Shown here piece after piece: positions 1 to 64,000 of a stretch of 64,000 nucleotides of DNA. The stretch is from Agromyces mariniharenae (GTDB lineage Bacteria; Actinomycetota; Actinomycetes; Actinomycetales; Microbacteriaceae), in NCBI RefSeq assembly GCF_008122505.1, contig NZ_VSSB01000002.1, positions 1,054,001 through 1,118,000 of the forward strand, given 5' to 3'. Numbering within the stretch: the stretch's first letter is position 1; the number at the start of each line of letters is the position of its first letter. Both the position numbers and the translations under genes were made by a program. The notes under the pieces are model-generated. The model made no database searches, was not told the origin of the DNA, and was given only the letters and a program-made list of their open reading frames with translations.

Positions 1-31
1 CAACGAGCCGGCCTTTTCCTGCGGTGATCAT
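1..31 (-). CDS. start of a probable osmoprotectant ABC transporter substrate-binding protein (partial)
   Basis: Only the first ten codons lie inside the window, beginning at the ATG at 31 and reading M-I-T-A-G-K-G-R-L-V. The ATG overlaps the TGA of the preceding permease gene (ATGA), so it is translated as the fourth gene of the same operon. After an ATPase and two permeases, OpuC/ProU-type operons normally carry the secreted glycine betaine/choline-binding protein. The identity is inferred from that context alone; too little sequence is present to show a signal peptide or ligand-binding domain. Confidence 0.55.
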   Translation of the reverse strand, partial: MITAGKGRLV

Positions 32-771
32 GTTCGATTCCCTTCATTGATGGGTTGCCCCAGTGCCGCTCGGGACCGGGCCGGTCGCGAACGGAGCTCG
101 GTGGACCTCGCGGCCCGCACCCCGGCGGGCACCACGAGTCGCTGGGTGATCGCGAAGCAGCCGTCGACGACGAGCGCGAGGATGATCACCAGGATGGAGC
201 CGCCGAGCATCTCGGCGTAGTCGCGGGTCTTCAGCCCCTCGAAGATGAAGCGGCCGAGGCCCTCGTCGGCGATGTAGGCCGCCAGGGTCGCCGTCGCGAT
301 GATCTGCAGCGTGGCCGAGCGGATGCCGCCGACGACGATCGGCATGCCGAGGGGCAGCTCGACCTTGCCCACGATCTGGTCCTCGCGCATGCCCATCGCG
401 CGCGCCGCGTCGATCGTGCGCCGGTCGACGGACTCGAACCCGGCGTAGGCGCCCGCGAGGAGCGGCGGGATCGCGAGGATGACGAGCGCGATGATCGGCG
501 CGGCGAGGCCGATGCCCAGCCAGAGCCCGAACAGTGTCAGCGCGCCGAGCGTGGGCAGCGCCCGCAGGCCGCCCGAGACGCCCACGGCCAGGTTCTTGCC
601 CCGGCCGGTGTGGCCGATCACCCCGCCGAGCGGGAGCGCGATCACGGCGGCGATGACGAGCACGACCGCGGAGATCGCGAGGTGCTGGGCGATGCGGATG
701 GGGATGCTGCCCGGCCCCGTCCAGTTCGCGGGATCGAGGATCCAGGCGATGCCCTCGAGGAACAGGTTCAT
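28..771 (-). CDS. ABC transporter permease, OpuC/ProU osmoprotectant type (second permease)
   Basis: This 247-residue inner-membrane permease has about five or six hydrophobic segments. The BPD_transp_1 coupling loop is visible as DAARAMGMREDQ followed by ELPLGMPIVVGGIR, the site that docks on the ATPase. Family members import glycine betaine, carnitine, choline or similar compatible solutes. The ATG at 771 overlaps the stop of the first permease and the TGA at 28 overlaps the next start, so the four genes are translationally coupled. It is a paralogue of the first permease with a longer hydrophobic N-terminus; paired small permeases are typical of the OpuC class. The exact substrate cannot be read from the sequence. 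Confidence 0.88.
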   Translation of the reverse strand: MNLFLEGIAWILDPANWTGPGSIPIRIAQHLAISAVVLVIAAVIALPLGGVIGHTGRGKNLAVGVSGGLRALPTLGALTLFGLWLGIGLAAPIIALVILAIPPLLAGAYAGFESVDRRTIDAARAMGMREDQIVGKVELPLGMPIVVGGIRSATLQIIATATLAAYIADEGLGRFIFEGLKTRDYAEMLGGSILVIILALVVDGCFAITQRLVVPAGVRAARSTELRSRPARSRAALGQPINEGNRT

Positions 772-1457
772 GCGTCGACCCGTCTCGCCACGGACACCGA
801 CGCCGATGAGCGACGCACCGCCTCGCCCGCCCTGGTCCACGGCATGAGCATTCGGCCGAGGAGCACGGCGGCGCCGTCGAGCGCGAGCGCGAGCACGATG
901 GTCATCACGATGCCGGTGGCGATCTCGACCTCGATGCCGCGCTGGAAGCCGTCGGTGAAGAGGCTGCCGAGGCTCGGCACGCCGATGACCGCGCCGACGG
1001 TGACGAGGCTCACCGTGCTCACGATCACGACGCGCAGGCCCGACAGGAGCACGGGGCCGGCCAGCGGCAGCTCGACGCCCCAGAACCGGCCGCGTTCGGA
1101 GTAGCCGACGGCGGTGGCCGACTGGCGCACGTCGGGCGCGACCGCGTCGAACGCGTCGGCGGCGGTGCGCACGATCACGGCGATGCCGTAGAGCGTGAGG
1201 GCGATCACGAGGTTCAGCGGCGACCGAAGGCTGAGGCCAGTGATCGGCGGCAGCGCGACGAACAGCGCGAGCGACGGGATGGCGTAGAGCAGGCCGCAGA
1301 GTGAGAGCAGCACGCCCCGCGACCACTGGTAGCGGTGCGCGAGCCACCCGATCGGGACGGAGATCACGAAGCTCAGTATGATCGCGGGCACCGACAATGC
1401 CAGGTGGACGAGCGTGAGCTCGCCGACGAGGTCGAGGTTCGACCAGAGCCAGTTCAC
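768..1457 (-). CDS. ABC transporter permease, OpuC/ProU osmoprotectant type (first permease)
   Basis: This 229-residue membrane permease uses a GTG start that overlaps the ATPase stop (GTGA), which fixes the start. Hydrophobic segments run from about residue 14 to 210. The ATPase-docking loop reads QSATAVGYSERGRFWGVELPLAGP, with the conserved ELPLAGP. With the neighbouring permease it should form a heterodimeric channel served by the ATPase encoded upstream. The C-terminal 25 residues are a basic, serine-rich cytoplasmic tail. The family moves quaternary-amine osmoprotectants inward at high osmolarity; the ligand here is not determined. Confidence 0.88.
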   Translation of the reverse strand: MNWLWSNLDLVGELTLVHLALSVPAIILSFVISVPIGWLAHRYQWSRGVLLSLCGLLYAIPSLALFVALPPITGLSLRSPLNLVIALTLYGIAVIVRTAADAFDAVAPDVRQSATAVGYSERGRFWGVELPLAGPVLLSGLRVVIVSTVSLVTVGAVIGVPSLGSLFTDGFQRGIEVEIATGIVMTIVLALALDGAAVLLGRMLMPWTRAGEAVRRSSASVSVARRVDA

Positions 1458-2266
1458 GGGGTCAGGACCCCGGCCGGCCGGCCGTCGGCGTCCACGACCA
1501 CGCTGCGGCCATCCACGTCCGTCACGTGCAGCGCCCGCTTGCCGCGGTCCGCGCCCACGAAGTCCGCGACGAACGCGTCGGCGGGGTGCGCGAGGATCTC
1601 GGCGGGCGAGGCGGCCTGCGAGATCCGACCGCCCTGCTGCATGATGATTACCTGGTCGCCGAGGAGGAACGCCTCGTCGATGTCGTGGGTCACGAACACG
1701 ACGGTCTTGCCGAGCTCGCCCTGCAGCCGCAGGAGCTCCTGCTGGAGCTCGGCGCGCACGATGGGGTCGACGGCACCGAACGGCTCGTCCATGAGGAGGA
1801 TGTTGGGATCGACCGCCAGCCCGCGGGCCACGCCGACGCGCTGCTGCTGGCCGCCCGAGAGCTGACTCGGGTAGCGGTCGGCGAGCGAACGGTCGAGCCC
1901 GACCGTGTCGAGCAGCTCGAGGGCCCGCTCGTACGCCTCCTTCTTGCGGGTCCCCCGCAGCAGCGGAACGGTGGCGACGTTGTCGATCACCTTCCGGTGC
2001 GGCAGGAGGCCCGAGTTCTGCATGACGTAGCCGATGCCGCGCCGCAGCTGCACCGGGTCGACCGTCGCGACGTCCCGGCCGTCGATGAGCACCTGGCCCG
2101 AGGTTGGGTCGACCATGCGGTTGATCATGCGCAGCAGGGTCGTCTTGCCCGACCCCGATGAGCCGACGAGCACCGTCGTCTTGTGCGGCGGGACGACGAT
2201 GTCGACGTCCTCCACCGCGAGGGTGCCATCGGGGTACTGCTTCGTGACACGGCGGAACTCGATCAT
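1454..2266 (-). CDS. ABC transporter ATP-binding protein, osmoprotectant type
   Basis: This 270-residue ATPase is the first gene of the operon. Walker A is GSSGSGKTT (near residue 35), the signature is LSGGQQQR, Walker B is ILLMDEP, and a switch histidine follows in VFVTHD. I chose the ATG at 2266 (MIEFRRVTKQY), where family members begin, with purine-rich GGGAGTGAGG upstream; an in-frame ATG at 2326 would add 20 residues. The C-terminus keeps only a short remnant (VTDVDGRSVVVDADG) where OpuCA proteins carry paired CBS domains. If so, the ionic-strength sensor of OpuA/OpuC ATPases is missing. A TAGAGT -10 element at 2332-2337 is the likely operon promoter. Confidence 0.9.
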   Translation of the reverse strand: MIEFRRVTKQYPDGTLAVEDVDIVVPPHKTTVLVGSSGSGKTTLLRMINRMVDPTSGQVLIDGRDVATVDPVQLRRGIGYVMQNSGLLPHRKVIDNVATVPLLRGTRKKEAYERALELLDTVGLDRSLADRYPSQLSGGQQQRVGVARGLAVDPNILLMDEPFGAVDPIVRAELQQELLRLQGELGKTVVFVTHDIDEAFLLGDQVIIMQQGGRISQAASPAEILAHPADAFVADFVGADRGKRALHVTDVDGRSVVVDADGRPAGVLTP

Positions 2267-2331
2267 GGCTGCCTCACTCCCGCGCGGGGCGGACGCCCCC
2301 GAGCCGGGGTTCAAGCCAAACATCATTCATG

Positions 2332-2337
2332 ACTCTA
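2332..2337 (-). promoter_or_regulatory. -10 element (TAGAGT) of the osmoprotectant ABC operon
   Basis: On the minus strand TAGAGT lies 65 bases before the chosen ATPase start and only five bases before an in-frame ATG at 2326. The leader contains the hairpin-forming palindrome GGGGCG-TC-CGCCCC at about 2286-2299. No convincing -35 is visible. Confidence 0.45.
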
Positions 2338-2475
2338 GGCAACGCGGGTGACACGGCGGATCTTCCCGCTGAGATCGGCGTCGTTCCGAGACCTCGCATG
2401 TCGGACGGCACGACGAACCGACCCTCCGACGGCGCGACGGATCACGCCCGTCCGAGCGGGACGTGCGATGCGGCG

Positions 2476-3138
2476 TCAGGCGGCCGAGCCGGCCATGCGT
2501 ACCGCGCCGAGGTGCTCGGCGAGGTAGTCGTGCACGACGCGCTTCGCCTCGGCGAGGTAGCGCCGATCGCCACCGGGCTCGCGCTCGTAGGCCCGGTTGA
2601 TGAGCGCGTCGCCGAGCTCGAGGGCGACGCCGAGGCGGAACCGGAGCTCGGGATCGGACGACTGGTGGTCGAACTCCGCCTCGATGAGCTTCGCCATGCG
2701 GTGCGCGAACTCGGGCTCGGTGCCGTCGTCGGCGAGCTCCCGCTGTGCGGCGTGCACCACGCTGAAACCCGGCTCGTCGCCGTAGAGGGCGATCGAGGCG
2801 TCGAGGGCGACGTCGACGACGTTCCACCAGGTGCGCAGCTCGGTGTTCGCCATGTCCACGGCCACCCGCTCGCGGAACCGTCGCACCGAGCGCTCGCGGA
2901 GCGCGTGCAGCACGGCGACGCGGTCGGGGAAGTAGCGGTAGACCGTCCCGATCGACGCGCCGGCGCGCTCGGCGACCATCTGCGTCGTGAGTCGCTCGAA
3001 GCCGATCTCGTCGACGATCTCGGCCGCGGCGTCGAGCAGCGCATCCAGCCGCTGCGTGCTGCGTCGCTGCGTCGGCTCGGTGCGAACCACGCGCTTCCGG
3101 CTCGGATCGGCCCCGAGGAGCAGGTCGATGTTCGGCAC
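2476..3138 (-). CDS. TetR/AcrR family transcriptional regulator
   Basis: This is a 220-residue one-domain repressor. The N-terminal helix-turn-helix is clear: LLDAAAEIVDEIGFERLT, then AERAGASIGTVYRYFPDR with the family's recognition-helix TVYRYF. The C-terminal ligand and dimer domain is divergent and gives no clue to the inducer. The GTG start at 3138 has GGGAGG four bases upstream, and TAGAGT at 3163-3168 gives a short leader. It sits on the same strand 209 bases ahead of the transporter operon and divergent from the App1 gene, so either could be its target. No palindromic operator stood out in the intergenic stretches. Confidence 0.88.
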   Translation of the reverse strand: MPNIDLLLGADPSRKRVVRTEPTQRRSTQRLDALLDAAAEIVDEIGFERLTTQMVAERAGASIGTVYRYFPDRVAVLHALRERSVRRFRERVAVDMANTELRTWWNVVDVALDASIALYGDEPGFSVVHAAQRELADDGTEPEFAHRMAKLIEAEFDHQSSDPELRFRLGVALELGDALINRAYEREPGGDRRYLAEAKRVVHDYLAEHLGAVRMAGSAA

Positions 3139-3249
3139 GGATCCTCCCTCTTGTGCGGCTCCACTCTACCTGTCGCACCGCCCGATCCCCGACACGACGG
3201 GCGGGCGCCCGTTTTCCGACCCGCCGGGGGCGCATGACAGACTGAATGG

Positions 3250-4308
3250 ATGCCGGCGAGCCCCCCGACCCCGGCCGGATCCAAGGAGCGCCAGGTCCGG
3301 CATCGCGCCGCGCGCGTCGAGGACTGGATCCACGACGTTCGCGAGCGGTGGGCGCGCCGTCGCGGCCATGTGCCGACGGTGGTCCCCTACACGGGCTACG
3401 GGTCCACCGAGTGGGTCCGCGTGTTCTGCCGCGTGCTGCTCTCGAAGCCCATCGCGGCCGATGAGCCCTCGAAGCGCCGCCGCCGGCGGCGCGAGCAGGG
3501 CATCCGCGGCTGGCGCAGCTTCACGAGCGTGCCCGTGGGCGACGTGCCCGTGGTCATCGAGATCGGCGGCGAACGGATCGAGGTGCTCGCCGACCGCGGC
3601 GGCGTCGTCGACACTCGCGTGCCCGTCGCGCTCTCACCCGGGTGGCACCAGGCGACGCTCCGCACCGAGGGCGCGGAGGCGGTCGAGGCGCCGATCTGGA
3701 TCGTCGGCACCGACGTGGACTTCGGCCTCATCTCCGACGTCGACGACACGGTCATGGTCACGGCGCTCCCCCGCCCGCTCGTCGCGGCGTGGAACACGTT
3801 CGTCCTCGACGAGCACGCCCGCATCCCGACGCCGGGCATGGCCGTGCTGTACGAGCGCCTCGTGCGCGCGCACCCCGGCTCGCCCGTCATCTACCTCTCG
3901 ACCGGGGCGTGGAACGTCGCGCCCACGCTCACCCGCTTCCTCTCGCGCAACCTCTACCCCGCCGGGCCGCTCCTCCTCACCGACTGGGGTCCCACGCACG
4001 ACCGGCTGTTCCGCAGCGGGCGCGCCCACAAGGAGGAGAACCTACGGCGGCTCGCCGAGGAGTTCCCGCACGTCAGGTGGCTGCTCATCGGCGACGACGG
4101 GCAGCACGACGAGGAGCTCTACGCGCGCTTCGCTGCCGAGCACCCCGAGCGCGTCGCCGCGGTCGCGATCCGTCGCCTCTCGACGGGTGAGGCCGTGCTC
4201 GCCGGTGGCCGCACGAAGGCCGAGCAGCACGGCGCCGACGTGCCGTGGGTGTCGGCGAGCGACGGCGCGACGTTGGCCGACCAGCTGGCCGACATCGGCC
4301 TGCTCTGA
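3250..4308 (+). CDS. App1-family (DUF2183) phosphatidate phosphatase-like protein
   Basis: This 352-residue protein carries the App1/DUF2183 catalytic domain in its C-terminal half. The HAD-type motif ISDVDDTV has nucleophile and acid/base Asp163 and Asp165. It continues with YLSTGAWN and ends with LLIGDDGQHDEELY (acidic motif around 281-287). Residues 1-145 form a basic linker and a beta-rich domain typical of bacterial members. Yeast App1 dephosphorylates phosphatidate; the bacterial substrate is not established, so a lipid-phosphatase role is inference. The ATG at 3250 follows CAGACT by exactly six bases, which suggests a leaderless message. It converges on pyrD with a 30-base gap and no obvious terminator. 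Confidence 0.85.
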   Translation: MPASPPTPAGSKERQVRHRAARVEDWIHDVRERWARRRGHVPTVVPYTGYGSTEWVRVFCRVLLSKPIAADEPSKRRRRRREQGIRGWRSFTSVPVGDVPVVIEIGGERIEVLADRGGVVDTRVPVALSPGWHQATLRTEGAEAVEAPIWIVGTDVDFGLISDVDDTVMVTALPRPLVAAWNTFVLDEHARIPTPGMAVLYERLVRAHPGSPVIYLSTGAWNVAPTLTRFLSRNLYPAGPLLLTDWGPTHDRLFRSGRAHKEENLRRLAEEFPHVRWLLIGDDGQHDEELYARFAAEHPERVAAVAIRRLSTGEAVLAGGRTKAEQHGADVPWVSASDGATLADQLADIGLL

Positions 4309-4338
4309 CCGTCCGGCGCCGCCCGCCTCGTCGTCAGC

Positions 4339-5406
4339 TCACGCCGGCGCAGCGACGGTGGCGGCACCCTCGGCCCGCGAACGGCGGATCCGGGCGAGCC
4401 CGCGATTGACCTGCCGCGCCCACAGCGGCCCGCGGTAGATGAACGCCGAGTAGCCCTGCACGAGCGTCGCGCCGGCGTCCAGCCGGTCCTGCACGTCAGC
4501 GGCCGTCTCGACGCCGCCGACCGACACGACGCAGAGCCCGGCGGGCACGTTCGCGCGCACGAGCCGCAGCACCTCGAGCGACCGGGCGGCGAGCGGCGCC
4601 CCCGACAGGCCACCGGCGCCGATGGCCTCGACGACGGATGCCGCGGCGCGCAGTCCCTCGCGCGAGATCGTGGTGTTCGTGGCGATGATCCCGTCGAGGC
4701 CGAGCCGGGTCACGAGCTCGCAGATGCGCACCACCTCGGCGTCATCGAGGTCGGGCGCGATCTTGACGAGCAGCGGGGTGTCGCCCGCCGTTGCCCGCAC
4801 GGCCTCGAGCAGCGGCGCGAGCGCGTCGAGCTCCTGCAACCCGCGCAGACCCGGCGTGTTCGGCGAGCTCACGTTCACGACGAGGTAGTCGGCGTATGGG
4901 GCGAGCACGCGCGCGCTGCGCTCGTAGTCTCCGACCGCGTCCTCGACGGGCGTCACCCGGCTCTTGCCGATGTTGACGCCGAGCACCGGTCGGTGCGTAC
5001 GGCGTGCGAGCCGTGAGACACGGCCCACCGCGGCATCCGCCCCACCGTTGTTGAAGCCCATGCGGTTCACGAGCGCGCGGTCCTCGATGAGCCGGAACAG
5101 TCGCGGGCGGTCGTTGCCGGGCTGCGCGACCGCGGTGATCGTGCCGATCTCGACGTGGCCGAAGCCGAGCTGGCCGAGGCCGCGCACGGCGAGCCCGTCC
5201 TTGTCGAAGCCCGCCGCGACGCCGAACGGCGACGGGAACGTGCGCCCCAGCGCCTGCACCTCGAGCGAGCGGTCGGGCCGCGTGAACTGCTCGACGAGCC
5301 GGCCGAAGCCGAGGGTGGGCAGTGCCCGGATGACGCGGAACGCGAGGTGGTGGGCGTCCTCGGGGTCCATGCGGGAGAAGACGAGGGAGAAGAGGAGTCG
5401 GTACAT
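4339..5406 (-). CDS. pyrD: quinone-dependent dihydroorotate dehydrogenase (class 2)
   Basis: It oxidises dihydroorotate to orotate in pyrimidine synthesis, passing electrons from FMN to menaquinone at the membrane. At 355 residues it has class-2 length. The N-terminal amphipathic helices (MYRLLFSLVFSRMDPEDAHHL) form the quinone tunnel and membrane anchor. FGVAAGFDKDG, NRMGFNNGG, NVSSPNTPGLR (class-2 catalytic serine near 180) and the C-terminal FIYRGP are all present. It lies away from any other pyr gene, downstream of nrdR and convergent with the App1 gene. TAGCCT ten bases before the ATG implies a nearly leaderless transcript of its own. Confidence 0.97.
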   Translation of the reverse strand: MYRLLFSLVFSRMDPEDAHHLAFRVIRALPTLGFGRLVEQFTRPDRSLEVQALGRTFPSPFGVAAGFDKDGLAVRGLGQLGFGHVEIGTITAVAQPGNDRPRLFRLIEDRALVNRMGFNNGGADAAVGRVSRLARRTHRPVLGVNIGKSRVTPVEDAVGDYERSARVLAPYADYLVVNVSSPNTPGLRGLQELDALAPLLEAVRATAGDTPLLVKIAPDLDDAEVVRICELVTRLGLDGIIATNTTISREGLRAAASVVEAIGAGGLSGAPLAARSLEVLRLVRANVPAGLCVVSVGGVETAADVQDRLDAGATLVQGYSAFIYRGPLWARQVNRGLARIRRSRAEGAATVAAPA

Positions 5407-5449
5407 GCCGGGACTCAGGCTATCGGAGAGCCGACGCGGCCGACGTCCG

Positions 5450-5923
5450 TCACTCGACGGGACGGGCGGGCAGGCGGCCGTGCTCCTCGCGCAGCAGGCC
5501 GATGGCCGCCTCGAAGTCGTCGAGCGACTCGAACGCCTGGTACACGCTCGCGAAGCGCAGGTAGGCGACCTCGTCGAGCTCGCGCAGCGGCGGCAGGATC
5601 GCGAGGCCGATGTCGTTCGCCTCGATCTGCGACGCGCCCGTCGACCGGATGGTCTCCTCGACCTTCTGCGCGAGCACCGCGAGGTCGGAGTCGGTGACGG
5701 GACGCCCCTGGCAGGCCTTCTTCACGCCGAGCACGACCTTCTCGCGGCTGAACGGCTCGATGACGCCGCTGCGCTTGATCACGGAGAGGCTCGCGGTCTC
5801 GGTGGTGGAGAAGCGGCGGCCGCACTCGGGGCACTGCCGACGGCGCCGGATGGAGAGTCCGTCGTCGCTCGTGCGCGAGTCGATGACGCGGGAATCCGGG
5901 TGACGGCAGAACGGACAGTACAT
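5450..5923 (-). CDS. nrdR: transcriptional repressor NrdR
   Basis: NrdR represses ribonucleotide reductase genes by binding NrdR boxes when loaded with ATP/dATP. The 157-residue protein has the complete zinc ribbon (Cys3, Cys6, Cys31, Cys34) followed by an ATP-cone domain from about residue 46 to 136 ([16 protein letters not shown] onwards). No nrd gene is in the window, so it acts in trans. It lies 24 bases after hisD, with TAGGCT nine bases before its ATG, so it probably has its own near-leaderless promoter despite the tight packing. Confidence 0.97.
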
Positions 5924-5947
5924 GGTGCTCCCAGCCTAGCGGCGCCG

Positions 5948-7267
5948 TCATGGGCGTTCGCCGAACCGGGCGGTCACGGCCTCGCCGTGCGCCGGGAGGC
6001 CCTCCTCGTCGGACAGGGTGGCGATCACCGGGGCCACCTCGCGCAGGGCGGCCTCGTCGTACCGCACGACCTGCTGCGGGCGCAGGAAGGTGGCGGCCGA
6101 CAGTCCCGACGCGTAGCGTGCCATGCCGCCCGTGGGCAGCACGTGGTTCGAGCCGGCCGCGTAATCGCCGAGGCTCACTGGCGAGTACGGCCCGACGAAG
6201 ATCGCGCCGGCGTTCTCGATGCGCGCGAGCGTGGCGTCGGCGTCGCGGACCTGGATCTCGAGGTGCTCGGCGCCGAACGCGTTCGCGAACGCCGCGGCCT
6301 GCTCGAGGTCGTCGACGAGGACGACGGCCGACTGCCGGCCCGTGAGCGCGGTGCGCACGCGCTCGGCGTGCCGGGTCGCGTCGGCCCGCGCCGCGACGCG
6401 CTCCTGCACCCGGTCGGCGAACGCGGCGTCGTCGGTCACGAGCACGGCCGCGGCGAGCTCGTCGTGCTCGGCCTGGCTCACGAGGTCGGATGCCACGAAG
6501 TCGGCATCCGCCGAGTCGTCGGCGATGACGAGGATGTCGGTGGGCCCCGCCTCGGCGTCGATGCCGGTGACGCCCGCGACGGCGCGCTTGGCTGCGGCGA
6601 CGAACACGTTGCCCGGGCCGGTCACGCGCTGCACGGGCTCGAGCCCGAGGTCGGGCACGCCGTAGGCGAAGGCGCCGATCGCGCCGGCGCCGCCCATGGC
6701 GTACACCTCGTCGATGCCGAGCAGGGCGGCCACGCCCGCGATCGTCGGGTGGATGCGACCGCCGAACGCGGCCTGCGGCGGCGACGCGAGCGCGATCGAG
6801 CGCACGCCGGCGATCTGGGCGGGCACGACGTTCATGATGACGCTCGACGGGTAGACGAGCTTGCCGCCCGGAACGTAGAGCCCGACGCGCTCGACGGGCT
6901 GCCAGCGCTGCTCGACCACGGCGCCGTCGCCGAGCCGGGTCACGACGGGCACGGGCACCTGTGCGGCGCTCGCGGCGCGGACGCGCTCGATCGTCGACTC
7001 GACCGCACGCCGCACCTCGGGGCTGAGCGCTTCGCGCGCGGCCGCGAGCTCGTCGGCCGGGACGCGCACCGACGGCGGGCGCCCGCCGTCGAACCGGTCG
7101 GCCTGGTCGAGGAGCGCGGCGGACCCGTCGCGACGCACGTCGTCGATGAGTCCCCGGGCGATGTCGTACGCGGCCGAGACGTCCATCGCGGCGCGGGGCA
7201 CGAGCGCGAGGAGCTCGGAGACGGACGGGCGGGTTCCGCGGAGGTCGATCGTGCGCAGCATGATCAT
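5948..7267 (-). CDS. hisD: histidinol dehydrogenase
   Basis: HisD performs the last two steps of histidine synthesis, oxidising L-histidinol to histidine with two NAD+. The 439-residue length is standard. Visible signatures include GLYVPGGKLVYPSSV, VTGPGNVFVAAAKRAV, AEAGPTDILVIAD, SQAEHDELAAAVL (zinc-site Gln/His) and NHVLPTGGMARYASGLS. Translation may start at the ATG at 7267 or two codons later at 7261 (MLRTIDLRG, the more common N-terminus). It lies 40 bases downstream of dnaE with no other his gene nearby, so its message probably continues from dnaE. Confidence 0.97.
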   Translation of the reverse strand: MIMLRTIDLRGTRPSVSELLALVPRAAMDVSAAYDIARGLIDDVRRDGSAALLDQADRFDGGRPPSVRVPADELAAAREALSPEVRRAVESTIERVRAASAAQVPVPVVTRLGDGAVVEQRWQPVERVGLYVPGGKLVYPSSVIMNVVPAQIAGVRSIALASPPQAAFGGRIHPTIAGVAALLGIDEVYAMGGAGAIGAFAYGVPDLGLEPVQRVTGPGNVFVAAAKRAVAGVTGIDAEAGPTDILVIADDSADADFVASDLVSQAEHDELAAAVLVTDDAAFADRVQERVAARADATRHAERVRTALTGRQSAVVLVDDLEQAAAFANAFGAEHLEIQVRDADATLARIENAGAIFVGPYSPVSLGDYAAGSNHVLPTGGMARYASGLSAATFLRPQQVVRYDEAALREVAPVIATLSDEEGLPAHGEAVTARFGERP

Positions 7268-7307
7268 CCAGCGTACCGACGTGTGCGATGTCGGCCCGCA
7301 GCCGACG

Positions 7308-10300
7308 TCACACCAGGCAGTTCGGGCCGAGCAGGCTCTTGAGCTCCCCGTAGAAGTCGGCCGTGACCTTCACGGGGTACGGCAGCTCGAAGACCCGGGC
7401 GGTGCGGCCCTTCACGAGCTTCAGCCGCACCTCGGTGTCGCCCGCGTGCCGGATGAGCACGTCGCCGAGCGCCGTGATCGTGTCGGTGGTGGCGCGCACG
7501 TCGGGCAGTGAGATCACCACCGGGCCGGACTCGTCGCCCTGGCCGAGCTCGGGCGAGAACACGCTGTAGGCGTGCAGGTTCATGCCGTCGTCGCGCAGGC
7601 TGACGCGACCTCGGACGACCACGATCGAGTCGCCGCGCAGCCCGGGCGCGAACTCCTGGTACGCCTTGCCCATGAACATCACGGTGATCTCGCCCGAGAA
7701 GTCCTCGACCTGGATCATGCCGTACTGGTTGCCGCTCTGGCGGGCGACCCGGTGCTGCACGCTCGTGACGAGGCCGGCGATCGTGACGGTGTCGCCGTCC
7801 TGCGTGGCATCCGACGACACCAGCTCGGTGATGGTGGTCGACGCGTGCTTCGCGAGCGGCGCCTCGAGCCCCGCGAGCGGGTGGTCGGAGACGTAGAGCC
7901 CGAGCATCTCGCGCTCGAACGCGAGCTTGTCGCGCTTGGCCCACTCGGGCCGGTCGGGCACGAGCGAGGGCGCGGCCTCCCGCTCGTGCTCCTCGAACAG
8001 GCTGTCGAAGTCGAACCCGACGTCGCCGACCTCCTCGGCGCGCTTCTCCTTCACGGCCGACTCGACGGCGCCCTCGTGGATCTCGACGAGCGCGCGGCGC
8101 GTGTGCCCGAGCGAGTCGAACGCGCCCGCCTTCACGAGCGACTCGACCGTGCGCTTGTTCGCGACCTGGATCGGCACCTTCTTCAGGAAGTCGTGGAAGG
8201 CCTCGAAACGGCCCTTCTCCTCCCGCGCGGCGCGGATCGCGTCGACCACGTTGAAGCCGACGTTGCGCACCGCCCCGAGCCCGAACCGGATGTCGTCGCC
8301 GACGGCCGCGAAGAACCCGATCGACTCGTTCACGTCGGGCGGCAGCACCTTGATGCCCATGCGTCGGCACTCGTTGAGGTAGAGCGCGAGCTTGTCGCGC
8401 GCGTCGCCGACGCTCGTGAGCAGGGCCGCCATGTACTCCGCCGGGTAGTGGGCCTTGAGGTACGCGGTCCAGTAGCTGAGCACGCCGTAGGCGGCCGAAT
8501 GCGCCTTGTTGAACGCGTAGTCGGAGAACGGCAGCAGGATGTCCCACAGGGTCTTCACCGCGGCATCCGAGTAGCCGTTGTCGTGCATGCCCTTCGAGAA
8601 GCCCTCGTACTGCTTGTCGAGCTCGGACTTCTTCTTCTTGCCCATCGCGCGGCGCAGGATGTCGGCCTGGCCGAGCGAGAACCCGGCGACGCGCTGGGCG
8701 ATCGCCATGACCTGCTCCTGGTAGATGATGAGGCCGTAGCTCGTGTCGAGGATGTCCTTCAGCGGCTCCTCGAGCTGCGCGTGGATGGGCGTGATCGGCT
8801 GCAGGCCGTTCTTGCGGAGCGCGTAGTTGATGTGCGAGTTCGCACCCATCGGGCCAGGACGGTAGAGCGCGATGACGGCGGAGATGTCCTCGAAGTTGTC
8901 GGGCTTCATCTGCCGCAGGAGCGAGCGCATGGGACCGCCGTCGAGCTGGAACACGCCGAGGGTGTCGCCCCGCGAGAGGAGCGCGTACGCCTCGGGATCG
9001 TCGAGCGCGAGGTCTTCGAGCACCGGGCGGAAGCCGCGGTTCGCCTCGATGTTGTCGAGGGCGTCGTCGATGATCGTGAGGTTGCGCAGCCCCAGGAAGT
9101 CCATCTTGATGAGCCCGAGGGACTCGCACGCCGGGTAGTCGAACTGCGTGACGATCTGGCCGTCCTGCTCCCGCTTCATGATCGGGATGATGTCGATGAG
9201 CGGGTCGCTCGACATGATGACGCCCGCGGCGTGCACGCCCCACTGGCGCTTGAGGTTCTCGAGGCCGAGCGCCGTGTCGAAGACCGTCTTCGCCTCGGCG
9301 TCCGTCTCGATGAGCGCGCGGATGTCGCCCGCCTCCTTGTAGCGGGGGTGCGCGGAGTCGACGATGCCCGAGAGCGGGATGTCCTTGCCCATGATGGCGG
9401 GCGGCATCGCCTTGGTGAGCTTCTCCCCCATGCCGAACGGGAACCCGAGCACCCGGCTCGAGTCCTTGAGGGCCTGCTTCGCCTTGATGGTGCCGTAGGT
9501 CACGATCTGCGCGACGCGCTCGTCGCCGTACTTCTCGGTGACGTACCGGATGACCTCGCCGCGCCGGCGCTCGTCGAAGTCCACGTCGAAGTCGGGCATG
9601 GACACGCGGTCGGGGTTGAGGAACCGCTCGAAGATGAGACCGTGCCGCAGCGGGTCGAGGTCGGTGATCCGCATCGCGTAGGCGGCCATGGAGCCGGCAC
9701 CCGAGCCGCGGCCGGGGCCCACTCGGATGCCGTTGTTCTTCGACCAGTTGATGAAGTCTGCGACGACGAGGAAGTAGCCCGGGAAGCCCATCTGCGAGAT
9801 GACGCCCACCTCGTAGTCGGCCTGCTTGCGCACCTCGTCGGGGATGCCGTTGGGGTACCGCACGTGGAGACCGCGCTCGACCTCCTTGACGAACCAGCTC
9901 TCCTCGCTCTCGCCCTCGGGCACGGGGAACCGCGGCATGTAGTTCGCGCTCGTGTTGAACTGCACGTTCGCGCGCTCGGCGATGAGGAGGGTGTTGTCGC
10001 AGGCCTCGGGGTGGTCGCGGAACAGGTGCCGCATCTCGGCCGCGGTCTTGAGGTAGAACTCGTCGGCGTCGAACTTGAAGCGGTTCGGGTCGTCGAGCGT
10101 CGAACCCGACTGCACGCAGAGCAGGGCAGCGTGGCTCTTCGCGTCGTGCGCGTGCGTGTAGTGCAGGTCGTTGGTGGCGACGAGCGGCAGGTCGAGCTGC
10201 TTCGCGAGGCGCAGCAGGTCGTCCATGACGCGCCGCTCGATGCCGAGCCCGTGGTCCATGATCTCGGCGTAGTAGTTCTCGGGTCCGAAGATGTCGCGGT

Positions 10301-10838
10301 ACTCGGATGCCGCCCTCACGGCCTCGTCGTACTGGCCGAGTCGCAGGCGCGTCTGCACCTCGCCGCTGGCGCAGCCGGTCGTGGCGATGAGTCCCGACGA
10401 GTACTGCTGGAGCAGTTCGCGGTCCATGCGGGGCTTGAAGTAGTAGCCCTCGATCGACGCGAGGCTCGAGAGCCGGAACAGGTTGTGCATGCCCTCGGTC
10501 GTCTCGGACAGGAGGGTCATGTGCGTGTACGCACCGGAGCCCGACACGTCGTCTTCGCCGCCGTTGCCCCATCGCACGCGGGTGCGGTCGCCGCGCGCCG
10601 TGCCTGGCGTGATGTACGCCTCGGTGCCGATGATGGGCTTGATGCCGGCGTCGGTCGCCTGCCGCCAGAAGTCGTAGGCGCCGAACACGTTGCCGTGGTC
10701 GGTGACCGCGACGGCGGGCATCTCCTGCTCCTGCGTCGCCTTGATGAGCTCCCCGACCCGAGCGGCGCCGTCGAGCATCGAGTACTCGGAGTGGACGTGC
10801 AGGTGGACGAAGGAATCGGCGGCCACGGGGCTCCTCAT
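7308..10838 (-). CDS. dnaE: DNA polymerase III alpha subunit (DnaE1 type)
   Basis: This is the 1176-residue replicative polymerase catalytic subunit. The N-terminal PHP domain has HLHVHSEYS (12-20), D23, VTDHGN (47-48), E73, H106, C156 and D224/H226. That set matches the metal-binding residues of M. tuberculosis DnaE1, whose PHP domain proofreads. The palm has VGPGRGSGAGS (373-383) and the catalytic aspartates of PDFDVDFDE (415-423). A C-terminal OB-fold follows (TVTIAGLVTSVQHR). An ImuC-type DnaE2 is less likely because it would normally sit beside imuA/imuB. TAGACT at 10873-10878 gives it a promoter separate from the dcw cluster. A GTG at 10826 is an alternative start. Confidence 0.97.
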   Translation of the reverse strand: MRSPVAADSFVHLHVHSEYSMLDGAARVGELIKATQEQEMPAVAVTDHGNVFGAYDFWRQATDAGIKPIIGTEAYITPGTARGDRTRVRWGNGGEDDVSGSGAYTHMTLLSETTEGMHNLFRLSSLASIEGYYFKPRMDRELLQQYSSGLIATTGCASGEVQTRLRLGQYDEAVRAASEYRDIFGPENYYAEIMDHGLGIERRVMDDLLRLAKQLDLPLVATNDLHYTHAHDAKSHAALLCVQSGSTLDDPNRFKFDADEFYLKTAAEMRHLFRDHPEACDNTLLIAERANVQFNTSANYMPRFPVPEGESEESWFVKEVERGLHVRYPNGIPDEVRKQADYEVGVISQMGFPGYFLVVADFINWSKNNGIRVGPGRGSGAGSMAAYAMRITDLDPLRHGLIFERFLNPDRVSMPDFDVDFDERRRGEVIRYVTEKYGDERVAQIVTYGTIKAKQALKDSSRVLGFPFGMGEKLTKAMPPAIMGKDIPLSGIVDSAHPRYKEAGDIRALIETDAEAKTVFDTALGLENLKRQWGVHAAGVIMSSDPLIDIIPIMKREQDGQIVTQFDYPACESLGLIKMDFLGLRNLTIIDDALDNIEANRGFRPVLEDLALDDPEAYALLSRGDTLGVFQLDGGPMRSLLRQMKPDNFEDISAVIALYRPGPMGANSHINYALRKNGLQPITPIHAQLEEPLKDILDTSYGLIIYQEQVMAIAQRVAGFSLGQADILRRAMGKKKKSELDKQYEGFSKGMHDNGYSDAAVKTLWDILLPFSDYAFNKAHSAAYGVLSYWTAYLKAHYPAEYMAALLTSVGDARDKLALYLNECRRMGIKVLPPDVNESIGFFAAVGDDIRFGLGAVRNVGFNVVDAIRAAREEKGRFEAFHDFLKKVPIQVANKRTVESLVKAGAFDSLGHTRRALVEIHEGAVESAVKEKRAEEVGDVGFDFDSLFEEHEREAAPSLVPDRPEWAKRDKLAFEREMLGLYVSDHPLAGLEAPLAKHASTTITELVSSDATQDGDTVTIAGLVTSVQHRVARQSGNQYGMIQVEDFSGEITVMFMGKAYQEFAPGLRGDSIVVVRGRVSLRDDGMNLHAYSVFSPELGQGDESGPVVISLPDVRATTDTITALGDVLIRHAGDTEVRLKLVKGRTARVFELPYPVKVTADFYGELKSLLGPNCLV

Positions 10839-10872
10839 CGAAGTACTGCTGGTGGATCTCGGGGGTGCTCCG

Positions 10873-10878
10873 AGTCTA
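10873..10878 (-). promoter_or_regulatory. -10 element (TAGACT) upstream of dnaE
   Basis: TAGACT reads on the minus strand 34 bases before the dnaE ATG, which would give a leader of about 28 nt containing GATGAGGAG-type purines. It shows that dnaE need not depend on read-through from lspA and the RluA-family gene 80 bases upstream. Confidence 0.45.
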
Positions 10879-10955
10879 CGGCGACCCGCCCACGTCGCGG
10901 CCGGCGCCGGGCGCGAGTCGCGCTGACGACGGCGGATCGGCCCGGACGGATCGAC

Positions 10956-11876
10956 TCAGTCGCCCCGCAGCACGTCGAGCGCGTGCGCGAGGTCGGCCGG
11001 GTACTCCGACTCGAACGTCGCCCAGCGCCCGGTGCCCGGATGCGTGAGCGACAGCTCCTTCGCGTGCAGCCACTGCCGGGTCAGGCCCAGCCGGGCCGAG
11101 AGCGTCGGGTCGGCGCCGTACATGGCGTCGCCGGCGCACGGATGCCGCTGGGCCGCCATGTGCACGCGGATCTGGTGCGTGCGCCCCGTCTCGAGGTGCA
11201 CCTCGAGCAGCGACGCGAACGGGAACGCCTCGATCGTCTCGTAGTGCGTCACCGCGTGCTTGCCGTCGGACGTGACGGCGAACTTCCACTCCGACCTCGG
11301 ATGCCGCCCGACCGGCGCGTCGATCGTGCCCGCGAGCGGGTCGGGATGCCCCTGCACGACCGTGTGGTAGATCTTCTCGACCTCGCGGTCGTGGAACTGG
11401 CGCTTCAGCTCGGTGTACGCGCGCTCGGACTTCGCGACGACCATGAGCCCGCTCGTGCCGGCGTCGAGCCGGTGCACCACCCCCTGGCGTTCGGGCGCGC
11501 CCGACGTGGAGATGCGGAAGCCGGCCGCCGCGAGGGCGCCGACCACGGTCGGCCCGTCCCAGCCGAGCGACGGATGCGCCGCGACCCCCGCGGGCTTGTC
11601 GACCACGACGAGGTCGTCGTCGTCGTGCACGATGCCGAGGTCGGGAACCGCCACCGGCACGACCTCGAGCGTGCGCGGCGGCTCCCAGCTCACCTCGAGC
11701 CAGGCGCCGGCGCGCAGCCGGTCGGACTTGTCGACCGCCGCACCGTCGAGCGCGGCTCCCCCGGCTGCCGCGATGTCGGCCGCCTGCGTGCGCGAGAAGC
11801 CGAGGAGCTTCGCGAGCCCCTGGTCGACGCGCACGCCGTCGAGCCCGTCGGGCACGGGGAACGAGCGATGCTCCAT
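10956..11876 (-). CDS. RluA-family pseudouridine synthase (RluD-like, with S4 domain)
   Basis: This 306-residue enzyme isomerises uridine to pseudouridine in RNA, most likely 23S rRNA if RluD-like. Residues 1-70 form an S4 RNA-binding domain ([26 protein letters not shown]). The catalytic motif [10 protein letters not shown] places the nucleophilic Asp at 138, and [14 protein letters not shown] follows later. It starts two bases after the lspA stop; lspA-rluD adjacency is widespread in bacteria and indicates co-transcription at the end of the dcw cluster. The exact target uridines cannot be deduced. Confidence 0.93.
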
Positions 11877-11878
11877 AC

Positions 11879-12562
11879 TCAGGACTCGGCGGCCAGCTGG
11901 GTGCCGGCGAGCGGGGTCTTCCCCTCGCCCGCGGCTGCGCCGTCGGCGCCGTCCGCCGTCGCCGCTCCGGGCGCGGGCGCGGCGGGACCACCGGTCGCCT
12001 CGGCGTCGCCCGCGGCCTCCGCGTCGCGCGCGGCATCCGATCGCTTCGACTCGCGGGTGCCGTCGAGGCCGACGCCGCGGATCGTGAGGATCATGAAGAG
12101 CACCATGCTCGACACGATGGCGATGTCGGCGACGTTGTAGATCGCCGGCAGCATCCACGGGGTCGAGATGAAGTCGATCACGTGGCCGAGGCCGAAGCTC
12201 GGTTCACGCAGGAGCCGGTCGGTGAGGTTGCCCAGCACGCCGCCGAGCAGGAGCCCGAAGACGAGCGCCCACGCGATGGAGTGGATGCGGCGTGCGAACC
12301 ACACGATGAACGTGATGACGCCGGCCGCGAGGATCGTGAAGATCCACGTCATGCCGCTGGCGAGCGAGAAGGCAGCACCGGGGTTGCGCACGAACTGCCA
12401 CTGCAGCACCGGACCCAGGACCTGGACGACCTCGCCCTCGGTGAGGTTCGTGACGACGAGGTACTTGCTCAGCTGGTCGAGGCCGTACACCGCGAGGGCG
12501 GCCCCGACCAGGATGAGGAGTGCTGCGGTGGTGCCGACCTTCGCGGCCCGCTCAGCCGCCAA
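11879..12562 (-). CDS. lspA: lipoprotein signal peptidase (signal peptidase II) with long C-terminal tail
   Basis: LspA cleaves signal peptides from diacylglyceryl-modified prolipoproteins in the membrane. Four transmembrane segments lie within residues 10-165, with the two catalytic aspartates in GNLTDR (Asp115) and YNVADIAI (Asp146). The start is a TTG that overlaps the end of divIVA by 11 bases, since no later start keeps the first membrane helix; its ribosome site is weak, so coupling to divIVA is likely. Residues 166-227 form an Ala/Gly/Pro-rich, low-complexity cytoplasmic tail absent from typical 160-170-residue LspA. Its coding sequence includes a GCGGCATCC word. Confidence 0.95.
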
Positions 12563-13235
12563 AGCCCTGGAAGGTCGGAGCGGGGGTCTGCTCGGCGGAG
12601 ATGCCCGAGGAGAAGCCCTGGTTGCCCGAGACCTGCACCGGCGCGGCGGTGTCGAGCTCGCGCAGCTGGCCCTCGATGTAGCTCTTCAGCTTGGCGCGGT
12701 AGTCGCGCTCGAACACGCGAAGCTCGTCGACCCGCTTCTCGAGCGCCATGCGCTCCTGGTCGAGGATGCCCATCTGCTGGCGCTGCTTGGCCTCGGCCTC
12801 GGCGACGACGCGCGCGGCGGTGGCGTGGCCCTCGGCGATCAGCGCGTCGCGCTTCTCGATGCCCTCGCGCACGTGCTCCTCGTGGAGGCGGCGGGCGAGC
12901 TGCAGGAGGTTCGTCGTCGAGGTCTGCTCGTCGAGCTCGGACTGCGGCGCGGCGGGCGCCTGCGTCGGCACGGCGACGGTGGGCGGCGGGGCGGCCGGCT
13001 CGGTGTAGACCGCGGCGGGGGCCGGCGCAGCGGCGGCGGCGCCCTTCGACGCGTCCGCGGCACGGGCCTCGGCCGCGGCCAGGCGCTGGCGCAGCTCCTC
13101 GTTCTCGCCGTTCAGCCGTCGGAGCTCGACGACCACCTCGTCGAGGAAGTCATCGACTTCGTCCTGGTCGTAGCCCTCCCGGAACTTCGTCGCCTGGAAG
13201 CGCTTGTTGACCACATCTTCCGGAGTTAGCGCCAT
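12552..13235 (-). CDS. divIVA: polar growth and septum-site protein DivIVA/Wag31
   Basis: This coiled-coil protein binds negatively curved membrane at poles and septa and directs cell-wall growth. The 227-residue sequence has the conserved N-terminal lipid-binding domain (MALTPEDVVNKRFQATKFREGYDQDEVDDFLDEV begins it) and a first coiled coil. An Ala/Pro-rich linker (about 65-95) and a second long coiled coil (about 100-195) follow. The order sepF-yggT-divIVA-lspA is the usual actinobacterial one. A candidate promoter with TACCGT at 13285-13290 sits inside a small TGCTA/TAGCA inverted repeat upstream, so it may be transcribed independently of ftsZ. Confidence 0.96.
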   Translation of the reverse strand: MALTPEDVVNKRFQATKFREGYDQDEVDDFLDEVVVELRRLNGENEELRQRLAAAEARAADASKGAAAAAPAPAAVYTEPAAPPPTVAVPTQAPAAPQSELDEQTSTTNLLQLARRLHEEHVREGIEKRDALIAEGHATAARVVAEAEAKQRQQMGILDQERMALEKRVDELRVFERDYRAKLKSYIEGQLRELDTAAPVQVSGNQGFSSGISAEQTPAPTFQGFGG

Positions 13236-13279
13236 GGCTTCCCATCCCTCGAATCTGTCGGACCGTTTCGATCACGTTC

Positions 13280-13293
13280 TGCTAACGGTAGCA
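13280..13293 (-). promoter_or_regulatory. candidate divIVA promoter: inverted repeat around a TACCGT -10
   Basis: The sequence TGCTA-ACGG-TAGCA is a perfect five-base inverted repeat that covers TACCGT (minus strand). It is about 50 bases upstream of the divIVA ATG in the only sizeable gap between yggT and divIVA. The surrounding 30 bases are less GC-rich than the genes. No clear -35 is seen. Confidence 0.35.
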
Positions 13294-13352
13294 AAGGTCT
13301 CAGGAGGGCCGCAGTGCCGAACGTCACGGCGTGCCACCCTCGCAGGAGATCG

Positions 13353-13670
13353 TCAGCCGGATGCCGCGGCCCCGGCCGCCAGCCACGACACCACGGTCAT
13401 GGCGACGATGACGAGCAGCATGGCCAGGCTCCACCCGAGGTCGAGTGCGACCTGGCCGATGCGTATCGGCGGCACGAGCCGCCGGAAGAAGCGCACGGGC
13501 GGATCCGTGACGCTGTAGATCGCCTCGACGACGACGAGCCAGAACCCGCGCGGACGCCAGGTGCGGTTGAACGTGCGCACGAGATCGAGGACGAACCGCG
13601 CCCACATCACGAAGAAGTAGATGAGGAGCAGCGTGTAGAGGATGTTCCAGACGACTGCCAGTACGCCCAC
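13353..13670 (-). CDS. YggT family membrane protein
   Basis: This 105-residue protein has hydrophobic segments at about 4-30 and 75-100 joined by a basic cytoplasmic stretch with the family motif SVTDPPVRFFRRLVPPIRIG. YggT proteins sit next to sepF and divIVA across Gram-positive bacteria; their role (turgor or osmotic-shock tolerance, division) is not well defined. It starts at a GTG six bases after the sepF stop, so the two are co-translated. Confidence 0.9.
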   Translation of the reverse strand: MGVLAVVWNILYTLLLIYFFVMWARFVLDLVRTFNRTWRPRGFWLVVVEAIYSVTDPPVRFFRRLVPPIRIGQVALDLGWSLAMLLVIVAMTVVSWLAAGAAASG

Positions 13671-13676
13671 GGGCGC

Positions 13677-14159
13677 CTACGCGTGGGTGAAGAAGGACGC
13701 GTCGACGTCGCCGTCGGCCTCGCCCGCCTCGCCCGACACCACGACGTGGGCGGGCGACAGCAGGAACACCTTGCTCGTCACGCGCTCGATCTTGCCGTAG
13801 AGGCCCTGCGAAAGTCCACTCGCGAAGTCGATGAGGCGACGTGCGTCGCCGTCGGACATCTGCGAGAGGTTGATGATGACCGGTACTCCCTCTCGGAAGG
13901 ACTCGGCGATGACCTGCGCGTCACGGTACTGACGCGGGTGCACGGTGAGGATCTCGTTCATCTCCGCCTGCGGTGTGCTCTGGGGTGCCTGGTGCTTGCG
14001 AAGCGGCGTGACGGCCGCTCCGGTCTTGGGGGCGGGGGCTGGTGCCGCCGCGTGCACGATCGGTGCAGCGGGCGCCGGCGCGGCCTGGGGTGCCTCGTGC
14101 TCGAGCTCCTCATCGGCGAGTCCGAGGTAGACCATGGTCTTCTTGAGCGGGTTCGACAT
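13677..14159 (-). CDS. sepF: cell division protein SepF
   Basis: SepF is the membrane anchor and bundler of FtsZ in bacteria that lack FtsA, as Actinobacteria do. The 160-residue protein has an N-terminal membrane-binding helix ([18 protein letters not shown]), an Ala/Pro linker and the C-terminal FtsZ-binding fold (about 68-150). That fold includes [19 protein letters not shown] and [19 protein letters not shown]. It lies in the expected ftsZ-yggS-sepF-yggT order. GGAGG six bases before the ATG is a good ribosome site, and TAGCCT further upstream could give it its own promoter. Confidence 0.96.
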
Positions 14160-14193
14160 CGCTGCCTCCGTCTTCGATCCGTCTCTTCCGAGG

Positions 14194-14865
14194 CTAACCG
14201 GCTTCCGGCCGATTGCCGGTGATTGCGGTGCCGATCCTCAGGTGTGTCGCACCCTCCAGGACGGCGTCGCGGAAATCGTGGGACATCCCCATGGACAGGT
14301 CGCCCGCGTCGGGTGCGATCCGCTGCACGCGCTCCGACAGGAGGCGCACGCGGGCGAACGCCGGGCGCGGCGGCTCGCCGAGGGGCGCGACCGCCATGAG
14401 CCCGCGCAGCCGGAGCCCCGGCGTCGCGAGGACGTGCTCGACGAGCGGGTCGAGGTCGTCGGGCTGCACTCCGCCCCGCTTCGGGTCGTCGGTCAGGTTG
14501 ACCTGCACGAAGCAGTCGACGGACGCCTCGTCCGAGCGCAGCGCGTCCACGAGCGACGCCCGGTCGATCGAGTGGATCGCCGTCGCGTAGGCGCGGACCT
14601 GTCGCGCCTTCTTGCCCTGGAGCTGCCCGACGAAGTGCCAGCGCAGGTCGAGATCGGCGAGCTGCGCCGCCTTCTGCTGCGCCTCCTGGTGCCGGTTCTC
14701 CCCGATGTCGTGCACGCCGAGGCGCACGAGTTCGCGGATCAGCGACACCGGCTGGAACTTCGTCACGACGACGGTCGTCACCTCGTGCGGGTTCCGGCCG
14801 GCGTCCCTCGCGGCATCCGCGATGCTGCCCTGCACCGAGGCGAGCCGGTCGGCGAGGTCGCTCAT
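14194..14865 (-). CDS. yggS: YggS-family pyridoxal-phosphate homeostasis protein
   Basis: This 223-residue single-domain TIM barrel binds PLP and buffers its level; no enzymatic reaction is established for the family. The PLP lysine is in VVVTKFQP (about residue 36). [28 protein letters not shown] and [26 protein letters not shown] are family signatures. It lies between ftsZ and sepF as in most Actinobacteria, 31 bases after ftsZ. The yfiH gene found here in Mycobacterium is missing. GGAG six bases before the ATG supports the start. Confidence 0.94.
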
Positions 14866-14896
14866 CGACGTCTCCGCACGACCGGTCCCTCGGGCA

Positions 14897-16123
14897 TCAC
14901 TTGAGGAAGTCGGGGATGTCGAGCTCGTCGTCGCCGTCGTCCTCGAACACGGGGTCCGAGACGATCTGGTCGGCCGCCGCGGTCGGCGCCTCGCCCCAGT
15001 TGGCGGTCTCGACGAGCTCGTCGATGTCGATCTCGCCGATCACGTCGGCGGCCTCGCCACCGAGCGACGACCCTCCGAGCGACGAACCGCCGAGCGCGGC
15101 TCCCCCGACCGCCGCGCCCACCGTGGCGGGCACGAAGCTCGTGCGCCTGGCCTCGACCGGCTGCTTCGCGTTCGGCTCGCCGCCGTCGAAGCCGGCGGCG
15201 ATGACCGTCACGCGCACCTCGTCGCCGAGCGTGTCGTCGATGACGGCGCCGAAGATGATGTTCGCCTCGGGGTGCACGGCCTCCTGGACGAGTCGCGCCG
15301 CGTCGTTGATCTCGAAGATGCCGAGGTTCGACCCGCCCTGGATCGAGAGGAGCACGCCGTGGGCGCCGTCGATCGACGCCTCGAGGAGTGGACTCGCGAC
15401 GGCGAGCTCCGCGGCCTTGATCGCCCGGTCGGCACCGCGCGACGATCCGATGCCCATGAGGGCGGAACCGGCGCCCTGCATGACGGACTTCACGTCGGCG
15501 AAGTCGAGGTTGATGAGGCCGGGCGTGGTGATGAGGTCGGTGATGCCCTGGACACCGGCGAGCAGCACCTGGTCGGCCGTGGCGAACGCCTCGAGCATCG
15601 AGATCCCGCGGTCGCTGATCTCGAGCAGGCGGTCGTTCGGCACGACGATGAGGGTGTCGACCTCTTCCTTCAGCCGCGCGACGCCCTGCTCGGCCTGCGT
15701 CTGGCGGCGCTTGCCCTCGAAGCCGAACGGCTTCGTCACGACGCCGATGGTGAGGGCTCCGATCGACTTCGCGATGCGCGCGACCACGGGAGCGCCGCCC
15801 GTGCCGGTGCCGCCGCCCTCGCCCGCGGTGACGAAGACCATGTCGGCGCCCGCGAGCGCCTCCTCGATCTCCTCCGCGTGGTCCTCGGCGGCGCGTCGTC
15901 CGACCTCGGGGTCGGCGCCGGCGCCGAGGCCCCGGGTGAGGTCCCGGCCGACGTCGAGCTTGACGTCCGCGTCCGACATGAGCAGGGCCTGCGCGTCGGT
16001 GTTGATCGCGATGAACTCGACCCCGCGCAGGCCGAGCTCGATCATGCGGTTGACGGCGTTGACACCGCCGCCGCCGATGCCGACGACCTTGATGACGGCG
16101 AGGTAGTTCTGGTTAGACGACAT
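14897..16123 (-). CDS. ftsZ: cell division protein FtsZ
   Basis: This is the tubulin-like GTPase that assembles the Z ring. The 408-residue protein has the nucleotide motif GGGTGTG (103-109), upstream [16 protein letters not shown], and a T7 loop around NLDFADVK. The C-terminal domain is followed by a short linker ending in [11 protein letters not shown], the conserved peptide that binds SepF and other partners. GGAGG seven bases before the ATG is one of the strongest ribosome sites here. The 187-base upstream region is the most AT-rich part of the cluster and should contain a dedicated promoter. Confidence 0.99.
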
Positions 16124-16150
16124 GTCCGGCCCTCCGTGCGAACTCTGAAC

Positions 16151-16176
16151 CTTGAACCTCTAGTCGAAGGTTAAAG
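16151..16176 (-). promoter_or_regulatory. inverted repeat in the AT-rich ftsZ upstream region
   Basis: CTTGAACCT (16151-16159) and AGGTTAAAG (16168-16176) form nine-base arms with one mismatch around an eight-base spacer, 28 bases upstream of the ftsZ ATG. TCGAAGGT also occurs twice as a direct repeat, at 16164 and 16202. The segment from about 16140 to 16210 is markedly AT-rich for this genome. The spacing resembles operators of MerR-family regulators, and FtsR (encoded at 49085-49777) controls ftsZ in Corynebacterium; the link is inference. Confidence 0.4.
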
Positions 16177-16310
16177 TTTTGCTGAGTATGCAATTCCTGA
16201 TTCGAAGGTAGGTGCCGCTCGCACGCCGCTCGGCAATGACGCCCCGCGTGTCGCGAACCGCAGGCGCAGGACGCCTCGATCGTCGCCTGCGCCACCTCGA
16301 TCCGACCCGA

Positions 16311-17495
16311 TCAGGAGGTCACGGGGCTCGTCGGCGCCGAGACGTCGTACTGCGAGACGGTGTCGGGCGGCGCCGCCCGCATGAGCGTCGCGAGCACGTC
16401 GGCCTTGAACGAGGAGTCCTCGGCGCTCCCCCACACCACGCTCGCGCCGCCCTCGAGCTCGAGCCGAACGTCGTCGGCGGTGTCCGCCGTCGCGCGGACG
16501 AGCTGGGACCGGACGTCGGCCGGGAGGCTGCGCACCACGCCGGCCACGGCGCGGAATCCCTCGTCGGCCACTCCACCCTCGACCTCGATGAGCGGCTGAC
16601 CGGGCGGCCGCTCATCGAGGCGCTCGATCACGACGCCCGCGCCGTCGACGAGCTCGAGGCCCGAGCCGGTGTCGATCACGCCGACGGGCGTGCGCTCGAC
16701 GATGCGGACCACGAGCGTGCCGGGCGGGATGGTCTCGGTCGCGTACGTCTCGATCAGCGGGAAGCGCGCGAGCGCGGCGTGCACCTGGTCGCCTTCGATG
16801 AGCGGGAGCGGGGTGCCGAGCAGCGTCGCGAACGCGCCCTGCACCTCGTCGGCGGCGATGCGCTGCGCGCCTTCGACGCGCACCTCGCGGAGCGCCATGA
16901 GCGGCGAGTACGCGCCGATGCCGACGACGGCCACGACGGCGAGCACCGCGCCGACGGCGACCGCCCAGGTGATCCGGCGGCGCCGCGAGCGCTTGGTGAA
17001 GCGGCGCACCTCCTGGCGCTCGTAGCGCCGGCGCTCCCGTGCCGCGGCGGCGAGGGCGCGCTTCGCGGCGCGGGGGCTGCGCGGCGCGTCGGCGACTCCC
17101 TCGGCGCGATCGGCGAACGCGGCGGGACCGTCGACCGCGGGGTCGCGCGCATCGGCGGGGTTGCGCGGGGCGGCGGCATCCGGGAGGCCGGCGGGGTCCC
17201 GCAGGTCGGGCAGCACCTCGGTCGCGTTCGTCGCCGACGAGGTCCGTGGCACGGCACGCCCGGCACCCGTCGCACCCTCCGTGCCCGGGCTCGCGGTCGT
17301 CGTCGGCGCCCCGACGACCACCGGGATCGGCTCGGTCGACGTCCGGTCGGCATCGGGTGCGACTGGCGCGCGGCCGGCCCGTGACGCGACCGGGGACGTC
17401 GGGGCATCAGGTGCCGACGCGCCCTGGCCCCGCATCACTCCGTGGTCGGCCGCCCGCGGCGCGGGAGGCCGGTCGAAGCCCTGGGGGCGCTTCAC
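16311..17495 (-). CDS. ftsQ: cell division protein FtsQ (POTRA domain)
   Basis: FtsQ is a bitopic divisome scaffold that recruits FtsL and its partner to regulate septal synthesis. One transmembrane helix (about 176-195, ITWAVAVGAVLAVVAVVGIG) is followed by the extracytoplasmic POTRA domain (about 199-270, LREVRVEGAQRIAADEV). A beta domain ends at residue 394. The cytoplasmic N-terminus is unusually long, about 175 residues and Ala/Pro/Arg-rich, against tens of residues in many homologues. A GTG start 13 bases after murC is used; no better-supported internal start is evident. Order murC-ftsQ-ftsZ is canonical. Confidence 0.94.
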   Translation of the reverse strand: MKRPQGFDRPPAPRAADHGVMRGQGASAPDAPTSPVASRAGRAPVAPDADRTSTEPIPVVVGAPTTTASPGTEGATGAGRAVPRTSSATNATEVLPDLRDPAGLPDAAAPRNPADARDPAVDGPAAFADRAEGVADAPRSPRAAKRALAAAARERRRYERQEVRRFTKRSRRRRITWAVAVGAVLAVVAVVGIGAYSPLMALREVRVEGAQRIAADEVQGAFATLLGTPLPLIEGDQVHAALARFPLIETYATETIPPGTLVVRIVERTPVGVIDTGSGLELVDGAGVVIERLDERPPGQPLIEVEGGVADEGFRAVAGVVRSLPADVRSQLVRATADTADDVRLELEGGASVVWGSAEDSSFKADVLATLMRAAPPDTVSQYDVSAPTSPVTS

Positions 17496-17508
17496 GCGCG
17501 GCGCATCC

Positions 17509-18912
17509 TCACTCGCGCTCCCGCTCGAGCGAGCCGAGCAGCTGCGGCACGATGCGGTAGACGTCGCCGCAGCCCAGCGTGATCACGAAGTCGCCGTCGT
17601 GCGCGATCTTCGCGGTGTGGTCGGCGGCCTCCTGCCAGTCGACGATGAACGCGACCTTCGACGGGTCGGCGAAGCGCTCGCTCACGAGCGCGCCGGTCAC
17701 GCCGGGCACCGGGTCCTCGCGTGCGCCGTAGACGTCGAGCACGACGGTCTCGTCGGCGTACTGCTCGAGCACCTCGGCGAACTCCTTCGCGAAGGCCTGC
17801 GTGCGGCTGTAGGTGTGCGGCTGGTGCACGGCGATGATGCGGCCGTCGCCGACGACCGTGCGGGCCGCGGCGAGGGCGGCGGCGACCTCGGTCGGGTGGT
17901 GTGCGTAGTCGTCGTAGACGCTCACGCCGCCGACCGTGCCGTGCAGCTCGAAGCGCCGGCCCGTGCCGCCGAACGTCGCGATGCCCGCGAGCGCTGCGGC
18001 CGGGTCGTGGCCGAGGCCGACGAGCACGGCGAACGCGCCCGCCGCGTTGATCGCGTTGTGGCGTCCGGGGACGCGCAGGCGTGCCGTGTAGGACGCCCCC
18101 GCGTAGTCGATCGCGAAGGCCACGGGGCCGTCGGTCTCGACGGAGTGCACGCGCACCGTGGCATCCGCCGCCTCGCCGAACGTGACGACGTTGCCGTGGG
18201 AGAGCCGCTCTCGGACGCGCGTCGCACCGGGGTCGTCGGAGGAGATGACGACGAGCTCTCGAGCGCGGTCGCCGAAGTCGACGAACGCCTGCTCGAAGGC
18301 GTCGCGCGAGCCGTAGTGGTCGAGGTGGTCGGGGTCGACGTTCGTGATGAGCGCGATCGAGGTGTCGTAGAGCAGGAACGAGCCGTCGGACTCGTCGGCC
18401 TCGACGACGAACAGCTCGGCATCGCCCGCCGCCGAGCTCACGCCGAGGTCGGCGATGACGCCGCCGTTCACGAAGCTCGGGTCCTCGCCGAGCTCGAGCA
18501 GGCCCGTGACGATCATGCCCGTCGAGGTGGTCTTGCCGTGCGCGCCCGCGACCGACACGAGCCGCCGGCCGCCGATGAGCGCCGCGAGCGCCTGCGACCG
18601 GTGCAGGACGGGCAGCCCGCGCTGCAGCGCGAGCTGGTACTCGGGGTTGTCCTGCCAGAGGGCGCCGGTCACGACGACGGTGTCGACGTCGTCGGGGAGG
18701 TTCGCGGCGTCGTGCCCGATCGCGACCACGGCGCCGAGCTCGCGCAGCGCGGCGATGTTGGCGGAGTCGCGCACGTCGGATCCGGTGACCCGGTGCCCCT
18801 CGCCGAGCACGAGTCGGGCGATCCCGCTCATGCCCGAGCCGCCGATGCCGACGAAGTGCACGGCGCCGAGGTCGGCGGGGATCTGGGCGGTGAGGTCGGG
18901 CTTGATGGTCAC
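17509..18912 (-). CDS. murC: UDP-N-acetylmuramate--L-alanine ligase
   Basis: MurC adds L-Ala to UDP-MurNAc, the first amino acid of the peptidoglycan stem. The 467-residue protein has an N-terminal Rossmann glycine motif [10 protein letters not shown] (21-30), the ATP loop [10 protein letters not shown] (122-131), [11 protein letters not shown] in the central domain, and [11 protein letters not shown]. The GTG start at 18912 (V-T-I-K-P-D-L) has GAGGAAG upstream. The murG-murC gap of 107 bases is long for this cluster and holds an 18-bp palindrome. Confidence 0.97.
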
Positions 18913-18990
18913 GTGCGGCGGTTCTTCCTCGGGGCGATGGATGCGAAGCGATGCGTGCGGTGCGTTCGATGCGTGCCGGGCGGCGGCTCG

Positions 18991-19008
18991 CGGATGCCGC
19001 GGCATCCG
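18991..19008. repeat. 18-bp palindrome of the GGATGCCGC word in the murG-murC gap
   Basis: CGGATGCCGCGGCATCCG is a perfect palindrome built from two head-to-head copies of the dispersed word. It lies 12 bases after the murG stop, inside the operon, and is followed by a stretch rich in GCATC/GATGC repeats before murC. As RNA it would fold into a compact hairpin that could affect mRNA stability or murC translation. Confidence 0.7.
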
Positions 19009-19019
19009 CTCACACCACG

Positions 19020-20120
19020 TTACGCGCTGCCGGCCGAGTCGCCGGCACCCCCGCCGAGCGCCGCGTCGACGAGCGCCACCATGCGGTCGGTGCCGTCGCG
19101 GTGGCCGACGGATGCCGCGGCGGCGGCCATGGCGTCGACGCGGGTGCGGTCGCCGAGCAGGGGCACGAGCTCGGCGGCGACCCATTCGGGCGTGAAGTCG
19201 GCGTCGTCGACGAGGATGCCACCGCCCGCCCCGACGACGTCGGCGGCGTTGAACCGCTGCTCGCCGTTGCCGACCGGATACGGCACGTACACCGCGGGGA
19301 TGCCGAGCGCGGCGAGCTCGCTCACGGTCGCGGCGCCCGCGCGCGAGACGGCGAAGCCGGCCAGGGCGAGCGCGAGGTCCATGCGGTCGGCGTACTCGAC
19401 CATGCGGTAGCCCGGCAGGCCGGGGTCCTCGACGTCGGACGAGGCGCCCGTGATGTGCAGCACCTGCCATCCGGTGGCGACGAGCGCCGCGGCGCTCGCC
19501 GCCATGGTGCGGTTGATGCGCCGCGCGCCGAGCGATCCGCCGGTGGCGAGCAGGACCGGGCGCGCCGGGTCGAGCCGGTGGAGCCGCGCGGCCTCGTCGC
19601 GGAGCCCCGTTCGGTCGAGCGCCTCGATCTCGTTGCGGAGCGGCATGCCGACGACCTCCGCGCCCTTCAGCGGCGTGCCGCCGAACGCGACGCCGACGCC
19701 CGCCGCCCACCGCGAGCCGAGCCGGTTCGCGAGCCCGGGCCTCGCATTCGCCTCGTGGATCGCGACGGGCACGCCCGCCCGGCGCGCGGCGAGGTAGGCG
19801 GGCGTCGAGACGTAGCCGCCGAAGCCGACGACGACGTCGACGCCGCGCTCCTCGATGATCGACCGCACGTCGTCGATCGACCGGCGGAACCGCGACGGGA
19901 ACGCGACGGCCGCGCGGTTCGGGCGACGCGGGAACGGGACCTTCGCGATCGTGAGCAGCTCGTAGCCGCGCTGGGGCACGAGCCGGGACTCGAGGCCCTC
20001 GGCGGTGCCGAGCACGAGCACCTCGTCGTCGGGGTTCCGCTTGCGGAGCCGGTCGGCGACGGCGAGCAGCGGGTTCACGTGGCCGGCAGTCCCTCCGCCG
20101 GCCAGCAGGTACGTGGTCAT
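19020..20120 (-). CDS. murG: lipid II synthase MurG (UDP-GlcNAc transferase)
   Basis: MurG transfers GlcNAc to lipid I on the inner membrane face to make lipid II. The 366-residue GT-B enzyme has [13 protein letters not shown] near the N-terminus, [46 protein letters not shown] and the UDP-GlcNAc site [22 protein letters not shown]. Its ATG overlaps the ftsW TGA (ATGA), coupling flippase/polymerase and transferase. It precedes murC as usual. Confidence 0.98.
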
Positions 20121-21370
20121 CGCGCCGGCCGTCCGGCCGATCGGGCCGCGGCGCGGGCCTGCGCGCGAGCGGCGGCACGCACGGATGCCTCGGGGTCGCG
20201 CGCGACCGAGAGCACCACGCCGATCGCGAAGAGCGTCGTGAGCAGGGCGGTGCCGCCTGCCGAGACGAGTGGAAGGGGGACGCCGAGGACGGGGAAGACT
20301 CCGAGCACGACACCGATATTGACACAGGCCTGGCCGACCACCCACACGAGGACGGCCGCGGTGACCGCCTTGGCGAACGGCGTGCGGGCCGCACGCAGCA
20401 CGCGTGCGAACGCGATCGCGAGCAGCACGAACAGGCCGATCACGACGACCGCGCCGATGAGCCCGAGCTCCTCGCCGATGATCGCGAAGATGAAGTCGTT
20501 GTCGGCCGCGGGCAGCCACGACCACTTCGCCGTCGAGTTGCCGAGCCCGACGCCGAACACGCCGCCGTTCGCGAGCGCGAACCGGCCGTGCTGGATCTGC
20601 CAGCAGTCGTCGTTGTCGAACTGCGTGCAGTTCTCCTGCAGGAACGCGGTGATCCGACGCATCCGGCTGTCGCTCGACACCGCGACGATCACGAACACCG
20701 TGGCGCCGAGGAGCACGACGGGCAGCAGGAGCCGCAGGCGCACCCCGATGAGGAACAGCGCCCCGATGAGCATCGCGCCCATGATCATGACCGTGCCGAG
20801 GTCGCCGCCGATGAGCACGAGCCCGATCGCGGTGCCGCCGACGAGGAGGATCGGCAGGATGCCCCGGCCGAAGTCGTCGAGCAGCCCCTGCTTCTTCGTG
20901 ACGATGAGGCCCAGCCAGATCACGAGCGCGACCTTGATGAGCTCCGACGGCTGGAACTGCACCCCGCCGATGGCGAGCCAGTTCGTGTTGCCGCCGACCG
21001 TGATGCCGAGCGGTGTCGCGACGACGAGCAGCTGCAGCGCGCACGACACGAGCAGCAGCGGCCAGGCGGCCACCATCCACGCGCGTTCTGGCATCCGGCC
21101 CGCGATGAGCATGATCGGAACGCCGAACAGCGCATACAGGCCCTGCCGCTGGGCCTGCACGAAGAACCCGCCGTCCTCGAGGTTCGACTCGACCGAGGAC
21201 GACGACAGCACCATCACGAGGCCGAAGACCACGAGGAAGAGCGTGGTCCCGAGCAGCAGGAAGTAGTCCTTCGACTCGACGCGGAAGACGCGTCCGAGCC
21301 GGATGCGGGCGGCGGAGACGCCCGCGGCCTCAGCCTTCGGAGGTCGGGTCGTGCGGGGCGGAGTCGCCAT
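20117..21370 (-). CDS. ftsW: FtsW septal peptidoglycan glycosyltransferase (SEDS family)
   Basis: FtsW polymerises lipid II at the septum with FtsI. The 417-residue protein has about ten transmembrane segments from residue 35 on and a large extracellular loop. It ends with the SEDS region [23 protein letters not shown] start it at the ATG at 21370 because GGAGG lies eight bases upstream; an in-frame GTG at 21379 is possible. The start lies inside the last 41 bases of murD, so the two reading frames overlap substantially. The basic C-terminal tail (residues about 390-417) is cytoplasmic. Confidence 0.97.
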
Positions 21371-22886
21371 CCGCCTCACCTCCCAGCCTCGCCCTGACCG
21401 CCTCGTGGAATCGCCGGCCTCGGTCGGCGTAGTCGGCGAACTGATCCATGGACGCCGCGGCGGGGGCGAGGAGCACGGTGTCCCCGTCTTCCGCCACGGC
21501 GGCGGCCAGCGCGACCGCCTCGGGCATCACCGTCTCAGTGTCGTCGGTGGCCACCTCGAAGAGGGGCAGCTCGGGCGCGTGTCGCCGGAACGCCGCGACG
21601 AGCGCGGCCCGGTCGACGCCGATCACGATCGCGGCGCGAAGGCGGCTCGCGTGCGCGGCGACGAGCGCGTCCGCGTCGACGCCCTTCAGCAGGCCGCCCA
21701 CGATCCAGACGACGCGGCCGAACGCGCGCAGCGACGCCTCGGCCGCGTGCGGGTTGGTGGCCTTCGAGTCGTCGATCCAGCGGATGCCGCCGGCCACCGC
21801 GACCGTCTCGATGCGGTGCGCGTCGAGCCGGAACTCGCCGAGCGCGTCGTGGATGACGCCCACGGGCACGCCGTAGGAGCGCGCGAGCGCGGACGCGGCG
21901 AGGATGTTCTGCACGACGTGCGGCGCCGAGAGCCCGCGCGGCTCGAGCTCGCCGACGGTGACGATCTCGAGCGCGGCGGTGCGCCGCTCCTCGAGGAACG
22001 CGCGGTCGCAGAGGATGCCCTCGACGACGCCGAAGTCGCTGGGCCCCGGCACGTCGAGGCCGAACCCGATGGCGCGGGCGCCCTCCTCGACGTCGGCCTC
22101 CTCGACCATGTGCATGGTCGCCTCGTCGGCGCGGTTGTAGACGCACGCGACCTTCGTGTTCTCGTAGACCGTGGCCTTCGCCGCCCGGTACGCCTCGGCC
22201 GACCCGTGCCAGTCGAGGTGGTCGTCGGCGATGTTGAGGCACACGCTCGCCCACGGATGCAGCGCCCCTGGCCCGGTCTTCGGGAGGTGGTGGAGCTGGT
22301 AGCTCGACAGCTCGACGACGAGCACGTCGAACCCGCCCGGGTCGCGCACGGCGTCGAGCACGGGCACGCCGATGTTGCCGCACGGCGCCGCGCGGAGGCC
22401 GTTGGCCGCGAGGAAGGTCGCGGTGAGCTGCACGGTCGTGGTCTTGCCGTTCGTGCCGGTCACGAGGATCCACTCGGCGGCGTTCACCTTGTCGCGCACG
22501 CGCCAGGCGAGCTCGATGTCGCCCCACACCGCGACGGCGTTCGCCGACGCCCAGTCGAGCACGGGGTGGTCGGGGTGGAAGCCGGGCGATGCGACGACGA
22601 GCTCGGGCGCGAACGCGACCAGCTCGTCGGGCACCGCGTCGAGGGGATGCCGCACGAGCCGCGCCCCGATGACCTCGAGGATCCGGGCGCGGTCGTCGTC
22701 GACGGCGGGCGCGAGCACCAGCACCTCTGCGCCGAGCTCGGTCAGCGTGTCCGCTACCGCGAACCCGGTGACGCCGAGCCCGAGCACGGCGACGCGCAGG
22801 CCCCGCCAGTCGGCGTTCCAACTCGTGAGGGTCTCGAGCCGGGCGGCGACGCCCGCGGTATCCGAGTCGGTCAACTCTGCAGCCAT
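21330..22886 (-). CDS. murD: UDP-N-acetylmuramoylalanine--D-glutamate ligase
   Basis: MurD adds D-Glu to UDP-MurNAc-L-Ala. The 518-residue protein has the N-terminal UDP-binding motif [14 protein letters not shown], the ATP loop [10 protein letters not shown] (142-151), [12 protein letters not shown], and [13 protein letters not shown] in the C-terminal domain. It is somewhat longer than the usual 440-500 residues. The ATG at 22886 lies 16 bases inside the end of mraY, and the 3' end overlaps ftsW, so the three genes form a nested overlapping set. Confidence 0.97.
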
Positions 22887-23968
22887 TCGAAGTAGAAGCT
22901 GCCGACGCCGGCCGCCACGAACAGGCCGGCGATGATCCAGAACCGCACGACGATCGTGACCTCGGCCCAGCCCTTGAGCTCGAAGTGATGGTGGATGGGA
23001 CTCATGAGGAACACGCGCTTGCCACCCGAGAGCTTGAAGTACGCGCGCTGCACGATGACCGAACCGGTCTCGATGACGAACAGGCCGCCGATGAGGAGCA
23101 GGAGCAGCTCGGTGTGGCTCACGATCGCGAGCGCCGCCAGGGCGCCGCCGAGCGCGAGCGAGCCGGTGTCGCCCATGTAGATGTGCGCCGGGTTGGTGTT
23201 CCACCAGAGGAAGCCGATGAGGCCGCCGACGATCGCGGTGGCCACGATCGCGATGTCGAGCGGATCGCGTACCTCGTAGCAGCGGTACGCGTCGCTCGGG
23301 TTGAGGTTCTCGCTGAAGCACGACTGGTTGAACTGCCAGAAGCCGATGATGACGAACGAGCCGATGGCGAGGATCGACGCGCCGCCCGCCAGGCCGTCGA
23401 GGCCGTCGGTGACGTTCACGCCGTTCGACGCGGCGACCGTGAGGAGGCAGATCCAGATCACGTAGAGGATCACGCCGACGATCGTGCCGAACACCATGAA
23501 GTCGAGCGGCAGGTCGCGGATGAACGAGATGCTCGTGTTCGCCGGCGTGACCGCGTGCTCGTTCGGGAACTGCAGCGCGAGCAGCGCGAACGCCGTGGCC
23601 ACCACGACCTGGCCGAGGATCTTCGCCCAGCCGCCCAGGCCGAGGCTCTGCTTCTTCCGCGTCTTCAGGAAGTCGTCGATGAACCCGACGATGCCGAGTC
23701 CGACCATCATCAGCAGGATGAGCATCGCCGACGCGGTCGGCGGCTCGCCGCTCACGAGGAACGTCGCGCCGAAGTACCCGAACAGGCTGCCCAGGATGAA
23801 GATGATGCCGCCCATCGTGGGCGTGCCGCGCTTGACGTGGTGGCTCTTCGGCCCGTCGTCGCGGATGAACTGGCCCCACCCGATGCGCGTGAATAGCCGG
23901 ATGAACAGCGGCGTGAGGAACAGCGTGAAGGCGAGCGACAACGCCCCGGCGGTCAGCAGTGCTCTCAT
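22871..23968 (-). CDS. mraY: phospho-N-acetylmuramoyl-pentapeptide transferase MraY
   Basis: MraY transfers phospho-MurNAc-pentapeptide to undecaprenyl phosphate, making lipid I. The 365-residue protein has about ten transmembrane helices and the family signatures [36 protein letters not shown] and [12 protein letters not shown]. The ATG at 23968 overlaps the TGA of a 21-codon mini-ORF that itself overlaps the murF stop. That is an unusual link between two genes normally coupled directly. Confidence 0.98.
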
Positions 23969-24030
23969 GCGAACGAATCTCCAGGTCGGCCGCCGAGCAG
24001 GCGGATCGTCAGTGCTGCCCCGCCGCTCAT
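23965..24030 (-). CDS. 21-codon mini-ORF between murF and mraY, derived from the murF 3' end
   Basis: The ATG at 24030 overlaps the murF TGA (ATGA), and its own TGA at 23965-23967 overlaps the mraY ATG (ATGA again). The last residues read [12 protein letters not shown], close to the murF ending [12 protein letters not shown]. At DNA level 34 of 40 bases match between 23965-24004 and 24027-24066 without gaps. The simplest reading is a tandem duplication of the murF tail that kept the stop-start overlap. Whether the peptide does anything beyond carrying ribosomes from murF to mraY is unknown. Confidence 0.55.
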
Positions 24031-24066
24031 GCGAACCATTCTCCCAGTCGGTCGCCGAGGAGGCGG
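23965..24066 (-). repeat. imperfect 40-bp direct duplication of the murF 3' end
   Basis: Copy one (24027-24066) is the true end of murF; copy two (23965-24004) runs up to the start of mraY. They are offset by 62 bases and identical at 34 of 40 positions. Both contain TCATGCGAAC, which supplies the overlapping stop and start codons. Confidence 0.85.
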
Positions 24067-25439
24067 AGACCCGCCGCGTTCGACGATTTCACGAGCACGG
24101 TGTCGCCCGGCCGGGCGATCGAGGTCACGAGGTCGAACGCCTCGTCGGCGCCCTCGACGTAGGCGGACTCGCCGTCCCACGATCCCTCGTTGACGGCCGT
24201 GATGTGCAGCCGCCGGGCGCCCGCTCCGACCACGACGAGCTGCGAGATGCCGAGCCGCACGGCGAGCAGGCCGATGCGGTCGTGCTCCTCGCCCGAGAAC
24301 TCGCCGAGCTCGCTCATCTCGCCGAGCACCGCGATGGTGCGCGTGCCCGGCTCCTGCACCTGCGCCAACGTCTTGAGCGCGGCCGCCATCGAGTCGGGGC
24401 TCGCATTGTAGGCGTCGTTGATGACCGTGACATCGTCGCGGCCGCCCATGACCTCCATGCGCCAGCGCTCGGCCAGCCTGACCGACTCGAGCGCCTCGAC
24501 GATCGCCGGGAGCGGCACGCCGAGCTCGAGCGCGGCGGCGGTGGCCGCGAGCGCGTTCATCACGTGGTGCTCGCCGAGCACCCCGAAGCGCACGCGAGCG
24601 GATGCCCCGCCGGGCGCCGTGATCGTGAACTCGGTGCCGCGCGCGTGCACGACGAGCTCGGTCGCCCGCACGTCGGCGCGTTCGCCGAGCCCGAACCACA
24701 CGACGCGCGCCGCGGTGACGCCGGACATCGAGGCGACCCGAGGGTCGTCGGCATTGAGCACCGCGACCTCGTCGGCCGTGAGCTCGGTCACCATCTCGGA
24801 CTTCGCCCGCACGGTCTGCTCGATGCCGCCGAACTCGCCGGCGTGCGCGAGGCCGACCTTCAGCACGATGCCGATGTCGGGGTGCGCCATGCGGACGAGC
24901 CGCGCGATCTCGCCGACGGCCGACGCGCCCATCTCGGCGACGAGGAACTCGGTGTCGTCGGTGAGCTCGAGCGCGGTGATCGGGCCGCCCACCTCGTTGT
25001 TGAACGACTTGCGCGAGGCGACGGTGTCGCCCTGCGCCGTGAGGATCTCGCGGAGCAGGTTCTTCGTCGTGGTCTTGCCGTTCGAGCCGGTGACGCCGAC
25101 GATCCGCAGTCGTCCGCGCGCCCGCACCCGTCGCACGACCTCGGTCGCGAGCGCGCCGAGCGCGTCGACCGAGTCGGCCACGATGACCTGCGGCACCGGA
25201 AGCTCGAGGGCGTGCTCGACGACGAGCAGCGCCGCGCCCTGCTCGACGGCGGCGGGCGCGAACCGGTGCCCGTCGTCGAACTCGCCGCGCTTGGCGAAGA
25301 ACACGTCGCCGGCGCCGACCTCGCGGGAGTCCGTGGTCACGGCGCCGTCGACGACCGTGTCGGTCGTGGCATCCGTGCCCTCGAGGTGCAGCGTGCCGTC
25401 GACCGCCGAGGCGATCTCGGCCAGGGTCAGGGCGATCAT
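24027..25439 (-). CDS. murF: UDP-MurNAc-tripeptide--D-alanyl-D-alanine ligase
   Basis: MurF adds D-Ala-D-Ala to complete the UDP-MurNAc-pentapeptide. The 470-residue protein shows the ATP loop [11 protein letters not shown] (116-126), the central [13 protein letters not shown] and [10 protein letters not shown] motifs, and [12 protein letters not shown] in the C-terminal domain. Its ATG overlaps the murE TGA (ATGA). The gene ends in [12 protein letters not shown], the segment that has been duplicated downstream. Confidence 0.97.
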
Positions 25440-26983
25440 GCGTCCCAGCCCGCCTCGCGCAATGCCTGCTTCGCGTCGTCTCTGGCTGAGTACGGGATCT
25501 TCACGCCCTTCACCTCGTGGTAGTCCTCGTGGCCCGGTCCGGCGTAGAGGATCGCGTCGCCCTCGCCGGCCAGTGCGACCGCGGCGCGGAACGCCGCCCG
25601 CGGATCGGCGATCTCGTGGATCTCGCGGTCGGGCACGGCCTCGCGTGCGCCGGCGATGAGCGCGGCGCGGATGGCGGCGGGATCCTCCCACCGCGGATGG
25701 AAGTCGGTGATGACGACGACGTCGGCGCCGCGCGCGGCGATGGCGCCCATCTCGGCGCGCTTCGTGGTGTCGCGGTCGCCGTCGGCGCCGAACACCATGA
25801 TGAGGCGGCCGGTCGTGAACCGGCGGATGGCGCCGAGCGTCTGCAGGAACGCGTCGGGGCTGTGCCCGTAGTCGATGTAGACCAGGGGTCCGCGCTCCCG
25901 TGAGATGCGCTCGGCGCGGCCGGGGATGTACGCGTCGACGCCGCCGTCGCGGTCGAGCACGTGCGTGATCTGCTCGAGGTCCCAGCCGGCCTCGACGAGC
26001 ATCACGACCGCGAGGGCGGCGTTCGCGGCCATGTACCAGCCGAGCAGCGGCACGCGGGTCTCGAGTCGCCGGCCGCCCTGGCCCTCGAGCACGAACGACG
26101 TGTGCGTCGCGGTCTCCTCGAGCACCGTGAGGCGCCAGTCGGCGTCGACCTCGGGGTTCGTCGAGAGCGTCGTGACCGGGATGCGCGACTCGGCGACGAG
26201 GCGGCGACCCCAGTCGGAGTCGATCGTCACGACGCCTCGGCGGGAGCGCTCGGGCTGGAACAGCTCGCGCTTCGCCTCGAAGTACAGGTCCATCGACGCG
26301 TAGTCGTCGAGGTGGTCGTGGCTGAGGTTCGTGAAGCCGACGACGTCGAACACGAGCCCGTCGACGCGGTGGCGCGAGAGCGCCTGCGCGGAGACCTCGA
26401 TGCCGACCGCGCGCACGTCGACCTCCTGCATGCGCGCGAGCAGGGCGTGCAGCTCGCTCGCCTCGGGGGTCGTCAGCGAGCTCGTGACCGCCTCGTCGCC
26501 GATGCGGCGCTCGGCCGTGGACGTGAGGCCGGCCACCACGCCGAGCTGGCGCAGGATGCCGTAGAGCAGGTACACGACGCTCGTCTTGCCGTTCGTGCCG
26601 GTCACGGCGAAGAGCGTGGCCGGGTTGTCGGCGGTGCGGTGGATCCATGCGGCCACCTCGCCGAGCGCGGCGCGGGCGTCGGGGGTGACGAGGATCGGCA
26701 GGCCCGACTCGACCGCGAGCTCGGCGCCCGCCTGGTCCGTGAGCACGGCGACGGCGCCGCCGTCGCGGGCGGCCCCGGCGAACGAGGCGCCGTGGGCGTT
26801 GCGGCCGGGCACCCCGACGTACAGGTCGCCGGGGCGGACGGCCGCGGAGTTGAGCACGACGCCGGTGACCTCGAGGTCGTCGATGTCGCCGCGCACGTCG
26901 AGGTCGAACGTCTCGGCGAGGCCGTGCAGCGATCGAGGGCTCGGATGCTGCGGCCGGAGGGCCGTTGGAGGCGATCCGGTCAC
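25436..26983 (-). CDS. murE: UDP-MurNAc-dipeptide--diamino-acid ligase MurE, atypical specificity motif
   Basis: MurE adds the third stem residue. The 515-residue protein has the ATP loop TGTNGKTSV (128-136), TTPEASELH, EVSAQALSRHRV and GADGDRDTTKRAEMG. Where E. coli and mycobacteria have DNPR (meso-DAP binding) it reads D-F-H-P-R in TDFHPRWEDP (426-435): the Arg is kept but Asp-Asn is Phe-His. Microbacteriaceae use cross-linkage type B walls with diaminobutyrate, ornithine, lysine or homoserine at position 3, so a non-DAP substrate is likely, though not provable here. The GTG start lies 13 bases after ftsI. Confidence 0.94.
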   Translation of the reverse strand: MTGSPPTALRPQHPSPRSLHGLAETFDLDVRGDIDDLEVTGVVLNSAAVRPGDLYVGVPGRNAHGASFAGAARDGGAVAVLTDQAGAELAVESGLPILVTPDARAALGEVAAWIHRTADNPATLFAVTGTNGKTSVVYLLYGILRQLGVVAGLTSTAERRIGDEAVTSSLTTPEASELHALLARMQEVDVRAVGIEVSAQALSRHRVDGLVFDVVGFTNLSHDHLDDYASMDLYFEAKRELFQPERSRRGVVTIDSDWGRRLVAESRIPVTTLSTNPEVDADWRLTVLEETATHTSFVLEGQGGRRLETRVPLLGWYMAANAALAVVMLVEAGWDLEQITHVLDRDGGVDAYIPGRAERISRERGPLVYIDYGHSPDAFLQTLGAIRRFTTGRLIMVFGADGDRDTTKRAEMGAIAARGADVVVITDFHPRWEDPAAIRAALIAGAREAVPDREIHEIADPRAAFRAAVALAGEGDAILYAGPGHEDYHEVKGVKIPYSARDDAKQALREAGWDA

Positions 26984-26996
26984 GAACCCAACTTTC

Positions 26997-28790
26997 TCAC
27001 CAGGTGGCTGGCAGCTCGGGCGCCGCGGCGCCGGATGGAACGGTCCGATACTTCTTCAGCACCTGGCTCATCACCTGTTGGAAGACGGGAGCGGATGCGG
27101 CGGACGAGTTCATCTTAACGGGATTCATGATGCTCACCGAAACGACGAACTGCGGATCGTCGGCCGGCGCGAACCCCGAGACCGACACGAGGTAGCCGCT
27201 CAGGTAGCCGCCGTTCCCGTCGGGGACCTGCGCCGTGCCCGTCTTCGCGGCGACCCGGTAGCCCGGGATCTCCCACTTGTCGGCGAGCCAGCCCTCGAGG
27301 TACACGCGCTCCAGCATCGCGCTCGTCTGCTGCGCCGCCGACGCCGAGATCACGGGCGTGCCCGACGACTGCGCCGGGGTCTCGTCGCCGCATCCGTCGA
27401 CGAGTCGCACCGGCATCCGCACGCCGCCGTTGGCGATGGTCTGGTAGACGCTCGCGATCTGCACGGCCGTCGTCGTGAGCCCCTGCCCGAACATGGTCGC
27501 GTACTTGGTCTGGTTGTCCCAGCCCTCGGGCCCGCCGTGCAGGTCGCCGGGCTCCTCGCCGGGGAACCCGACCTCGGTGCGCTCCCCCAGGCCGAACGCG
27601 AGCATGTCGTCGTAGCGCTCCTGGTCGCTCAGCCGCTCGCCGAACTGCGACATGCCGGTGTTCGACGACTCGATGAGCACGCCCGTGAGCGTCAGCGGCT
27701 CGTCGCCGTGGAACGAGCTGTCGTTGACGTTCGCGCCGTTCGGCGGCAGGTAGCGGTACGGAGCGATGATCTGGCTGACCGGATCGGCCTTGCCGGCGTC
27801 GATGACGGATGCCGCGGTGAGCGCCTTGAACGTCGAGCCGGGCTCGAACGGCGCGGTGAACGCCCGCGAGCCGCGGTTCCCGGAGTCCGTCGCCGAGGGC
27901 GCGTTCGGGTCGACCGTCGGGACGTCGGCGACGGCGAGCAGACGGCCGGTCTTCGCCTCCATGACGGTCACGGTGGCCCAGTCGGCGCCGACGGCCTGCA
28001 CCTGCGCCTCCGCGATCCGCTGCACCATCCACTGCAGGTCGGAGTCGATGGTGAGCCTCAGCGTGCCGCCGTCGTGCGCCTGCTCGTGCACGACCTCCGT
28101 GCCCGGGATCTGCACCCAGTCCTCGAGGCTGTGCAGGTAGCTGTACTCCCCGTCCTGCCCCGCGAGGCATTCGTCCTCCGAGAGCTCGACGCCCGCGAGG
28201 GCGTCGCCGTCGGAGCCCACGAAGCCGAGCAGGTTGCCCGCCACCGCGCCGTTCGGGTAGTAGCGACTGGGGTGCTCCCACGGCACGACCCACGGGATGT
28301 CGAGCTCCTTCACGCGCTCGTACGTCTCGGTGTCGACGAGCTTGGCCACGTACGCGAAGTCCGACTGGGCGTTCTCGGCGAGCGAGTCGGCGATGACCTG
28401 CTGCACCTGCTCGCCGGTGAGGCCGATGACCGCCCCGAGCTCGGCGGCGGACTGCTCGAGCGGCACGTCGACCGGCACGGTCTTCGACGGATCCTGCGGA
28501 TCGGGCTCCTCGCGCGTGATGGGGCCGGCGTTCGCGTTCTTGGGCGACACCGCGATGTCGTAGCGCATCACGGTGTCGGCGAGCACGATGCCGTTCCGGT
28601 CGACGATGTCGCCGCGCGAGCCGTAGACGGTGACCGACGTCGAGCGCCGGCCCTCGGCCTCCTCGCTGAGCTCGGCAGCGCGCACGACCTGGAGGTCGAC
28701 GAGCCGCACCACGAACACGCCGACGAGCGCGACCAGCACGACCGCGGCGAGGAGGATTCGGCGCATCGGGTGGCGGCTGGTGCCGTTCAT
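26997..28790 (-). CDS. ftsI: septal penicillin-binding protein FtsI (class B transpeptidase)
   Basis: FtsI (PBP2b/PBP3) cross-links septal peptidoglycan with FtsW. The 597-residue protein has a single N-terminal anchor (10-30) and a dimerisation/pedestal domain (about 55-240). The transpeptidase motifs are SxxK in PGSTFK (Ser319), SSN (375-377) and KTG (516-518). There is no C-terminal PASTA domain. The ATG at 28790 follows the ftsL stop by 20 bases. Order ftsL-ftsI-murE is canonical. Confidence 0.97.
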   Translation of the reverse strand: MNGTSRHPMRRILLAAVVLVALVGVFVVRLVDLQVVRAAELSEEAEGRRSTSVTVYGSRGDIVDRNGIVLADTVMRYDIAVSPKNANAGPITREEPDPQDPSKTVPVDVPLEQSAAELGAVIGLTGEQVQQVIADSLAENAQSDFAYVAKLVDTETYERVKELDIPWVVPWEHPSRYYPNGAVAGNLLGFVGSDGDALAGVELSEDECLAGQDGEYSYLHSLEDWVQIPGTEVVHEQAHDGGTLRLTIDSDLQWMVQRIAEAQVQAVGADWATVTVMEAKTGRLLAVADVPTVDPNAPSATDSGNRGSRAFTAPFEPGSTFKALTAASVIDAGKADPVSQIIAPYRYLPPNGANVNDSSFHGDEPLTLTGVLIESSNTGMSQFGERLSDQERYDDMLAFGLGERTEVGFPGEEPGDLHGGPEGWDNQTKYATMFGQGLTTTAVQIASVYQTIANGGVRMPVRLVDGCGDETPAQSSGTPVISASAAQQTSAMLERVYLEGWLADKWEIPGYRVAAKTGTAQVPDGNGGYLSGYLVSVSGFAPADDPQFVVSVSIMNPVKMNSSAASAPVFQQVMSQVLKKYRTVPSGAAAPELPATW

Positions 28791-28810
28791 TCGAGCCTTT
28801 CCTCGGGCGA

Positions 28811-29398
28811 TCAGTGCGTGGCGGGCGTCGGGAGGCCTTCGGCGGGCGGCGGCGGGGCGACGGGCGGCACGTCGGCGGCGGTCGCCGGCGCCTCCCCCGA
28901 GGCTCCCCCGTTCGGAGTCTGCCCCTGCTGCTGCTCGGTCACGAGCGGCACGCCGTCGATGAGCGCATTGGGCACGAGCGGGGCGGATGCCGCGGCGCCG
29001 CCGGTCGCGGGCGTCGGCTGGCCGAGCACCGCACCGTCGGACAGCCGCAGGTACACGGGGTCGGCGTTGGGCACCATGCCGAGCGCCTCGGCGTTGCTCG
29101 CGAGGTACTGCGGCGACTCCACGCGGTCGAGGTCCTCCGAGAGTTTCTGCTGCTCGCGCGCGAGCTCCGCCTGCTGCACCTGGTAGGCGTCGATCTCGTA
29201 GGCGCCCTGCGCGACGGCGATCGAGAGCAGGAGCTGGGCGACGACGATGACCGCGACCCCGCCGAGCGCGATCACGGCGTAGGCGAGCCGGGGCTTCGCG
29301 CGGCGCCCCGGTTCGGGCGCCGGGCGCAGGCGTCGCTCGGGCTTCGGGGTCGGGTTCCTCCGGGGTGCGGGGGCGGACTGGGCCGGCAGTGCGGTCAC
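28811..29398 (-). CDS. ftsL: FtsL-like septum formation protein
   Basis: This small bitopic divisome protein is identified mainly by position (rsmH-ftsL-ftsI) and topology. It has a basic Pro-rich cytoplasmic N-terminus, one transmembrane helix (about 40-62) and a short leucine-zipper-like coiled coil (VQQAELAREQQKLSEDLDRV). An ASNAEALGMVPNADPVYL stretch resembles the FtsL tail. An unusually long Pro/Ala/Gln-rich C-terminus (about 125-195) follows. The GTG start overlaps the rsmH TGA (GTGA). FtsL sequences are poorly conserved, so the tail cannot be interpreted. Confidence 0.83.
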   Translation of the reverse strand: MTALPAQSAPAPRRNPTPKPERRLRPAPEPGRRAKPRLAYAVIALGGVAVIVVAQLLLSIAVAQGAYEIDAYQVQQAELAREQQKLSEDLDRVESPQYLASNAEALGMVPNADPVYLRLSDGAVLGQPTPATGGAAASAPLVPNALIDGVPLVTEQQQGQTPNGGASGEAPATAADVPPVAPPPPAEGLPTPATH

Positions 29399-30348
29399 GA
29401 CGGCCTCCTCACTCGTTCCGCGGCGCGCATGCGCACCGGCTTCGCACGCGGGTTCTCCGCCTGCTCGGATTCGCTCGCCAGCTCCGCGCCCCGGACGAGG
29501 AGGCGGAACTGCGGCTTGTGCTCGGGCAGCTCCATGGGCAGCCCGGGAGGAGCCGAGGAGGTCGACGCCGCCTGGAGGACCCGCTTCACGATGCGGTCCT
29601 CGAGCGACTGGTACGCCAGCACGACGATTCGGCCGCCGAGGGCGATCGAGTCGAGCGCGGCCGGCATCGCACGCTGGAGCACCGACAGCTCCTCGTTCAC
29701 CTCGATGCGCAGCGCCTGGAAGACGCGCTTGGCCGGGTGACCCTGCCGCTGCACGGCGACGGGCGTGGCATCCGTCAGGATCGCGACGAGCTGCCCCGAG
29801 CGGGTGATCGGCTCCTCGGCGCGCGCCCGGACGATCGCGCGGGCGTAGCGCTGCGCGAGCTTCTCCTCCCCGTACTCCTGGAAGATCCGCCGCAGCTCCT
29901 GCTCACTCGACTCGGCGATCACGTCGGCGGCCGTGCGGCCGCGCGTGGAGTCCATCCGCATGTCGAGCGGGGCGTCCTTCGCGTAGGCGAACCCGCGCTC
30001 GGCGCGATCGAGCTGCAGCGACGAGACGCCGAGGTCGAAGAGCACGCCCTGCACCTCGTCGAAGCCCTCCGACCGGATCGCCTCCGCGATGCCGTCGTAG
30101 ACCGTGTGCACGAACCGGGCGCGGTCGCCGAACGCGGCGAGCCGCTCGCGTGCGATGCCGAGGGCGTCGGTGTCGCGGTCGAGGCCGATGACCGTGAGCT
30201 CCGGGAAGCGCTCGAGGAACGCGCGGCTGTGGCCGCCCATGCCGAGCGTGGCATCGACGAGGGCCGCGCCCTCCTGCCGGATGGCGGGTGCGAGCAGCTC
30301 GACCGTGCGTTCGAGCATGACGGGGGTGTGGATGCGTTCGATGTCCAT
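29395..30348 (-). CDS. rsmH: 16S rRNA (cytosine(1402)-N(4))-methyltransferase RsmH
   Basis: RsmH (MraW) methylates N4 of C1402 in the 16S rRNA decoding centre using SAM. The 317-residue protein begins MDIERIHTPVML at 30348, as homologues do; an in-frame start 66 bases upstream lacks support. The SAM site is VDATLGMGGHSRAFLE, and FDLGVSSLQLDRAERGF and AKRVFQALRIEVNEEL are family hallmarks. It is the second gene of the dcw operon, 99 bases after mraZ. Confidence 0.97.
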   Translation of the reverse strand: MDIERIHTPVMLERTVELLAPAIRQEGAALVDATLGMGGHSRAFLERFPELTVIGLDRDTDALGIARERLAAFGDRARFVHTVYDGIAEAIRSEGFDEVQGVLFDLGVSSLQLDRAERGFAYAKDAPLDMRMDSTRGRTAADVIAESSEQELRRIFQEYGEEKLAQRYARAIVRARAEEPITRSGQLVAILTDATPVAVQRQGHPAKRVFQALRIEVNEELSVLQRAMPAALDSIALGGRIVVLAYQSLEDRIVKRVLQAASTSSAPPGLPMELPEHKPQFRLLVRGAELASESEQAENPRAKPVRMRAAERVRRPS

Positions 30349-30447
30349 GATTCCTTCGGGACCGGTTCCCGGACTCCGATCCCCATCCGTTCGTCCTGAT
30401 GCGGGGAAGTGCACCAGGCGCGCACGGCTGGGAGTCGCAATCCGGGA

Positions 30448-30879
30448 CTAGAACAGCCCGGGGATCACCTCCTCCGCCGTCTCCGCGAAGGCCGCCTCCT
30501 GCTCGGCGAGGTATGTCTGCCATGCCTCGGCATCCCAGATCTCCACCCGGCTGCCGGCGCCGATGACCGCGAGGTCTCGGTCGAGCCCCGCATAGCTGCG
30601 GAGCGTGGCGGGGATGGTGACCCGATGCTGCTTGTCGGGGGTCTCCGCGGATGCCCCCGAGAGGAAGACGCGCATGTAGTCGCGCGCCTGCTTGCTCGTC
30701 ACGGGGGCCTGGCGGATCTTGTCGCTCATCTGCTCGAACTCCCGCGCGCTGAACACGTAGATGCAGCGCTCCTGCCCGCGCGTGAGCACGAGGCCGGTCG
30801 AGAGCTCTTCCCGGAACTTCGCCGGAAGAATGACGCGACCCTTCTCATCGAGCTTCGGTTCGTAGGTCCCGAGGAACAT
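30448..30879 (-). CDS. mraZ: transcriptional regulator MraZ
   Basis: MraZ is an AbrB/SpoVT-fold DNA-binding protein that represses its own dcw operon in E. coli. The 143-residue protein carries two swapped-hairpin repeats with the DxxxR motifs [13 protein letters not shown] and [28 protein letters not shown] is the family N-terminus, so I use the ATG at 30879, with GGAGG and GGGGG purine tracts upstream. Three MraZ-box repeats overlap its promoter, which fits autoregulation. Confidence 0.97.
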
Positions 30880-30917
30880 CGCGCCACCCCCTTTCCTCCG
30901 GCCAGGATCCAGGTGAC

Positions 30918-30949
30918 CCCACTTTACTCCACTCTCATCCACCGATCAA
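30918..30949 (-). promoter_or_regulatory. mraZ/dcw promoter with three MraZ boxes
   Basis: On the minus strand TTGATC (30944-30949) and TAAAGT (30921-30926) are separated by exactly 17 bases and form a good sigma-70-type promoter. GTGGA, GTGGA and GTGGG occur at 30938-30942, 30928-30932 and 30918-30922, a precise 10-bp period covering the spacer and -10. E. coli MraZ binds TGGGN repeats with five-base spacers, the same geometry, so repression of the whole cluster by MraZ is the expected function. Confidence 0.85.
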
Positions 30950-31147
30950 CGACATTCGCTCGTTTCCGCGCTCGGGGCGGTGTGAGAGCCCTGTGAATCC
31001 GTGGGAATCGACGCGTGGAGCGGAGTGGAGGGATTTCACTCCATCCGGGGCGCCACGGGCGCCCCTTCGGGAGGAATCGGGCCGTTCAGGAGGGCGTTCA
31101 GGAGCCGAACAGGGCTGGGCGCGGCATCCGGACGCTGCTCAGGGCAC

Positions 31148-31178
31148 GAAAAACGGGCCGATCCGAGGATCGACCCGT
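31148..31178 (-). terminator. intrinsic terminator of the DUF3040 gene
   Basis: Twelve-base arms ACGGGCCGATCC and GGATCGACCCGT (one mismatch) surround a two-base loop. On the minus strand the stem is followed by TTTTTC. It lies 25 bases after the DUF3040 stop and insulates the dcw promoter from upstream transcription. Confidence 0.88.
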
Positions 31179-31203
31179 CGTGGTGGTGGGAAGTGGAGGG
31201 CGG

Positions 31204-31590
31204 CTAGTCGCGACCCTCCTGCCGGCGGTCCCAGCGGTCGTTCAGGCGGTCCATGAAGCCGCCGCCAGAGCGCTTGCCCTTCGGCGAGCCGGCCGTGGGC
31301 TCGGCCGGGGCCGGCGCGGTCGCGCCGCGCTTGCCGGGGGTGATGGCCAGGAGCACGCCGCCGAACATGAGCGCGAAGCCGATGACGCCGACGATCAGCA
31401 GCTGGAGCGCGACGCCGGCGATGAGGGCGCCGATGCCCGCGACCGCGAGCAGGACGCCGAGCACGATCGAACGATAGTTGGGCCGACGACCCCGTACGCC
31501 ACCCACCGCGTGCACGAAATCCGCGTCGTTGCGGTAGAGGTTGCGCTCCATCTCCTCGAGAAGACGTTGCTCCTGCTCTGAAAGCGGCAT
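31204..31590 (-). CDS. DUF3040 domain-containing membrane protein
   Basis: This 128-residue protein begins MPLSEQEQRLLEEMERNLY, the DUF3040 N-terminus. Two adjacent transmembrane helices (about 42-60 and 64-82) and a basic Gly/Lys-rich cytoplasmic tail follow. Its function is unknown; an equivalent (Rv2169c) sits beside the dcw cluster in M. tuberculosis. The ATG at 31590 has GAGGGG six bases upstream and a TAGAAT -10 at 31630-31635, divergent from the prenyl synthase. Confidence 0.88.
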   Translation of the reverse strand: MPLSEQEQRLLEEMERNLYRNDADFVHAVGGVRGRRPNYRSIVLGVLLAVAGIGALIAGVALQLLIVGVIGFALMFGGVLLAITPGKRGATAPAPAEPTAGSPKGKRSGGGFMDRLNDRWDRRQEGRD

Positions 31591-31629
31591 CTCATTCCCC
31601 TCAGGCTCGGGATCGACGCATCCGAGCTC

Positions 31630-31635
31630 ATTCTA
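31630..31635 (-). promoter_or_regulatory. -10 element (TAGAAT) of the DUF3040 gene
   Basis: TAGAAT on the minus strand would start transcription about 32-33 bases before the ATG, leaving room for the GAGGGG ribosome site. It is back-to-back with the leaderless promoter of the prenyl synthase 18 bases away. Confidence 0.5.
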
Positions 31636-31652
31636 GCGCCGCGCCGCCTCGC

Positions 31653-31658
31653 TAGGCT
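31653..31658 (+). promoter_or_regulatory. -10 element (TAGGCT) giving a leaderless prenyl synthase message
   Basis: TAGGCT ends exactly six bases before the GTG at 31665, so transcription is expected to start on the first base of the start codon. No ribosome site precedes the GTG. Confidence 0.65.
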
Positions 31659-31664
31659 AGGCGA

Positions 31665-32777
31665 GTGGCTCGTGGTTCCCGGCTCGTCGATCTGGTGCAT
31701 GCGCGCATCGAGGACTTCCTCGCTGGGCGCTCTTCCATTCTCCGCTCCATCAGCCCCGACCTCGACCCGCTCGACGCGTTCTCAAGGCGCTTTCTCAGCG
31801 GCGGCAAGCGCTTCCGGGCCCTGTTCTGCTACTGGGGCTGGGAGTCCGTCGCGGGGCGCGGGTTCGACCCGTTCGAGTCCGACGGCGGGCGGGACCACTA
31901 CCCCGTCGTCTCCGCCGCCTCGGCGCTCGAGCTGTTCCACGCGGCGGCGCTCGTGCACGACGACCTCATCGACAACTCCGACACCCGCCGCGGGGCGCCC
32001 TCGGCCCATCGCCTCTTCGAGTCGCTGCACGCCGACTCGGGGTGGGCGGGCGGTTCGGCGGAGTTCGGGCGGGCCTCCGCGATCCTCCTCGGCGACCTCC
32101 TCCTGGGCTGGAGCGACGAGCTGTTCGACGAGGGCCTCGACGCCGTGGCCGACCGCCAGGCGGCCCGCGCCGCCCGCGCCGAGTTCATGCGCATGCGCAC
32201 CGAGGTGACATCGGGGCAGTACCTCGACATCCTCGAGGAGCGGGCGTGGCTCGTGCAGCCCGAGGCCGAGCAGCGCACCAGGGCCGAGCGCGTGATCGTC
32301 TACAAGTCGGCGAAGTACTCGATCGAGTCGCCCCTCGTCATCGGCGGCGCGCTGGCCGGGGCGTCCGCCGCGCAGCTCGCGGCGCTGCGCGGGTTCGGGC
32401 TGCCGCTCGGGATCGCCTACCAGCTGCGCGACGACCTGCTGGGCGTCTTCGGCGACCCCGAGGTCACCGGGAAGCCGAGCGGCGACGACCTGCGCGAGGG
32501 CAAGCGCACCATGCTCGTCGCGATCGCCCGGGAGCGGCTCTCGACCGGGCAGCGCCGACTCCTCGACGAGCTCCTCGGCGACCCCGACCTCGGGGCCGAC
32601 CAGGTGCGGATGCTGCAGCGCACGATCGCCGACTGCGGTGCCGTCGAGGAGGTCGAGGCGATGATCGCCGACAACCTGGCCAGCGCCACCGCGGTCCTCG
32701 AGGACGCTCCCCTCAGCCGCGACGCACGCGCAGAGCTCGGCTCGCTCGCGAAGGCCGTCACGCGCCGGGCGAGCTGA
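31665..32777 (+). CDS. short-chain polyprenyl diphosphate synthase (IdsA2-like)
   Basis: This 370-residue trans-prenyltransferase condenses isopentenyl diphosphate with allylic diphosphates, probably to C15/C20. It has GGKRFR (46-51), the first Asp-rich motif DDLID (99-103) and the second, DDLLGVFGD (256-264), followed by PEVTGKPSGDDLREGKRT. Position next to the Rv2175c-like gene and pknL matches M. tuberculosis idsA2 (Rv2173). It is a paralogue of crtE at 53456 but lies outside the carotenoid operon, so it may supply general isoprenoids. Product chain length cannot be read with certainty. Confidence 0.9.
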   Translation: MARGSRLVDLVHARIEDFLAGRSSILRSISPDLDPLDAFSRRFLSGGKRFRALFCYWGWESVAGRGFDPFESDGGRDHYPVVSAASALELFHAAALVHDDLIDNSDTRRGAPSAHRLFESLHADSGWAGGSAEFGRASAILLGDLLLGWSDELFDEGLDAVADRQAARAARAEFMRMRTEVTSGQYLDILEERAWLVQPEAEQRTRAERVIVYKSAKYSIESPLVIGGALAGASAAQLAALRGFGLPLGIAYQLRDDLLGVFGDPEVTGKPSGDDLREGKRTMLVAIARERLSTGQRRLLDELLGDPDLGADQVRMLQRTIADCGAVEEVEAMIADNLASATAVLEDAPLSRDARAELGSLAKAVTRRAS

Positions 32778-32830
32778 GGCGGAGGCGGCCGGCCAAGCGG
32801 GTGCTCCGGCGGTCGAGCGCCGGGCGAGGA

Positions 32831-33169
32831 TCAGGCGAGGGCCTGCGCCACTCGACGGACCTCGGACTTGCGGCCCGCCCGGAGCGCGGCGATGGGACTC
32901 GTGCCGAGGCTGTCCTCCTCGCCGAGCAGCCACTCGAGCGCCTCGGCGTCGCTGAACCCGGCATCGGCGAGCACGACGGCGGTGCCGTGCAGCTCGGGCA
33001 GCGGCGCGTCGTCGCGCAGGAACGACGCGGGCACCTTCAGCACGCCGTCGACGCGCGTCGCGAGCAGGTGGCGGTCGTCGATGAGCTTGCGGATGCGGCT
33101 CGGGGTCAGCCCGAGCCGCTCGACGAGGTCGGGAACGGTCAGCCACTCGGTCTGGTCGTCGTCGGTCAC
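32831..33169 (-). CDS. Rv2175c-like DNA-binding protein
   Basis: This 112-residue protein has an N-terminal winged helix-turn-helix (EWLTVPDLVERLGLTPSRIRKLIDDRHLLATR) and a C-terminal Rv2175c domain. The latter reads LHGTAVVLADAGFSDAEALEWLLGEEDSLGTSPIAALRAGRKSEVRRVAQALA. In M. tuberculosis Rv2175c is a substrate of PknL, encoded next door, and phosphorylation lowers DNA binding; the pknL homologue is 1.6 kb away here. The GTG at 33169 follows CAGGCT by exactly six bases (leaderless). It converges on the prenyl synthase. Confidence 0.9.
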   Translation of the reverse strand: MTDDDQTEWLTVPDLVERLGLTPSRIRKLIDDRHLLATRVDGVLKVPASFLRDDAPLPELHGTAVVLADAGFSDAEALEWLLGEEDSLGTSPIAALRAGRKSEVRRVAQALA

Positions 33170-33332
33170 GTCACCAGCCTGCCAGACGGATGCGGCGCAT
33201 CGGAAGCATCCCCGCCGCGACGCGCGGAGCCGTTCGACCCGGAGTCCGGGGACTCGCGGCGAGGTCGTTGACTCGCCCCATCCCCTGTGGGACGTTGGCG
33301 ACGGACGAGGGGGTCCGGCCCGAGGGGGGATC

Positions 33333-34616
33333 ATGTCGGACGGAACGGAGGCGGTTCGCTGGGGGCGTCTGCGCCGCACCGGCGCCGCAGCCGAGCGGGG
33401 CGGCCGTCGCGGCATCCGCGCGGTGCTCACCCTGCCGATCGCCGTCGCGAGCACCCTGGCCGTGACCCTCGGCATCGCGCAGCCCGCGGATGCGGCCGCC
33501 GTGCCTCCGGTGAAGCGGCACGCGAAGCCGAAGGCGCTGGGCTCGGCGCCCCGCGCGGCAGCGGCCGCCGCGCCGGCATCCGTGCCCGCGCCGCCCGAGT
33601 ACGTGGTGGCCGAGGGCGACACCGTCAGCGGCATCGCCGAGCGGTTCGGGCTCGCCACCGCCGAGGTGCTCGCCGCGAACGGGCTCGGCTGGTCGAGCCT
33701 CATCTTCCCCGGCCAGCGGCTCGCGCTCCCCGGTGGCACCGTGGACGGGTCGGCACCCGCTCCCCCGCCCGCCGCGCCCGAGATCGCCCGCCACGTCGTC
33801 GTCGAGGGCGACACCGTGAGCAGCATCGCCGCGGCGTACGGGCTCGACGCCGGCGACGTGCTGAGCGCCAACGGCCTCGGCCCGACGAGCCTCATCTTCC
33901 CCGGCGAGGCCATCGTGCTGCCGCTCGCCGATCCGTCGTCGACGCTGCCGGTGCCACCGGCCGCGGCACCCGCTCCACCCGCGGAGCCCGCGCCGAGCGG
34001 ACCCGCGGCCCCCGACGCGTCCGTGTCCCCCGACACGCACGTCGTGGCCCCCGGCGACACGCTCTTCGGCCTGGCGGAGGCGTACGGCGTGACGGTCGCC
34101 GACCTCGACGCGGCCAACGCCCTCGGCGGCTCGACGCTGATCGTCCCGGGGCAGGTGCTCGTCGTGCGTCGGCCCGAGCCCGTCGTCACCGTCGCCTCGG
34201 TGAGCGTGCCCCTCACCGACGAGATGCGGGCGAACGCCCGGATCGTCATCGACCTCGGACGCGCCCTCGGCGTGCCCGAGCAGGGCATCGTGATCGCGCT
34301 CGCGGCCGCGGCGCAGGAGTCGGGCCTGCGGAACCTGCACCACGGCGACCAGGACTCGCTCGGCCTGTTCCAGCAGCGGCCCAGCGAGGGCTGGGGCACG
34401 CCCGAGGAGGTCCTCGATCCTGTGCGGGCGACGACGGCGTTCTACGGCGGGGCGGCGAACCCGAACCCCGGCCGCACGAGCGGCCTGCTCGACATCGTCG
34501 GGTGGGAGGCCATGTCGGTCACGCAGGCCGCCCAGGCGGTGCAGCTCTCGGCGCATCCCGACCACTACGCGAAGTGGGAGGTGTCGGCGAGGGCCTGGCT
34601 GTCGGAGCTCGGCTGA
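33333..34616 (+). CDS. secreted triple-LysM peptidoglycan-binding protein with lysozyme-fold C-terminal domain
   Basis: This 427-residue exported protein has a basic N-terminus and hydrophobic signal segment (about 29-55, ending QPADAAA). Three LysM modules follow at about 89-133, 153-197 and 236-279 (YVVAEGDTVSGIAERFGL is typical), separated by Pro/Ala linkers. The C-terminal domain (about 298-427) has IALAAAAQESGLRN and DSLGLFQQRPSEGWG, resembling lytic transglycosylase or lysozyme-like folds with Glu329 as candidate acid. It probably binds and cuts or tailors peptidoglycan outside the membrane. GGGGGG precedes the ATG. Confidence 0.85.
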   Translation: MSDGTEAVRWGRLRRTGAAAERGGRRGIRAVLTLPIAVASTLAVTLGIAQPADAAAVPPVKRHAKPKALGSAPRAAAAAAPASVPAPPEYVVAEGDTVSGIAERFGLATAEVLAANGLGWSSLIFPGQRLALPGGTVDGSAPAPPPAAPEIARHVVVEGDTVSSIAAAYGLDAGDVLSANGLGPTSLIFPGEAIVLPLADPSSTLPVPPAAAPAPPAEPAPSGPAAPDASVSPDTHVVAPGDTLFGLAEAYGVTVADLDAANALGGSTLIVPGQVLVVRRPEPVVTVASVSVPLTDEMRANARIVIDLGRALGVPEQGIVIALAAAAQESGLRNLHHGDQDSLGLFQQRPSEGWGTPEEVLDPVRATTAFYGGAANPNPGRTSGLLDIVGWEAMSVTQAAQAVQLSAHPDHYAKWEVSARAWLSELG

Positions 34617-34738
34617 CGACGGCCGCGTCGGCCGGACCTGCCGTGCCGCCCCGCGTCCCCGCGTCATCCGGGGTCACGAAGCCGTTGCGATTCCGTCGTT
34701 CCACGGTGTGTAGTCGGGTCGGGGCATGCAGGGGTTCG

Positions 34739-34744
34739 TAGACT
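34739..34744 (+). promoter_or_regulatory. -10 element (TAGACT) giving a leaderless pknL message
   Basis: TAGACT ends exactly six bases before the GTG at 34751, and no ribosome site is present. This is the same arrangement as at the prenyl synthase gene. Confidence 0.65.
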
Positions 34745-34750
34745 CGAACG

Positions 34751-36670
<1,920 letters not shown>

Positions 36671-36687
36671 GCCCGGGCGGACGCCGC

Positions 36688-36720
36688 GCGGCATCCGTCG
36701 ACTCCGGCATCGGATGCCGC
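36688..36720. terminator. hairpin from inverted GCGGCATCCG words between convergent pknL and aroG
   Basis: GCGGCATCCG (36688-36697) and CGGATGCCGC (36711-36720) are perfect ten-base arms around 13 bases. Further half-copies follow up to 36780. No U-tract is present on either side, so a terminator role rests on its position between two convergent stops. Confidence 0.45.
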
Positions 36721-36797
36721 GGAGCATCCTCGGACGCGCACGGAACACCCGCGCGCGACCGCGGCGGGGCATCCGTCGGACGCCCCGCCGCCGGCCG

Positions 36798-38168
36798 TCA
36801 GCGCGCGGTGAGCTCCTCGGCCACGAGGAAGGCCAGCTCGAGCGACTGCATGTGGTTGAGGCGCGGGTCGCAGAGCGACTCGTACCGGGTCGCGAGGGTC
36901 TCCTCGTCGATGTGCTCGGAGCCGCCGAGGCACTCGGTCACGTCATCGCCAGTGAGCTCCACGTGGATGCCGCCGGGGTACGTGCCCGCGGCCCGGTGGG
37001 CCTCGAAGAAGCCGCGGACCTCGTCGACCACGTCGTCGAACCGGCGGGTCTTGTAGCCGTTCGGCGTCGTGATGCCGTTGCCGTGCATCGGGTCGGTGAC
37101 CCACAGTGGGTTCGCGTCGCTGCGCTTGATCGCCTCCAGCAGCGGCGGCAGCGCGTCGCGGATCTTCCCGGCGCCCATGCGCGTGATGAACGTGAGGCGG
37201 CCCGGCTCGCGGTGCGGGTCGAGCTTCTCGACGAGCTCGATCATCGTCTCGGGCGTCGTCGACGGCCCGAGCTTCACGCCGATCGGGTTGCGCACCCGCG
37301 ACAGGAAGTCGACGTGCGCGCCGTCGAGGTCGCGCGTGCGCTCGCCGATCCAGATGAAGTGGCCCGACGTGAGGTAGGGCGTGCCCGTGCGCGAGTCGAT
37401 GCGGGTCATCGGGCGCTCGTAGTCCATGAGCAGGCCCTCGTGGCCCGTGTAGAACTCGGTGTGCTTCAGCGCCTCGAAGTCGGCGCCGCACGCCTCCATG
37501 AACTTGATCGCGCGGTCGATCTCGCGGGCGAGCGACTCGTACCTGGCGTTCGCCGGGTTGGCCGAGAAGCCCTGGTTCCACGAGTGCACCTGGCGGAGGT
37601 CGGCGAAGCCGCCCTGCGTGAACGCGCGGATGAGGTTCAGGGTCGACGCGGCCATGTGGTAGCCGCGCACCAGGCGCGACGGGTCGGCCTGGCGCGACTC
37701 GGGCGTGAAGTCGTAGCCGTTCACGATGTCGCCGCGGTAGGCGGGCAGCGTGACGCCGCCGCGCGTCTCGGTGTCGCTCGAGCGCGGCTTGGCGAACTGG
37801 CCCGCCATGCGGCCCATCTTCACGACCGGCATCGACGCGCCGTAGGTGAGCACGACGGCCATCTGCAGCACGGTCTTCACGCGGTTGCGGATCTGGTCGG
37901 CGGTCGCCCCGGCGAACGTCTCGGCGCAGTCGCCGCCCTGCAGCAGGAACGACTCGCCGCGCGACGCGGCGGCCAGCCGGGTGCGCAGCATGTCGACCTC
38001 GCCGGCGAACACGAGCGGGGGCAGGGTCGCGAGCTCGGCGGATGCCGCGTGCGCCGCCTCGGCGTCGGGCCACGTGGGCTGCTGCTTGATCGGCAGCGTG
38101 CGCCAATAGTCGAGGCCGTCGATCACGGAGGGATCTGCATTGACGACGGGCTCGACGAGCTGTACCAC
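36798..38168 (-). CDS. aroG: class II 3-deoxy-7-phosphoheptulonate (DAHP) synthase
   Basis: It condenses phosphoenolpyruvate and erythrose 4-phosphate, the first step of the shikimate pathway. The 456-residue protein is a plant/actinobacterial type II enzyme: LPPLVFAGEVDMLRTRLAAAS, SFLLQGGDCAETF (metal-site Cys), GRMAGQFAKPRS, HTEFYTGHEGLLMDYE, SGHFIWIGERTR, WVTDPMHGNGI and GGIHVELTGDDVTECLGG. A GTG start is used. It is next to pknL as Rv2178c is in M. tuberculosis, convergent with the kinase. Confidence 0.97.
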   Translation of the reverse strand: MVQLVEPVVNADPSVIDGLDYWRTLPIKQQPTWPDAEAAHAASAELATLPPLVFAGEVDMLRTRLAAASRGESFLLQGGDCAETFAGATADQIRNRVKTVLQMAVVLTYGASMPVVKMGRMAGQFAKPRSSDTETRGGVTLPAYRGDIVNGYDFTPESRQADPSRLVRGYHMAASTLNLIRAFTQGGFADLRQVHSWNQGFSANPANARYESLAREIDRAIKFMEACGADFEALKHTEFYTGHEGLLMDYERPMTRIDSRTGTPYLTSGHFIWIGERTRDLDGAHVDFLSRVRNPIGVKLGPSTTPETMIELVEKLDPHREPGRLTFITRMGAGKIRDALPPLLEAIKRSDANPLWVTDPMHGNGITTPNGYKTRRFDDVVDEVRGFFEAHRAAGTYPGGIHVELTGDDVTECLGGSEHIDEETLATRYESLCDPRLNHMQSLELAFLVAEELTAR

Positions 38169-38249
38169 GGGACTGTCCTGAGGGGTCGGGGCGCGGGCGC
38201 GCCGGAACGGGAAACGCGGCGTCGCACGCGCGCCGCCGCACGTTCGAGC

Positions 38250-38939
38250 CTACCCCGATTGCGCGGCCCGCTGCTCCCGCACGGAGCTGGCGTACACGTC
38301 GACGTACTCCTGGCCGCTCAGGGCGCGCAGCTCGTAGACGAGCTCGTCCGTCACGGAGCGCAACACGAACCGGTCGCCCTCGAGTCCCTCGAAGCGCGAG
38401 AAGTCGAGCGGCTCGCCGATGATGATGCCGATGCGGCGCACCTTCGGCAGTCGCGTGCCGATGGGCATGACCTCCTCGGTGCCGATCATGGCGACCGGGA
38501 TGACGGGCACGCCCGCCTCGAGCACCATCCGGGCGACGCCCGTGCGGCCGCGGTAGAGGCGGGCGTCGGGGCTGCGCGTGCCCTCGGGATAGATGCCGAG
38601 GATGCCGCCCTCGCCGAGGACCCGCAGGCCGGTCGCGAGCGACGCCTCGGACGCCTTGCCGCCCGAACGGTCGATCGGCAGTTGCCCGGCCGCCTGGAAG
38701 AACGTGCGCGTCGCCCAGCCCTTCAGGCCCTTGCCGGTGAAGTACTCGCTCTTCGCGAGGAAGATGACCCGGCGGTCGACGACGAGCGGCAGGAAGATCG
38801 AGTCGATGAACGAGAGGTGGTTCGACGCGAGGATGACCGCGCCGTCCTTCGGCACGTTCTGGAGGCCGACGACCCAGGGCCGGAAGATCGCCAGCAGGAT
38901 GGGCCCGATGACGATGTGCTTCATGATCCAGTAGAACAC
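38250..38939 (-). CDS. plsC: 1-acyl-sn-glycerol-3-phosphate acyltransferase (PlsC family)
   Basis: This membrane-associated acyltransferase converts lysophosphatidate to phosphatidate. The 229-residue protein has the catalytic NHLSFID motif (His41, Asp46), the substrate motif EGTRS (119-123), a hydrophobic N-terminus and VPVIPVAMIG. A GTG start has GGGGAGG four bases upstream, and TAGGCT at 38972-38977 is its -10. Rv2182c is the positional equivalent in M. tuberculosis. It could act on another lysolipid, but the motif set is standard. Confidence 0.92.
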   Translation of the reverse strand: MFYWIMKHIVIGPILLAIFRPWVVGLQNVPKDGAVILASNHLSFIDSIFLPLVVDRRVIFLAKSEYFTGKGLKGWATRTFFQAAGQLPIDRSGGKASEASLATGLRVLGEGGILGIYPEGTRSPDARLYRGRTGVARMVLEAGVPVIPVAMIGTEEVMPIGTRLPKVRRIGIIIGEPLDFSRFEGLEGDRFVLRSVTDELVYELRALSGQEYVDVYASSVREQRAAQSG

Positions 38940-38971
38940 CGGACCTCCCCTCGTCGCCGAACGAACGCTTC

Positions 38972-38977
38972 AGCCTA
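38972..38977 (-). promoter_or_regulatory. -10 element (TAGGCT) of plsC
   Basis: TAGGCT on the minus strand gives a leader of roughly 25-27 bases that contains the GGGGAGG ribosome site. This is an example of the same -10 with a normal leader. Confidence 0.5.
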
Positions 38978-38989
38978 GCGCCGAGCGGA

Positions 38990-39940
38990 TCAGGCGTGCT
39001 CCTCGACCCACACGCGCGCAAGGTCGGCCGCGCCGACCACGCCGGCGTCGTTCACGAGCTCCGCGATGACGAAGTCGGGCTCGGGGTGGTAGCCGCGCGC
39101 CGGGAGGTGCTGGAGGTACGCCTCGCGGATCGGGCCGAGCAGCAGCTCCCCCGCGACGGCCACGCCGCCGCCGAACACGAAGCGCTGGGGGTCGAGAACC
39201 GCCGACAGCGACGCCGACGCCTCGCCGAGCCAGTGGCCGAGCTGCCGGAGCGCGGCGACGGCTCCGGGGTCCTCCTGCTCGATGAGGCCGCCCACGATCG
39301 TGCCGTCGAGCGCACCGCGCTCCTCGCGGGCCTGCGCGAGCGCCTGCCCGATGCCGCCGGCGTCGGCGATCTCGTTCGCCATGCGCAGCAGCGCCCGGCC
39401 CGAGCCGTACTGCTCGAGGCATCCGTGCTGACCGCAGCCGCAGGCGATGCCGCCGGGGACGAGGCGCATGTGGCCGAGCTCGGCGCCGGCGCCGAAGCCG
39501 CCGCGGAAGAGCCGGTCTCCGGCGACGATCGCGCCGCCGACGCCCGTGCCGATGGTGAGCATGACCATGTCGCTGACGAGTCGTCCGGCGCCGAACCGGA
39601 ACTCGGCCCAGCCGGCGGCGTTGGCGTCGTTGTCGACGACCACGGTCGTGCCCACGCGGGCCTCGAGCTTCTCGCGGAAGGGCTCGTTGCGCCAGTGAAT
39701 GTTCGGCGCGTAGTAGACGGTCGACTGCGCGGCGTCGATGAAGCCCGCGGCGGCCACGCCGACCGCGGCGGCGGGCCCGTCGTGGGACAGCGACTCGATC
39801 ATCGCCACGACCGCGTCCTCGAGGAGCTGCGGATCGCCGGCCGGCGTGGGCACGCGCTCCGACCGCACGATGGCGCCGAACTCGTCGACGACGGCCCCCG
39901 CGATCTTCGTCCCGCCGATGTCGATGCCGATCGCGTGCAC
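38990..39940 (-). CDS. ROK family sugar kinase (glucokinase-like)
   Basis: This 316-residue cytoplasmic kinase belongs to the ROK family. The ATP motif is GIDIGGTKIAGAVVDEFG, VVVDNDANAAGWAEF carries the catalytic Asp, and LTIGTGVGGAIV follows. The zinc motif CGCGQHGCLEQYGSG lies near residue 170. Most actinobacterial members of this length are glucokinases, using ATP or polyphosphate; no winged-helix domain is present, so it is not a ROK repressor. The GTG at 39940 lacks a strong ribosome site. It is divergent from the acyl-CoA synthetase. Confidence 0.9.
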   Translation of the reverse strand: MHAIGIDIGGTKIAGAVVDEFGAIVRSERVPTPAGDPQLLEDAVVAMIESLSHDGPAAAVGVAAAGFIDAAQSTVYYAPNIHWRNEPFREKLEARVGTTVVVDNDANAAGWAEFRFGAGRLVSDMVMLTIGTGVGGAIVAGDRLFRGGFGAGAELGHMRLVPGGIACGCGQHGCLEQYGSGRALLRMANEIADAGGIGQALAQAREERGALDGTIVGGLIEQEDPGAVAALRQLGHWLGEASASLSAVLDPQRFVFGGGVAVAGELLLGPIREAYLQHLPARGYHPEPDFVIAELVNDAGVVGAADLARVWVEEHA

Positions 39941-40011
39941 GAGGGAGCCGCCTTTCGAAGGGGGGTTGGGATCGAGCACGCCCGAGCCCTCGTGGCCGCA
40001 CGCGCAACGGC

Positions 40012-40017
40012 TAGAGT
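40012..40017 (+). promoter_or_regulatory. -10 element (TAGAGT) of the acyl-CoA synthetase gene
   Basis: TAGAGT would start transcription near 40024, giving a 65-base leader that ends with AAGGAG six bases before the GTG. No clear -35 was found. Confidence 0.45.
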
Positions 40018-40088
40018 GTAGTCGACCCCAATGCCGAGGTTCGCGCGCCCCGTGCCGCCCGAACTTCCCCGGTGCCGAAGGAGCTACC

Positions 40089-41921
40089 GTGATCCAATTC
40101 GATACCCCCGCCGTCGTCCCGGCCGACCCCGACGCGAATGTCACGGACCTCCTCGTGCAGCGCGTCGCGGCCACGCCCGACTCGGTGCTGTTCTCCCTCC
40201 CCACCGGTGACGGTGGCTGGTCCCCGGTCACGACCAGGGAGTTCCACGACCAGGTCGTCGCCCTCGCGAAGGGCCTCGTCGCCGCCGGCATCCAGCCCGG
40301 CGACAAGATCGGCCTCATGTGCAAGACGCGCTACGAGTGGACCCTCATCGACTTCGCGACGTGGTTCGCCGGAGCCGTGCTCGTGCCGATCTACGAGACC
40401 AGCTCGCCCTCGCAGGTCAAGTGGAACGTCAGCGACTCCGGTGCCATCGCCGTCATCGTCGAGACGCCCGACCACTTCGCTCGCTTCGACGAGGTGCACC
40501 CCGAGCTGCCCGCCATCCGCAACGTGTGGCAGATCGACCTCGGCGACCTCGACAAGCTCGCGGCCGCGGGCACCGGGGTCTCCGACGAGGAGATCGAGCG
40601 TCGCCGCAACCTCGCGGTCGGCTCCGACATCGCCACGCTCATCTACACCTCGGGCTCCACCGGCAAGCCCAAGGGCTGCGTGCTCACCCACTCCAACTTC
40701 GTCGAGCTCTGCCGCAACGCCGCTGTTGCGCTCAAGGAGGTCGTGGCCGACCCCAACGGCGCCTCCACGCTGCTCTTCATCACCACCGCGCACATCTTCG
40801 CCCGCTTCATCGCGGTCCTGTCGGTGCACGCCGGCGTCCGTGTCGGTCACCAGCCCGACACGAAGCAGCTCCTCCCGTCGCTCGGGAGCTTCAAGCCGAC
40901 GTTCCTCCTCGCGGTGCCGCGGGTCTTCGAGAAGGTCTACAACGTCTCGGAGCAGAAGGCCGAGGCTGGGGGCAAGGGCAAGATCTTCCGCGCCGCTGCC
41001 GACACCGCCGTCGCGTACTCGACGGCCAAGGAGGCGGGCAAGGTCCCGTTCGGCCTCAAGCTGAAGTTCACACTCTTCGACCGGCTCGTGTACGGCAAGC
41101 TCCGTCATGCGATGGGCGGCAACGTGAAGTACGCCGTCTCGGGTTCGGCCCCGCTCGGTCCGCGCCTCGGCCACTTCTACCACGCGCTCGGCATCACGAT
41201 CCTCGAGGGCTATGGCCTCACCGAGACCACGGCGCCCGCCACCGTCAACCTCGCGACGAAGTCGAAGATCGGCACGGTCGGCCCGGCCCTCCCTGGTGTC
41301 TCGGTCCGCATCGCCGACGACGGCGAGATCCAGGTCAAGGGCGTCGACGTGTTCAAGGAGTACTGGAAGAACCCCGAGGCGACCGCCGAGGCGTTCGACG
41401 GCGAGTGGTTCAAGACGGGCGACCTCGGCAGCTTCGACGCCGACGGCTTCCTCTCGATCACCGGCCGCAAGAAGGAGATCATCGTCACGGCCGGTGGCAA
41501 GAACGTCGCCCCGGCGGCGCTCGAGGACCCGATCCGCGCCAACCCGCTCGTCGGCCAGGTCGTCGTGGTCGGCGACAAGAAGCCGTTCATCTCGGCGCTC
41601 GTGACGCTCGACCCCGAGATGCTGCCGGTCTGGCTGAACAACAACGACGAGGACGCGGGCATGAGCCTCGAGGAGGCCACGAACAACGCGGCCGTCCTCG
41701 CCGAGGTGCAGCGGGCCATCGACGCGGCGAACGAGCACGTCTCGCGCGCCGAGTCCATCCGCAAGTTCACGATCCTCTCGACCGAGCTCACCGAGGCGAG
41801 CGGGCACCTGACGCCGAAGCTCAGCATCAAGCGCAACGTGATCCTCGAGGACTTCTCCGTCGAGATCGAGACCATGTACTCGGGCGCCCCGGCCACCGAA
41901 GGACACTCGATCGTGCACTGA
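40089..41921 (+). CDS. long-chain fatty acid--CoA ligase (FadD15-like)
   Basis: This 610-residue AMP-forming synthetase activates fatty acids to acyl-CoA. Signatures are YTSGSTGKPKG (186-196), ILEGYGLTETTAPAT, WFKTGDLGSFDADGFLSITGRKKEIIVTAGGKNVAP and the C-terminal LTPKLSIKRN with the adenylation lysine. The strong AAGGAG site sets the GTG start at 40089. Closest architecture is FadD15 (Rv2187), which also lies in this neighbourhood in M. tuberculosis. Chain-length preference is unknown. Confidence 0.93.
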   Translation: MIQFDTPAVVPADPDANVTDLLVQRVAATPDSVLFSLPTGDGGWSPVTTREFHDQVVALAKGLVAAGIQPGDKIGLMCKTRYEWTLIDFATWFAGAVLVPIYETSSPSQVKWNVSDSGAIAVIVETPDHFARFDEVHPELPAIRNVWQIDLGDLDKLAAAGTGVSDEEIERRRNLAVGSDIATLIYTSGSTGKPKGCVLTHSNFVELCRNAAVALKEVVADPNGASTLLFITTAHIFARFIAVLSVHAGVRVGHQPDTKQLLPSLGSFKPTFLLAVPRVFEKVYNVSEQKAEAGGKGKIFRAAADTAVAYSTAKEAGKVPFGLKLKFTLFDRLVYGKLRHAMGGNVKYAVSGSAPLGPRLGHFYHALGITILEGYGLTETTAPATVNLATKSKIGTVGPALPGVSVRIADDGEIQVKGVDVFKEYWKNPEATAEAFDGEWFKTGDLGSFDADGFLSITGRKKEIIVTAGGKNVAPAALEDPIRANPLVGQVVVVGDKKPFISALVTLDPEMLPVWLNNNDEDAGMSLEEATNNAAVLAEVQRAIDAANEHVSRAESIRKFTILSTELTEASGHLTPKLSIKRNVILEDFSVEIETMYSGAPATEGHSIVH

Positions 41922-41938
41922 GCCGTCCCCCACGACAC

Positions 41939-41971
41939 GAGAGGGCCCCGCGGATGCCGCGGGGCCCTCTC
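41939..41971. terminator. bidirectional terminator hairpin between acyl-CoA synthetase and def
   Basis: A perfect 15-bp stem (GAGAGGGCCCCGCGG and its complement) closes on a three-base ATG loop. It lies between convergent stops, and the apex is the GCGGATGCCGC word. Another copy of the word follows at about 41983. There is no U-tract, as is common for actinobacterial terminators. Confidence 0.85.
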
Positions 41972-42017
41972 GCTCGTCAGTCCCGCGGCATCCGACATGC
42001 CCGGGTCGCGTGCGCGG

Positions 42018-42509
42018 TCAGAACCAGTCCGACTCGCGCACCTCCTTCATCGCGGCACGCCGCTCGTCCTTCTCGAGGCGGTCGAGGTAGAGGATGCCGT
42101 CGAGGTGGTCGGTCTCGTGCTGCAGGGCCTGCGCCATGAGCCCCGTGCCCGAGACCTCGATCTCGTTGCCGTCGAGGTCGATGCCGCGAACTCGGGCGAA
42201 CGGATGCCGCGGCGTCTTGTGCCAGAGGCCCGGCACCGAGAGGCATCCCTCGTCGATGAGCTCGCGGTCGCCCGTGACCTCGACGATCTCGGGATTGATG
42301 ACGTAGCCGACGTCGCCGTCGATGTTGTAGCTGAACACGCGGAGGTTCACGCCGATCTGCGACGCGGCGACGCCCGCGCGACCCGGGAGCCGGACGCTGT
42401 CGACGAGGTCGGCGACGAGCGAGCGCACCCGATCGTCGATCTGTTCGACGGGGGCTGAGACGGTCTTCAGGACGGGGTCGCCGAACAGGCGAATGGGACG
42501 TTCCGGCAA
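42018..42509 (-). CDS. def: peptide deformylase
   Basis: It removes the formyl group from nascent proteins using a metal bound by Cys and two His. The 163-residue protein has motif 1 GVAASQIGV, motif 2 EGCLSVPG (Cys89) and motif 3 QHETDHLDG (His131, Glu132, His135). A TTG start at 42509 is chosen because GGAG lies five bases upstream and no ATG/GTG precedes the conserved [11 protein letters not shown]. It starts 11 bases after the ParA-like gene, so the two are probably co-transcribed. Confidence 0.96.
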
Positions 42510-42520
42510 TTGCGCTCCGA

Positions 42521-43909
42521 TCAGTGCCCGCGGTCAGCGGGCAGGCCTTCGACCACGAGCGCGGCGAGCTCGCGGGCCGCGTGCTGCGTCACGGGACGCA
42601 GGTCGTTCCAGTGCACGACGGATCCGGCGGCGAGCTGCGGGTCGTACGGGATCCGCACGATTTCGCGCACGCGTGAGGCGAAGTGCGCCTCGATCTCGTC
42701 GACCTTGACGAGATGCGTGCCCTGCGTCGCCAGGTTGATCGCGACCACGGCGTTGCGCACGAGCTCGCCGTAGCCGTTGGCCTCGAGCCAGGTGAGCGTC
42801 TCGGATGCGAGCCGCGCCTCGTCGACGCTGCCGCCCGACACGATCACGATCGAGTCGGCGCGCTGCAGCGTCGCGCGCATCACCGAGTGCACGATGCCGG
42901 TGCCGCAGTCGGTCAGCACGATCGAGTAGTAGCGCGCCGCGAGGCCGGCCACGACGTTGTAGTCGTCGTCGTCGAACGCCTCGGACAGCGTCGGGTCGGT
43001 GTCGGACGCGAGGATGTCGAGCCGCGTCTCGTCGCGGGAGAGGAACCCCGAGAAGTCGGTGTAGCCGCCGATCGACGATGCCTTGTTCACGACGTCGCGC
43101 ACCGTCTCGCGGGTCTGCCGGTCGACGCGCTCCGCGAGCGTGCCGCGATCGGGGTTCGCGTCGATGGCGATGATGCGGTCATCGCGCGCGTCGGCCAGGG
43201 CCATGCCGAGGAGGGTCGTCACGGTCGTCTTGCCGACGCCGCCCTTGCGCGTGAGCACGGGCACGAAGCGCGCACCGCCCTCGAAGCGCTTCTGGATGCG
43301 GCCGCTCAGCGCCTTGTGGGCGCGCACCTTCGCGGAGTCGCCGAGGTTGACCAGGTGCAGCGACGCCTCGTAGAGGAAGCGGTTGAACCCGCCGTGCGGC
43401 GCCGGCCGCGGCGCGCGGTTGAGGTCGATGAGCCGGTCGGCGGTCAGCGACTCCGACGGCTCGGGCAGTTCGGCCGGGACGACCTCGGCGTCGGGCGCGT
43501 CGACGATAGCGACGTGGCTGCCCGTGTCGGTGGTGACGCGCTCCCGGCGCAGCCGGGACTCGTCGGAGGCCAGCAACGCGCTGTAGGGCGACGTGTCTCG
43601 CCGGTACGACTGGCGGTAGCCCGCCGCGGACAGCGCGGGCGTCACGACCTCGACCGACGTGGTGCCCGGCCCGCCGTCGGCCACCGCCGGGTTCACGGCG
43701 ACGTCGTCGATCGCGACGGCCACCTCGTCTTCGGGCATCTCGGGTCGAGGCGCCGGCGGGAGGTCGACGCGGATGTTCAGGCTGTCGGGCAGGGCCGACG
43801 CGGCGTGCGCGCCCGTGGACGGCGCCAGCCGACCGTGGTCGACTGCTGCGGCGTGCCCCCCGGACGCCCGGCGTGTCGTGTCGTGGTCATCGCCCCTGTC
43901 GTCTGACAC
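42521..43909 (-). CDS. ParA/MinD-like ATPase of the type VII secretion-associated (EspI-like) class
   Basis: This 462-residue protein has a disordered acidic N-terminus (about 1-165) and a MinD/ParA domain with deviant Walker [10 protein letters not shown] (222-230). Just before it, [21 protein letters not shown] resembles the conserved pre-domain of EspI and related ESX-linked ATPases. [26 protein letters not shown] and [18 protein letters not shown] follow. No ESX genes are in the window, so its partner is unknown. The GTG start has GGAGG seven bases upstream. It lies between pyc and def on the same strand. Confidence 0.8.
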
Positions 43910-43990
43910 CGATAGCCCTCCTCATCAGTGCGGAATGCAGTGCGGGGTCCAGTGCGAACCCACCGACAGCCTAGCGTGGGCACACGACGA

Positions 43991-46900
43991 CTACCGCGGG
44001 CGGACCACCACGAGCAGGTCGCCGGCCTCCACCTGCTGGGTCTTGGGGATCGCGACGCGCTCCACCACACCCGCCACGGGGGACGTGATCGCGGCCTCCA
44101 TCTTCATCGCCTCGATCGACGCGACGCCCTGTCCTGCGGCGATCTCGGCGCCCGGCTCGACCTGCAGCGTCACCACGCCGGAGAACGGCGCGGCGACGTG
44201 GCCGGGCTGCGAGGCATCCGCCTTCTCGGCCGCGCGCGTCTCGACGACGATGCTGCGGTCGCGCACGAACACGGGGCGCAGCTGGCCGTTGAGGATGGTC
44301 ATGACCGTGCGCATGCCCTTCTCGTCGGCCTCGCCGATCGCCTCGAGACCCGCATAGAGGCGCACGCCCTTGTCGATCTCGATCACGTGCTCGGCGCCGG
44401 GGCGCAGGCCGTAGAGGTAGTCGGACGTGTCGACGACCGAGAGGTCGCCGAACAGCTCGCGGATCTGCTCGAACTGGCGCGTCGGCGCGGGGAAGAGCAG
44501 CGTGTTCAGGGTCGAGCGACGCGTTGCGCTGTCGGCCTCGAGCGCGCCGCGCTGGTCGTCGGTGAGCTCGGTCACGCCGATGCGCACGTCCTTGCCGGCG
44601 AGCACCTTCGAGCGGAACGGCTCGGGCCAGCCGCCGGGCAGGTCGCCGAGCTCGCCCGCCATGAAGCCGATGACCGAGTCGGGCACGTCGTACTTCTCGG
44701 GGTGCTCGGCGAAGTCGGCCGGGTCGGCCTTCACCGCGGCGAGGTGCAGGGCGAGGTCGCCGACGACCTTCGACGACGGCGTGACCTTGGGCACACGGCC
44801 GAGGATGTCGTTGGCGGCCGCGTACATGTCCTCGATGAGCTCGAAGTCGTCGGCCAGGCCGAGCGCGATGGCCTGCTGGCGCAGGTTCGACAGCTGGCCG
44901 CCCGGGATCTCGTGGTGGTACACGCGGCCGGTCGGGCCGGGCAGGCCCGACTCGAACGGCCGGTAGATGCGGCGCACGGCCTCCCAGTAGGGCTCGAGGT
45001 CGGCGACGGCCTGCAGCGAGATGCCCGTGTCGCGCTCGGTGTGCGCGAGCGCCGCGACGAGCGACGACGCCGACGGCTGGCTGGTCGTGCCCGCCATCGG
45101 GGCGCTCGCCACGTCGACGGCGTCGACGCCCGCGCGGCTCGCCGCGAGGAGGGTGGCGAGCTGTCCGCCCGCCGTGTCGTGCGTGTGCAGGTGCACGGGC
45201 AGGTCGAACCGCTCGCGGAGCGCCGAGACGAGCTTCTCGGCGGCCGCCGGGCGCACGAGGCCCGCCATGTCCTTGATCGCGATGATGTGGGCGCCCGCGG
45301 CCACGATCTCGTCGGCCAGCCGCAGGTAGTAGTCGAGCGTGTAGAGGTTCTCGGCGGGATCCAGCAGGTCGCCGGTGTAGCAGAGCGCGACCTCGGCGAC
45401 GGCGTGGCCGGTGGCCAGCACGGAGTCGATCGCCGGGCGCATCTGGTCGACGTCGTTCAGCGCGTCGAAGATGCGGAAGATGTCGACGCCGGTCGCCGCG
45501 GCCTCGCGCACGAACGCGTCGGTCACCTCGGTCGGGTACGGCGTGTAGCCGACCGTGTTGCGGCCGCGCAGCAGCATCTGGATGTTGATGTTCGGCAGCG
45601 CCTCGCGCAGCGTGGCGAGGCGCTCCCAGGGGTCCTCGCCGAGGAAGCGCAGTGCGACGTCGTAGGTGGCGCCGCCCCAGGCCTCGACCGAGAGCAGCTG
45701 CGGGGTCATGCGTGCGACGTAGGGCGCGACGGCGACGAGGTCGCGGGTGCGAACGCGCGTCGCGAGCAGCGACTGGTGGGCGTCGCGGAACGTGGTCTCG
45801 GTGACCGCGAGCGGCGTCTGCGCGCGCAGCGCGGCGGCGAACCCGGCCGGGCCGAGCTCGAGCAGCCGCTGGCGGGAGCCGGCAGGCGCCGGTTGCGACA
45901 GGTCGATCTCGGGCAGCTTCTCTGCGGGGTGCACGGCCGTCGGGGCCGGGCCGTTGGGCTGGTTGACCGTGACGTCGGCGAGCCAGTTCAGGATCTTGGT
46001 GCCGCGGTCCTTGGAGACGCGGCCGCGCAGCAGCTGCGGACGCTCGTCGATGAAGGAGGTGCTGAGGTCGCCGGCGATGAACGCCGGGTCCTCGAGCACC
46101 GCCTGGAGGAACGGGATGTTCGTGGACACGCCGCGGATGCGGAACTCGGCCAGCGCGCGCTTGGCGCGGGCGACCGCAGCCGGGTAGTCGCGCCCGCGGC
46201 ACGTGAGCTTCGCGAGCATGGAGTCGAAGTGCGGGCTGATCTGGGCGCCCGGGTTCACGGTGCCGCCGTCGAGGCGGATGCCCGCGCCGCCCGGCGAGCG
46301 GTACGTCGTGATCTTGCCCGTGTCGGGGCGGAACCCGGCGGTCGGGTCCTCGGTCGTGATGCGGCACTGCAGGGCGGCGCCGCGGAGGCGGATCTGCTCC
46401 TGCTCGAGGCCGAGCTGGGCGAGCGTCTCCCCCGCCGCGATGCGCATCTGCGAGACGACGAGGTCGACGTCGGTGACCTCCTCGGTCACGGTGTGCTCGA
46501 CCTGGATGCGCGGGTTCATCTCGATGAACACGTGCTGGCCGGCGCGCTCGCCCGCGGTGTCGAGCAGGAACTCGACGGTGCCCGCGTTGACGTAGCCGAT
46601 CGACTTCGCGAACGCGATGGCGTCGCGGTACAGCGACCGGCGGACGTCGTCGGAGAGGTTCGGCGCCGGCGCGATCTCGATGACCTTCTGGTGGCGGCGC
46701 TGCACCGAGCAGTCGCGCTCGAAGAGGTGCACCGTCTCGCCCGCGGCATCCGCGAGCACCTGGACCTCGATGTGGCGCGGACGGAGCACGGCCTGCTCGA
46801 GGAACATCGTGGGGTCGCCGAACGCGCTATCGGCCTCGCGCATGGCCTCCTCGAGCGACGAGCGGAGGTCGTCCTTCGAGTTCACGCGCCGCATGCCGCG

Positions 46901-47395
46901 GCCGCCGCCGCCGGCGACCGCCTTCGCGAAGATGGGGAAGCCGATCTCGTCGGCCTGGGCGAGGAGCTCCTCGATGTCGCGTGACGGGGGCGTCGACTTC
47001 AGCACCGGGACGCCCGCGGCGATCGCGTGCTCCTTCGCCGTGACCTTGTTGCCGGCCATCTCGAGGACCTGCTTGGGCGGGCCGATGAACGTGATGCCCG
47101 CCTCGGCGGCGGCCTGGGCCAGCTCGGGGTTCTCGGAGAGGAAGCCGTAGCCCGGGTAGATCGCGTCGGCGCCCGACTCCTTCGCGACGCGGATGATCTC
47201 CGACACGTCGAGGTAGGCGCGCACCGGATGCCCCGGGGTGCCGATCTGGTAGGCCTCGTCCGCCTTGAGGCGGTGCAGGGAGTTGCGGTCCTCGAACGGG
47301 TACACCGCGACGGTCTTCGCACCGAGCTCGACGGCTGCGCGGAAGGCCCGGATGGCGATCTCTCCGCGATTGGCTACCAGGATCTTCGTGAACAT
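43991..47395 (-). CDS. pyc: pyruvate carboxylase
   Basis: This biotin enzyme makes oxaloacetate from pyruvate and bicarbonate. The 1134-residue single chain contains a biotin carboxylase domain (about 1-450: ILVANRGEIAIR, AGGGGRGM, IEMNPRIQVEH) and a carboxyltransferase TIM barrel (about 520-820: TTFRDAHQSLLATRVRTRD, DALNDVDQM). A biotin carrier domain at the C-terminus has EAMKME with biotinylated Lys1098. It is divergent from parA across 74 bases that must hold both promoters. The ParA-like ATPase gene follows 81 bases downstream. Confidence 0.98.
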   Translation of the reverse strand: MFTKILVANRGEIAIRAFRAAVELGAKTVAVYPFEDRNSLHRLKADEAYQIGTPGHPVRAYLDVSEIIRVAKESGADAIYPGYGFLSENPELAQAAAEAGITFIGPPKQVLEMAGNKVTAKEHAIAAGVPVLKSTPPSRDIEELLAQADEIGFPIFAKAVAGGGGRGMRRVNSKDDLRSSLEEAMREADSAFGDPTMFLEQAVLRPRHIEVQVLADAAGETVHLFERDCSVQRRHQKVIEIAPAPNLSDDVRRSLYRDAIAFAKSIGYVNAGTVEFLLDTAGERAGQHVFIEMNPRIQVEHTVTEEVTDVDLVVSQMRIAAGETLAQLGLEQEQIRLRGAALQCRITTEDPTAGFRPDTGKITTYRSPGGAGIRLDGGTVNPGAQISPHFDSMLAKLTCRGRDYPAAVARAKRALAEFRIRGVSTNIPFLQAVLEDPAFIAGDLSTSFIDERPQLLRGRVSKDRGTKILNWLADVTVNQPNGPAPTAVHPAEKLPEIDLSQPAPAGSRQRLLELGPAGFAAALRAQTPLAVTETTFRDAHQSLLATRVRTRDLVAVAPYVARMTPQLLSVEAWGGATYDVALRFLGEDPWERLATLREALPNINIQMLLRGRNTVGYTPYPTEVTDAFVREAAATGVDIFRIFDALNDVDQMRPAIDSVLATGHAVAEVALCYTGDLLDPAENLYTLDYYLRLADEIVAAGAHIIAIKDMAGLVRPAAAEKLVSALRERFDLPVHLHTHDTAGGQLATLLAASRAGVDAVDVASAPMAGTTSQPSASSLVAALAHTERDTGISLQAVADLEPYWEAVRRIYRPFESGLPGPTGRVYHHEIPGGQLSNLRQQAIALGLADDFELIEDMYAAANDILGRVPKVTPSSKVVGDLALHLAAVKADPADFAEHPEKYDVPDSVIGFMAGELGDLPGGWPEPFRSKVLAGKDVRIGVTELTDDQRGALEADSATRRSTLNTLLFPAPTRQFEQIRELFGDLSVVDTSDYLYGLRPGAEHVIEIDKGVRLYAGLEAIGEADEKGMRTVMTILNGQLRPVFVRDRSIVVETRAAEKADASQPGHVAAPFSGVVTLQVEPGAEIAAGQGVASIEAMKMEAAITSPVAGVVERVAIPKTQQVEAGDLLVVVRPR

Positions 47396-47469
47396 GCAGG
47401 CCTTTCCGAGGGTTTCCGCACAGCGAACATTTAGGTATCGCCCGAGGTCTAAAGGTAACGTATCTGTTC

Positions 47470-48303
47470 GTGCACGTTCTCTCCGTCAGCTCCCTCAAGG
47501 GTGGCGTCGGCAAGACCACCGTGACCCTCGGACTGGCGTCGGCGGCCTTCGCCCGCGGCGTCCGCACGCTGGTCGTCGACCTCGACCCGCAGTCCGACGT
47601 CTCCACCGGCATGGACATCCAGATGGCCGGTCACCTCAACGTCGCCGACGTGCTCGCCTCCCCGAAGGAGAAGATCGTCCGCTCGGCGATCGCCCCGAGC
47701 GGGTGGGCGCGTTCCAACCCGAGCTCGACCATCGACGTGATGATCGGCAGCCCCTCGGCGATCAACTACGACGGGCCGCACCCGTCGATCCGCGACATCT
47801 GGAAGCTCGAGGAGGCGCTCGCCAACGTCGAGGCCGACTACGAGCTCGTGCTCATCGACTGCGCGCCGTCGCTCAACGCGCTGACCCGCACCGCATGGGC
47901 CGCCAGCGATCGCGTAGCCGTGGTCACTGAGCCCGGCCTGTTCTCGGTCGCCGCCGCCGACCGCGCCCTCCGCGCGATCGAGGAGATCCGCCGCGGCCTC
48001 TCCCCACGACTCCAGCCGCTCGGCATCATCGTGAACCGCGCCCGCGTGCAGTCGCTCGAGCACCAGTTCCGCATCAAGGAGCTGCGCGACATGTTCGGCC
48101 CGCTCGTGCTGTCGCCGCAGCTGCCGGAGCGCACTTCGCTGCAGCAGGCGCAGGGTGCCGCGAAGCCGCTGCACATGTGGCCCGGCGAGAGCGCCGAGGA
48201 GATGTCGCGACACTTCGACCAGCTGCTCGAGCGCGTGCTGCGCACGGCTCGCATCGGCGAGTTCTCGGGCACGCCGCTCGAGCTCCAGTCGCCCGTCATC
48301 TGA
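47470..48303 (+). CDS. ParA family ATPase
   Basis: This 277-residue partition-type ATPase has deviant Walker A KGGVGKTT (10-17), VVDLDPQSDVSTGMDI and VLIDCAPSLNALTRTAW. It lacks an N-terminal extension. No parB or parS site is next to it, so it is probably not the chromosomal Soj, which sits near the origin; it may position another cargo. The GTG start has no ribosome site but TAACGT (47456-47461) ends eight bases before it, so the message may be leaderless. It is divergent from pyc. Confidence 0.85.
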   Translation: MHVLSVSSLKGGVGKTTVTLGLASAAFARGVRTLVVDLDPQSDVSTGMDIQMAGHLNVADVLASPKEKIVRSAIAPSGWARSNPSSTIDVMIGSPSAINYDGPHPSIRDIWKLEEALANVEADYELVLIDCAPSLNALTRTAWAASDRVAVVTEPGLFSVAAADRALRAIEEIRRGLSPRLQPLGIIVNRARVQSLEHQFRIKELRDMFGPLVLSPQLPERTSLQQAQGAAKPLHMWPGESAEEMSRHFDQLLERVLRTARIGEFSGTPLELQSPVI

Positions 48304-48321
48304 CCCGCGCGCGACGTCCGA

Positions 48322-48344
48322 TGACGCCGTCGTGATCGGCGTCA
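48322..48344. terminator. possible terminator between convergent parA and merR genes
   Basis: TGACGCCG and CGGCGTCA form a perfect eight-base stem with a seven-base loop, 18 bases after the parA stop. No U-tract follows, so the call rests on position. Confidence 0.4.
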
Positions 48345-48426
48345 CGCGACGTCATGAAGCCGGGCGCGGGGCATCCGTCGACCGGAGACACGCAGACGCA
48401 CAGGCGTGCGTCGAGCGGATGCCGCG

Positions 48427-48975
48427 TCAGGAGATCTTGCGCGACCGCGAGCCGCGTCGTGCGGCGAGCTCGTCCATGGGGTCGGCGGGCTGCGTGTCGA
48501 GTTCGACGAGCGTGGACTCCACCTCGCGCAGCACCTTGCCGACGGCGATGCCGAAGACCCCCTGGCCGCGGTTGACGAGGTCGATGACCTCGTCGTCGGA
48601 CGTGCACAGGTAGACGCTCGCGCCGTCGCTCATCAGCGTCGTCTGCGCCAGGTCTTCGACGCCGGCCTCGCGCAGCTGCGTGACCGCCGTGCGGATCTGC
48701 TGCAACGAGATGCCGGTGTCGAGCAGGCGCTTCACGAGCTTCAGCACGAGGATGTCGCGGAAACCGTAGAGGCGCTGCGATCCGGAGCCGGCCGCGCCGC
48801 GCACCGTGGGCTCCACGAGCTGCGTGCGCGCCCAGTAGTCGAGCTGGCGGTAGCTGATGCCGGCCGCGCGGGCGGCGACCGCGCCGCGGTAGCCGGTGCC
48901 GTCGTCGTGCTCGGGCATCCCATCGGTGAAGAGCAGGCCGAGGTCGTAGCGTTCGCTCCGGTCGAGCTCACTCAT
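48427..48975 (-). CDS. MerR family transcriptional regulator (Rv1830-like)
   Basis: This 182-residue protein has a MerR helix-turn-helix (GYRGAVAARAAGISYRQLDYWARTQLVEP). A GSGSQRLYGFRDILVLKLVKRLLDTGISLQQIRTAV region follows, and a C-terminal domain without metal-binding cysteines. It matches Rv1830 in position relative to FtsR and GarA. I use the ATG at 48975 with GAGGGG upstream; an in-frame GTG at 48996 is less likely. TAGCGT at 49023-49028 is the -10. Its ligand and targets are unknown. Confidence 0.88.
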   Translation of the reverse strand: MSELDRSERYDLGLLFTDGMPEHDDGTGYRGAVAARAAGISYRQLDYWARTQLVEPTVRGAAGSGSQRLYGFRDILVLKLVKRLLDTGISLQQIRTAVTQLREAGVEDLAQTTLMSDGASVYLCTSDDEVIDLVNRGQGVFGIAVGKVLREVESTLVELDTQPADPMDELAARRGSRSRKIS

Positions 48976-49084
48976 CCGATCGCCCCTCACTCTCACGCCC
49001 GCACCCCGACGGCGCGTCTCCCACGCTACCCATCCGGGGGTCGTCGGCCAAACACATCGGGCCGAACGTCACGGCGTGTCGCGA

Positions 49085-49777
49085 TCAACGTCCGAGCGTC
49101 GAGAGGGCGCTCCGCACGACCGACGTGCGCACCGTCTCGAGGTGCCCGGCGAGCTCCAGCGCGGCCTCCGCGGCGCGCGCCTTGTCGGCCGGATCCGACC
49201 GCCGGGAAGGCGCGATCGCGCGCTCCACGAGGGCGGCCTCGCGCTCGGCCGCGGCGCGGAGTCCGCGCAGGTGGCGCGCCTCGATGCCGACCCCGCGCAG
49301 CGCGACCAGCGCCGTCAGCACGCCGAGCGCGTCGTCGCCGTACTGCTCGGCGGCGGGCAGCAGCGACGCCGAGATGGCCTCGTCGAGCAGGGCGCGCGTC
49401 GCACCCGCGGCTTGGATGAGCTCGGCGCGCCGGTAGCGGCGGGCGCCGGCCAGGAACGAGGCGGAGTTCGCGGCGCCCGGCAGCGCGGGCGTCTCTCCGG
49501 CGTCGATGGACTCGAGGTGGGCGCGGATGACCTTGAGCGGCAGGTAGTGGTCGCGCTGCATCGACAGCACGACGGTGATGCGCTCGACGTCGGCGTCGGA
49601 GAACTTGCGGTACCCGGCCGCCGTGCGCGCGGGCGATACGAGCCCCTGCTCTTCGAGGAACCGCAGCTTCGACGGCGTCAGCTCGGGGAACTCGGGCTGC
49701 AGCAGCGCGAGGACCTGGCCGATGCCGTGGAGCCGACCCTGGCCGCTCGCGTTCGCGGACGCGGCGGTGCCCGGCAC
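49085..49777 (-). CDS. ftsR: MerR-family cell-division regulator FtsR
   Basis: This 230-residue protein has an N-terminal MerR winged helix (LTPSKLRFLEEQGLVSPARTAAGYRKFSDADVERITVVLSMQRDHYLPLKVIRAHL begins the domain) and a helical C-terminal region. Its homologue Rv1828/FtsR controls ftsZ in Corynebacterineae. It lies directly after the GarA-like gene, as in M. tuberculosis. The GTG start shares one base with the garA TAG, so the two are coupled. The AT-rich inverted repeat upstream of ftsZ in this window is a candidate target. Confidence 0.85.
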   Translation of the reverse strand: MPGTAASANASGQGRLHGIGQVLALLQPEFPELTPSKLRFLEEQGLVSPARTAAGYRKFSDADVERITVVLSMQRDHYLPLKVIRAHLESIDAGETPALPGAANSASFLAGARRYRRAELIQAAGATRALLDEAISASLLPAAEQYGDDALGVLTALVALRGVGIEARHLRGLRAAAEREAALVERAIAPSRRSDPADKARAAEAALELAGHLETVRTSVVRSALSTLGR

Positions 49778-50301
49778 TAGCCGCTCGCCAGCGGCGCCAG
49801 GTCGCGTCGGGAGGCGTAGAAGGTGAGCCGGTACTTGCCGATCTGCACCTCCGCGCCGTCGCTGAGGAGCGCCGTGTCGATGCGCACGCCGTCGAAGTAG
49901 GTGCCGTTCAGCGACGACAGGTCCTTCACCTCGAAGGCGGTGCGGTGGCGGAGGAACTCCGCATGACGGCGCGACACGGTGACGTCGTCGAGGAAGATGT
50001 CGGCGTCGGGATGACGGCCGACGGTCGTGACGTCGGTGTCGAGGAGGAACCGCGCACCGGTGTTCGGGCCGCGACGCACGATGAGCAGCGCGGAACCCGA
50101 GGGCAGTGCGGCGATGGCCTCCTGCTCCTCGGCCGTGATGTCGGTGTCGACGGTCGAGAGCTGTGCGGCGGCCTCCCGGCTGAAGCCGATCGTCGTGTCG
50201 GCCGTGCTGTCGCCGATGATGCTGTTCGAGCTCGTCTGAGGAGTCCTGTCGTCGTGGGGCTCTTCTTCCCCGCCAGCCTGAATGTTGTCGGTATCCGCCA
50301 C
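49777..50301 (-). CDS. garA: FHA-domain signalling protein GarA/OdhI
   Basis: GarA/OdhI inhibits 2-oxoglutarate dehydrogenase and glutamate dehydrogenase when its N-terminal threonine is unphosphorylated. The 174-residue protein has the phospho-site DTTIGFSREA (Thr36/Thr37), equivalent to the TT pair of GarA, and a C-terminal FHA domain. That domain shows GRHPDADI (Arg96), SRRHAEF and SSLNGTY. The GTG start has GGGAGG six bases upstream. It should be a target of PknB/PknG-type kinases; PknL in this window is also possible, by inference. Confidence 0.94.
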   Translation of the reverse strand: MADTDNIQAGGEEEPHDDRTPQTSSNSIIGDSTADTTIGFSREAAAQLSTVDTDITAEEQEAIAALPSGSALLIVRRGPNTGARFLLDTDVTTVGRHPDADIFLDDVTVSRRHAEFLRHRTAFEVKDLSSLNGTYFDGVRIDTALLSDGAEVQIGKYRLTFYASRRDLAPLASG

Positions 50302-50303
50302 GG

Positions 50304-50927
50304 CTAACCTCCCTGTTCCAGCGTATCCGATCGGGACTCGTCCGCCGCAAGCGGCAGGCGGATGACCCGGGCCGTCTCGATCGCGTAGATGATGCCCGCC
50401 CACCAGTAGAGGAACGCGCCCCAGAGCGTGATCGCCCAGCCCACCGGCTCGCTCACCGGCTCGACCGTCGGGAAGGCGAGGCCGAGCATGATGACGGGCA
50501 GTCCGAAGAACAGCGCGAAGGTCGCGACCTTGCCGAGCTGGTGCACGGGCAGCGGCCCGTAGCCGTGGTTCGCGAGCACGATCCCGAGGATGAGGAGGAA
50601 CACGTCGCGGGCCACGATGACCACGACGATCCACCACGGCACGAGGCTGTTCGCGGCGAGTCCCACGAGCGCCGCGAAGATGTAGAGGCGGTCGGCCGCG
50701 GGGTCGAGGAGCTGGCCCAGCCGGGTGATCTGCCCGAGCCGGCGGGCGAGGTACCCGTCGAGGAGGTCGGTCAGGCTCGCCACGACGAGCACGACGAGCG
50801 CCGACACGTAGTCGCCGATCACGATGAACACGAGGAAGACCGGCACGAGCGCGAGCCGCAGCATGCTCAGCACGTTGGGGATCGTCCAGATCCTGGTCCC
50901 CACCGCCCCCGCGCTGTCCCCGGCCAC
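50304..50927 (-). CDS. CDP-alcohol phosphatidyltransferase (PgsA-like)
   Basis: This 207-residue membrane enzyme transfers a phosphatidyl group from CDP-diacylglycerol to an alcohol. The complete catalytic motif D-G-x2-A-R-x8-G-x3-D-x3-D is present (DGYLARRLGQITRLGQLLDPAAD). Six hydrophobic segments follow the expected topology. The substrate may be glycerol 3-phosphate or inositol phosphate; the sequence does not decide. Position matches pgsA2 (Rv1822), near garA. The GTG start follows TAGGAT by exactly six bases (leaderless), divergent from the DUF1295 gene. Confidence 0.92.
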   Translation of the reverse strand: MAGDSAGAVGTRIWTIPNVLSMLRLALVPVFLVFIVIGDYVSALVVLVVASLTDLLDGYLARRLGQITRLGQLLDPAADRLYIFAALVGLAANSLVPWWIVVVIVARDVFLLILGIVLANHGYGPLPVHQLGKVATFALFFGLPVIMLGLAFPTVEPVSEPVGWAITLWGAFLYWWAGIIYAIETARVIRLPLAADESRSDTLEQGG

Positions 50928-50933
50928 GTTGCG

Positions 50934-50953
50934 ATCCTATCGAGCCCTAGAAT
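50934..50953. promoter_or_regulatory. back-to-back leaderless promoters (TAGGAT on -, TAGAAT on +)
   Basis: TAGGAT (50934-50939, minus) is six bases before the GTG of the phosphatidyltransferase gene. TAGAAT (50948-50953, plus) is six bases before the ATG of the DUF1295 gene. The two -10 elements are eight bases apart and the start codons only 32 bases apart, so each promoter's -35 region lies over the other's -10 or start codon and the two probably compete for polymerase. Confidence 0.65.
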
Positions 50954-50959
50954 GCGGCC

Positions 50960-51787
50960 ATGGGTCCCCTCGGCGTGTGTCTCGTCATCTGCGCGGCGGT
51001 CACCGCCGCGACCTGGATCGCCTCGGTGGCCACGCGCGAGTACTCCTGGGTCGATCGCATCTGGTCGATCGTGCCGGTGGCGTACGTCTGGGTCTTCGCG
51101 GGCTGGAGCGGGTTCGACGCGCGGCTCGTGCTCATGGCCGTGCTGGTGACGCTCTGGGGCATCCGATTGACCTTCAACTACGCGCGCAAGGGCGGCTACC
51201 GGCCGGGCGGCGAGGACTACCGCTGGGCGGTGCTCCGCGGTCGGATGGCGCCGTGGCAGTACCAGCTGTTCAACCTGTTCTTCATCTCGATCTACCAGAA
51301 CGCGCTCATCCTGCTGTTCTGCCTGCCGGCGTACACCGCCTACGAGGCGGCCGGCACGCCGCTCGGCGTGTGGGACGTCGTGCTCGCCGTCGTGTTCCTC
51401 GCGTTCCTCGCGGGCGAGACCGTCGCCGACCAGCAGCAGTGGGCGTTCCACCGGTGGAAGGCGGCCGAGCGCGCCGCCGGGCGCACGCCCGAGCCGGGGT
51501 TCCTCCAGACGGGGCTGTTCCGGACCTCGCGGCATCCGAACTTCTTCTTCGAGCAGGCGCAGTGGTGGGCCTTCTACGGCTTCGCCGTCGCGGCCACGGG
51601 CGTCTGGCTGCACTGGACGATCGCGGGCGCGGTGCTGCTCACGCTGCTGTTCATCGGCTCGACGATCTTCACGGAGTCGATCTCGCGCGCGAAGTACCCC
51701 GACTACGACGCGTACCGGGCGCGGACCTCGGCGATCGTGCCCTGGTTCCCGCGCCCGCAGGCGACCGCCGGCGAGCGCACGGCCTGA
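50960..51787 (+). CDS. DUF1295 integral membrane protein (steroid 5-alpha-reductase-like fold)
   Basis: This 275-residue protein has about seven transmembrane helices and the family motifs RLTFNYARKGGYRPGGEDYRW and TGLFRTSRHPNFFFEQAQWW. It ends SRAKYPDYDAYRARTSAIVPWFP. DUF1295 proteins share a fold with sterol reductases and isoprenylcysteine methyltransferases; the substrate is unknown. The ATG at 50960 is the first base of a likely leaderless transcript. Confidence 0.88.
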   Translation: MGPLGVCLVICAAVTAATWIASVATREYSWVDRIWSIVPVAYVWVFAGWSGFDARLVLMAVLVTLWGIRLTFNYARKGGYRPGGEDYRWAVLRGRMAPWQYQLFNLFFISIYQNALILLFCLPAYTAYEAAGTPLGVWDVVLAVVFLAFLAGETVADQQQWAFHRWKAAERAAGRTPEPGFLQTGLFRTSRHPNFFFEQAQWWAFYGFAVAATGVWLHWTIAGAVLLTLLFIGSTIFTESISRAKYPDYDAYRARTSAIVPWFPRPQATAGERTA

Positions 51788-51792
51788 GCACC

Positions 51793-51835
51793 CGGTCGGC
51801 GCCGCTCGAACGGTCGGCGCCGCTCGAGCGGTCGG
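51793..51835. repeat. 2.4 copies of an 18-bp tandem repeat between convergent genes
   Basis: CGGTCGGCGCCGCTCGAA is followed directly by CGGTCGGCGCCGCTCGAG and a partial third copy. The second junction creates the 12-bp palindrome CCGCTCGAGCGG. It fills nearly the whole gap between the DUF1295 stop and the NUDIX stop and could act as a terminator. Confidence 0.8.
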
Positions 51836-51836
51836 G

Positions 51837-52286
51837 TCAGAGCCGTTCGCGCAGGGACGGCCAGGCCTCGGCGAAGCGCGGGTGCAGCGGGAGGTCGCCG
51901 ACGTCGGCGATCGGCACCCAGCGCAGCTCGATGCTCTCGGGGTCGCTCACGACCGGGGTGAATCGGTCGGCGGCGTCGGCCACCACGGTCGTGTACGACC
52001 AGTAGCCGAGGTCGAGCACCGACGTGAAGCGCACGTGCAGCGCTGCGGCCGGCACGCCCGCCTCCTCGCCCGCCTCGCGCACGGCCGCGTCCACTGCGCT
52101 CTCGCCCTCGTGGCGCGCCCCGCCCGGAACGCCCCACGTGCCGCCGAAGTGGCTCCAGGCGGCGCGGTGCTGCAGCAGCACCTCGGACCGCGGGCTCACC
52201 ACGAGCAGGCCGGCGGCGCCGAAGCGCCCCCAGTACCTCGCGCCGTCGGGGCCCTCGACCCAGGTGTCGCCGCTTCCTCTGTGCAT
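51837..52286 (-). CDS. NUDIX hydrolase
   Basis: This 149-residue pyrophosphohydrolase has the Nudix box GGARHEGESAVDAAVREAGEEAG, close to the GX5EX7REUXEEXGU consensus. It is preceded by LQHRAAWSHFGGTWGVPG. Family members hydrolyse nucleoside diphosphates linked to various groups; the substrate is not evident. The ATG at 52286 follows CATGCT by six bases and may be leaderless. Confidence 0.9.
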   Translation of the reverse strand: MHRGSGDTWVEGPDGARYWGRFGAAGLLVVSPRSEVLLQHRAAWSHFGGTWGVPGGARHEGESAVDAAVREAGEEAGVPAAALHVRFTSVLDLGYWSYTTVVADAADRFTPVVSDPESIELRWVPIADVGDLPLHPRFAEAWPSLRERL

Positions 52287-52341
52287 TGCTCCAGCATGAC
52301 GCACTCCCCCGGCCGGCGCGGTCGTCGACCGCAATCCCGGG

Positions 52342-52854
52342 TCATGCCGGGTCGGTGTCGGGGGCGGCGTCGACGACCTCGACGAGGCCGTCGAGGAAGC
52401 GGACGATCACCTCGCGCTCGGCGTGGTCGAAGGACGACGCGAGTCGCAGCATCCGCTCGTGCATCGGGCCGAGCGCCTTGCGCACGCGCTCGTGGGCGCC
52501 GGGCAGCGTGCCGAGCAGCAGCACCCGGCGGTCCGACGGATGCCGCGTGCGCTCGATGTAGCCGCCCTCGCTCAACCGCGCGACCACCTTCACGGTCGCG
52601 GCCGTGGTGATGCCGAGGGCCCGGGAGAGGCCGGCACTCGTGGCGGGGCGTCCGTCGCGCTCCTCCCGGATGAGCCACCGCAGCGCGGCGAGGTCGGTGT
52701 CGCCCATGTCCATGTCGTCGCGCATCCGCCGGCGCATGAGTGCCTCTGCGGCGCGGTGCCGGCGGACCGCCTCGAGCACCTCGAGGGCCGACTCGTCGAC
52801 GCGACCGTACCAGTAGTGGTCGTCACTCCGACTTTCGGTTGTTCCCTTCGGCAT
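52342..52854 (-). CDS. MarR family regulator of the carotenoid operon (CrtR-like)
   Basis: This 170-residue protein has a MarR winged helix (DLAALRWLIREERDGRPATSAGLSRALGITTAATVKVVARLSEGGYIERTRHPSDRRVLL begins the core). It is divergent from idi-crtE with a perfect palindrome between them, the arrangement of CrtR in Corynebacterium glutamicum. CrtR represses the crt operon and is released by geranylgeranyl diphosphate. The ATG at 52854 follows TAGCAT by six bases (leaderless). Autoregulation is likely, since the palindrome lies just upstream of that -10. Confidence 0.88.
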   Translation of the reverse strand: MPKGTTESRSDDHYWYGRVDESALEVLEAVRRHRAAEALMRRRMRDDMDMGDTDLAALRWLIREERDGRPATSAGLSRALGITTAATVKVVARLSEGGYIERTRHPSDRRVLLLGTLPGAHERVRKALGPMHERMLRLASSFDHAEREVIVRFLDGLVEVVDAAPDTDPA

Positions 52855-52860
52855 ACGCCG

Positions 52861-52866
52861 ATGCTA
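52861..52866 (-). promoter_or_regulatory. -10 element (TAGCAT) of the marR gene, leaderless
   Basis: On the minus strand TAGCAT ends exactly six bases before the ATG at 52854. The operator palindrome begins eight bases upstream of it. Confidence 0.6.
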
Positions 52867-52874
52867 TCGTCAAA

Positions 52875-52893
52875 TCACTAACCAAGTTAGTGA
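52875..52893. promoter_or_regulatory. 19-bp palindromic operator between marR and idi
   Basis: TCACTAACCAAGTTAGTGA has perfect eight-base arms around CAA. It lies between the divergent marR and idi starts, in the most AT-rich stretch nearby, within the marR promoter region and upstream of the idi ribosome site. It is the best candidate binding site for the MarR protein and would control both transcripts. Confidence 0.85.
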
Positions 52894-52919
52894 ATTCATG
52901 TCGACACGCTGGAGGAGCC

Positions 52920-53459
52920 ATGTCCCAGACCATCGATGCGATCGAGGACGAGGTCGTGCTGCTCGACGAGGCGGGCGCCCCCATCGGCCGTGCGCCGAAG
53001 AGCGCGGCCCACGGACCCGACACCGCCCTGCACCTCGCGTTCTCGTGCCACGTCGTGAACGCGCTCGGCGAGGTCCTCGTGACCCGCCGGGCGCTCTCCA
53101 AGCAGGCCTGGCCCGGCGTCTGGACCAACTCGTTCTGCGGGCACCCGAAGCCGGCCGAGTCCCTCACCGCCGCCGTGCGCCGCCGCGCCGACCACGAGCT
53201 CGGCATCGACCTCGGCGACGTGGAGCTCGCGCTCCCCCTGTTCCGCTACCGCGCGACCGACGCGAACGGCATCGTCGAGAACGAGGTGTGCCCGGTGTAC
53301 GTGGCCACCACCGACGACGAACCCGATCCGAACCCGCGCGAGGTCGCCGAGTTCGCGTGGATCCCGCCGCACGACCTCGTGCGCGCCGTCGAGTCCGCGC
53401 CGTGGGCGTTCAGCCCGTGGCTCGTGCTGCAGGCGCGAGAGCTGGAGCTGTTCCGGTGA
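52920..53459 (+). CDS. idi: isopentenyl-diphosphate delta-isomerase, type 1
   Basis: Idi interconverts isopentenyl and dimethylallyl diphosphate, feeding prenyl synthases. The 179-residue Nudix-fold protein has the catalytic cysteine in TNSFCGHPKP (Cys73) and the glutamate in VENEVCPVYV (Glu122). GGAGGAGCC just before the ATG at 52920 is a strong ribosome site. It is the first gene of the carotenoid operon, and its TGA overlaps the crtE GTG (GTGA). Confidence 0.97.
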   Translation: MSQTIDAIEDEVVLLDEAGAPIGRAPKSAAHGPDTALHLAFSCHVVNALGEVLVTRRALSKQAWPGVWTNSFCGHPKPAESLTAAVRRRADHELGIDLGDVELALPLFRYRATDANGIVENEVCPVYVATTDDEPDPNPREVAEFAWIPPHDLVRAVESAPWAFSPWLVLQARELELFR

Positions 53460-54502
53460 CCGACCTGCTCTCCCCCTCGGTCGACGAGGAGCTGCGTGCG
53501 TTCTTCGCCGACGCACGCACGCGCGCAGGCGAGTACGGGCAGCACTACGCGGCGCTGTGGGAGTCGCTCGAGCAGCAGAGCTCGGGCGGCAAGCGCATCC
53601 GCCCGAAGCTCGTCTACGCCGCCTACCAGGGGCTCGGCGGCGACGACCGGCACGTCGCGACGCGGGTCGCGATCGCGTTCGAGCTGCTGCACACGGCGTT
53701 CCTCATCCACGACGACGTCATCGACCGCGACACCGTGCGCCGTGGCGCCCCGAACATCGCCGCGCGCTTCGCGGGGCGGGCTCGTGCGCACGGCGCCGAC
53801 GACCGCGCCTGCGAGGTGTGGGGCGAGACCGCGGCGGTGCTGGCGGGCGACCTCGCGCTGAGTCGCGCGCACCGCGAGATCGCCACGCTGCCCGTGGATC
53901 CCGACCGCAGGGCGGCGCTCCTCGACATCCTCGACCGGGCCGTGTTCGTGTCGGCGGCCGGCGAGCTCGCCGACGTCGTGCACGCCGGCTCGCACCATCC
54001 GCCCGAGGTGGCGCGCGTCGTGGCCACCCTCGAGCAGAAGACGGCGGTGTACTCGTTCGAGTGCCCGCTCACGGCCGGGGCCGTGCTGGCCGGCGCCGGC
54101 GACGGTGCGATCGGCGCGCTCGCCCGCTACGGCCGGCTCGTGGGCGTCGCGTTCCAGATCACCGACGACATCCTCGGCGTGTTCGGCGACCCGGCGATCA
54201 CCGGCAAGTCCGCGGCATCCGACCTGCGCGAGGGCAAGCAGACGGCGCTCACGGCGCACGCGGCGACCACCGACGCGTGGCCCGCGATCGCGTCCCGCCT
54301 CGGCGACCCCGACCTCGACGACGAGGGCGCCGACGTGATGCGCCAGGCGCTGCGCGCGTGCGGGGCGCTCGAGGCGGCGCGACGACTGGCTGACGAGTAC
54401 GTGACGCTCGCGCGGTACGAGCTCGACGCCGAGGACCTGCCCGCCGCGCTGCGGGCCGAGCTGGGCGACCTCGCGCAGCGGGCGGCGGAGCGGGCGCGAT
54501 GA
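53456..54502 (+). CDS. crtE: geranylgeranyl diphosphate synthase CrtE
   Basis: It makes C20 geranylgeranyl diphosphate for phytoene synthesis. The 348-residue protein has GGKRIRPKL, the first Asp-rich motif DDVID (86-90) and the second, DDILGVFGD (237-245), followed by PAITGKSAASDLREGK. The GTG start overlaps the idi stop and the TGA overlaps the crtB ATG. A GCGGCATCCG word lies within the coding sequence near 54210. Confidence 0.96.
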   Translation: MTDLLSPSVDEELRAFFADARTRAGEYGQHYAALWESLEQQSSGGKRIRPKLVYAAYQGLGGDDRHVATRVAIAFELLHTAFLIHDDVIDRDTVRRGAPNIAARFAGRARAHGADDRACEVWGETAAVLAGDLALSRAHREIATLPVDPDRRAALLDILDRAVFVSAAGELADVVHAGSHHPPEVARVVATLEQKTAVYSFECPLTAGAVLAGAGDGAIGALARYGRLVGVAFQITDDILGVFGDPAITGKSAASDLREGKQTALTAHAATTDAWPAIASRLGDPDLDDEGADVMRQALRACGALEAARRLADEYVTLARYELDAEDLPAALRAELGDLAQRAAERAR

Positions 54503-55380
54503 ACCGCGAGTCCACGCCTCTCGACCGCTACGACCACGCGGCCGAGGCGAGTGCGGCCGTGGTCATCGGCCGGTACTCCACGTCGTTCGGCGCGGCGGCG
54601 CGCCTGCTCGATCCCGGTTCGCGCCGCCGCATCCGCTCGATCTACGCCCTCGTGCGCGTGGCCGACGAGGTCGTCGACGGCACCGCCAGGGCGGCGGGAC
54701 TCGACGACGGCGAGCTGCTCGACGTGCTCGACGAGCTCGAGTCCGAGACCGAGGCGGCGATGCGGCGCGGCTACTCCGCCAACCTCGTCGTGCACGCGTT
54801 CGCCGTCACCGCCCGCGACGCGGGCATCGGCGTGCACCTCACCCGGCCGTTCTTCGCGTCGATGCGGCGCGACCTCGACCCGTCGCCGATCCGCGACGAG
54901 GAGGTCGCGCCGTACATCCACGGCTCGGCCGAGGTGGTCGGGCTCATGTGCCTGGCCGTGTTCCTCATGGACGAGCCGGCGGATGCCGCGCGCCGGGCGC
55001 GCCTCGAGGAGGGCGCCGCCCACCTCGGCGCCGCGTTCCAGAAGGTCAACTTCCTGCGCGACCTCGCGGTGGACTGGCAGGAGCTCGGCCGCAACTACTT
55101 CCCGTGGGTCGACCCCGACGCGTTCACCGAGTCCGACAAGGCCGCCATCCTCGCGGACATCGACCGCGACCTCGAGATCTCGGGTCGCACCATCCGCGAG
55201 CTGCCGCGCCGGGCCCGTGCGGCGGTCGCCGCGGCGCACGGGCTCTTCTCGCGTCTGGCCGAGCGCTGCCGGGAGACGCCGGCCGAGCGCCTCATCGCGA
55301 CGCGCATCCGCGTGCCCGATCCCGAGAAGCTCGCGATCGCCGTGCGGTCGGCCATCGCGCCCGGCGGGGTCGTGCGATGA
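54499..55380 (+). CDS. crtB: phytoene synthase CrtB
   Basis: CrtB condenses two geranylgeranyl diphosphates to phytoene. The 293-residue squalene/phytoene synthase has the first Asp motif DEVVD (56-60) and the second DLAVD (188-192) in NFLRDLAVDWQELGRNYFP. It is coupled at both ends by ATGA overlaps to crtE and crtI. Confidence 0.97.
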   Translation: MNRESTPLDRYDHAAEASAAVVIGRYSTSFGAAARLLDPGSRRRIRSIYALVRVADEVVDGTARAAGLDDGELLDVLDELESETEAAMRRGYSANLVVHAFAVTARDAGIGVHLTRPFFASMRRDLDPSPIRDEEVAPYIHGSAEVVGLMCLAVFLMDEPADAARRARLEEGAAHLGAAFQKVNFLRDLAVDWQELGRNYFPWVDPDAFTESDKAAILADIDRDLEISGRTIRELPRRARAAVAAAHGLFSRLAERCRETPAERLIATRIRVPDPEKLAIAVRSAIAPGGVVR

Positions 55381-57044
55381 CCGCGGCATCCGAGCGCATC
55401 GTGGTCGTCGGCGGCGGCATCGCCGGGCTGGCGTCCGCGGCGCTCCTCGCCCGCGACGGGCACCGGGTGACGCTGCTCGAGGCCCGCGCCCAGCTGGGCG
55501 GACGGGCCGGCACGTGGGAGCGGCGGGGCTTCCGCTTCGACACGGGCCCGTCGTGGTACCTGATGCCCGACGTCTTCGACCACTTCTTCCGGATGTTCGG
55601 CACGAGCGCAGCCGAGCAGCTCGAGCTCGTGCGCCTCGACCCCGGGTACCGGGTCTACGCCGACGGCTACGACGCGCCGCTCGACGTGCGCGCGACGCGC
55701 GACGAGAACATCGAGCTGTTCGAGTCGGTCGAGCCGGGCGGAGGCGCCGCGCTCGAGCGCTACCTCGACTCGGCTGCGTCGACCTACGACGTGGCGGTGC
55801 GACGGTTCCTCTACACGAACTTCGACGACCCGCGGGCGTTCCTCGCACCCGAGGTGCTCGGGCGGGCAGGTCGGCTCGCTCGGCTGCTCACCACGCCGCT
55901 CGACCGGTTCGCCGCGCACGCGGTGCGCGACCGCCGACTCCGCCAGGTGCTCGGGTACCCCGCGGTGTTCCTCGGCTCGTCGCCGTCGGCCACGCCCGCG
56001 ATGTACCACCTCATGAGCCACATGGACCTCGAGGAGGGCGTGTTCTACCCGCAGGGCGGGTTCGGGGGGCTCATGGCGCGGATCGCCGGGATCGCCGCCG
56101 CAGCCGGCGTCGAGGTCGTCACCGAGGCGCGGGTCGAGGCGATCGAGGTGACGGGCGACGCGACGCCGTCGGTCACGGGCGTTCGCTACGTCGACGCCAC
56201 CGGGTCGGTGCATCGCGCCGCCGCCGACCGGGTCGTGTCGGCCGCCGACCTGCACCACACCGAGACCGAGCTGCTCCCCCGGCATGCGCAGACGTACCAC
56301 GAGTCGTGGTGGGAGCGGCGCACGTCGGGCCCCGGCGCGGTGCTCGCGATGCTCGGGGTGCGCGGGCCGGTGCCGGGACTCGCCCACCACACCCTCTTCT
56401 TCACCGAGGACTGGGACGCGAACTTCGACCGCATCTTCGGCGACGACCCCGGCATCCCCGATCCGGCGTCGTTCTACGCCTGCATGCCGAGCGCCACCGA
56501 TCCGACCGTCGCGCCGGCCGGCGACACGAACCTCTTCGTGCTCATCCCAGTGCCCGCCGACGTGTCGATCGGACGAGGCGGCGAGGACGGCGCCGGCGAC
56601 CGGCTCGTCGAGGACACGACCGACCGCGCCGTCGCCCGCATCGCCTCGGCGACGGGCGCCGCGGATCTCGCCCGCCGCATCGTCGTGCGCCGCACCGTCG
56701 GGCCGGCGGACTTCGCCGAGCAGCTCCACTCCTGGCGCGGCGGCGCCCTCGGCCCGGCGCACACGCTGCGCCAGAGCGCGTTCCTGCGCGGGTCCAACCG
56801 CTCCCGTCGCGTGCGCGGCCTGTACTACGCGGGCGGGTCGAGCGTGCCGGGGATCGGGCTGCCGATGTGCCTCATCGGAGCCGAGAACGTGCTGAAGCGC
56901 GTGCGCGGCGACCGGTCCAGCGGGCCGCTGCCCGAGCCCGGCCCGCGCCTCGAGCGCCCGTTCCCGCCCTCCGGGGTCGCCGACCTCCTCGACGCCCCCG
57001 CACGCGATCTCGACAGCCCCGTACTCGACGGGAACCGCGGATGA
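55377..57044 (+). CDS. crtI: phytoene desaturase CrtI
   Basis: CrtI uses FAD to desaturate phytoene to lycopene. The 555-residue protein has the N-terminal dinucleotide fold VVVGGGIAGLASAALLARDGHRVTLLEA and the family C-terminal signature GLYYAGGSSVPGIGLPMCLIGAENV. The last 45 residues are a Pro-rich extension beyond the usual end. The number of desaturation steps cannot be read from sequence, but lycopene is required by the downstream genes. ATGA overlaps couple it to crtB and crtYe. Confidence 0.96.
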   Translation: MTAASERIVVVGGGIAGLASAALLARDGHRVTLLEARAQLGGRAGTWERRGFRFDTGPSWYLMPDVFDHFFRMFGTSAAEQLELVRLDPGYRVYADGYDAPLDVRATRDENIELFESVEPGGGAALERYLDSAASTYDVAVRRFLYTNFDDPRAFLAPEVLGRAGRLARLLTTPLDRFAAHAVRDRRLRQVLGYPAVFLGSSPSATPAMYHLMSHMDLEEGVFYPQGGFGGLMARIAGIAAAAGVEVVTEARVEAIEVTGDATPSVTGVRYVDATGSVHRAAADRVVSAADLHHTETELLPRHAQTYHESWWERRTSGPGAVLAMLGVRGPVPGLAHHTLFFTEDWDANFDRIFGDDPGIPDPASFYACMPSATDPTVAPAGDTNLFVLIPVPADVSIGRGGEDGAGDRLVEDTTDRAVARIASATGAADLARRIVVRRTVGPADFAEQLHSWRGGALGPAHTLRQSAFLRGSNRSRRVRGLYYAGGSSVPGIGLPMCLIGAENVLKRVRGDRSSGPLPEPGPRLERPFPPSGVADLLDAPARDLDSPVLDGNRG

Positions 57045-57481
57045 CCGGATTCACCTACCTCGGCGCGCTCGTGCTCTCGATCGCCGCGATGGCCCTCATC
57101 GACGTACGCTGGCGGCTGGCGTTCCGGCGTGCGCCCGCCGCATCGGCGCTCGCGGTCGGCGCGGGCACGCTCGTGCTGCTCGCCTGGGACCTCGCGGGCA
57201 TCGGCTTCGGCGTGTTCTTCCGCGGCGACTCGCCCTGGGCCACCGGCGTGCTGCTGGCGCCCGAGCTGCCGCTCGAGGAACCCGTGTTCCTCGTGTTCCT
57301 CTGCTACCTCTCCCTCGTCGCGGTGCTCGGGGTCGAGCGGATGCTCGAACGCCCGTCTGCCGCGCAGGGAGCGCGCGCGGCATCCGATGCGACGACGGAT
57401 GCCGCGACGCGACCGGGAGCGACGGATGCCGCGCCGCGACCGGCCGACGCCGCCGCGCACCCGGGCGGGAGGCCGTCGTGA
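57041..57481 (+). CDS. crtYe: C50 carotenoid cyclase subunit CrtYe
   Basis: This 146-residue membrane protein is one half of a heterodimeric cyclase that closes the rings of C50 carotenoids. Three hydrophobic helices (about 3-20, 32-50, 75-95) carry the conserved ELPLEEPVFLVFLCYLSL motif. The C-terminal 40 residues are a low-complexity Ala/Asp/Arg/Pro tail whose coding DNA contains three copies of the GGATGCCGC word. The TGA overlaps the crtYf GTG. Confidence 0.9.
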   Translation: MTGFTYLGALVLSIAAMALIDVRWRLAFRRAPAASALAVGAGTLVLLAWDLAGIGFGVFFRGDSPWATGVLLAPELPLEEPVFLVFLCYLSLVAVLGVERMLERPSAAQGARAASDATTDAATRPGATDAAPRPADAAAHPGGRPS

Positions 57482-57810
57482 CCTACTCGCTCGTCTGCCT
57501 GCCGTTCCTCGCCGTCGCGGTCGTGCTGTCGCTCGCAGCGGCACGGAGGCTGCCGCGACCCGCACGCCGCCGGCGGTGGCTCGCGATCGGGTTCGCGGGC
57601 GCGCTCGTGCTCGTGCTCACCGGCGTGTTCGACTCGCTCATGATCGCCGCGGGCCTGTTCGGCTACGCCGACGGCACGCGCCTCGGGCCGACGATCGGGC
57701 TCGCGCCGATCGAGGACTTCGCGTACCCGATCGTCACGGTGCTGCTCGTGCCGGCGATCTGGACGCTCGCGCGTTCGCGCAGGTCGAGGGCCGGCCATGA
57801 TGAAGACTGA
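57478..57810 (+). CDS. crtYf: C50 carotenoid cyclase subunit CrtYf
   Basis: This 110-residue membrane partner of CrtYe has three helices and the motif GLAPIEDFAYPIVTVLLVPAIW, the counterpart of PLEE in CrtYe. Together the two small proteins resemble a lycopene cyclase split in two. The GTG start overlaps crtYe and the end overlaps crtEb by 14 bases. Confidence 0.9.
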   Translation: MTYSLVCLPFLAVAVVLSLAAARRLPRPARRRRWLAIGFAGALVLVLTGVFDSLMIAAGLFGYADGTRLGPTIGLAPIEDFAYPIVTVLLVPAIWTLARSRRSRAGHDED

Positions 57811-58705
57811 GGTCGTGCACCAGGGCTCCCGCCACGTGATCCGACAGGTCGTGCTGTCGTCGCGTCCGATCAGCTGGATCAACACCGCGTTCCCGTTCGC
57901 GGCCGCCTACCTCCTCACGACGGGGGCGGTGGACGCGCTGCTCGTCGTTGGCACGCTGTTCTTCCTCATCCCCTACAACCTGCTCATGTACGGCGTGAAC
58001 GACGTGTTCGACTACGAGTCCGACCTGCGCAATCCGCGCAAGGGCGGCTCGGAGGGCGCCCTCCTCGAGCCGCGCCTGCATCGCGCAGTGGTCTGGACGG
58101 GCGTCGTCACGGCGGCCCCGCTGATCGTCGCGATGCTGTGGCTGGGCGGCACGGGGCATCCGTGGTCGTGGGCCGTGCTCGCGGTGAGCCTGTTCGCCGT
58201 GTTCGCCTACTCGGTGCCCGGGCTGCGGTTCAAGGAGGTGCCCGTGCTCGACTCCATCACGTCGAGCACGCACTTCGTGAGCCCGGCCGTCTACGGGCTC
58301 GCGGTGGCGGGGGCGGCGCCGACCCCGCAGCTCGTCGCCGTCGTCGCGGCGTTCTTCTGCTGGGGCATGGCGAGCCACGCGTTCGGCGCCGTGCAGGACG
58401 TCGTTCCCGACCGCGAGGCCGGCATCGCGTCGATCGCGACCGCGTTCGGGGCCCGCGCGACCGTGCGGATCGCCCTCGGGCTCTGGATCACGGCCGGCGT
58501 GCTCATGCTCGCGACCGCCTGGCCCGGGCCGCTCGCGGCGCTGCTCGTGCTGCCCTACGTCGTCACCGCGTGGCCGTACCGATCGGTGAGCGATGCGGAG
58601 TCGGGAACGGCGAACCGCGGATGGCGGCGGTTCATCGCGCTCAACTACGCCGTCGGCTTCCTCGTGACGATGCTGCTCATCTGGTGGTCGTTCGCGCGGT
58701 CGTAG
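57797..58705 (+). CDS. crtEb: lycopene elongase CrtEb (UbiA-type prenyltransferase)
   Basis: CrtEb adds C5 units to both ends of lycopene to give a C50 carotenoid. The 302-residue UbiA-fold membrane protein has the first Asp motif NDVFDYESD (68-76) and a second in QDVVPDREAGIASIAT, with eight or nine helices. With CrtYe/CrtYf the expected product is of the decaprenoxanthin, sarcinaxanthin or C.p.450 class; ring type cannot be decided from the sequence. It overlaps crtYf and ends the operon; no glycosyltransferase follows. Confidence 0.92.
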   Translation: MMKTEVVHQGSRHVIRQVVLSSRPISWINTAFPFAAAYLLTTGAVDALLVVGTLFFLIPYNLLMYGVNDVFDYESDLRNPRKGGSEGALLEPRLHRAVVWTGVVTAAPLIVAMLWLGGTGHPWSWAVLAVSLFAVFAYSVPGLRFKEVPVLDSITSSTHFVSPAVYGLAVAGAAPTPQLVAVVAAFFCWGMASHAFGAVQDVVPDREAGIASIATAFGARATVRIALGLWITAGVLMLATAWPGPLAALLVLPYVVTAWPYRSVSDAESGTANRGWRRFIALNYAVGFLVTMLLIWWSFARS

Positions 58706-58708
58706 GCT
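58703..58708 (+). promoter_or_regulatory. -10 element (TAGGCT) giving a leaderless S4-protein message
   Basis: TAGGCT overlaps the crtEb stop codon and ends exactly six bases before the ATG at 58715. No ribosome site is present. Confidence 0.6.
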
Positions 58709-58714
58709 GGCAGC

Positions 58715-59113
58715 ATGGCCGACTCCCCCGCGCGCGTGGATCCCCAGCGCGTGGACCCCGTGCGCATCGACGCGTGGCTCTGGGCGGTGCGCCAGTTCAA
58801 GACTCGCTCGGCGGCGACGGCCGCGTGCCGCGCCGGGCACGTGCGCGTCAACGGCGAGCGGGCCAAGGCGGCGCAGCCGGTGCGGCCGGGCGACGAGGTG
58901 CGGGTGCGGGTCGACGGGTTCGACCGGATGCTGGTGGTGCGCCAGACCCTCGTGAAGCGCGTGTCGGCGACCGTCGCCGCCACCGCGGTCGAGGATCGCA
59001 CGCCGGCTCGGCCGCCCCGCGAAGCGGTGCCGACCGTTCCCATGCGCGACCGCGGAGCCGGGCGCCCCACCAAGCGCGAGCGCCGCGACCTCGACCGGCT
59101 GCGCGGGCGCTGA
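58715..59113 (+). CDS. S4-domain RNA-binding protein (Hsp15-like)
   Basis: This 132-residue protein has an N-terminal S4 domain (VRIDAWLWAVRQFKTRSAATAACRAGHVRVNGERAKAAQPVRPGDEVRV starts it) and a basic tail ending in KRERRDLDRLRGR. The family binds rRNA or stalled 50S-tRNA complexes. It is leaderless by the -10 spacing and therefore expressed apart from the crt operon just before it. Confidence 0.9.
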   Translation: MADSPARVDPQRVDPVRIDAWLWAVRQFKTRSAATAACRAGHVRVNGERAKAAQPVRPGDEVRVRVDGFDRMLVVRQTLVKRVSATVAATAVEDRTPARPPREAVPTVPMRDRGAGRPTKRERRDLDRLRGR

Positions 59114-59164
59114 CGGCGCGGCGCGCCGGGCGGTGCCCCTGCCGAGGCACCTGCGAACCGGGCG

Positions 59165-59170
59165 TAGCCT
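59165..59170 (+). promoter_or_regulatory. -10 element (TAGCCT) giving a leaderless GNAT message
   Basis: TAGCCT ends exactly six bases before the GTG at 59177. This is the same geometry as at the pknL, prenyl synthase and S4-protein genes. Confidence 0.6.
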
Positions 59171-59176
59171 GAAGCG

Positions 59177-59470
59177 GTGCTGAAGGAACTGAGCCACGAA
59201 CCGGATGCCCGGCGCTACGTGCTGCGCGTCGACGGCGACATCGCGAGCGTGCTCGACTACCGCGTGCTCGGCGACTCGGTCGCGTTCACCCGCGCGTTCA
59301 CCAACCCGCCGTACCGCGGCAGCGGTCTCGCCGGCGAGCTCGTGGCGTTCGCCGTCGACGACGTCGAGGCGACCTCCGATCGCCGCATCGTGCCGAGCTG
59401 CTGGTACGTCGGCGAGTGGTTCGACCGGCACCCGGATCGCCGGGCGCTCCTGGATCCTCGGACGGCCTGA
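59177..59470 (+). CDS. small GNAT-fold N-acetyltransferase (YjdJ-like)
   Basis: This 97-residue minimal GNAT protein has a core VAFTRAFTNPPYRGSGLAGELVAFAVDD with the acetyl-CoA loop PPYRGSGLA. It ends RIVPSCWYVGEWFDRHP, typical of the short YjdJ/Gtn10-like group. The acceptor is unknown. Its stop is two bases before the NnrE ATG, so the two are co-translated. Confidence 0.88.
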   Translation: MLKELSHEPDARRYVLRVDGDIASVLDYRVLGDSVAFTRAFTNPPYRGSGLAGELVAFAVDDVEATSDRRIVPSCWYVGEWFDRHPDRRALLDPRTA

Positions 59471-59472
59471 CC

Positions 59473-60156
59473 ATGCTCGTCGGCTACTCCGCCGCGCAGG
59501 TCCGCGCTGCCGAGGCGCCGCACCTCGCGGCGGGCGAGCCGCTCATGCGCCGGGCCGCGGCGGCCCTCGCGGCGACGCTGCGGCGGGAGCTGGCCGAGGC
59601 GCAGGCGCCGGAAGGGCCGGTCGTGCTCCTCGTCGGCTCCGGCGACAACGGCGGCGACGCCCTCTGGGCCGGCGCCGAGCTCGCCGAGGCCGGCGTCGTG
59701 GTGACAGCGGTCCCCACGTCCGAGCGGATGCACGCCGAGGGAGCGGCCGCGGCTCAGGCCGCGGGCGTGCGATTCGTCGGGGCATCCGACGACCGTGCCG
59801 CCGAGGCGGCCTTCGGCGACGCGGCCGTGATCGTCGACGGCATCCTCGGCACGGGCACGAGCGCATCCCCGGCGCTGCGCGGCCGAGCCCGGGATCTCGT
59901 TGCCGCGGCGATGCCGGTCGTCGAGGCGGGCGGCATCCGGGTGGTCGCGGTCGACCTGCCGAGCGGCATCCACCCCGACGACGGCACCGTGCCCGATCCC
60001 ACGGTGCTCCGCGCCGACATCACCGTCACCTTCGGCGCGGTGAAGGCCGGCCTGCTGCGCGAGCCGGCCGCCGGATACGCCGGGCGGATCGAGCTCGTCG
60101 ACCTCGGCCTCGGGCCCGAGCTCGCGACGATGGCGCCCCTCGTCACCCTCGACTGA
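59473..60156 (+). CDS. nnrE: NAD(P)H-hydrate epimerase (YjeF N-domain)
   Basis: It epimerises damaged R-NAD(P)HX so the dehydratase can repair it. The 227-residue protein comprises only the YjeF N-domain: VGYSAAQVRAAEAPHL, LVGSGDNGGDALWAGAEL, VDGILGTGTS and VDLPSGIHPDDG. Many Actinobacteria fuse this to the NnrD dehydratase; here NnrD must be encoded elsewhere. The ATG at 59473 follows the GNAT stop by two bases. Confidence 0.9.
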   Translation: MLVGYSAAQVRAAEAPHLAAGEPLMRRAAAALAATLRRELAEAQAPEGPVVLLVGSGDNGGDALWAGAELAEAGVVVTAVPTSERMHAEGAAAAQAAGVRFVGASDDRAAEAAFGDAAVIVDGILGTGTSASPALRGRARDLVAAAMPVVEAGGIRVVAVDLPSGIHPDDGTVPDPTVLRADITVTFGAVKAGLLREPAAGYAGRIELVDLGLGPELATMAPLVTLD

Positions 60157-60163
60157 CGACGAA

Positions 60164-60192
60164 GCGGGCCGGGGTCCACGACCCCGGCCCGC
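60164..60192. terminator. bidirectional terminator hairpin after nnrE
   Basis: A perfect 13-bp stem (GCGGGCCGGGGTC and its complement) with a CAC loop lies between convergent stops of nnrE and the secreted lysozyme-fold gene. Confidence 0.85.
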
Positions 60193-60215
60193 CCACGATT
60201 CCGTCGTTCGCCGGA

Positions 60216-61067
60216 TCAGTACCAGTTCACCGACTGGGAGTGCGACCACGCGCTGCACGGCGTGCCGTACGCGCTCTGGATGTAGCCGAGACCCCAGCGG
60301 ATCTGCGTGGCGGCGCTGGTCTGCCAGTCGTCGCCGGCCGTCGCCATCTTGCTGCCGGGCAGCGACTGCGGGATGCCGGTCGCGCCGCTCGACGCGTTGA
60401 AGGCCTGGTAGTTCCAGCCCGACTCCTTCTGCCACAGCTTGTCGAGGCACTGGAACTGGTCGCCGCCCCAGCCGTACTGGGAGGCGGCGAGGTCGGCGGC
60501 GTACGCGCGGGCGCCGTCGGGCGTGTTGGCGTTCGCGAGCACCTGGGCGGCCGCGGCGGCGGCCTCGGCCTGCGCCTGGTCGTATGCGGCGATCGCAGCG
60601 GCGGTCTTGGCCGCCTCGGCGCGGGTCACCTTCGTGAGGTCGACGACCTTCTCGGTCGAGATGGTCTTGTAGTCGCTGAGCGACGCGACCGAGGCCGCGA
60701 GGCCCGAGGCGTCGGCCTTGCCGTCGGCGGCGGCGAGCGTCTCGTTCGCGGCCGTGATGGTGTCCTTCGCGGTGTCGATGGCCTTCGCGGCCGCGACGCC
60801 GGCGTAGGCGCCGAGCTGCTCGTGGCGGAAGCCGCTGGTCGCGTTGAGCGCCTGGGTGGCGTTGATCCGCTCCTGCGTGGCCACTGCGCTCTGCACGGAG
60901 AAGCCGGTGCCGACGAGGAGGCCGGCAGCGGCGATGGCGCCCGCGACGACGAGGCGCTTGCGGCCGGTGCGTCGGCGGCGGAGGTCGCGACGCGTGGTCG
61001 CGCCGGTGTCGGTGGGAACGGAGTTCGGGTCGGTCTGGGCGTGCGTGGAGGAAGTGTCGTTTCGCAT
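60216..61067 (-). CDS. secreted lytic-transglycosylase/resuscitation-factor-like protein
   Basis: This 283-residue exported protein has a basic N-terminus and signal/anchor helix (about 36-62) and a helical Ala/Lys-rich region (about 65-185). The C-terminal domain (about 195-283) has DKLWQKESGWNYQAFNASSGATGIPQSLPGSKM, with catalytic Glu215 and Cys207/Cys271 able to pair. It resembles the aggregation-promoting-factor/SLT lysozyme fold that cuts glycan strands. The ATG at 61067 lacks a ribosome site; an in-frame ATG at 61109 with GGAGG 11 bases upstream would add 14 residues. The leader holds 11-bp direct repeats. Confidence 0.87.
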   Translation of the reverse strand: MRNDTSSTHAQTDPNSVPTDTGATTRRDLRRRRTGRKRLVVAGAIAAAGLLVGTGFSVQSAVATQERINATQALNATSGFRHEQLGAYAGVAAAKAIDTAKDTITAANETLAAADGKADASGLAASVASLSDYKTISTEKVVDLTKVTRAEAAKTAAAIAAYDQAQAEAAAAAAQVLANANTPDGARAYAADLAASQYGWGGDQFQCLDKLWQKESGWNYQAFNASSGATGIPQSLPGSKMATAGDDWQTSAATQIRWGLGYIQSAYGTPCSAWSHSQSVNWY

Positions 61068-61087
61068 GGATTCACAGATGCTCGGAA

Positions 61088-61114
61088 CGGGGAATCGTCG
61101 GGGAATCATCGGGG
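61088..61114 (-). repeat. 11-bp direct repeats in the leader of the secreted lysozyme-fold gene
   Basis: CGGGGAATCGT and CGGGGAATCAT are adjacent (61088-61109) and followed by a partial third unit. They lie 21-45 bases upstream of the ATG at 61067 and overlap the alternative start at 61109. Confidence 0.75.
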
Positions 61115-61233
61115 GGCGCGCCTCCGAGCGAGGGCACAAGTCCCCCACCCTGCACGACGAAACTGGGCAGTCCCTCACTTTTCCCTGTGCAATCCATGTC
61201 CATGCATGGTTTGCGCGTGGGCATACTGGGGCC

Positions 61234-61647
61234 ATGTCCGATGCCTCAGCCGCCTTCCCGAAGCCGTCGCCGAGCGACCGCTGCCCCTGCCTCAGCGGCG
61301 AGGTGTTCGGCGCGTGCTGCGGACGATTCCTGGGTGGCGCGGCGGATGCCCCGACGGCCGAGCAGCTCATGCGGTCGCGCTACTCGGCGTTCGTGGTCGG
61401 CGACTCCGCCTACCTGCTCGCGACGTGGCATCCGTCGACCCGACCCTCGGAGCTCGAGCTCGACCCGGCGATGCGCTGGTTCCGGCTCGACGTCGTGCGG
61501 CGCGAGCGCGGCGGGCCGCTCGACCGCGACGGGATCGTCGAGTTCACGGCGTACTACCGGCACGACGGGAAGCGGGGCGAGCAGCACGAGGCGAGCGCCT
61601 TCGTGCGCGAGGGCGGACGCTGGAGCTACGTCGGTCCCGTCAGCTGA
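61234..61647 (+). CDS. ychJ: YchJ family protein (UPF0225, SEC-C motif)
   Basis: This 137-residue protein has an N-terminal SEC-C zinc motif (RCPCLSGEVFGACCGRFL). The YchJ NTF2-like domain follows (AEQLMRSRYSAFVVGDSAYLLATWHPSTRP, then VEFTAYYR). The function is unknown. The ATG at 61234 follows CATACT by six bases and has no ribosome site, so it is likely leaderless; it is divergent from the secreted lysozyme-fold gene. Confidence 0.9.
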   Translation: MSDASAAFPKPSPSDRCPCLSGEVFGACCGRFLGGAADAPTAEQLMRSRYSAFVVGDSAYLLATWHPSTRPSELELDPAMRWFRLDVVRRERGGPLDRDGIVEFTAYYRHDGKRGEQHEASAFVREGGRWSYVGPVS

Positions 61648-61671
61648 CCGCGGATGCCGTGGCGGGACGTG

Positions 61672-62148
61672 TCAGTCGTCCGCGGACGCCCGCTCGTCAT
61701 CCGTCGAGAACCCGTCGAGCACCGCGCGCTCGCCCGACTCGAGGAGCTCCTGGAACAGCGTGACCTGGACGCCCGCCGGAGCGTCGATCCGGGAGTTCAG
61801 CGACTGCCACGGCGTGACGACCGGCTCGGCGACGACGCGGCCGCCTGCGGCCTCGAGCCGTCGCGTGGCGCCCTCGGTGTCGGTCACCTCGAACGCGAGC
61901 CGGATGTGCGGGCTCTCGGCGCCGCCCGCCTCGATGCGGTCGATCGCCTGCTTGTGCACGGGGTTCGCGATCTCGAGCGTGGCACGGCCGGCATCGAGGA
62001 TGACGACGCGCTCGTCGCCGCCCTCGGCGAAGGCGAGGTACTCGGGCAGCCCGAGCGTGTCGCGGAAGAACGCGACCGCCTGGTCGTAGTCGACGGCCTC
62101 CACGACGACGCGGAGCTGGAGGACCGAGGGCGTTGCGGCATCCGTCAT
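61672..62148 (-). CDS. VOC family (glyoxalase/bleomycin-resistance fold) protein
   Basis: This 158-residue protein has two beta-alpha-beta-beta-beta modules: LQLRVVVEAVDYDQAVAFFRDTLGLPEYL, and IRLAFEVTDTEGATRRLEAAGG near the middle. It ends INSRI-type LNSRIDAPAGVQVTLFQEL with the metal-site Glu. Substrate unknown. GGGAGG eight bases before the ATG at 62148 supports the start. It converges on ychJ. Confidence 0.88.
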   Translation of the reverse strand: MTDAATPSVLQLRVVVEAVDYDQAVAFFRDTLGLPEYLAFAEGGDERVVILDAGRATLEIANPVHKQAIDRIEAGGAESPHIRLAFEVTDTEGATRRLEAAGGRVVAEPVVTPWQSLNSRIDAPAGVQVTLFQELLESGERAVLDGFSTDDERASADD

Positions 62149-62204
62149 GCCCGAATCCTCCCAGTCGCGGCCGACATCCGCGAGGGCCTGATCAGCGGGT
62201 CCGA

Positions 62205-62828
62205 TCAGGACCCTGGCGTCGCGGGGTACGGACGCTCGGCGAGGAGGCCCGCGAGGTGCACGGCGTTCCGCACGAGCGTCGCGTTGGCCTGTGCGACCGG
62301 CTCCGGGGTCTCGGGGAGGTCCTTGTAGTCGGTCTTCTCCATCGCCGCGCCGTTCCAGTACGTGCCGCCCTGCGCCGGCATCGTGAACCCGACGTCGTTG
62401 AGGGCCTGGTGGAGGTCGGCCGTGATCTTGTGCGCGCCGTCCTCGTTGCCGAGCACGGCGGTGACCGCCACGCGGCCGAACAGGATCGGTCGCCCCGCGT
62501 CGTCGGTGGCGGACAGCTCGGCATCGAGTCGTTCGAGCACGCGCTGCGCCACGCTCGACATGTGGCCGAGCCAGGTCGGCGTGCAGACCACGAGGATGTC
62601 GGACGCGAGGATGCGCTCGCGCAGGCCCGGCCACTCGTCGCCGTCGCCCATGTCGGCGTCGACGCCCGGCGCCACGTCGACGTCGACCACGCGCACGATG
62701 TCGCCCTCGAGTCCATGTCCGGCGAAGCCGCCGAGGAGCTGCTCCGCGATGAGCTGGCAGCTGGATGCCTCGGGGGCGTGCTTGAGCGTGCAGTTCAGCA
62801 GGAGCACGGACAGGTCGGTGGTCGGCAT
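62205..62828 (-). CDS. flavodoxin-fold NAD(P)H-dependent reductase
   Basis: This 207-residue protein begins LSVLLLNCTLKHAPEASSCQLIAEQLL, the FMN phosphate loop of the NADPH-dependent FMN reductase family. SDILVVCTPTWLGHMSSVAQRVLERLD and GRVAVTAVLGNEDGAHKI follow. It probably carries FMN and reduces quinones or related acceptors; no direct evidence of substrate. It lies upstream of the VOC gene on the same strand, 56 bases apart. Confidence 0.87.
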   Translation of the reverse strand: MPTTDLSVLLLNCTLKHAPEASSCQLIAEQLLGGFAGHGLEGDIVRVVDVDVAPGVDADMGDGDEWPGLRERILASDILVVCTPTWLGHMSSVAQRVLERLDAELSATDDAGRPILFGRVAVTAVLGNEDGAHKITADLHQALNDVGFTMPAQGGTYWNGAAMEKTDYKDLPETPEPVAQANATLVRNAVHLAGLLAERPYPATPGS

Positions 62829-62989
62829 GCGATGCGCCTCTCCGGCGCGGATCGATGCGCCACTCCCCTGTCTAGGCGCTGGGACCGCCCGTCCACAGGG
62901 GCTTGACAGCCGTCACCGGGCGGCCGGGTCAGGCGTCGTCGGCCCGCCGACTCATGGCCGAGTCAAAGGGAATCCCGAGGTTCGCCCCG

Positions 62990-62995
62990 TAGCGT
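62990..62995 (+). promoter_or_regulatory. -10 element (TAGCGT) of the alarmone synthetase gene, leaderless or nearly so
   Basis: TAGCGT ends seven bases before the GTG at 63003, and there is no ribosome site. Transcription is expected to begin on or within a base of the start codon. Confidence 0.55.
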
Positions 62996-63002
62996 CGGGC
63001 AG

Positions 63003-63752
63003 GTGACCCCGCTCGATGGCATCCCCTCGCAACGGCACCCCGAGGCTCCGCACCTCCTCACGGCCCGGGCGCAACGCACCCTCGAGGCGATCGACGGCCG
63101 CACGCTCGACGAGATGCGCGCCCTGCGCGACGAGACCGAGCGCTTCATGCTCCGCTACAAGTTCGGCATGGACGAGGTGATCACGAAGCTCTCGATCCTG
63201 CGCGAGGAGTTCAGCCAGAACCACGACTACAACCCGATCGAGCACATCTCGAGCCGGTTGAAGAGCCTCGACAGCGTCATCGCCAAGATGCAGCGCAAGG
63301 GCATCGAGCCGACGTTCGACACGATCCGCGACACCATCACCGACATCGCGGGCGTTCGGGTGACGTGCAGCTTCGTCTCCGACGCCTACCGGCTCGCCGA
63401 GCTCCTCACCGAACAGCCCGACATCCGCGTGCTCAAGGTCAAGGACTACATCGCCGAGCCGAAGGAGAACGGCTACCAGAGCTTGCACCTCATCGTGGAG
63501 GTCCCGGTGTTCCTCTCGACGGGCGCGCACCCGGTCGCCGTCGAGGTGCAGATCCGCACGATCGCGATGGACTTCTGGGCGAGCCTCGAGCACAAGATCT
63601 ACTACAAGTACGATCGGCAGGTGCCGCAGGAGCTCCTCGACGGGCTGACGGACGCCGCGCACACCGCCGCGGAGCTCGATTCGCGCATGGAGCGCCTGCA
63701 CCGCGAGGTGCACGGGGCGCCGTCGCACCGGCGCGGCACGATCGCGATCTGA
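63003..63752 (+). CDS. small alarmone synthetase (RelA/SpoT synthetase domain only)
   Basis: This 249-residue protein makes (p)ppGpp from ATP and GDP/GTP. It contains only the synthetase domain (about 55-195): SRLKSLDSVIAKMQRKG, IRDTITDIAGVRVTC, the G-loop in KENGYQSLHLIVEVPV, and VEVQIRTIAMDFWASLEHKIYYK. There is no HD hydrolase, TGS or ACT domain, so it is a RelQ/RelP-type enzyme controlled mainly at expression level. Both flanks have long helices typical of RelQ tetramers. Confidence 0.92.
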   Translation: MTPLDGIPSQRHPEAPHLLTARAQRTLEAIDGRTLDEMRALRDETERFMLRYKFGMDEVITKLSILREEFSQNHDYNPIEHISSRLKSLDSVIAKMQRKGIEPTFDTIRDTITDIAGVRVTCSFVSDAYRLAELLTEQPDIRVLKVKDYIAEPKENGYQSLHLIVEVPVFLSTGAHPVAVEVQIRTIAMDFWASLEHKIYYKYDRQVPQELLDGLTDAAHTAAELDSRMERLHREVHGAPSHRRGTIAI

Positions 63753-63756
63753 GTCG

Positions 63757-64000
63757 TCAGCGGAGTGCGACGAGCGCCGCGCGTCCCGTGTCCGTGACGC
63801 GCAGCGAGCGGTCGCCGGCCACGCGCGACACCCATCCCTCGGCGAGCAGGGTGTCGAGGAGGTGAGCACCGAGTCGCCCGGCGATGTGCGGCCGGCGCTC
63901 GGTCCAGTCGAGGCATCCGCGCACCGCCGGCCTGCGCCCGTCAGGGTCGACGGCACCGAGGTGCAGGGTCGCCGCAAGCGCGCCCTCGGCGTCGAGGATC
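63757..64000 (-). CDS. C-terminal part of an ArsR family regulator (partial)
   Basis: An open frame entering from the right edge reads ILDAEGALAATLHLG, then RRPAVRGCLDWTERRPHIAG and GWVSRVAGDRSLRVTDTGRAAL before a TGA at 63757. The CLDWTERRPHIAG segment followed by a short winged-helix tail is typical of one group of ArsR/SmtB-type regulators in Actinobacteria. The DNA-binding N-terminus lies outside the window. Only 81 codons are visible, so the family call is moderate. It converges on the alarmone synthetase with four bases between stops. Confidence 0.65.
   Translation of the reverse strand, partial: ILDAEGALAATLHLGAVDPDGRRPAVRGCLDWTERRPHIAGRLGAHLLDTLLAEGWVSRVAGDRSLRVTDTGRAALVALR

What the first reader, a model, noticed from the sequence alone, without database searches (positions are those of the whole stretch)
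23965..24066. Duplicated murF tail forms a 21-codon mini-ORF chained by ATGA overlaps between murF and mraY
The last 40 bases of murF are repeated 62 bases downstream (34 of 40 identical), ending exactly at the mraY start. Between the copies lies an open frame whose ATG overlaps the murF stop and whose TGA overlaps the mraY start, and whose C-terminus ([12 protein letters not shown]) mimics the MurF end ([12 protein letters not shown]). In most genomes murF and mraY are coupled directly. Here a duplication seems to have inserted a coupling peptide without breaking the ribosome relay, in an essential pathway. It could tune MraY relative to MurF or encode a tiny MurF-tail mimic.
Basis: partly seen in the sequence, partly recalled or inferred. 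Interest (0 to 1): 0.72.

Follow-up and report, generated by a model that had tools for sequence, protein, structure and literature searches.

The report
Bridging mini-gene between two wall genes
In some soil bacteria of the genus Agromyces the end of one cell-wall gene has been copied in front of the next one, and each copy forms a tiny reading frame that appears to hand ribosomes on to the next gene, much like a known repeat in mycobacteria but made locally from the gene's own tail.

Summary
In this Agromyces genome the last ~42 bases of murF recur 62 bases downstream, and a 21-codon ORF between them overlaps the murF stop and the mraY start by ATGA. It is not unique: 15 of 60 genomes of the genus carry such an insert (1-4 units of 38-104 nt); the other 45 have a direct 4-nt overlap. 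None of 86 other Microbacteriaceae genomes read has one. In all 15, murF stop and mraY start are joined by an unbroken chain of RTGA-overlapping mini-ORFs or one fused ORF, and GGAG is kept before mraY. The peptide evolves close to neutrally, so a 'MurF-tail mimic' is unlikely. Best reading: a local minisatellite, made by duplicating the murF-tail/mraY-start module, tolerated because each unit is a translatable bridge that preserves termination-reinitiation coupling. It works like the mycobacterial MIRU (small ORF coupled at -4 nt), but no dispersed copies were seen and it is built from murF itself. Whether copy number tunes MraY is untested. The frame evidence rests on indel phase in a few lineages; stop avoidance alone is weak.

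The parts
24027..25439 (-). murF (470 aa, ends [12 protein letters not shown]); its start overlaps the murE stop by ATGA
   Evidence: gene name is recalled from sequence and position in the dcw cluster
24026..24067 (-). repeat copy 1: 3' end of murF with its stop and the mini-ORF start
24041..24045 (-). GGGAG, Shine-Dalgarno-like motif inside the murF tail, ahead of the mini-ORF start
   Evidence: read; GGAG stands at this place ahead of mraY in 44 of 44 non-insert genomes
23965..24030 (-). 21-codon mini-[24 protein letters not shown] with its stop; ATGA overlap with the murF stop (24030-24027) and with the mraY start (23968-23965)
23964..24005 (-). repeat copy 2: diverged murF-tail copy, 36 of 42 identical to copy 1, ending at the mraY start
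23979..23982 (-). GGAG, Shine-Dalgarno-like motif ahead of mraY inside the mini-ORF; GGAG kept at -20 to -7 in 15 of 15 insert genomes
22871..23968 (-). mraY (365 aa); start codon overlapped by the mini-ORF stop

Best explanation
The mini-ORF is a translational bridge made by a local tandem duplication of the murF-tail/mraY-start module. Each unit carries what mraY needs (an open stretch in the murF frame, a GGAG motif, an RTGA stop/start overlap), so adding a unit whose length leaves remainder 2 on division by 3 adds one more stop-restart step instead of an untranslated gap. Ribosomes ending murF restart on the mini-ORF, and those ending the mini-ORF restart on mraY. Selection acts on phase, overlap and ribosome-binding motif; the peptide is a by-product. 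The array behaves as a minisatellite: it expands, can collapse back to the direct 4-nt overlap, and drifts in sequence. Shown: duplication, architecture, recurrence in 15 of 60 genomes, preserved bridge, preserved GGAG, loose peptide. Inferred: that the bridge is translated, that losing coupling is what selection removes, and that absences are often losses. Not shown: any effect on MraY amount.
For: 15 of 60 genomes of the genus have inserts and all 15 are bridged: single ORFs of 21-35 codons, chains of 2 (L099, L105, L122) or 4 (L089, 4 x 62 nt), or fused ORFs of 52 and 78 codons where non-final units are 78 nt (L104, L100). Length differences from 62 or 77 nt are +6 (L099), -24 (L105), +27 (L094) and -12 (L141), plus +1 in non-final units of L104 and L100, where it fuses ORFs rather than breaks the bridge (family assignment by eye). 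Simulated 1-nt changes break the bridge at about 71% (deletions) and 61% (insertions) of positions over all inserts, and at 90-100% of positions in single-unit inserts except L141. GGAG lies between -20 and -7 of mraY in 15 of 15 while the encoded C-terminus varies. Peptide body pN/pS 0.54 and 1.31. The neighbouring murE-murF junction is -4 nt in 43 of 43 readable loci (19 of 62 not readable). In reporter work an intergenic distance of 38 nt cut reinitiation by 80-90% in two E. coli pairs and abolished it in a third (PMC10666635; abstract and E. coli section read), so 58-244 nt of untranslated insert would be expected to uncouple the genes. No unusual RNA fold (z +1.64) and no sigma-70-like promoter or terminator-like site at the window insert.
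Against: The 15 genomes are not independent; presence/absence needs at least 9 changes on a quick murF+mraY tree, and I count only about 6-8 phase-informative events, giving a rough chance near 1 in 1000 that all were harmless (my estimate, not a formal test). At their given lengths, shuffled inserts are bridged 16-83% of the time, and only 1-6% of single substitutions would break a bridge, so an open frame alone proves little. mraY keeps its own GGAG and start and might initiate alone. For the MIRU array at senX3-regX3 promoter activity has been reported (PMC4213456, passages); I tested that only by a sigma-70 consensus scan. No ribosome profiling or reporter data here.
Confidence: 0.72

Rival explanations
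1. Purely neutral minisatellite: mraY initiates on its own ribosome-binding site, coupling to murF is irrelevant, and the open chain is an accident of copying an open murF tail.
For: Inserts are absent from 45 of 60 genomes and from the nearest tree neighbour of the window; GGAG and start are intact ahead of mraY; shuffled inserts of the same length are often open.
Against: Phase is right in 15 of 15 despite length changes of +6, -24, +27, -12; the only +1 changes sit in non-final units where they do no harm; murE-murF is never interrupted in the 43 loci readable.
Confidence: 0.18
2. The repeat number is a selected rheostat: each extra stop-restart step (or extra ribosome loading at its GGAG) changes MraY output relative to MurF.
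For: Copy number runs from 0 to 4 across the genus, with three identical frames in L089 pointing to recent expansion; synthetic short ORFs with an internal ribosome-binding site raised translation up to 20-fold in E. coli (PMC13255528; abstract, introduction and discussion read).
Against: No expression data; no correlation with any trait was tested; absence in most species shows that no particular number is required. The synthetic design places its binding site 4 nt before the start, unlike here.
Confidence: 0.2
3. The mini-ORF encodes a functional peptide that imitates the MurF C-terminus.
For: DRLGEWFA is kept in the last unit of L102, L109, L111 and L118 and RLGEWFA in L089 and L093; pN/pS in the 77-nt family is below 1 (0.48 whole, 0.54 body).
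Against: Those residues coincide with the GGAG motif and the overlap; where they change, GGAG stays and the peptide does not. Body pN/pS is 1.31 in the 62-nt family, to which the window belongs. The 52-aa fused form of L104 had 34 candidates and none at E <= 0.001 in the protein database.
Confidence: 0.03
4. A mobile MIRU-like element inserted at the RTGA site.
For: Same layout as MIRUs as described in a 2025 review (ORF coupled at -4 nt; PMC12548453, passage); MIRU lengths of 77 and 53 bp at senX3-regX3 (PMC4213456, passage) share remainder 2 on division by 3 with most units here.
Against: Two searches of the 60 genomes with the L104 and L089 arrays gave matches above 45 bits only at murF-mraY; elsewhere nothing exceeded 42.8 bits (that one at the second mraY of G042) (only the 13-14 best candidates per genome were scored). 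The 3' 41 nt of the L089 unit are identical to its murF tail.
Confidence: 0.05

Closest known systems
Mycobacterial interspersed repetitive units (MIRU), e.g. the senX3-regX3 array (Supply et al. 1997; that paper not seen, known from passages in PMC12548453 and PMC4213456 and from recall)
   Same: Short tandem units inside an operon, each with a small ORF coupled to the neighbouring gene by a 4-nt stop/start overlap; copy number varies; lengths 77 and 53 also leave remainder 2 on division by 3.
   Different: MIRUs are dispersed and appear mobile; this array was seen at one junction only, in one genus, and its unit copies the upstream gene's own 3' end and the downstream gene's start. Promoter activity reported for the senX3-regX3 array was not tested here beyond a consensus scan.
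Termination-reinitiation at overlapping gene pairs (PMC6728339, listing only; PMC10666635, abstract and one results section)
   Same: Relies on short overlaps, -4 nt being the commonest.
   Different: Here a non-gene is inserted as an extra link, up to four in series, between two essential genes.
'Nonsense' short ORF upstream of a target gene, a synthetic part (PMC13255528; abstract, introduction, discussion)
   Same: Short ORF of no coding value with the target's ribosome-binding site inside it next to its stop.
   Different: Natural, between two genes of an operon, derived by duplication and variable in copy number; motif spacing differs.
Two-codon minigene within the axe-txe operon (PMC8708949, abstract)
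   Same: Mini-ORF in an operon, reported to act in cis on the downstream gene.
   Different: Two codons; in the abstract nothing on duplication or an RTGA chain.

Membership tests
MIRU | small ORF whose ends overlap the neighbouring genes at -4 nt stop/start sites | tested here: met
   15 of 15 insert genomes
MIRU | variable tandem copy number | tested here: met
   1 to 4 units between species; strain-level variation not examined
MIRU | dispersed at many loci, apparently mobile | tested here: not met
   two arrays searched in 60 genomes; no match above 45 bits away from murF-mraY; only the 13-14 best candidates per genome scored
MIRU | sequence similarity to mycobacterial MIRU units | not tested
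   no MIRU sequence was fetched (it would come from a listed pathogen)
translationally coupled overlapping gene pair | RTGA overlap with a ribosome-binding motif ahead of the second start | tested here: met
translationally coupled overlapping gene pair | downstream output depends on upstream translation | not testable with these tools
   needs reporters or ribosome profiling
functional small protein | amino-acid sequence conserved (pN/pS well below 1) | tested here: inconclusive
   body pooled pN/pS 1.31 in the window's 62-nt family (5 pairs), 0.54 in the 77-nt family (6 pairs); few and overlapping pairs
structured RNA element | fold more stable than shuffles | tested here: not met
   z +1.64, 193 of 200 shuffles fold at least as well; window only

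The most novel reading that the evidence does not exclude
An operon-internal minisatellite that is self-made from a stop/start overlap and acts as an evolvable translation dial: because each unit re-creates its own stop-restart site, copies can be gained and lost without uncoupling two essential genes, and the number of relay steps sets MraY relative to MurF. MIRU-like repeats could then arise from local duplication of an overlap module rather than by transposition.
Probability: 0.2. Interest if true: 0.72.

Novelty: new variant of a known kind. Interest (0 to 1): 0.5.

Why it matters
It is a natural experiment on translational coupling: related genomes with 0, 1, 2 or 4 extra stop-restart steps (or fused bridges) between the same two essential genes. 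One can ask how much coupling costs per step, whether coupling at murF-mraY is really under selection, and how MIRU-type coupling repeats can originate without a mobile element. I found no description of it in the ten paper searches made; these cover open-access PMC papers only, and several listings were capped (for example 10 of 166 papers).

Tried and rejected
MurF-mimic peptide: set aside on pN/pS in the window's family and on peptide divergence with a kept GGAG. Mobile element: set aside after genus-wide DNA searches. RNA structure, promoter or terminator: nothing found at the window insert. Stop-codon avoidance as proof: dropped as weak; 0 internal stops in 575 chain codons against 25 in 1066 codons of the other two frames, but shuffles are often open and few substitutions would break a bridge. 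Scans of 864 kb for other chained mini-ORFs with a crude gene caller: 8 candidates beside 9 direct overlaps and 12 beside 43 with looser settings; both missed the murF case itself, so they are not used as a rate; a tail-copy scan gave 6 weak hits and missed murF too, and was replaced. Protein search with the 52-aa fused ORF of L104: 34 candidates, none at E <= 0.001. Plasmid search: one partial match in a Microbacterium record, not followed. Passages of PMC3914561 and PMC3635867 were looked at for MIRU ORFs without use.

Rows dropped before counts: L024, L033, L116, L121 and L139 had no murF match and L063 has masked bases in murF; G032 was then read from L145. In one search, which includes three named loci beside the unnamed ones, 19 of 62 gave no murE-murF value; the mraY-murD column (32 at -16, 1 at -4, 5 spurious near -2500, 24 unread) was not used as a control. 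In one search, L224 had no murF match and L151 is a genome of the window's genus already counted. Of 147 genomes of other genera, 87 were fetched and 86 read.

Full report
What is there. The window lies in a genome of the genus Agromyces (G000:C2:1054001-1118000). The dcw cluster is on the minus strand. murF ends at 24027. A 21-codon ORF starts at 24030, overlapping the murF stop (ATGA, 24030-24027), and stops inside the mraY start (ATGA, 23968-23965). Two 42-nt copies 62 nt apart, 36 of 42 identical, hold the murF tail and the mraY approach. Among 1857 RTGA-type stops after long open frames in 864 kb, the murF tail copy is the clear outlier (34 of 40; the only other hit sits at the threshold, 28 of 40).

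Relatives. I read the murF-mraY junction in the 60 genomes of the genus that one search returned (59; G032 from its contig end). 45 have the direct 4-nt RTGA overlap and 15, the window included, have an insert. Two named records show it as well: A. cerinus DSM 8595 (L074) and Agromyces sp. Root81 (L005); A. kandeliae (L003) does not. These may be the same genomes as some unnamed ones and are not added to the count. Outside the genus no insert was seen: 86 of 86 other Microbacteriaceae genomes with a readable junction lie at -16 to 0 nt (87 fetched of 147), and 74 readable non-Agromyces loci lie between -7 and +3; the two sets may overlap.

Architecture. The inserts are arrays of units of 38, 62, 65, 68, 77, 78 or 104 nt. 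L089 has four 62-nt units, the first three identical; L099, L105 and L122 have two; L104 (78+77) and L100 (78+78+77) read as single fused ORFs of 52 and 78 codons; the others have one. In 15 of 15 the path from murF stop to mraY start is open and joined by RTGA. By eye there are two families, ATGAGCGG... or similar (window, L089, L093, L099, L105) and GTGAGC... (L094, L100, L102, L104, L109, L111, L114, L118, L122, L141). The clearly murF-derived part is the last ~40 nt; upstream of it the unit aligns only partly to murF.

History. On a quick murF+mraY tree, presence needs at least 9 changes; the window's nearest row, L085, lacks the insert (SH-aLRT 89 for that pair, not starred). Since an array of direct repeats can collapse to the direct overlap, I read this as gain with repeated loss, but the tree cannot separate gain from loss and recombination was not tested.

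What is conserved. GGAG is present between -20 and -7 of mraY in 15 of 15 insert genomes and 44 of 44 others, while neighbouring positions and the encoded residues vary in the insert genomes; some other positions (-6, -3, -2) are also invariant in the 15. The peptide body has pooled pN/pS 0.54 (6 pairs of the 77-nt family) and 1.31 (5 pairs of the 62-nt family); murF+mraY in the same pairs have pN 0.010-0.096 against pS 0.13-0.37. These are few, overlapping pairs, and the 77-nt value does not exclude mild constraint. Phase is conserved: length changes of +6, -24, +27 and -12, and +1 only in non-final units. Single-base indels in a script break the bridge at about 71% (deletions) and 61% (insertions) of positions. 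If two origins and four length changes each had a one-in-three chance and the two +1 changes two in three, all harmless has a chance of about 6 in 10000; this rests on my count of events. By contrast the absence of stops (0 in 575 codons; 25 in 1066 in the other frames) is weak evidence, since 94-99% of substitutions leave a bridge intact and length-preserving shuffles are bridged 16-83% of the time.

Specificity. The murE-murF junction is -4 nt in 43 of 43 loci where it could be read (19 of 62 could not). In searches of the 60 genomes with the L104 and L089 arrays, all matches above 45 bits fall at murF-mraY; elsewhere the best are 42.8 bits (second mraY copy of G042) and 41.9 bits or less. 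Only the 13-14 best candidates per genome were scored there.

How it works. Reporter work shows that reinitiation falls steeply with distance (PMC10666635: abstract, and E. coli section). An untranslated insert of 58-244 nt would therefore be expected to uncouple mraY from murF, whereas a chain of ORFs with 4-nt overlaps would not. The economical explanation is duplication of an overlap module that carries its own ribosome-binding motif and overlap and so can be inserted, multiplied and removed without cutting the relay. Translation of the mini-ORF, and a fitness cost of uncoupling, are inferred.

Comparison. A 2025 review describes MIRUs as apparently mobile repeats that insert at start codons so that an ORF within them is coupled at -4 nt, likely with minimal impact on expression (PMC12548453, passage). 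The senX3-regX3 array has 77-bp and 53-bp units, and promoter activity has been reported there (PMC4213456, passages). The Agromyces array works like that in its layout, but it fails the dispersal criterion as tested and comes from the flanking gene itself, so I do not file it as a MIRU. A synthetic parallel is the non-coding short ORF with an internal ribosome-binding site (PMC13255528).

Verdict. Real and recurrent; most likely a coupling-preserving bridge with an unimportant peptide; a locally born variant of a known kind. Tuning of MraY remains an open and testable possibility.

Noticed in passing
window 26980-27000 (minus): The 13-nt pbpB-murE gap is also bridged by a 6-codon frame (VRKLGS) with GTGA overlaps on both sides; its 13 nt are identical in 30 of 30 Agromyces loci read (30 of the 60 genomes). 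The sequence is not seen, by eye, in the 25 junctions of other genera printed (29 loci, 4 without pbpB). Possibly just a conserved ribosome-binding stretch.
   Followed up: partly
L149:6067-7170, L150:2481-3572, L146:2581-2661: G042 and G033 have a second mraY away from murF, and contig ends suggest one in G032; in L146 its approach carries the same CGACCGACTGGGAGAATG stretch as the murF tail, without murF.
   Followed up: partly
G015, G030, G038, G056, G040: In these genomes of the genus the only listed full-length murE match is 52-54% identical and lies apart from mraY, as if the cluster's murE had been replaced or lost.
   Followed up: no
G031:C1:1385038-1386636 and G017:C72:71353-72897: murE matches fall in two pieces within one open frame, suggesting an in-frame insertion near residue 277.
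   Followed up: no
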